IMG/VR virus record: IMGVR_UViG_3300008339_000605
Coordinates: 1 to 21,278 of that record
Length of the DNA stretch: 21,278 bases
Origin: a virus
Direction: 5' to 3' (one strand)
Both the position numbers and the translations under genes were made by a program. Position 1 is the stretch's first letter. Each line of letters opens with the position of its first letter. The notes beneath the pieces were generated by a model. It made no database searches. It worked only from the letters and a program-made list of their open reading frames with translations, and was not told the origin of the DNA. Positions 1 through 21,278 of the stretch are shown here, one piece after another.

Positions 1-903
1 ACCCCAGGCATGGGATTCGCACAGGTATTCCAATGGCATATTCACAATCGTTAAACAGGTTGATGCCGCCATGTAGCATCCCCGCCAGTTTTGTCGTTCG
101 TAATGGAAATGCGCCAACTCGTACCAAGGTTCACGCCGATCTGAAGCTTCTAGTACCGCCATCTTGAGCCAATGTTCCATGTTGTCAGGATCGCATTTGG
201 CCATCATTCGGTAGGCGGCTGACCGTTCGGGTTGCCATGTAGCTGACGGTAACGCTAGATATCTTTGGAACTCTAGTAAGGCTTCACCGTTACGTGCTTT
301 GTAAAATAGTTCTCGAGCGTAATAGAAAGCTATTCGGTCATCGGTGGGGTGTTCTTGTGCGGCTTCTGCTAACAACTCGTAGTATTGCCCTCTGCTTTTA
401 GAGTTGTCGGGATGGTGGTGGATTTCTAGATCGCACCATCCTTGCTTTTCCACGATGGATGGGATGAGGGTTTCGTGGACTTTATGTTTCCATCGGTATC
501 CGAATCGGGTATGGATTTTGTCGCCACCGTACTGTAGGTCAGGTTGCCCGTTAGGTTTCCATGACCAGGTGTATTTGTAGCGGGGGCGGGTGATTTGCTG
601 GTCGTGCATCTGTTCAAGCTGGTCACGCCAACCTGGTAGCAGGATCTCATCCATGTCTAGGGCGATGCAGTAGTCAATGTCGGCTGGTAGTAGGGCTAGT
701 GCTGCGTTGCGGGCATCATCAAATCGCCAGGGACTAATGATGATTTCGGCTGTGTCTACACCGTTTTCGTAGGCTTTAGCCAGGGTGTTGTCGGTTGAGC
801 CTGTGTCTACGATTAGCCGGTAGTCGGCTTCAGCGCAGGAGTCTGCCCAGCGGTCAACGAATTGTTCTTCGTTTTTGGCGATTGTGTAAATTGCAACCTT
901 CAT
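1..903 (-). CDS. Glycosyltransferase family 2 (GT-A fold) with TPR-like C-terminal part; 3' end cut by the window
   Basis: An open frame starts at ATG 903-901 and runs through position 1 without a stop, giving 301 codons with the end missing. The N-terminus has the GT2 layout: MKVAIYTIAKNEE at the start, VDTGSTDNT at residues 32-40 and the metal/nucleotide-sugar DxD motif as ALDMDE at 81-86. Residues after about 150 (HHHPDNSKSRGQYY, then FYYARELFYKARNGEALLEF) look like helical TPR-type repeats, which is common in phage GT2 proteins. The family transfers a sugar from a nucleotide-sugar to a protein or glycan acceptor. The start lies 9 nt past the fibre stop codon and has no strong Shine-Dalgarno, so it is probably translationally coupled to the fibre gene. 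A role in glycosylating the fibre or another virion protein is inferred from position. The family call is strong; the acceptor is unknown. Confidence 0.9.
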   Translation of the reverse strand, partial: MKVAIYTIAKNEEQFVDRWADSCAEADYRLIVDTGSTDNTLAKAYENGVDTAEIIISPWRFDDARNAALALLPADIDYCIALDMDEILLPGWRDQLEQMHDQQITRPRYKYTWSWKPNGQPDLQYGGDKIHTRFGYRWKHKVHETLIPSIVEKQGWCDLEIHHHPDNSKSRGQYYELLAEAAQEHPTDDRIAFYYARELFYKARNGEALLEFQRYLALPSATWQPERSAAYRMMAKCDPDNMEHWLKMAVLEASDRREPWYELAHFHYERQNWRGCYMAASTCLTIVNMPLEYLCESHAWG

Positions 904-912
904 GGCGGGTCA

Positions 913-2828
<1,916 letters not shown>

Positions 2829-2829
<1 letters not shown>

Positions 2830-3170
2830 TACAGCCTCGTTACATCAGCAAGTACCGTGACAGTTCCGGAAAGGATCGTGGAGATTGTGCCGGATGCGTT
2901 TTCTTGCAAGTCCCATTGGTAGTAGCCAGGTGTTAGCACAGCTGAATCCGTTGCAGAAAGTACAGCTTTCAAGATGCCGCTTGCTGGCGTGACAAGGGTG
3001 CAGGTGAGTGTTGCAGCAATCGTGTTTGAGTCTGCGTTGGATCGAATCTGAGATGCGTAAGTGCGACCCGTGATATCTACGGGTGTTGTGCCATCGGTGG
3101 TGATTGTGACATTCACTGTCTCTGTGTCACCACGGGTGATGGTCAAGTTTTGGGTCGCAGGTACAGCCAT
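2829..3170 (-). CDS. BppU-like Ig-fold baseplate/fibre accessory protein (113 aa)
   Basis: ATG 3170-3168 immediately follows the TAA of the gene before it, and the stop overlaps the fibre start in TAATG. The protein is beta-rich: [16 protein letters not shown], then [14 protein letters not shown], then [10 protein letters not shown] and [12 protein letters not shown] at the end. This is the pattern of the N-terminal domain of phage baseplate upper proteins (BppU type): a short strand, a RGDT-like turn, a DITG..y.~~ir motif and a YxWDL strand. Here the domain stands alone, with no receptor-binding part, and the next gene is the collagen-like fibre. It may be the adaptor that joins the fibre to the virion. 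The fold call rests on motif resemblance; the partner is inferred from adjacency. Confidence 0.65.
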
Positions 3171-3362
3171 TTACTTTTTCTTTTTCCTTGGCTTCACAGG
3201 CATGATTGTGTACCGCTTTTCACCTGGGGCCACGGGCTTTTTCTTAACTGGGCCGCTTGGTCCACCAGGGAACATTCGCCCAGGTGAACTAGGCTTTGGC
3301 ATTGGTCCACCCGTAACAGGCTTCGGCTTCTTCGGCATTGGTTGTTTCTTAATGGGTGCCAT
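3171..3362 (-). CDS. Small proline- and lysine-rich basic protein (63 aa), unknown function
   Basis: ATG 3362-3360 overlaps the stop of the upstream micro-gene in TAATG. By count the product has 16 Pro, 15 Lys and 3 Arg but only one acidic residue in 63 aa, and it ends RKKKK. No globular domain is visible and it is probably disordered. Its place in an unbroken chain of overlapping genes, and its own overlaps on both sides, support it being translated. The composition suggests nucleic-acid contact or a role inside the virion, but no family was recognised. Confidence 0.65.
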   Translation of the reverse strand: MAPIKKQPMPKKPKPVTGGPMPKPSSPGRMFPGGPSGPVKKKPVAPGEKRYTIMPVKPRKKKK

Positions 3363-3493
3363 TACTTCATCTTCTTTCGCTTAGCGGCAACCTTCTTCTT
3401 GGCTGCCTTTTTGCCGTACTCCATCATGCGCTCTTTTGCGCCTTCCATCTTCTCATGGCGCATCATGGCTTTCTTGCTACCTTTGCCGTGCAT
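3362..3493 (-). CDS. Lysine/methionine-rich micro-protein (43 aa), unknown function
   Basis: ATG 3493-3491 to TAA 3364-3362, with TAATG overlaps at both ends. The translation begins MHGKGSKKAMMRHEKMEGAK and ends AAKRKKMK. By count it has 14 Lys, 3 Arg, 4 Glu and 7 Met in 43 residues and looks like one amphipathic basic helix. It is below usual gene-finder length limits, yet the start/stop overlaps leave no gap for it to be spacer. The function is unknown. The repeated KKAAKKK pattern recalls small basic proteins of marine and freshwater phages. Confidence 0.6.
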   Translation of the reverse strand: MHGKGSKKAMMRHEKMEGAKERMMEYGKKAAKKKVAAKRKKMK

Positions 3494-3663
3494 TATTTCA
3501 TCTTCTTCTTGGCAGCCATCTTTTTGGCCATCATTACTTTCTTTTGCATAGCTTCGTTCCTGCCGGCAGCCATCTTCTTGACCATTCCCGCTTTTTTCGC
3601 CACAGACGCAGCCTTCATACCGGCCTTGGTGTACGGAAACTCTTTTTTACCTACCTTGGGCAT
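3493..3663 (-). CDS. Lysine-rich micro-protein, MPKVGKK type (56 aa), unknown function
   Basis: ATG 3663-3661 has a good Shine-Dalgarno: AGGAG about five bases upstream. The stop TAA 3495-3493 overlaps the next ATG. The translation begins MPKVGKKEFPYTKAGMKAAS and has 17 Lys, 1 Arg, 2 Glu and 9 Met in 56 residues. I recall short phage proteins beginning MPKVGKK.FPYTK.GM in aquatic phages, usually beside structural genes, but their function is not established. The strong ribosome site after a 21-nt gap suggests this micro-gene restarts translation for the downstream chain of small genes. Confidence 0.7.
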   Translation of the reverse strand: MPKVGKKEFPYTKAGMKAASVAKKAGMVKKMAAGRNEAMQKKVMMAKKMAAKKKMK

Positions 3664-3684
3664 AACAACTCCTGTTCGTTTGTG

Positions 3685-3969
3685 CTACCACTTTACCTTG
3701 TCAGCCCAGTACGCAGCCGACATTCGACCCTTATTTATGTTAGAAGCATGACGAGCTTTGAAAGACTCACGGCGTTTCCGATATGAAGCCGACTCGCCAG
3801 CTTTCTTTGGGGAACCCGACACGCCCTGCTGACCGAAACGGATCGTCTTCACCTGATCGCCCTCTTTAGCGACAACAACATGAGATTTCTTAGGGTGATT
3901 AGGGGTGCGCTTAGGTTTGTTGAAACCTGACACACCAGCCCGCGCCAACCGTGGATCTTTCTTATTCAC
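3685..3969 (-). CDS. Small basic conserved phage protein (94 aa), DUF6321-like
   Basis: The start is GTG 3969-3967, which overlaps the previous stop in GTGA. The sequence begins MNKKDPRLARAGVSGFNKPK, followed by TPNHPKKSHVVVAKEGDQVK, IRFGQQGVSGSPKKAGES and SFKARHASNINKGRMSAAYW near the end. This order (GFNKPKRTP.HP.KSH, then IRFGQQGV.G, then FKARH..NI.KG..SAAYWA.KVKW) matches a small family I remember from cyanophages and other aquatic phages. I believe it is named DUF6321; the name is from memory. It is strongly basic and its function is unknown. It sits directly after another basic small protein and before the lysine-rich micro-genes. Confidence 0.75.
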   Translation of the reverse strand: MNKKDPRLARAGVSGFNKPKRTPNHPKKSHVVVAKEGDQVKTIRFGQQGVSGSPKKAGESASYRKRRESFKARHASNINKGRMSAAYWADKVKW

Positions 3970-4361
3970 CTGAACCCCGCAGTCTTTTTAGCAATCTTCT
4001 TAGGTTGCGCCACAAACTGTTTGCCTTTACGGGTGCCTTCCCTTTTGGCTTTAGAAGTAGCCGCATACTCTTTAGACGACAAAGCCTCTCGAGCTTTCCT
4101 AGGCAGATACCGTTCGCCCGTAGCTTTAGAACCTTGGGTGCTGGGCTTGCCTGATTTGGTTCCCCAGTCCTCTTTGGTCCATTTAGACAACGATTTTTGA
4201 CCAGCTGTTTTAGCACCCGAATAACCACCGCCAGCTTTCTCGTAGGCTTGAGCAAGAAGTTGGGCTTTACGGGCAGACCATTGCCCAGGCTTGCCACCTT
4301 TAGAACCGCCCATGATTTGATTCTTTAGACGCTCTCGAAGTTGGGGCTTTGTGTAAGCCAT
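3966..4361 (-). CDS. Basic conserved protein (131 aa), DUF5872-like
   Basis: ATG 4361-4359 overlaps the stop of the glycosyltransferase gene (4361-4363). The motif series is LRERLKNQIMGGSKGGKPGQ, WSARKAQLLAQAYEKAGGGY, LSKWTKEDWGTKSGKPS, GERYLPRKAREALSSKEYAA and GKQFVAQPKKIAKKTAGFR. The pattern GGKPGQWSARKAQ ... SLSKWTKEDW.TKSGKP ... RYLPK.A...L...EYAAT is that of DUF5872, as I recall it, a family known from phages and from some large eukaryotic viruses. Its biochemical role is unknown. The high Lys/Arg content and small size suggest nucleic-acid or virion association, which is inference. Confidence 0.8.
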   Translation of the reverse strand: MAYTKPQLRERLKNQIMGGSKGGKPGQWSARKAQLLAQAYEKAGGGYSGAKTAGQKSLSKWTKEDWGTKSGKPSTQGSKATGERYLPRKAREALSSKEYAATSKAKREGTRKGKQFVAQPKKIAKKTAGFR

Positions 4362-5494
4362 TAGTCCTCTTTCAACATTCCTGACTCACGCAGAATATCA
4401 CGCACATTTGGGGAAACTTGGGCTGATTCCCCTTTGCGTAGGTCAATGTGATGCCGGCCAATGTCGGCTTGCACACGGCGGTTTGCTGTAATCCAAACAG
4501 TCGGTTCATCCGCAGACAACCACTTTGGATTATCCAACACTCCACCAGTACCAGCAACATCGCACAAGGTTTTAGCGGATTTCGCCCACGTCATTTTGGC
4601 GGCTTCGGTAGCTGACCATTTGGATCGCTCACGCATCTCAATCTTTTCATCCATCGCCCAAACCATTGCGCGTGAAAGTTCAGGGACATCCACCTCATGC
4701 CAGTTGCCTTTATTCCAAACCGCAGGATGGTTAGCGGGGGTTGGGCTTGACGGGATTCGTATGCTTGCCAAGTCAATAAAATCTGAATGACCGGTGTTGT
4801 CGGCCATAATTGTCGGGATGCCCATTGCTATTGCCTGTAATGGCATTAAACCAAACCCTTCGCCACGGGTGGCTGCAACGAAACAATCTGCGGTGGCATA
4901 CAGGTCATACTCCTCTGCTACCGTCAGCCAAGAATCCACAACCTTGATGTTCGGGCTAGAAATAGCTGGTGCTTCCCCTTTAACAGTTGGCGGGATCTTC
5001 AACACTAACTCTGCACCTACAACATCTAGTGCTTCAAATGCTTTGACCACAAGATCTAGTCCTTTGCGTTGCCACGATGAGCCACCAGCCACAAACCGAA
5101 ACTTCTTATTCTTAGGGGCGGGACATGGTTTCCAAATCTTCGGGTCAATACCCAATGGCACCAGTCCTACATTGTTGTGATATTGACTGAACAACTCAAC
5201 ATTGTGAAGACAAGGAACAATCACTTGGTCAAACTGTGCAAGCCGATCCGCAAACCGATCCGGCAATTCAGTCGTTTCCCACATCGTAAACACGACACGC
5301 TTCTGCCCCTCGTACCAGCCTTTAACCATGTCAGGCTGCACACAAGATACCCGCACCTCAGATAGCGGATCATTTGTCACGGTTTTCGGTAAATGTCGTT
5401 CAAGAGATTTGAACATATTGCCGTAACCAAAATGTGAGGCATCAACCCCTTCAAGGCAAATGGTTTTCAGACCAGGCCTGTTTCCACCTGCCAT
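4361..5494 (-). CDS. GT-B glycosyltransferase, GT4-like (377 aa)
   Basis: ATG 5494-5492 lies inside the end of the preceding gene (28-nt overlap). The N-terminal Rossmann part has CLEGVDASHFGYGNM, then VVFTMWETTELPD (residues 67-79) and VPLGIDPKIW (112-121). The C-terminal nucleotide-sugar half has GGSSWQRKGLDLVVKAF (137-153) and RGEGFGLMPLQAIAMGIPT (210-228). In the usual E-x7-E motif the first Glu is present (E212), but the second position is Gln (Q220). I recall this EGFGLMPLQ form in other phage enzymes. Residues 330-377 (VWITANRRVQADIGRHHIDL, then VSPNVRDILRESGML) look like an extra small domain outside the transferase. The enzyme probably glycosylates a virion or host-surface component. 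Its place upstream of the fibre module suggests the fibre, which is unproven. Confidence 0.9.
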   Translation of the reverse strand: MAGGNRPGLKTICLEGVDASHFGYGNMFKSLERHLPKTVTNDPLSEVRVSCVQPDMVKGWYEGQKRVVFTMWETTELPDRFADRLAQFDQVIVPCLHNVELFSQYHNNVGLVPLGIDPKIWKPCPAPKNKKFRFVAGGSSWQRKGLDLVVKAFEALDVVGAELVLKIPPTVKGEAPAISSPNIKVVDSWLTVAEEYDLYATADCFVAATRGEGFGLMPLQAIAMGIPTIMADNTGHSDFIDLASIRIPSSPTPANHPAVWNKGNWHEVDVPELSRAMVWAMDEKIEMRERSKWSATEAAKMTWAKSAKTLCDVAGTGGVLDNPKWLSADEPTVWITANRRVQADIGRHHIDLRKGESAQVSPNVRDILRESGMLKED

Positions 5495-5736
5495 GATTCT
5501 TTCGCTTTCTTTTCAATCTCAGCGCATCCGTCAATGCGTTTAGGTTGCAACCCATCAGCCCGTAAACGCTTGTAGGCGGGCATATCCTTATGCCAACGGG
5601 ATTCGGTTGCGTTAATCTCAGAAGCCCGCTTACCGCCCGTTGTAGTCGGGTTGGGGCCAGTTTTGACATGGGCAACCTTGCATCCGAAACAGCCTTCAAC
5701 ATCAAGGTTGGGGTGGGTGCGTTGATGCAGTATCAC
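5467..5736 (-). CDS. Small conserved actinophage-type protein with CFGCK motif (89 aa)
   Basis: GTG 5736-5734 overlaps the previous stop as GTGA; GAGG lies about ten bases upstream. The N-terminus reads HQRTHPNLDVEGCFGCKVAH and the C-terminal half has RWHKDMPAYKRLRADGLQPK, followed by RIDGCAEIEKKAKESWQVE. The CxxC pair with the following His could hold a metal, but only three clear ligands are visible. The combination HPNLD.EGCFGCK ... KD..AYKRLR..G.QP..IDG.AE.E recurs, as I recall, in small proteins of actinobacterial phages of unknown function. It lies between the capsid module and the glycosyltransferase. The gene is convincing; the function is unknown. Confidence 0.75.
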   Translation of the reverse strand: MILHQRTHPNLDVEGCFGCKVAHVKTGPNPTTTGGKRASEINATESRWHKDMPAYKRLRADGLQPKRIDGCAEIEKKAKESWQVETGLV

Positions 5737-5990
5737 GTTATGAAATCCTCATACCCAGCAGCGATCAGCTCAGCCTGTTCCGTTGTCGTGATCTCAGTCG
5801 TATGGCCACCATAAAACACTTTGGAAATATCTTCGGTATTTGGTGGTTGATTTTCGGTATATTCCCCATTGGCTAACCGATACACGTTCACACCTCGAGC
5901 TGTAGCAGGTAGCTGTGAAAACAGATTGTCACCAATGTCGTCACCAAAATAAAACACTTCATCGTTTGTTGGTGGTGTAAAGAACGGCAT
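5733..5990 (-). CDS. Small conserved phage protein downstream of the capsid gene (85 aa)
   Basis: The frame is open up to a TTG at 6008, but the start chosen is ATG 5990-5988. It gives the sensible N-terminus MPFFTPPTNDEVFYFGD and has GAGG just upstream, and the TTG would begin inside the terminator tail. The C-terminal half reads DISKVFYGGHTTEITTTEQA and ends ELIAAGYEDFIT. The pattern (V)F.GGH..E.t..E...L.AAGY.d.I is familiar from small proteins beside capsid genes in actinobacterial phages, where the function is not known. The stop overlaps the next GTG start. It could be a head-completion or head-tail joining protein, judged only from its position. Confidence 0.75.
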   Translation of the reverse strand: MPFFTPPTNDEVFYFGDDIGDNLFSQLPATARGVNVYRLANGEYTENQPPNTEDISKVFYGGHTTEITTTEQAELIAAGYEDFIT

Positions 5991-6009
5991 GACCTCAGAA
6001 TAACACAAA

Positions 6010-6035
6010 TCCCCTGGATCGTTTGACCCAGGGGA
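6010..6035 (-). terminator. Rho-independent-type terminator after the capsid gene
   Basis: On the minus strand an 8-bp perfect stem TCCCCTGG / CCAGGGGA encloses a 10-nt loop and is followed by TTTGTGTTATT. The hairpin is strong but the T-tract is interrupted. It lies 48 nt past the capsid stop codon and just before the next gene, so it probably ends most capsid transcripts and lets some readthrough pass to the downstream genes. Confidence 0.75.
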
Positions 6036-6083
6036 CTGTGTTGCTGTGACCCGCCTTAAGCGGTACTCACACTGTAGCCGAAA

Positions 6084-7055
6084 CTACGAAGCGTTTGTAC
6101 CGATAGACGAAGCCGACTCGATGCGGCGAAGTGATGCCTCGCGGAAGCGACCATAGCCACCCAGCCAGTACCAGCCGATTGGCTGGAGACGCTGCAAGTA
6201 GTCGGTCACGGTGCCGCGAACAATCTTCGGGTTTGCGCCGTTTCCATCGGTGGTGCTGTACGCCTTGGCGAGAGCCTGACGGCCCATAACCAAGGTTGCG
6301 TACACGTCAATGTTGCCGGCAGAACCGGAGTTGTCTGACGCATTTGCAAACAGCGGAGCGCGTGGGGTTTCAATGAAACGCACCGATTCCCACTGTCCGA
6401 TTTCGCCGTTGTAGATGTTGGCGGGATCGCTGTACACGTGTGGGTCACGCCAGTTCGTTGCACCGTTGGCACCACGGAAGTCGTAGGACACGTCAGGGTG
6501 AATGTAACCCATGTACGCGCCATTGAACGTGGCGACATTGGCCTTGCGGAGCTGTGCGACAACCTTGCGAACATCGTCACCAGCGAGCGTGTCATCGGTG
6601 TTGATGGTCGTGCGGCTTGACGGGTCGGTTGCGCCACCGGTTGCATAGACCACATTGGATCCTGCTGCAAGAACGGCTGAAACAACCTGGTCAATTGAGT
6701 CGCCAGCGTTGTAGCCCACGATGTTTGCTGCCGAAGCATTGACATCAAGGAACGCGGTTCCACGAAGCTTTGCGGTTGTAACAACAGCGTTACCGTACTC
6801 GTTGAGGGTAACGGTTACCTGGCTGTCGCTGAGGGCAGTTGGGGTAACGTCAGTTACTTCGTTGAGTGTGCTGGTCGCTGCTGCGATGTCTGCAAAGATG
6901 GTGAATGTGACACCCGTACCAGGCATTGCCTGTTGGGTTGGCTGCACATCGGCAGCCTGGTCGAACAAGAGTTCTGAGCGCAATGCGAAGTACGCAAGGC
7001 GGTCAAAGGCTACCTGGTCAACCGAAAGGGAGGAGGTTGTGGTTTCTCCGGCCAT
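6084..7055 (-). CDS. Major capsid protein, N4-gp56-like family (323 aa)
   Basis: ATG 7055-7053 has a near-perfect Shine-Dalgarno, AAGGAG, seven bases upstream. This is the strongest ribosome site in the window and fits the most abundant virion protein. The N-terminus MAGETTTSSLSVDQVAFDRL is followed by TFTIFADIAAATSTLNEVTD (residues 51-70), LNEYGNAVVTTAKLRGT (84-100), the GYNAGDSIDQVVSAVL helix (114-129), YMGYIHPDVSYDFRG (181-195), WRDPHVYSDPANIYNGEIGQ (202-221) and FIETPRAPLF (227-236). This order (LtEyG..v..t..L, then HPDV.YDlR, then WR.PH.Y.....iYnGEIG, then RFIETPRA) is that of the N4-gp56 major capsid family with the HK97 fold. The scaffold gene lies upstream and a terminator downstream. 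Confidence 0.93.
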   Translation of the reverse strand: MAGETTTSSLSVDQVAFDRLAYFALRSELLFDQAADVQPTQQAMPGTGVTFTIFADIAAATSTLNEVTDVTPTALSDSQVTVTLNEYGNAVVTTAKLRGTAFLDVNASAANIVGYNAGDSIDQVVSAVLAAGSNVVYATGGATDPSSRTTINTDDTLAGDDVRKVVAQLRKANVATFNGAYMGYIHPDVSYDFRGANGATNWRDPHVYSDPANIYNGEIGQWESVRFIETPRAPLFANASDNSGSAGNIDVYATLVMGRQALAKAYSTTDGNGANPKIVRGTVTDYLQRLQPIGWYWLGGYGRFREASLRRIESASSIGTNAS

Positions 7056-7079
7056 TTGATTTCTCCTTAGATAGAGGGT

Positions 7080-7529
7080 TTACGAAAGTGTTGCTCGCGC
7101 CCGATCCAGGATCTCCATGACTTCTTTCTCAGAGGAAGCGTTCGCAATGCGAGCCGCCCAGTCCACCGGTTCATCTTCAAGGTTGGTGCCGTTAGACACC
7201 TGATTGCTTCGCTTCCAAGCGTTAGCTTCTTCCTGCAACGGATTGACCTTCACCCCTGCTACAAGTCCCGCCTCACTAGCGGCTTCCTTGATTGCTTCAG
7301 GTGTCAACTCTCCGTCATAGCCTTTGATGAAATACTTGGCCATTGGGGTTTCCATTGGGATTCCCGCTTTGGCGAAAGCAAGTTCACGTTTGGCTTGCGC
7401 GGCTTCTGCCTTTTCTTTACGAAGCTCTACAACCTCTTTTTCCAGGTCCCGAAGGTGTTTCCGGAGAGGATTCTTTTCAGCTGTTTGCTGATCCGTTTCC
7501 TCGTAATCGAAGTCTTGATCTTCCTGCAT
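7080..7529 (-). CDS. Capsid scaffolding protein (149 aa)
   Basis: ATG 7529-7527 with AGGAG about seven to eight bases upstream. The protein is acidic at the N-terminus (MQEDQDFDYEETDQQ), then has a charged helical coiled-coil stretch (LRKHLRDLEKEVVELRKEKA, residues 22-41) followed by AQAKRELAFAKAGIPMETPM. The C-terminal part has VDWAARIANASSEKEVMEIL. The size, the acidic start, the central coiled coil leading into a LAFAKAGIP motif, and the position one gene before the major capsid gene are all standard for phage scaffolds. It would bind the capsid inside the procapsid and leave before DNA packaging. It is followed by a 24-nt gap that holds the capsid ribosome site. Confidence 0.85.
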   Translation of the reverse strand: MQEDQDFDYEETDQQTAEKNPLRKHLRDLEKEVVELRKEKAEAAQAKRELAFAKAGIPMETPMAKYFIKGYDGELTPEAIKEAASEAGLVAGVKVNPLQEEANAWKRSNQVSNGTNLEDEPVDWAARIANASSEKEVMEILDRARATLS

Positions 7530-7695
7530 ATGGCACTCTCCTTTTTGCCCACACCACGCTCAGAGGAAGCGTGATGGCTGCGTTTTGTTGACACCCCATG
7601 TAACGCTGTGAGTTGAGGGGGTTCCCTCACAGGTTCCTTCCTTTCGGAATCGTTAATAACTATACACAACTTTGCATAACTACAAATGGTATTCG
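7530..7695 (-). promoter_or_regulatory. Leader/intergenic region before the scaffold-capsid pair with a hairpin and a weak promoter candidate
   Basis: This is the largest internal gap in the gene chain. On the minus strand a TATAGT hexamer (7664-7659) lies 16 bp after a weak TTTGTA, giving a possible sigma70-like promoter with a poor -35. About 25 bases further on, a dyad CTGTGAG / CTCACAG (arms 7632-7626 and 7612-7606) has an inner GGG / CCC pairing. It has no T-tract, so it looks more like an mRNA leader or stabilising hairpin than a terminator. A purine-rich GAAAGGAAGGAA lies between promoter and hairpin. Extra transcription of scaffold and capsid from here would suit their high demand. 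Confidence 0.4.
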
Positions 7696-8526
7696 TTATT
7701 GAAGTCCGACTACGCTCCCGCCTTGACCTGCGAACCCACCGCCACCGGCGAACTCTGCGGTGCGCCGTGCTTGGCGTTGACGGATGCGTTGTGCTGCTGC
7801 TCCGCTGGTTCCGAAGACTCCACCGATTTGTTCTTCACGGGTGATTTGATCTTCGCCTGGTGCGCCACGGAATAGTTCTTGCAAGTTTTGGATCGCCTCA
7901 AAACCGCCTTGTGCTTGCTGCTCAAGTCCAGCTTGGGCTAGGGCTTCGGCTTCTTGTGCGGTGAGGGCGATGTCGGCTTGTTGACGAGCCTGGTAGCCGA
8001 TGAACGCTGCTGATGCTTTTTGAGATACGGCATCCATTGTGCGTTGTTCGTCTAGGAAGAAGGCTGCGATTTCGCCGTTGTTTAGACCGTAAAGGTTTTT
8101 GAGTTCTTCTACAACACCTGGTTCAGCGTTCATTACTCGGCGGTAACCTTGCTGGATTCGGGTGTCAAGTTCGTTAATGTTGATGTCTCGACCAATGAAG
8201 TTGGCTAGATCCTGTTGGCTGTCGTAGAAACCTACAGGCATACCGTTCCTTCGGAGTGTGTCTCGGTAATTGCGTTCATAGTCAACATACTGATTAGGTG
8301 ACAGTTCAGGGAGTCCACGCCGGCGGCGTTCATCGTTGCCTGAAAACCGCTGCTTGTAGACAGGGTTATCTCGTAGGTAGGAGATGAAAACATCTTGGTT
8401 GACAAGAACGCTAGGGCCTTGCTGTTGAACTATTTGGTCAGCGTCAGCGAATAATCCTTCTAGTCCGAAGTATCGCAGGACAGCAAGCAGTTCTTGGTTG
8501 GCATAGGTTGTTGTTGTTTCAGCCAT
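7696..8526 (-). CDS. Predicted virion protein (276 aa), unknown function
   Basis: ATG 8526-8524 overlaps the previous stop in TAATG. The product is largely helical: LAVLRYFGLEGLFADADQIV near the N-terminus, then ISYLRDNPVYKQRFSG, LPELSPNQYVDYERNYRDTL, GMPVGFYDSQQDLANFIG and an Ala/Gln-rich helical region (LAQAGLEQQAQGGFEAIQNL). It ends in a Gly-rich tail. I have a memory of phage proteins with PELS..~Y...E..YR..l...G.P.GFYDs..D...~I, found between portal and capsid genes in aquatic actinophages, but no functional name. Its position, with the 672- and 247-aa proteins, suggests an internal or tail-stub structural protein. Confidence 0.75.
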   Translation of the reverse strand: MAETTTTYANQELLAVLRYFGLEGLFADADQIVQQQGPSVLVNQDVFISYLRDNPVYKQRFSGNDERRRRGLPELSPNQYVDYERNYRDTLRRNGMPVGFYDSQQDLANFIGRDININELDTRIQQGYRRVMNAEPGVVEELKNLYGLNNGEIAAFFLDEQRTMDAVSQKASAAFIGYQARQQADIALTAQEAEALAQAGLEQQAQGGFEAIQNLQELFRGAPGEDQITREEQIGGVFGTSGAAAQRIRQRQARRTAEFAGGGGFAGQGGSVVGLQ

Positions 8527-10544
8527 TATTGGTACATCCCAAATGATCGAGCCAACGTGAACGCGGCTTCCCGATAGGTGTTACGGGCGTTTTCGGTTTG
8601 TTGCCAATCAGGGGTTGACCGAATGTATTGCGCCCATTCTTGCATATTCATTTGACGGGGCTTCTTGGTTGCATCATCAACAAAGTTGAAAGCTGGTGCA
8701 AACTTTTCGTCAGAAAAATTGACTTCATCAGGTGTGATTTCTAGCAGGTTTGCCGCAATGTTGCGGTAAGACTCGGTTGCGCCACGGACTGTTTCGCCAC
8801 GGTCAATGTTTTCGGTTAGACCGGAGTATTGCAGTTTGGCACGGGATTTCATCAGGTTGGTGAAGTCCTGTTCAGTCTTCTTACCCGAAAGGATTTGGCG
8901 GGTGAATTGGTTGAACTCTTGATCCGTTACGTCAATCATGTAGTCGTTGGCGATGTTGCGAATGTTTTGTAGAGCTGTGGCGTTGCTTAGTTCTTGTGAG
9001 CCGCCAGCCATTCCACCGGCTAGCCGGTCTTCTTTGATGGCTTCAGCACCGATGTGGTTGGCAACCTGGGTTTGTGTCCAGCCATATTTAACGCCATCGT
9101 TAGCAAGCTTGGTGATTGTGGCTTCGTCAAGACTTAAACCTAGTGTGCTTGCTTGGTTGCGTATTTCAGGTTTTAGTTTGTTGACCTGTTCTTGCAGGGC
9201 CGCTGGGTCGGTGGCTTGTAGACCCATGTAACTTCTAACGGATGCTGACGTGTTCTTCCACCATGAGGTGTTTCTGAGTTCGGCAGCGAAACGGTTGGGG
9301 GTGTAGCCCTGGGTTACGGCACGATCCATCAAGGCTTTGATTGACGGGTCGGTGTCGTAGAGCTGTGCAACCCATCCGAAACGGGTGTTAGCCGTGTCTA
9401 GCCATGCGGTACGGGCAAGGGATTTGAGATACCTTTGTGCTTCGGCAGACAGAACTATTGGTGCTGGTGCGGGTGCTGGTGCAGATCCACCGCCACCGCC
9501 GCCACCGCCACCCATCCCTGTTGTAGTTGTGCCTGTTGTGGTTGTGCCTGTTGTGGTTGTGCCTGTTGCTTGTCCTGCTATTAGTGCTTCGTAGTCAATA
9601 GCACCACCGATACCGGCTTGTGCCAACTGTGTGGCGTTAGCAGTAGAGGGTGCTGCTATTGGTGCGCCTGGAGTCGTAGGTGTTGTTGTTTTCTGACCAC
9701 CGGACATTGCCTGTAAATAGCGGATTGCTTCAGCAGAAAGTTGACCCTGCCCAGCAGACAAGGTAGGTGCGGGTGTAGCAGGTCGCTGACCACGAGCAAG
9801 GGCTTCATAGTCGATGTTGCCACCAATGCCAGCCTGAGCTAATTGCTGTTGGTTGACAGTCGTGGGTGCCGAAACTGGACCTGGTTGTGATTCAGGGCTG
9901 ACAGGGCGAGGGCTTGTAAAGTCCCCTGCAATAGCCATCTGAAAATACTCTTTAGAATCTTGAAGTACAGCAAACTTTTGCTCAAGAACAGCTCGAGCCT
10001 GATCCACCGCTGCGGCTTGTTCAGGGGTTTGAATCCATGTGTCCTGCCGTACTTTACGGAACTGACCTTGTACCCATTCCATTTTCCAATACCCTTGGTT
10101 TTGGGCGGTGACTAGATCGGCAAACGCTTGGTCATATTCTTCTTGTGCGGTTCGTTGTTCAGCAATACGAGTTTTAACAATGCCTTCAACCATTGAGTTT
10201 TTGAAGGTTGGCTCGCTAGCGACATATGCTTCTAAAGATTTTTCAAAGGTCTTGAGTTCTTTTTCGCCTTTTGCTACTTGCTTTTCAAGGGCTTCCCTAT
10301 TTCTGACCGCTGTTTGCAATGCAGCCTGGTATTCGGCATTCGTGTAAACCGTTCCGTCTTTGCCAATGTAACGACCAGTTGTTGTTTGTGCTGCATCTCG
10401 GAGATTGTTCTCAACTGTTTTTGCGTCATCCAGTTCGGTGCGTAGCGCATTGACTTTGTTTTCGGATTCTTTGTAGGCGTTATTCCACCTGTCAATGGCT
10501 TCTTGTGGTGGACCGGACAGTTTGTAAGCTGGTTCGTACGCCAT
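8526..10544 (-). CDS. Large predicted virion protein with duplicated module and low-complexity linker (672 aa)
   Basis: ATG 10544-10542 overlaps the previous stop in TAATG. Residues 15-110 and 120-200 are charged helices with coiled-coil character (SENKVNALRTELDDAKTVEN). Residues 231-285 and 303-378 are two copies of one module, each with QLAQAGIGG.IDYEAL then LSAEA.RYL. Between the halves of the second copy lie three TTTTG repeats (329-343) and a nine-Gly run (345-353). The C-terminal half is globular and helical (LGLSLDEATITKLANDGVKY, GLTENIDRGETVRGATESY, MNMQEWAQYIRSTPDWQQTE, ending LARSFGMYQ). The mix of coiled coil, flexible linker and repeated module fits an elongated structural protein such as an ejection or connector protein. 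No named family was recognised. Confidence 0.8.
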   Translation of the reverse strand: MAYEPAYKLSGPPQEAIDRWNNAYKESENKVNALRTELDDAKTVENNLRDAAQTTTGRYIGKDGTVYTNAEYQAALQTAVRNREALEKQVAKGEKELKTFEKSLEAYVASEPTFKNSMVEGIVKTRIAEQRTAQEEYDQAFADLVTAQNQGYWKMEWVQGQFRKVRQDTWIQTPEQAAAVDQARAVLEQKFAVLQDSKEYFQMAIAGDFTSPRPVSPESQPGPVSAPTTVNQQQLAQAGIGGNIDYEALARGQRPATPAPTLSAGQGQLSAEAIRYLQAMSGGQKTTTPTTPGAPIAAPSTANATQLAQAGIGGAIDYEALIAGQATGTTTTGTTTTGTTTTGMGGGGGGGGGSAPAPAPAPIVLSAEAQRYLKSLARTAWLDTANTRFGWVAQLYDTDPSIKALMDRAVTQGYTPNRFAAELRNTSWWKNTSASVRSYMGLQATDPAALQEQVNKLKPEIRNQASTLGLSLDEATITKLANDGVKYGWTQTQVANHIGAEAIKEDRLAGGMAGGSQELSNATALQNIRNIANDYMIDVTDQEFNQFTRQILSGKKTEQDFTNLMKSRAKLQYSGLTENIDRGETVRGATESYRNIAANLLEITPDEVNFSDEKFAPAFNFVDDATKKPRQMNMQEWAQYIRSTPDWQQTENARNTYREAAFTLARSFGMYQ
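9411..9854 (-). repeat. Intragenic duplicated module plus 15-bp tandem repeat
   Basis: Two diverged copies of a LAQAGIGG-IDYEAL ... LSAEA-RYL module are encoded at 9854-9690 and 9638-9411. Inside the second, a 15-bp unit coding TTTTG is present three times (9560-9516) and is followed by nine Gly codons. The tandem repeat is expected to vary in length between relatives. Confidence 0.75.
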
Positions 10545-11287
10545 TACATCGCTCCGATCATCTGTGCGAGCTGGTCAGCAAAACTGAGATACTGCATAGC
10601 GTCAGCTTCACCCGCATACTGTTGCTGGATTTCACCCTCAGTGAACACATCTGCGCCAGGGGCCTGGGTCACGATAGATCCCATAGCCCGCTGTCCAGCA
10701 ATCTGCTGCTGCTGATATGCGGCAACCAATTCATCTGCTTCGGTGTCCATAAGTTTGCGCCCAAGGATCTGCTGGCTGGTTTGTTGAACCACAGCCTTGA
10801 TGTCAGATGGGTTAGATACCGTGTACTGCCGGCGACTGTAACCTGACTGTTGAACCACGTCAGGAAGTTTCGTGCCAAGTTGGGTGAACGCTTCAAACCA
10901 TTCAACGCCCTGTGTGTTGGCGTACCACAGTAGGTCTGCAAATACGGAACGGTCTTTGTCTGAAAGCCCGTTGCCTGGGGTTGAGGATCCGTAGAAACCT
11001 TTTTGGTACAGGACATTCAGGACTGTGGTGCGGTTGGTGTCCGACAGGTTCGCAAGGAAAACTCCAGCATCTTTGGTGATGTCATAGAACGGTAACTGTT
11101 CCCCTGCTGCGGTGGTGATACCCGAATATGAAGGCGCGTAGGTTCCGCTAACCATCCGTGAAGGTGGGGTGTAGCCCGATGGGACACCCGTGTACGGTGT
11201 TGAACCGTAGTCGGTTGCCATTGGGATCGGGTTTGCAGAGGTGTAATCCCCAGGCTGATAATCCTCACCGGTATTAACATTAGACAT
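10544..11287 (-). CDS. Predicted virion protein (247 aa), unknown function
   Basis: ATG 11287-11285 overlaps the end of the 1550-aa gene by 8 nt. The first 85 residues are Tyr/Ser/Pro/Gly-rich and probably disordered (DYGSTPYTGVPSGYTPPSRM). From about residue 86 it is a helical domain: FLANLSDTNRTTVLNVLYQK, GFYG, then LSDKDRSVFADLLWYANTQG, QQTSQQILGRKLMDTEADEL, ending DAMQYLSFADQLAQMIGAM. The L..LYQKGFYG...LSD.DR..FA.LL.~AN phrase recurs in my memory of phage internal structural proteins, without an agreed function. Flanking overlaps tie its expression to the 1550- and 672-aa proteins, so the three may be parts of one assembly. Confidence 0.75.
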   Translation of the reverse strand: MSNVNTGEDYQPGDYTSANPIPMATDYGSTPYTGVPSGYTPPSRMVSGTYAPSYSGITTAAGEQLPFYDITKDAGVFLANLSDTNRTTVLNVLYQKGFYGSSTPGNGLSDKDRSVFADLLWYANTQGVEWFEAFTQLGTKLPDVVQQSGYSRRQYTVSNPSDIKAVVQQTSQQILGRKLMDTEADELVAAYQQQQIAGQRAMGSIVTQAPGADVFTEGEIQQQYAGEADAMQYLSFADQLAQMIGAM

Positions 11288-14200
11288 CGGTTTCTACCTC
11301 TTGTGCGAACAGGCCGTCATAGATACGACTAAAGTTTGGCACTATTTTACTCAGTTGCGTGGCATACGAAACGAGATAGTCGCGTAGATCTGCGGTTGAT
11401 TTTGATGTGATGCCAACCAAGCCTCGGCGTTGTGCTTCTCCGATTACTTGGTCACGGACATCAAGGTAGTTGCGGATTGCTCCAGCGATGTCGGTGTCGG
11501 CTACGGCAGAGTCATCTACAGCGGTGCGGAGTTCTGCGATGGTGTTAGCAAACTTGCCGGTATCAAAGCTTGCTGCGGCACCGAAACCTGGGAAGCGTTC
11601 TGCTAGAACGGCACGATATTCACGCAGGTATTGACGCTGGGCTTCGTTGGGGTAGGAACCAACTTGGCGTTGTACTGAACGGTAATAGGATGTGGCAACA
11701 ATCTTTTCAGCTAGGGCTTTTGATTCTTCGGCTGTGATGCGTTCAATTCGACCAGTTATCAGGTTGCGTTGGTACACCTGGAAGTCAAAGTCGCTTCCGG
11801 TGTCAGCAAAGTAGCCACCAACATTCTTGAATCGTTCAAGGAAACGGGAGTTGTCGCCTTGGCGCTCCCATTCACCGAAGGCTGCCGATGATTGGATGCC
11901 ACCGTAAACGGATCGGGATTTGCCAGCCATGTAGATGAAAGCGTCTTCCCCGAAAGCGTCTAGGAACCTTGGTACAGCGGTGTCGTAGTCTTCTTGGCGG
12001 AAGTCATAGAAGGCTTTGGATAGCTCTTTGACATAGACATCGCCTTCTTCAGTGGGGATAGTGAACTGTGGCACGGGTCGTGATGGACCAGTGAACTGTC
12101 CCAAGCCTCGAAGAATGGTGAGAGTTTTGGCTTTACCTATTGAATCTTGGTATAGCTGTTCCATTTCGTCAGGGTTTGTTGTGTCGTATTCCCCTGTTGC
12201 AATCAACGCTTGGTAGGTTTCCATGAACGTGTTGCCAAAAACGGTGTTTGAATCGGGATCATCTGTTAGTGCAGAGCGCAGTTTCTTAAACCATGCTGGT
12301 TCAAACGAACTACCTTTGAAATCTGTTTCGCCGTAGGGCAACAGGAATGACCTGATTTCGTCATATTTGGGGGAGTCGGGCAGGATTTTGGATGCCGCTA
12401 CCTGAGCAAACGGTCCTAAACCTGGGCGGTAATCAAGGCCGATTGCGAAGCCTTTAACTGGTGCTGATAGGCCGACATCCAAACCTGCTCCACCACCGAT
12501 AGAGGTGAGCGCACGGGTAAGGTAGTGGGACATTGGGTAACTGAACATCCATTCGCCTGTTACGGGATCGGTGTAGAAGAAACCTCGACCATCACCATCG
12601 GGGTCGGCTTCTCGCCCACCTTCAACAACAAGCTGGGTTTTGCGAATGTTTTTAAGGTTAGGCAACGGTCCAAAACCGGTGTTTGTTACATAGTGTCCTG
12701 CGAAACGCCTGAAGAACTCAACCTGTGCCTGGGCAAATGGCATGACAACTCGAGCAATGTCGGTGATGTTGTTACGTTCTGATGCGTCATAAAGCATGGA
12801 TTTAAGGTCGTCTAGCGCGTTACCTTTGGCATAGAAGTCTGCATCTTTCAGGTTGAGCGACCCTGATAGTTTTTGTGGGTTTGCTTGTAGGTCAACGATC
12901 TTGTCCCACGTTTCTTTTGAACCTACCCAACGCCATTCATCGGTGCCTGTGCGTTGCGCTGCGGCACGAACATTCTGTATAAGCAGGTTCACGGAGCTTT
13001 CATCCAAAGATGGGGCTAGGTCACCAATCCATGAGTAGTAACGCTGACGGAAAGCCGGTGACCGTTCAAGCCATTTGGCTGGTTTGGTGTGCAAGAAACC
13101 AAAGATTGTGTCAGTTGTTTGATCCCAGCGTTGCAGAATTGTTGGGTCGGTGGCTGTTTCTTTGGCTCGCACTTCCCATGTGAGTTCTTGTGGGGATTTT
13201 GGGTCAAGACGAATAGCGTCATCTTGCAGGAAGTTGTCAAGCGTGTTGGATGCTTCACGGTTTTGGAAAGCAAACGGTGAAACAACGGCTTCGTTAGTTG
13301 CTGGATCTATTGAGACAACTCGAGCTTGACGTGTGCCACGACCTGATGCGGTTGGGATTTCTACAACATCGCCAGCCCGTGCGCCACGACCCAGCACCTT
13401 TGCGTCAATGATTTCATCAGGCATACGCCCACCAGCAACAATGTCTAAAAGTTGACGTGACCTTTGGTTTGTTGCCCTGACAAGTCGGGCTTCCACTGAG
13501 TCCAACAGAAGTGCCAGGTTGTTTTGATCTCTCAGATCTATCGCTTGACTGTGATATGAGCCTGTGGCTGGGTCAAAGATTGGGCGGCCATTATCGTGGT
13601 AGTCCACCTGATTGCGAAGCCATGTGCGACCTTCTTCAATGTTTTCAGCAATCTCGTTGTCAATCTGTGCTTGTGTTTTGCCATCTGCTAGTTGGCGTTG
13701 AACATAACCCTGATTTACGACACCGTTGAGTTCGTCAATGATTTCTTCACGTGTTGCGCCTTGGGCGTATCTACGGGCAACAAAGTCTGCGTTCAACAAA
13801 CCAAGTTCGTCACCGTGCGCCTGTGCCATGACTGGCATACCATCAGAGTTTTTAACTGTTCTCCATTGCCCAATACGCTTTCCTCTACGGAACATATCAG
13901 AAGGGTCAGAATAGTGGGATCGCAAAGCGTTGCCGGTTGCTGTTTGGAACTCTCGCATCGTGGCAAGACCCGATTCTTCATCAAAGGTTTCACCAAATAC
14001 GTCACCAACTCCGCGCCTTCTTTTGGTTTTGGTTGACCACATCAGATGTTGCAGTGGGTGACGGAAAACGCTCGTTGCATCTTTGCCTGATAATGCCAAC
14101 GACACTTGACCTTCAAGCAGATTTCTCAACCCGTAGCCACCAGTCATTAGAATCAAACTGCGCCAAACCTTGTCTTGAATAAACTGCAAAGTTGCAAACG

Positions 14201-15932
14201 GCATCCTAAGTTGACCAGCTTGTGCCAAATTATCTAGGTTACTGTCTGAAACGGTAAAGATTTTGTTCAATGTTTTAAGACCGCTAAGGCGGCGCACCTG
14301 ATCTGCGTTGGGCAACAGGAGCATATTTTGTGCCATTTCGCTAGCAAGTTGAGGGCCAGCGGCAATTCCGTTTTGGATCTGATCGTCTAGACCAGCCAAA
14401 CCCATGTACATCCCGTTGTCAGTTACATTGCCAGCATCGTCAACATTAAAACTGGTGGTTTTGCGAATGAAGTCATCGTGAGCGTCAAATACTGCATCCA
14501 CAACTTCTTGTTTGTATCCACGATCCACTAATGATTGTTTCATGGTGTCAACAAGTTTTTCTCGTAATGCCTTTTGTGCCGTTGGTGTTGCTGCATCGCC
14601 CACCAATGCGTCAGTTGCCTCATCAAGAATTGACCTGCGCGTGTCATCGTCAACAAGGGTTTGTTTCATCCAGCGGTCAATTTCGTTTAGGGTTTTGCGT
14701 GTGCCAACCGGATCGGTGGGAGAAAGGTCGACATATTGACCTGGGCGCACATTGAGTAGACGGGTGTAGCGTTCTCCAAACAGGTTGTTAAGGGTGTCCA
14801 CTACTCGAATACGGGTTTGGAAACGGGTTGCTCCACGCATCTTTGTAGAGGACAAAGCTGTTTCTTTACCCAAAGTGTTGATGAGAACATCTTGTACTTC
14901 GTCTGCTGTTTTAGCGTTGCGTAACTGTTGAGCAGTTTCAACATAAAGGTTGTCGCCGTAAAGCGCACGAACATCATCCATCGTGTTTGCTTCAACGGTG
15001 CGGTCAATTAACCGTCTTGCTTCTGCCGTTCCAAGCCAACGGTTTGCATCTTCAACATTTACCTGTGATCCACTGATGCCGTGGTTAAGTTGTTGGAGCC
15101 GAAAATCCTCAGCAGACATATTGGATGGCAGGATTCGTGCGCCTTCACGACCCCAAAAACGGATAATGTCATCTGCTTTTGTAACAGCCGCGCCAGCTGT
15201 GCCAGCTTCCACTGCGCCACGAACCTGACCTTTGACAAGCTTTGAACCTGGAATGGTGGGTACTGCAATAGCAACACCAGCATCAACAATGCCTGACATC
15301 AGGTTGAAGGCTTTAGAGTCAGGTGTTGCTACAAGGCTTGCTAGTCCACGGCCAAATGTCCAAGCGTGACCACCGATTTCGCCACGGTATTCACGGGCGC
15401 GTTTCCCTTGATTCTGTAAAGCTTCGCCACCAAGGAAGAAACCGTTGCCTGACTTCTCATCTTCCATAATCATCGTTCCTAACGATGTGGAAGCAAACCA
15501 TCCTTTAACACCTTCACGGTTATCAAAAAATTGTGAACCTGCACCTTGCACCATTTCCAAAGGAAAGTTAAGTGCGCTCATAGTCCAACGGGATGCTGTT
15601 TTAACTTTGTCTTTAACCCAACCGAAAATGCCTTTGCTTTTCTTTTCTTCCTTCTCAGGATCGGCTGTGTTGTTATACAGGTCAGGGTTTTTCTCAACCT
15701 CTAAAGCAATCTGTTTAATGGCTTGTTCAAGTTGTTGGTCGTTGTAGTTGGCTTTCGCCATTGACAAAGCAACACCAGCTGGAAGCCAAGGTGCTTGTGA
15801 ATAGATCTGTCCAACACGGGTAGCCAAGTCGGGGGTTGCCGTTTGCCGATACTGGTTAATGCGATCAGTTTCGGCTTGTAAACCTTTAAGGAATGTGTCT
15901 TCTTCTTCAATTGACAGGCGATAGCCGAACAT
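11280..15932 (-). CDS. Giant predicted virion protein (1550 aa), candidate internal/ejection protein
   Basis: ATG 15932-15930 overlaps the previous stop in TAATG and the frame is uninterrupted for 4.65 kb. The protein is mostly helical and hydrophilic. It has a basic amphipathic stretch near residues 100-130 (GIFGWVKDKVKTASRWTMSA), a Gly/Ala-rich weakly hydrophobic stretch around 208-250 (IVDAGVAIAVPTIPGSKLV), and later segments such as LILMTGGYGLRNLLEGQVSL, VVMPFAQAQVEFFRRFAGHY and LTSIGGGAGLDVGLSAPVKG. I see no lysozyme, protease or polymerase motif. Podoviruses carry very large internal proteins that are ejected with DNA. The size, the position after the portal gene and the membrane-interacting-looking segments fit that role. 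A tail protein is the alternative. No family was recognised, so the function is inference. Confidence 0.8.
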   Translation of the reverse strand: MFGYRLSIEEEDTFLKGLQAETDRINQYRQTATPDLATRVGQIYSQAPWLPAGVALSMAKANYNDQQLEQAIKQIALEVEKNPDLYNNTADPEKEEKKSKGIFGWVKDKVKTASRWTMSALNFPLEMVQGAGSQFFDNREGVKGWFASTSLGTMIMEDEKSGNGFFLGGEALQNQGKRAREYRGEIGGHAWTFGRGLASLVATPDSKAFNLMSGIVDAGVAIAVPTIPGSKLVKGQVRGAVEAGTAGAAVTKADDIIRFWGREGARILPSNMSAEDFRLQQLNHGISGSQVNVEDANRWLGTAEARRLIDRTVEANTMDDVRALYGDNLYVETAQQLRNAKTADEVQDVLINTLGKETALSSTKMRGATRFQTRIRVVDTLNNLFGERYTRLLNVRPGQYVDLSPTDPVGTRKTLNEIDRWMKQTLVDDDTRRSILDEATDALVGDAATPTAQKALREKLVDTMKQSLVDRGYKQEVVDAVFDAHDDFIRKTTSFNVDDAGNVTDNGMYMGLAGLDDQIQNGIAAGPQLASEMAQNMLLLPNADQVRRLSGLKTLNKIFTVSDSNLDNLAQAGQLRMPFATLQFIQDKVWRSLILMTGGYGLRNLLEGQVSLALSGKDATSVFRHPLQHLMWSTKTKRRRGVGDVFGETFDEESGLATMREFQTATGNALRSHYSDPSDMFRRGKRIGQWRTVKNSDGMPVMAQAHGDELGLLNADFVARRYAQGATREEIIDELNGVVNQGYVQRQLADGKTQAQIDNEIAENIEEGRTWLRNQVDYHDNGRPIFDPATGSYHSQAIDLRDQNNLALLLDSVEARLVRATNQRSRQLLDIVAGGRMPDEIIDAKVLGRGARAGDVVEIPTASGRGTRQARVVSIDPATNEAVVSPFAFQNREASNTLDNFLQDDAIRLDPKSPQELTWEVRAKETATDPTILQRWDQTTDTIFGFLHTKPAKWLERSPAFRQRYYSWIGDLAPSLDESSVNLLIQNVRAAAQRTGTDEWRWVGSKETWDKIVDLQANPQKLSGSLNLKDADFYAKGNALDDLKSMLYDASERNNITDIARVVMPFAQAQVEFFRRFAGHYVTNTGFGPLPNLKNIRKTQLVVEGGREADPDGDGRGFFYTDPVTGEWMFSYPMSHYLTRALTSIGGGAGLDVGLSAPVKGFAIGLDYRPGLGPFAQVAASKILPDSPKYDEIRSFLLPYGETDFKGSSFEPAWFKKLRSALTDDPDSNTVFGNTFMETYQALIATGEYDTTNPDEMEQLYQDSIGKAKTLTILRGLGQFTGPSRPVPQFTIPTEEGDVYVKELSKAFYDFRQEDYDTAVPRFLDAFGEDAFIYMAGKSRSVYGGIQSSAAFGEWERQGDNSRFLERFKNVGGYFADTGSDFDFQVYQRNLITGRIERITAEESKALAEKIVATSYYRSVQRQVGSYPNEAQRQYLREYRAVLAERFPGFGAAASFDTGKFANTIAELRTAVDDSAVADTDIAGAIRNYLDVRDQVIGEAQRRGLVGITSKSTADLRDYLVSYATQLSKIVPNFSRIYDGLFAQEVETDV

Positions 15933-16306
15933 TAAAACCCGCCGAATTGCATCGAGGAGATTAGGGCATCAAGATCCGGATTCGGATACATCTTGGAAAG
16001 TGTCAAAAGTTCTTCCAAAACAGGATCAAAGCGTGGTATTTGTTGCGCTGACTGTGGCCCCATGGATGCCAAACCCATTGTGATTGGTTCATTTGGTCGT
16101 TCCGTTGGGCGGTCAAACGCCATTGGCTGTTCAGGTGCCGATGCGGGTCGTGCCATGCCAACCTGTTCAGTTGGTGGCGTACCCATTGGTACTGCCCGCT
16201 GTGCTGCTATTTGTTTTCCTGCTTCGCCGTAGGTTTGGCCTGTGGCGGCTTTGGCGGCAAGCTTCGCAGGGTTGCGTAAATCTGTACGGTTCGGGTACTC
16301 AGCCAT
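15932..16306 (-). CDS. Small Pro/Ala/Met-rich protein after the portal gene (124 aa), unknown function
   Basis: ATG 16306-16304 begins one base after the portal stop codon, and its own stop overlaps the next start in TAATG. The first 90 residues are rich in Pro, Ala, Gln and Met and probably disordered (MAFDRPTERPNEPITMGL). The C-terminal 30 residues form a probable helix, FDPVLEELLTLSKMYPNPDL then ALISSMQFGGF. Its size and tight coupling to the portal and the giant protein suggest a connector-associated or packaging accessory protein, but nothing in the sequence gives a function. Confidence 0.7.
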   Translation of the reverse strand: MAEYPNRTDLRNPAKLAAKAATGQTYGEAGKQIAAQRAVPMGTPPTEQVGMARPASAPEQPMAFDRPTERPNEPITMGLASMGPQSAQQIPRFDPVLEELLTLSKMYPNPDLDALISSMQFGGF

Positions 16307-16307
16307 A

Positions 16308-18125
16308 TCATCCCAACCTTCCTGCTAGTGAAAGAACGGAACCTGGTGTCCCTGGCGGTGCGGCAGCACCGGCTTGTGGACCACCACGAAGTCGAGCAAC
16401 AAGATCACCTAACGATGGTGCGCCAGCCGGCGGTCCTGCCGGTTGTTCAGCTCCCATGCCTGGCATTGCTAGCCCTGGCATCGTTTCAGGTGATCCTGCT
16501 GGAGCTTGTGCCGCTTGGCGTTCTTGTGCGCGTTGCTGTGCGGCTTCGATTGCTTCGGCAAGATTCATCTTGTCGGTTGCAACCATGCGAGCAATGTAGG
16601 CAAGGTCGGCTGGCTGGTATGGCCCGTTGGGGTCAGCTGCTTGTGACTGAAGGCTTGACAGGAGTGCTGCTTCTACGCCTTCTGCGATGATGCGGTCATG
16701 CTCCAACTCAGGGTCGGTGATTAGTGGATCGGCTTCACGGGCTGATTCTTTAGACATCAAACCTGTGCCTAGACGCTGACCCAAGCCAACAATGAGAGCG
16801 TTCACATCTGAACCCGATGACGGGTAGGTGACATAGTGGAAGTCGGTTTCCCAAATCTTGTTCGGGGTGTAATCCACTTTGGCGTTTTGCTGTTTGCCGG
16901 CAATAAAGAACGATTTTGGTTTGTCTCCCCAGTACGCCTTTTCAATGGCAATAGCAATACGGTCTTCTTCAAAGATGGATGCTTCAAAAATCTTTTGTGC
17001 TTCCTGCACTTTGAAGTCAACGGTGGCTGCAAGTACGGTTTCGCCACGGCGACCAGTACGAATGTTGGATGCGGATTCTCCACCGAACTCGGCTGGGATG
17101 CCACCCTCTAAGCGTTCTTGTCGTTCAATGCGATCCATTGCTACATCGGTTTTGTAACCAGGGTTGGTTTGTAGCTGTTGGATGTCGCCACCTTTAACAA
17201 CACCAAGCTGACCGGTTTTACCGTCTGCGGTTTGGATGATCTCAGGGTTTTCACCTGGGCGAGCAATCAGATATTCGTCAGGGAAAATGCCACGCTCAAT
17301 AGCGATTTCGGTCAATGCTTGTAACCGTGCGCGGGTGTAAAACATTCCCACCATGTTGTCAAACTGGCCTCGAATCTCGTCAAGGGTGATGCGCTTAGGT
17401 ACAACAGCTAGTGGCATCCCTGTGCGGTTCGGGATTCTTTCTAGTTCTACAGCTTCCATCCAACCGTTGTCGGACATGGTTCCGTCTTCTGCACCCATAG
17501 CAACCAAAACAAGTTCGTTTCCGCAAACATATTCAAGGATACGGAAGCGGGAATCGTGGGTGATTTTGCCCATGTTCAGGTTTTGTACCTGACCGCCATA
17601 GTTTTTGAGAAGCCATTGAGCATTTTTCACATAGGTGAAGATGACGTTTTCGGGAATGATGTCGTCAGGGTCTTCTGTTACGGCAGGGTAGGTATCTAGC
17701 GGGTTGCGTACTTGCCATGTTGGTACAAGTTTGCCAAAGTCAGGTTTGAGAACTACAGGACTTGTGCCGTAAGCCAACAGAAGGCGGGAACGGCGGCGCA
17801 TTTTGAGGTCAAAACGGTTGTGATCCCACATGGATTCCATAGCGCGTTTGCGAAGGCGAGCTGTTTTGGCTGACTGTTCCACCCCATCTTTTAACGGTGG
17901 GAAGTATGGTGCCGGCAAAGTTGATGCGACACGCATAGCCATCTGATCTATGCCTTGGGTGGCAAGGTTGGCGACTGATGCTCGAGCATTGCGGTCAAGT
18001 TCGTTCAGCGGAACGATAAGTTCCCCACGGGTCATTTCACGTACTTCACGCATCCGTTTCAACACGGGACCCATTGCCTCGCGGCGGGCTGTGAACATTG
18101 AAACTATTTCTTCTACAGACCTCAT
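16308..18125 (-). CDS. Portal protein (605 aa)
   Basis: The frame could open at TTG 18137, but ATG 18125-18123 is preferred because GGAG lies six bases upstream of it and overlaps the TTG. From that ATG the protein begins MRSVEEIVSMFTARREAMG. Helical N-terminal residues are followed by FDLKMRRRSRLLLAYGTSPV, WQVRNPLDTYPAV, NVIFTYVKNAQWLL, FDNMVGMFYTRARLQALTEI, GGIPAEFGGESASNIRTGRR and FEASIFEEDRIAIAIEKAYW. This resembles large portal proteins of podovirus-type phages: an early Arg-rich helix, a lipid-like LAYGTSPVVLKP strand, a long stem helix with MFYTRARLQALTEIA, then a wing and C-terminal crown. The last 70 residues are Ala/Pro/Gly/Met-rich and disordered. It forms the ring through which DNA is packaged and leaves. 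The gene lies directly after TerL. Confidence 0.85.
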   Translation of the reverse strand: MRSVEEIVSMFTARREAMGPVLKRMREVREMTRGELIVPLNELDRNARASVANLATQGIDQMAMRVASTLPAPYFPPLKDGVEQSAKTARLRKRAMESMWDHNRFDLKMRRRSRLLLAYGTSPVVLKPDFGKLVPTWQVRNPLDTYPAVTEDPDDIIPENVIFTYVKNAQWLLKNYGGQVQNLNMGKITHDSRFRILEYVCGNELVLVAMGAEDGTMSDNGWMEAVELERIPNRTGMPLAVVPKRITLDEIRGQFDNMVGMFYTRARLQALTEIAIERGIFPDEYLIARPGENPEIIQTADGKTGQLGVVKGGDIQQLQTNPGYKTDVAMDRIERQERLEGGIPAEFGGESASNIRTGRRGETVLAATVDFKVQEAQKIFEASIFEEDRIAIAIEKAYWGDKPKSFFIAGKQQNAKVDYTPNKIWETDFHYVTYPSSGSDVNALIVGLGQRLGTGLMSKESAREADPLITDPELEHDRIIAEGVEAALLSSLQSQAADPNGPYQPADLAYIARMVATDKMNLAEAIEAAQQRAQERQAAQAPAGSPETMPGLAMPGMGAEQPAGPPAGAPSLGDLVARLRGGPQAGAAAPPGTPGSVLSLAGRLG

Positions 18126-18182
18126 CCAGTTCTCCAACGACAGTTAGGCAAAGTATAGGTCATTTGCGGTTGTGGAAAACGG

Positions 18183-20168
18183 TTATATCCAAGATGGCCG
18201 CCACATTCGTGGTGGTGTCTTCGCAGCAGTGAGTTGTGGTGCGTGTAATTCTGCAAACCAATGTGCCATCACAAGGTCAGTTCCACGTTTCTTATCTCGA
18301 GTCCATGTAGCCATCTCATCTATCAACGCAAGTGTTTTCCAGTTCTCCACCATTGTCGGTAAACGAATCGCACCGGTACGCCACAGTGGGGGAAGTAAAG
18401 CTTCTACACCTAAAGTTTCGTCAAGTTTGTTTCGGCTGGTGGTGTGAGCAATCACGTTGACACGGTTGATGGCTTGCCATCGGCGCACAAACTCATGTGC
18501 CAAAAGGAATCTTTGTGCGGCGTTCACTTCCACAATCCAATGGGTTATCGGATGCCCCATCTGTACTGATCTGTGTTGCCAATCATCCATGATTCCTGAA
18601 TACTCACCGGTTCCGACAGAGAAACCTAAAAGTTCTTCAGCTGTGAGACGGGTTCGTTCTAGATCTATCAGGTAACGAAGGTTGGTGTCAGGCTGATACA
18701 GCCACCATTGGACTGCCCAAAACTCAGATGGAGAAGGATCTACAGAGGCAATCGAAATAATTGGTTGACGTAACCCTGGTGGTATGTATCCTGGGCGGCG
18801 ATCCCTGTCTATGCACCCTGGGTACATGATGCCATCGGGTCCGACCCCGCCGGTTGCCCATACCCGTTCAATTAGATACATCCCAGCTTCTATGTCTTCT
18901 TGTTGATAGACGATTTTGAACTTGGTTGGGTTGGAATGTTTGATGAAAGATAGGTCTTTCCACGACAGTCGGTGTGGATCTAGTAGCGGTCCTTCGGGCC
19001 AGGCGGGTGCATCCTTTCGGCGGGACTGTGGGCCTGTATCCAAATCTTCGTACCAAGCTTTATAAACCAGGTGATGATACTTTTTCTTTTTAACCGGTTC
19101 TTTTGCTTCCGTAAGTTTGTCCAAAAGGGTGACATCTTGCCCATCGTAGTCGTCATCAAAGTCATCGTAGGTTTCTTTGGACAGACAGTGGGCGTACAGG
19201 TCGGTTGGTCCTAGCCGTTGACCGACCACAGCTAGTAGTCCACCTGGGTCTACACGGGCTTCCGCTACAGAATCCCAGCGTTCTATCAGTTTGTCTCGAG
19301 CAGCAGATTCTTTAGCGTTCTCGGGTCCGGCAACGTCATCAAAAAGACATAGATCGGCACGGTGACCGATGAACTCGGACTCTATACCGTAAGCAGAAAC
19401 GGTTGGTTCTTTGTTGTCTAGACCGCCGACACCTAACTGTTCAACCACAAACTCTTCTGCTCGCCACAATCCACCTGATGCTGACGGTTTGAACCTGCCA
19501 TAGTCATGTGCGAGACACGCTTCAGCGTTCAAAGCTAACCCTTTGCGTACCAGTTCAGGGTCAGGTTCCAACGGAAATGGCCGTTCAAGGGTTTCACGGA
19601 TACGGCGACTGTACTGTTTTGCCATAGATTGAGAAATTGACCCAATCATCACACGGATCGCCCTGTTTCGGACTATCACCCACACGGCAACATCATGCCA
19701 AAGGGTTGATTTGCCGGCACCTGGAGCAACATTGACGACACAAAACTCTTTCTCAGGGGATTCAAGCCATTTGACGATCTGTAACGCAGCATCAACTTGC
19801 CACGGTGACGGGACACGACCCAAATATCTGCGCCGAAAGTAGTCAAAGTCTTCCATTCCACGTTTCGCTTCATCAGAAAGGTCACCGTATTGACGTACCG
19901 ATGGCAGATCTATTGCTTCGGTGATGGCCTGTTTGTAGGCATCAGCGTCTCGACCACCAGTAACCTTAGATTTACGGATGCCAAGATCAGCGGCTTGGAT
20001 CTCAGCCCCAACCTTTTTGGCTTTCGCATCCCACTTCTGTCCAGTGTTCACATGGATGCCAACCATCGCAGAAGCTTCTTTGATGGTTAACCCGCTGGAG
20101 CGTAACGCAAAAAACTTGGCACGGATTTCTGCTGGCAGTTTGCGTCTGCCCGAAAACTCATTGCCCAT
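18183..20168 (-). CDS. Terminase large subunit (TerL) with N-terminal helix-turn-helix (661 aa)
   Basis: ATG 20168-20166; the preceding gene ends 11 nt inside. Residues 14-48 form a clear helix-turn-helix (IRAKFFALRSSGLTIKEASA then MVGIHVNTGQKW), a DNA-binding element normally found in the small subunit. The ATPase has Walker A APGAGKST at 148-155 and Walker B LCLFDD at 273-278. The nuclease part has SIASVDPSPSEFW with D477, then HWIVEVNAAQ with E547, then GTDLVMAHWFAE with D631, consistent with the RNase H-like acidic triad. TerL cuts concatemeric DNA and drives it into the procapsid through the portal encoded next. The 661-aa length is long for the family because of the HTH and spacer region up to about residue 100. 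Confidence 0.93.
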   Translation of the reverse strand: MGNEFSGRRKLPAEIRAKFFALRSSGLTIKEASAMVGIHVNTGQKWDAKAKKVGAEIQAADLGIRKSKVTGGRDADAYKQAITEAIDLPSVRQYGDLSDEAKRGMEDFDYFRRRYLGRVPSPWQVDAALQIVKWLESPEKEFCVVNVAPGAGKSTLWHDVAVWVIVRNRAIRVMIGSISQSMAKQYSRRIRETLERPFPLEPDPELVRKGLALNAEACLAHDYGRFKPSASGGLWRAEEFVVEQLGVGGLDNKEPTVSAYGIESEFIGHRADLCLFDDVAGPENAKESAARDKLIERWDSVAEARVDPGGLLAVVGQRLGPTDLYAHCLSKETYDDFDDDYDGQDVTLLDKLTEAKEPVKKKKYHHLVYKAWYEDLDTGPQSRRKDAPAWPEGPLLDPHRLSWKDLSFIKHSNPTKFKIVYQQEDIEAGMYLIERVWATGGVGPDGIMYPGCIDRDRRPGYIPPGLRQPIISIASVDPSPSEFWAVQWWLYQPDTNLRYLIDLERTRLTAEELLGFSVGTGEYSGIMDDWQHRSVQMGHPITHWIVEVNAAQRFLLAHEFVRRWQAINRVNVIAHTTSRNKLDETLGVEALLPPLWRTGAIRLPTMVENWKTLALIDEMATWTRDKKRGTDLVMAHWFAELHAPQLTAAKTPPRMWRPSWI

Positions 20169-20439
20169 AGTTTGCTAGTTTCTCCAACCGTTGAACCTCT
20201 GATTCTAGTTCACGAACCTCCAACCGAAGAGACTCAATCTCATCCGCAGCTTGACGACAAGCTTTAAAAATAGAGTTGGCACCAAAGTTCTGTCGAACAT
20301 CAGCAATATCCCGCAACGTCAAGACAACATCCTGCGAACTCGCACGAAGGTACGCTGCTTTCATCTCATCCCAATCCACTTGATCCTCTTTCAAATCCCA
20401 AAAATTAGCACCCGAATACTTCAACACCCTAGGCAACAT
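20158..20439 (-). CDS. Small coiled-coil protein upstream of TerL (93 aa), possible TerS or packaging accessory
   Basis: ATG 20439-20437 with GGGAG six bases upstream; the stop overlaps the TerL start by 11 nt. The N-terminus is MLPRVLKYSGANFWDLKEDQ, followed by an acidic helix. Residues 62-90 form a heptad-patterned coiled coil (ADEIESLRLEVRELESEVQR). No helix-turn-helix is visible, and the HTH lies in the next protein instead. The gene is the first after the promoter and in the place where a small terminase is expected, and coiled coils are used for TerS oligomerisation. A TerS that has given its DNA-binding part to TerL is one reading. An unrelated small protein is equally possible. Confidence 0.7.
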   Translation of the reverse strand: MLPRVLKYSGANFWDLKEDQVDWDEMKAAYLRASSQDVVLTLRDIADVRQNFGANSIFKACRQAADEIESLRLEVRELESEVQRLEKLANYGQ

Positions 20440-20464
20440 AAAAAACTCCCTTCAGTACCGTTGA

Positions 20465-20493
20465 ACAATACATCCGATAGTGTACGATGTCAA
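20465..20493 (-). promoter_or_regulatory. Sigma70-like promoter for the structural operon
   Basis: On the minus strand a perfect -35 TTGACA (20493-20488) is followed by a 17-bp spacer and a -10 TATTGT (20470-20465). The -35 and the spacing are ideal and the -10 matches four of six bases. Transcription would begin around 20458, about 20 bases before the first start codon, with GGGAG in between. It would let the host RNA polymerase read the packaging and structural genes. Confidence 0.7.
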
Positions 20494-20500
20494 TGAGGTT

Positions 20501-20533
20501 GAGCCACAGAGTCAACCCTTCCTCTGTTGGCTC
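20501..20533. promoter_or_regulatory. Eleven-bp dyad (hairpin) next to the operon promoter
   Basis: GAGCCACAGAG (20501-20511) can pair with CTCTG-T-TGGCTC (20522-20533), giving 11 bp with one bulged T and a 10-base loop. It ends only 8 bp from the -35 box. There is no T-tract on the minus strand, so an operator or activator site is more likely than a terminator for that strand. On the plus strand it is followed by CCTCACCTTTC, a poor terminator tail. Confidence 0.45.
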
Positions 20534-21278
20534 CCTCACCTTTCTAACAACCGAACGATCCGTACAAACGGTGGAGCAAGCCCTAGACCCTGGACACAAC
20601 GATGAGTCAGCCAGGAACGGGAAGATGGCCGGAAACGGGGACCGACCCCAACATCATCAACAACGCCACGCAGCTTAGCCACAGCTATTAAAAATGTGAC
20701 ACGTACAGGGGTAACAAAGAGTTAAAGAAACTTGGGTGTCGGCTAAAAACATTTGGTCACGGCCACCCTCGAACAACAAGTTCGTAAAGCGTGGGGGGGA
20801 ACCAAACACCGCACCATCACCCAGTTACTACCGCGCCCCTACACGGGGCTTGGTGCCGGCAAGAACCCTGCAACCCAGCGACATACTCAACACCCAAACA
20901 GACACAAATGAATAAACATACAAAACAACGCATAACCACACAACCACCCAACGAGACCAACCAACCACAAAACCACAGAGAGTGACCAACCCGACACCAA
21001 CATCAACACCCAGCTTCAAGGCAGCAAGGTGCGACAGCACCGCGCTAGCAACAAAACCATCTACAGAGAAAAAGGGTAATACGTATATACTGGGGGGGGT
21101 GGCTCGGCACATGGGCGGGTTGCGTACAGGTGTTCGGTCGGCCAGGCGTACAGGTGTTCGGTTACCGGCAGGTAGGTTACTTGACGGTAACTAGCTCACG
21201 GGGGAGAGGGCAGGGGGGTCACCTCAATTCTTCCGAAGGGTACCCGCCCCGCATTGGTGGATATCTTCGGATCACGCC
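20534..21278. other. Gene-poor region upstream of the packaging genes, with no supported gene
   Basis: No open frame here has a ribosome site and a convincing composition. Positions 20881-21000 contain, by count, only 7 T and 10 G in 120 bases on the plus strand, so the minus strand is G/T-rich. A C-rich stretch at 20957-20974 makes the minus strand read GG-TTTTGT-GG-TT-GG-TT-GG, a two-layer quadruplex pattern. There are G7 (20793-20799) and G8 (21092-21099) runs, small hairpins at 20835-20849 (GCCCC/GGGGC) and 21028-21041 (GGTGC/GCACC), and a 17-bp direct repeat near 21.13 kb. Being next to the terminase genes, it may hold the packaging start site or another control region. Confidence 0.5.
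21122..21162. repeat. 17-bp perfect direct repeat, two copies, 24-bp period
   Basis: GCGTACAGGTGTTCGGT occurs at 21122-21138 and again at 21146-21162, separated by 7 bp. It is followed by GGTTAC at 21160-21165, a second GGTTAC and a GTTAC/GTAAC inverted pair around 21176-21191. Closely spaced direct repeats near a terminase gene could be binding sites for packaging or regulatory proteins. Confidence 0.7.

Follow-up and report, generated by a model that had tools for sequence, protein, structure and literature searches.

In the standard picture of terminase function, a separate small-terminase (TerS) ring picks the viral genome and hands the DNA to the large-terminase (TerL) motor. The locus analysed here raises the question of how this work is divided when TerL itself begins with a helix-turn-helix (HTH). 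The locus lies in a 21-kb fragment of an uncultivated phage genome; the whole stretch of DNA that was analysed (21 278 nt) is referred to below as the window, and its features are listed in Table 1. An initial annotation of this DNA had proposed that DNA recognition for packaging has moved to the large subunit, and that the 93-aa protein encoded ahead of terL supplies only oligomerization. The reading favoured here, to which we assign a probability of about 0.68, is that a fused protein consisting of a TerS-type HTH, a linker and TerL reads the packaging site itself, the 93-aa gene being accessory cargo.

Table 1. Features of the terL locus, in window coordinates
Feature	Position	Strand	Basis or remark
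TerL (large terminase), 661 aa, ATG start	18183-20168	minus	phrog_38, E=8e-56; N-terminal helix-turn-helix
HTH domain, TerL residues 13-52	20013-20132	minus	HTH_23 at residues 14-46, phrog_4102 at residues 9-52, predicted helices
Linker, TerL residues 53-88	19905-20012	minus	remainder of helix 3, then low-confidence, length-variable segment
T7-type ATPase and nuclease core, TerL residues 91-652	18213-19898	minus	phrog_38 match
Portal protein gene, next after terL	16308-18137	minus	phrog_104, E=1.1e-19
93-aa gene, lineage-specific, probable cargo	20158-20439	minus	overlaps terL by 11 nt; one relative
Leader hairpin ahead of the 93-aa gene	20492-20540	minus	predicted fold; unrelated to the palindromic leader of relatives
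Block with no recognized gene, candidate cis-acting region	20441-20949	minus	blastn: 75 % identical to L002 over 520 columns

The window phage is an uncultivated T7-like podophage, probably with an actinobacterial host. A WhiB-like regulator gene was found in a relative (G004; L089:18221-18604), with homologues in 11 of the 19 relatives whose genomes were retrieved, and this gene points to actinobacterial hosts. Genome contigs scanned with two peptide patterns contained no relative, and hence yielded no prophage host.

The greater part of TerL is of the T7 type. An alignment of 26 rows (A1) was obtained from the 68 TerLs that reached a length of 645 aa (L013 excluded), of which a similarity filter kept 26; L049 was then dropped because its start was uncertain, and the window sequence was added. 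All 26 members matched phrog_38, and a search of solved structures with the family profile retrieved T7 DNA maturase B (4bij; E=9.7e-8). Invariant in A1 were P149, G150, G152, K153, S154 and T155, which we take to be the P-loop, and D477, E547 and D631, presumably the catalytic acidic residues of the nuclease. The window TerL scored 66.2 bits (E=2.4e-18) against the equivalog NF033889, which is below the cut-off of 150 bits, and is thus related to that equivalog without belonging to it. The linker ahead of this core carried insertions and deletions among relatives and was predicted with low confidence (pLDDT block means 55-58 over residues 61-85).

At the N-terminus, the matches of the window sequence were marginal when taken alone: HTH_23 of Pfam scored 19.9 bits (E=6.4e-4), under its curated cut-off of 24.6, and the small-terminase family phrog_4102 was matched at E=1e-3 over profile positions 13-56 of 166. 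The presence of an HTH was settled by the other members of the family, which matched independent libraries. At E≤0.1, phrog_4102 matched 23 of the 26 aligned TerLs (best 5.6e-5), HTH_28 matched 15 (best 1.2e-7), HTH_Tnp_1 matched 14 and phrog_4044 matched seven; the transposase family phrog_151 matched eight. Generic and transposase HTH families fit the TerL N-terminus as well as the TerS families do, and HTH_28 fits it better. The resemblance to a small-subunit domain noted in the initial annotation is reflected in the phrog_4102 matches. Of the hallmarks of a TerS, an HTH domain was found at the TerL N-terminus, with weak per-sequence E-values, whereas a separate gene and an oligomerization domain of its own were not: the HTH part alone is present, carried on TerL. 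Searches with other material were less informative. Nothing in the phage collection matched the N-terminal 140 residues of TerL, even at E=10, and a sequence search of the PDB with the HTH profile returned designed repeat proteins (as many sub-threshold pieces) and weak matches to the lac repressor. The IS630-type transposase family NF033545 matched residues 16-78 alone (E=0.041, 13.3 bits, cut-off 100), the remainder of the protein being TerL. Identity as an IS630-type transposase or recombinase was rejected, as the HTH is followed by the TerL core and not by a transposase catalytic domain.

AlphaFold2 modelling of residues 1-85 (21 rows) predicted helices at 13-24, 29-36 and 40-69, with pLDDT block means of 91-95 over residues 11-50. 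The model of the full-length protein was poor overall (mean pLDDT 52.4) but began in the same way, with helices at 13-24, 29-36 and 40-65. Taken together, the HTH_23, phrog_4102 and family matches and the predicted helices agree with the HTH that had been placed at residues 14-48 ahead of the ATPase-nuclease, and indicate that residues 13-52 of TerL form a helix-turn-helix. Foldseek searches with the predicted HTH gave best E-values of 0.24 (PDB) and 0.029 (BFVD), and the neighbours were generic HTHs. The TerS of G20c (6ejq_C) superimposed with Z 5.6 and an rmsd of 1.8 over 48 residues, at rank 20 among generic HTHs. The HTHs of phrog_4102, phrog_4044 and the G20c TerS are thus comparable with that of the window in fold and weakly similar in sequence; because generic HTHs rank first in both Foldseek and VIA, structure comparison does not single out TerS.

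A TerL relative was encoded on 104 IMG/VR stretches, the best 80 of which shared 65-90 % identity with the window in the best segment. Seven of these 80 loci lacked the terL start and were left out; in all of the remaining 73 the HTH profile matched the TerL frame. As that profile (21 rows: 20 TerL N-termini of the window's family and a relic from L013, described below) was built from the window's own family, this result shows conservation and not independent detection. Sequence comparison thus indicates that the fused HTH is a family trait, not a peculiarity of this phage, and that it characterizes an entire clan of TerLs. The ratio pN/pS, computed over 32 close pairs (those with core pN under 0.13), was 0.126 in the core, 0.14 in the HTH and 0.25 in the linker; these values are rough, since synonymous sites were near saturation (pS 0.72-0.76). 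These figures bear on the suggestion that a gene fusion left the HTH behind as a passive relic with little function. The N-terminal part does vary more, with a mean column identity of 52 % (alignment A2) compared with 79 % (A1), but an HTH that is kept in 73 of 73 loci and whose pN/pS is near that of the core makes such a relic very improbable.

The gene ahead of terL had been described as a 93-aa gene encoding no HTH, and this was confirmed: no HTH or terminase family of Pfam or PHROGs was matched up to E=1, and a leucine-rich C-terminal stretch was seen. The Pfam matches that were obtained all lay under curated cut-offs (Tricorn_C1 0.0046, the helix-hairpin-helix family HHH_8 0.017, ZapB 0.018 and others), and the weak PHROGs matches were all to families of no assigned function. 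A single close relative of the protein was found in IMG/VR, on L002, the contig nearest to the window, where it occupies the same place with 59 % identity; a homologue was present in one of the 19 retrieved relatives. Among the loci listed, other relatives carry an N6/N4 DNA methylase, endonuclease VII, other genes or none in this place, and several of these genes overlap terL by 1-17 nt. A cargo hotspot between the leader hairpin and terL is exemplified by L005:986-2098, L010:3761-5002, L036:1770-2186 and L145:2072-2986. Since the 93-aa gene was found only in the window and L002 and the place is otherwise filled variously, it is probably accessory cargo between the leader hairpin and terL rather than an oligomerization partner, and a role as a general TerS partner was rejected on the same distribution. 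This leaves little room for a split small terminase in which the TerL HTH reads the DNA and a 93-aa coiled-coil protein oligomerizes, as had been proposed initially. In favour of such an arrangement, the gene adjoins terL, the 11-nt overlap is kept in L002, and the C-terminus is leucine-rich, the L002 homologue matching HALZ at E=0.01, under the cut-off; the replacement of the gene elsewhere by methylase, endonuclease VII or other genes, several of them also overlapping terL, or by none, nevertheless makes the arrangement hardly credible.

If the HTH of TerL reads the packaging site, a separate TerS gene would not be expected. Such a gene was sought in 22 long records, comprising 21 relatives of 36-56 kb (the completeness of most of which is not stated) and the Streptomyces phage Manuel. 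The HTH profile matched TerL alone in 20 of the 21 relatives, matched TerL and the relic in the genome of L013, and matched nothing in Manuel. Matches to phrog_4102 were located on TerL N-termini, that of Manuel included, and on the L013 relic, and nowhere else; phrog_4044 matched nine of the 22 records and was likewise confined to TerL N-termini or the relic. The T7-type TerS families phrog_1351 and phrog_891 were found in none of the 22 records and in three of 14 control genomes each. In the same controls, at E≤1, phrog_4102 rang in nine genomes and phrog_4044 in 10, so that a weak match alone means little and it is the location of the matches that counts. Apart from the one relic, none of the four TerS families (phrog_4102, phrog_4044, phrog_1351 and phrog_891) was found as a gene of its own in the 22 long records. 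Six of the 19 retrieved contigs have end overlaps of 87-127 nt, suggesting complete genomes (the overlap of G002 is understated, as its sequence is 40 bases short). The contig ends were rejected as evidence for genome termini, as the overlaps look like assembly overlaps. Twenty proteins of G004, 13 of which are present in all six end-overlap genomes, were scanned at E≤0.05 without a match to a TerS family.

The exception in L013 was considered as a surviving TerS and rejected, as it reads as a recombination relic of a foreign terL start. L013 and L011 are 97 % identical in the leader and 94 % identical in the terL start, with about 1055 bases between the two in L013 compared with six in L011. 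Within the extra bases (L013:4141-5210) lie a 272-aa gene and a 168-nt stretch whose identity to the terL start of L063, L064 and L066 is 82-83 %. This stretch corresponds to about 56 codons from the beginning of a foreign terL, and as a result the resident terL is preceded by a 71-aa HTH gene that stands by itself. A search with this 71-aa relic gave two records of one Planktothrix phage (E=0.4). With these families, a separate HTH-bearing TerS gene, which would have contradicted the proposed shift, was found nowhere in the long records besides this relic. The conserved, TerS-type HTH and the distribution of the four families support, as an inference, the proposal that DNA recognition has passed to TerL.

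Comparable TerLs were found in the Streptomyces phages of Beephvirinae/cluster BF (RosePharie and Manuel) and in ct2KA10, all being of 621-660 aa with an N-terminal extension that matches TerS families. RosePharie TerL matched phrog_4102 at E=0.0048 (3.5e-4 with the N-terminus alone) and ct2KA10 TerL matched phrog_4044 at E=0.018 (0.0026 with the N-terminus alone); the Manuel TerL N-terminus matches phrog_4102, and no TerS is annotated in that genome. A search with ct2KA10 TerL at E≤1e-20 retrieved 31 phage records, 29 of Streptomyces phages and two of ct2KA10, each covering at least 80 %; the Streptomyces rows aligned from residue 16 or 23 and were annotated as terminase, terminase large subunit or hypothetical protein. 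The Streptomyces TerLs are about 25 % identical to that of the window over residues 139-646, and RosePharie and Manuel differ in carrying an endolysin gene between terL and the portal gene.

An alignment of 18 hand-picked TerLs was used to relate fused proteins to those whose TerS is split off (T7, Laces98, KBS-P-1A, RHEph01, Bf7, Ptah and GP100). The residues ahead of the common core numbered 62-90 in the 11 fused TerLs and 8-19 in the seven split ones. One branch (support 99/98) parted fused from split TerLs, with GP100 on a long branch; the Streptomyces and ct2KA10 proteins lay on the same side as the window. T7 gp19 (Autographiviridae) shares the ATPase-nuclease core with the window TerL (phrog_38; 4bij), but has no N-terminal extension, and its TerS, gp18, is encoded by a separate gene. 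A gene of phrog_1351 or phrog_891 was located upstream of terL in six of the seven split phages (T7, Laces98, KBS-P-1A, RHEph01, Bf7 and Ptah), that of KBS-P-1A being three genes away from terL; in the seventh, GP100, the upstream 166-aa gene belonged to phrog_8035, of no assigned function. The HTH profile of the window's family gave no match to the seven split TerLs up to E=10 and reached the Streptomyces and ct2KA10 TerLs at E 0.015-0.17. The tree is compatible with a single origin of the fusion, which it does not prove; given the weakness of the HTH similarity between the two groups, two separate fusions are also possible.

Upstream of terL, a palindromic leader (GYTGGYGGG...CCCRCCARC, 57-73 nt) was detected by pattern search in at least 35 of the 106 distinct loci listed, a lower bound, as a covariance model finds more (e.g. 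L018, L179, L195 and L054). In 18 loci the leader lies 87-1434 nt from terL, and in 16 of these the two are separated by one or more ORFs with a length of at least 50 aa. The covariance model found one strong copy (56-86 bits) in eight of the 19 retrieved genomes, each upstream of terL. Six of the 16 predicted pairs showed double changes that preserve pairing (a raw count, with no control set). As seen at L025:4893-4965, L011:4896-4964 and L142:2391-2456, the leader lies a short distance ahead of terL or of the cargo genes that precede it. A scan of nine sources at the Rfam gathering thresholds returned nothing. The palindromic leader could be an RNA leader, a packaging site or a recombination site. 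In the hairpin of the window itself, a CAGAG/CTCTG stem is replaced by CAGGG/CCCTG in L002, one double change by which pairing is kept.

The leader also bears on the main competitor of the fused reader. On that account a genuine HTH would act as a transcriptional regulator, for instance of terL through the leader, or would anchor the motor to DNA non-specifically, whilst an unrecognized small core protein serves as TerS. In 17 of the 106 listed loci the conserved palindrome, a plausible regulatory site, precedes terL by 16-38 nt, and the generic HTH families match the TerL N-terminus as well as the TerS families do. Several small core genes of no assigned function are present; those with no recognized family include an 81-aa gene (L090:2011-2256) and a 173-aa gene (L089:18505-19026), either of which could encode a TerS with no recognizable HTH. 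TerS proteins form a diverse group, and that of the T4-like phage 44RR is reported to have no canonical HTH (PMC9611059). On the other side, the HTH of most members matches TerS families and is part of the motor protein itself, and six of the seven split relatives carry recognizable TerS genes, so that we consider a regulatory or non-specific role rather unlikely.

For the favoured reading, in which TerL brings its own HTH to the packaging site, the Streptomyces relatives lend support. Manuel has exact terminal repeats of 276 bp, with terL as its first gene, and terminal repeats of 253 bp are given for five cluster BF phages in PMC9753666. Exact terminal repeats in relatives with a fused TerL mean that a defined site must be chosen and cut; the HTH would do the choosing. 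In the mechanism envisaged, the HTHs of a TerL oligomer would bind a site near terL on replicated DNA; each motor subunit would bring its own reader, so that a TerS ring would be unneeded for site choice. The flexible linker may give the HTH enough reach to contact its DNA site during docking of the motor on the portal. Cutting by the TerL nuclease would then produce fixed ends, in line with the direct terminal repeats that the Streptomyces relatives possess. A wider proposal is tentative and, as a whole, doubtful: a clan of actinobacterial T7-like phages may have a one-protein terminase with no TerS ring and one reader per subunit, whose target would be the single-copy palindromic hairpin ahead of terL, the spacer up to terL doubling as an insertion point for cargo genes.

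A TerS-TerL fusion, or an HTH on TerL, was not described in the accessible portions of the literature searched, which was mostly non-subscription and included PMC6563490, PMC6471424, PMC9611059, PMC9753666, PMC11536984, PMC6854486 and PMC3556154. The last of these presents a different case, phiCbK, in which the N-terminal region of TerL is unrelated to other TerLs and a separate TerS is predicted. A built-in reader may explain the absence of an annotated TerS in Manuel. If the favoured reading is correct, the ratio would be fixed at one HTH per TerL and the hand-over step removed; one protein may then both find the genome and pack it, which bears on the old question of how terminases choose and hand over the genome. 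A single purified protein would then suffice to study recognition, cutting and packaging, and the cultivable Streptomyces phages whose terminal repeats are known could supply it.

Two further features of the window were recorded. A 17-nt sequence upstream of the 93-aa gene is directly repeated without change, the two copies lying 24 nt apart (21122-21162); no copy of the 17-mer, with up to two mismatches, was found in the 19 retrieved relatives or in Manuel. A 1550-aa protein encoded at 11280-15932 had no PHROG match, and relatives of it were present in 17 of the 19 retrieved genomes, with 34-36 % identity in the two that were compared.
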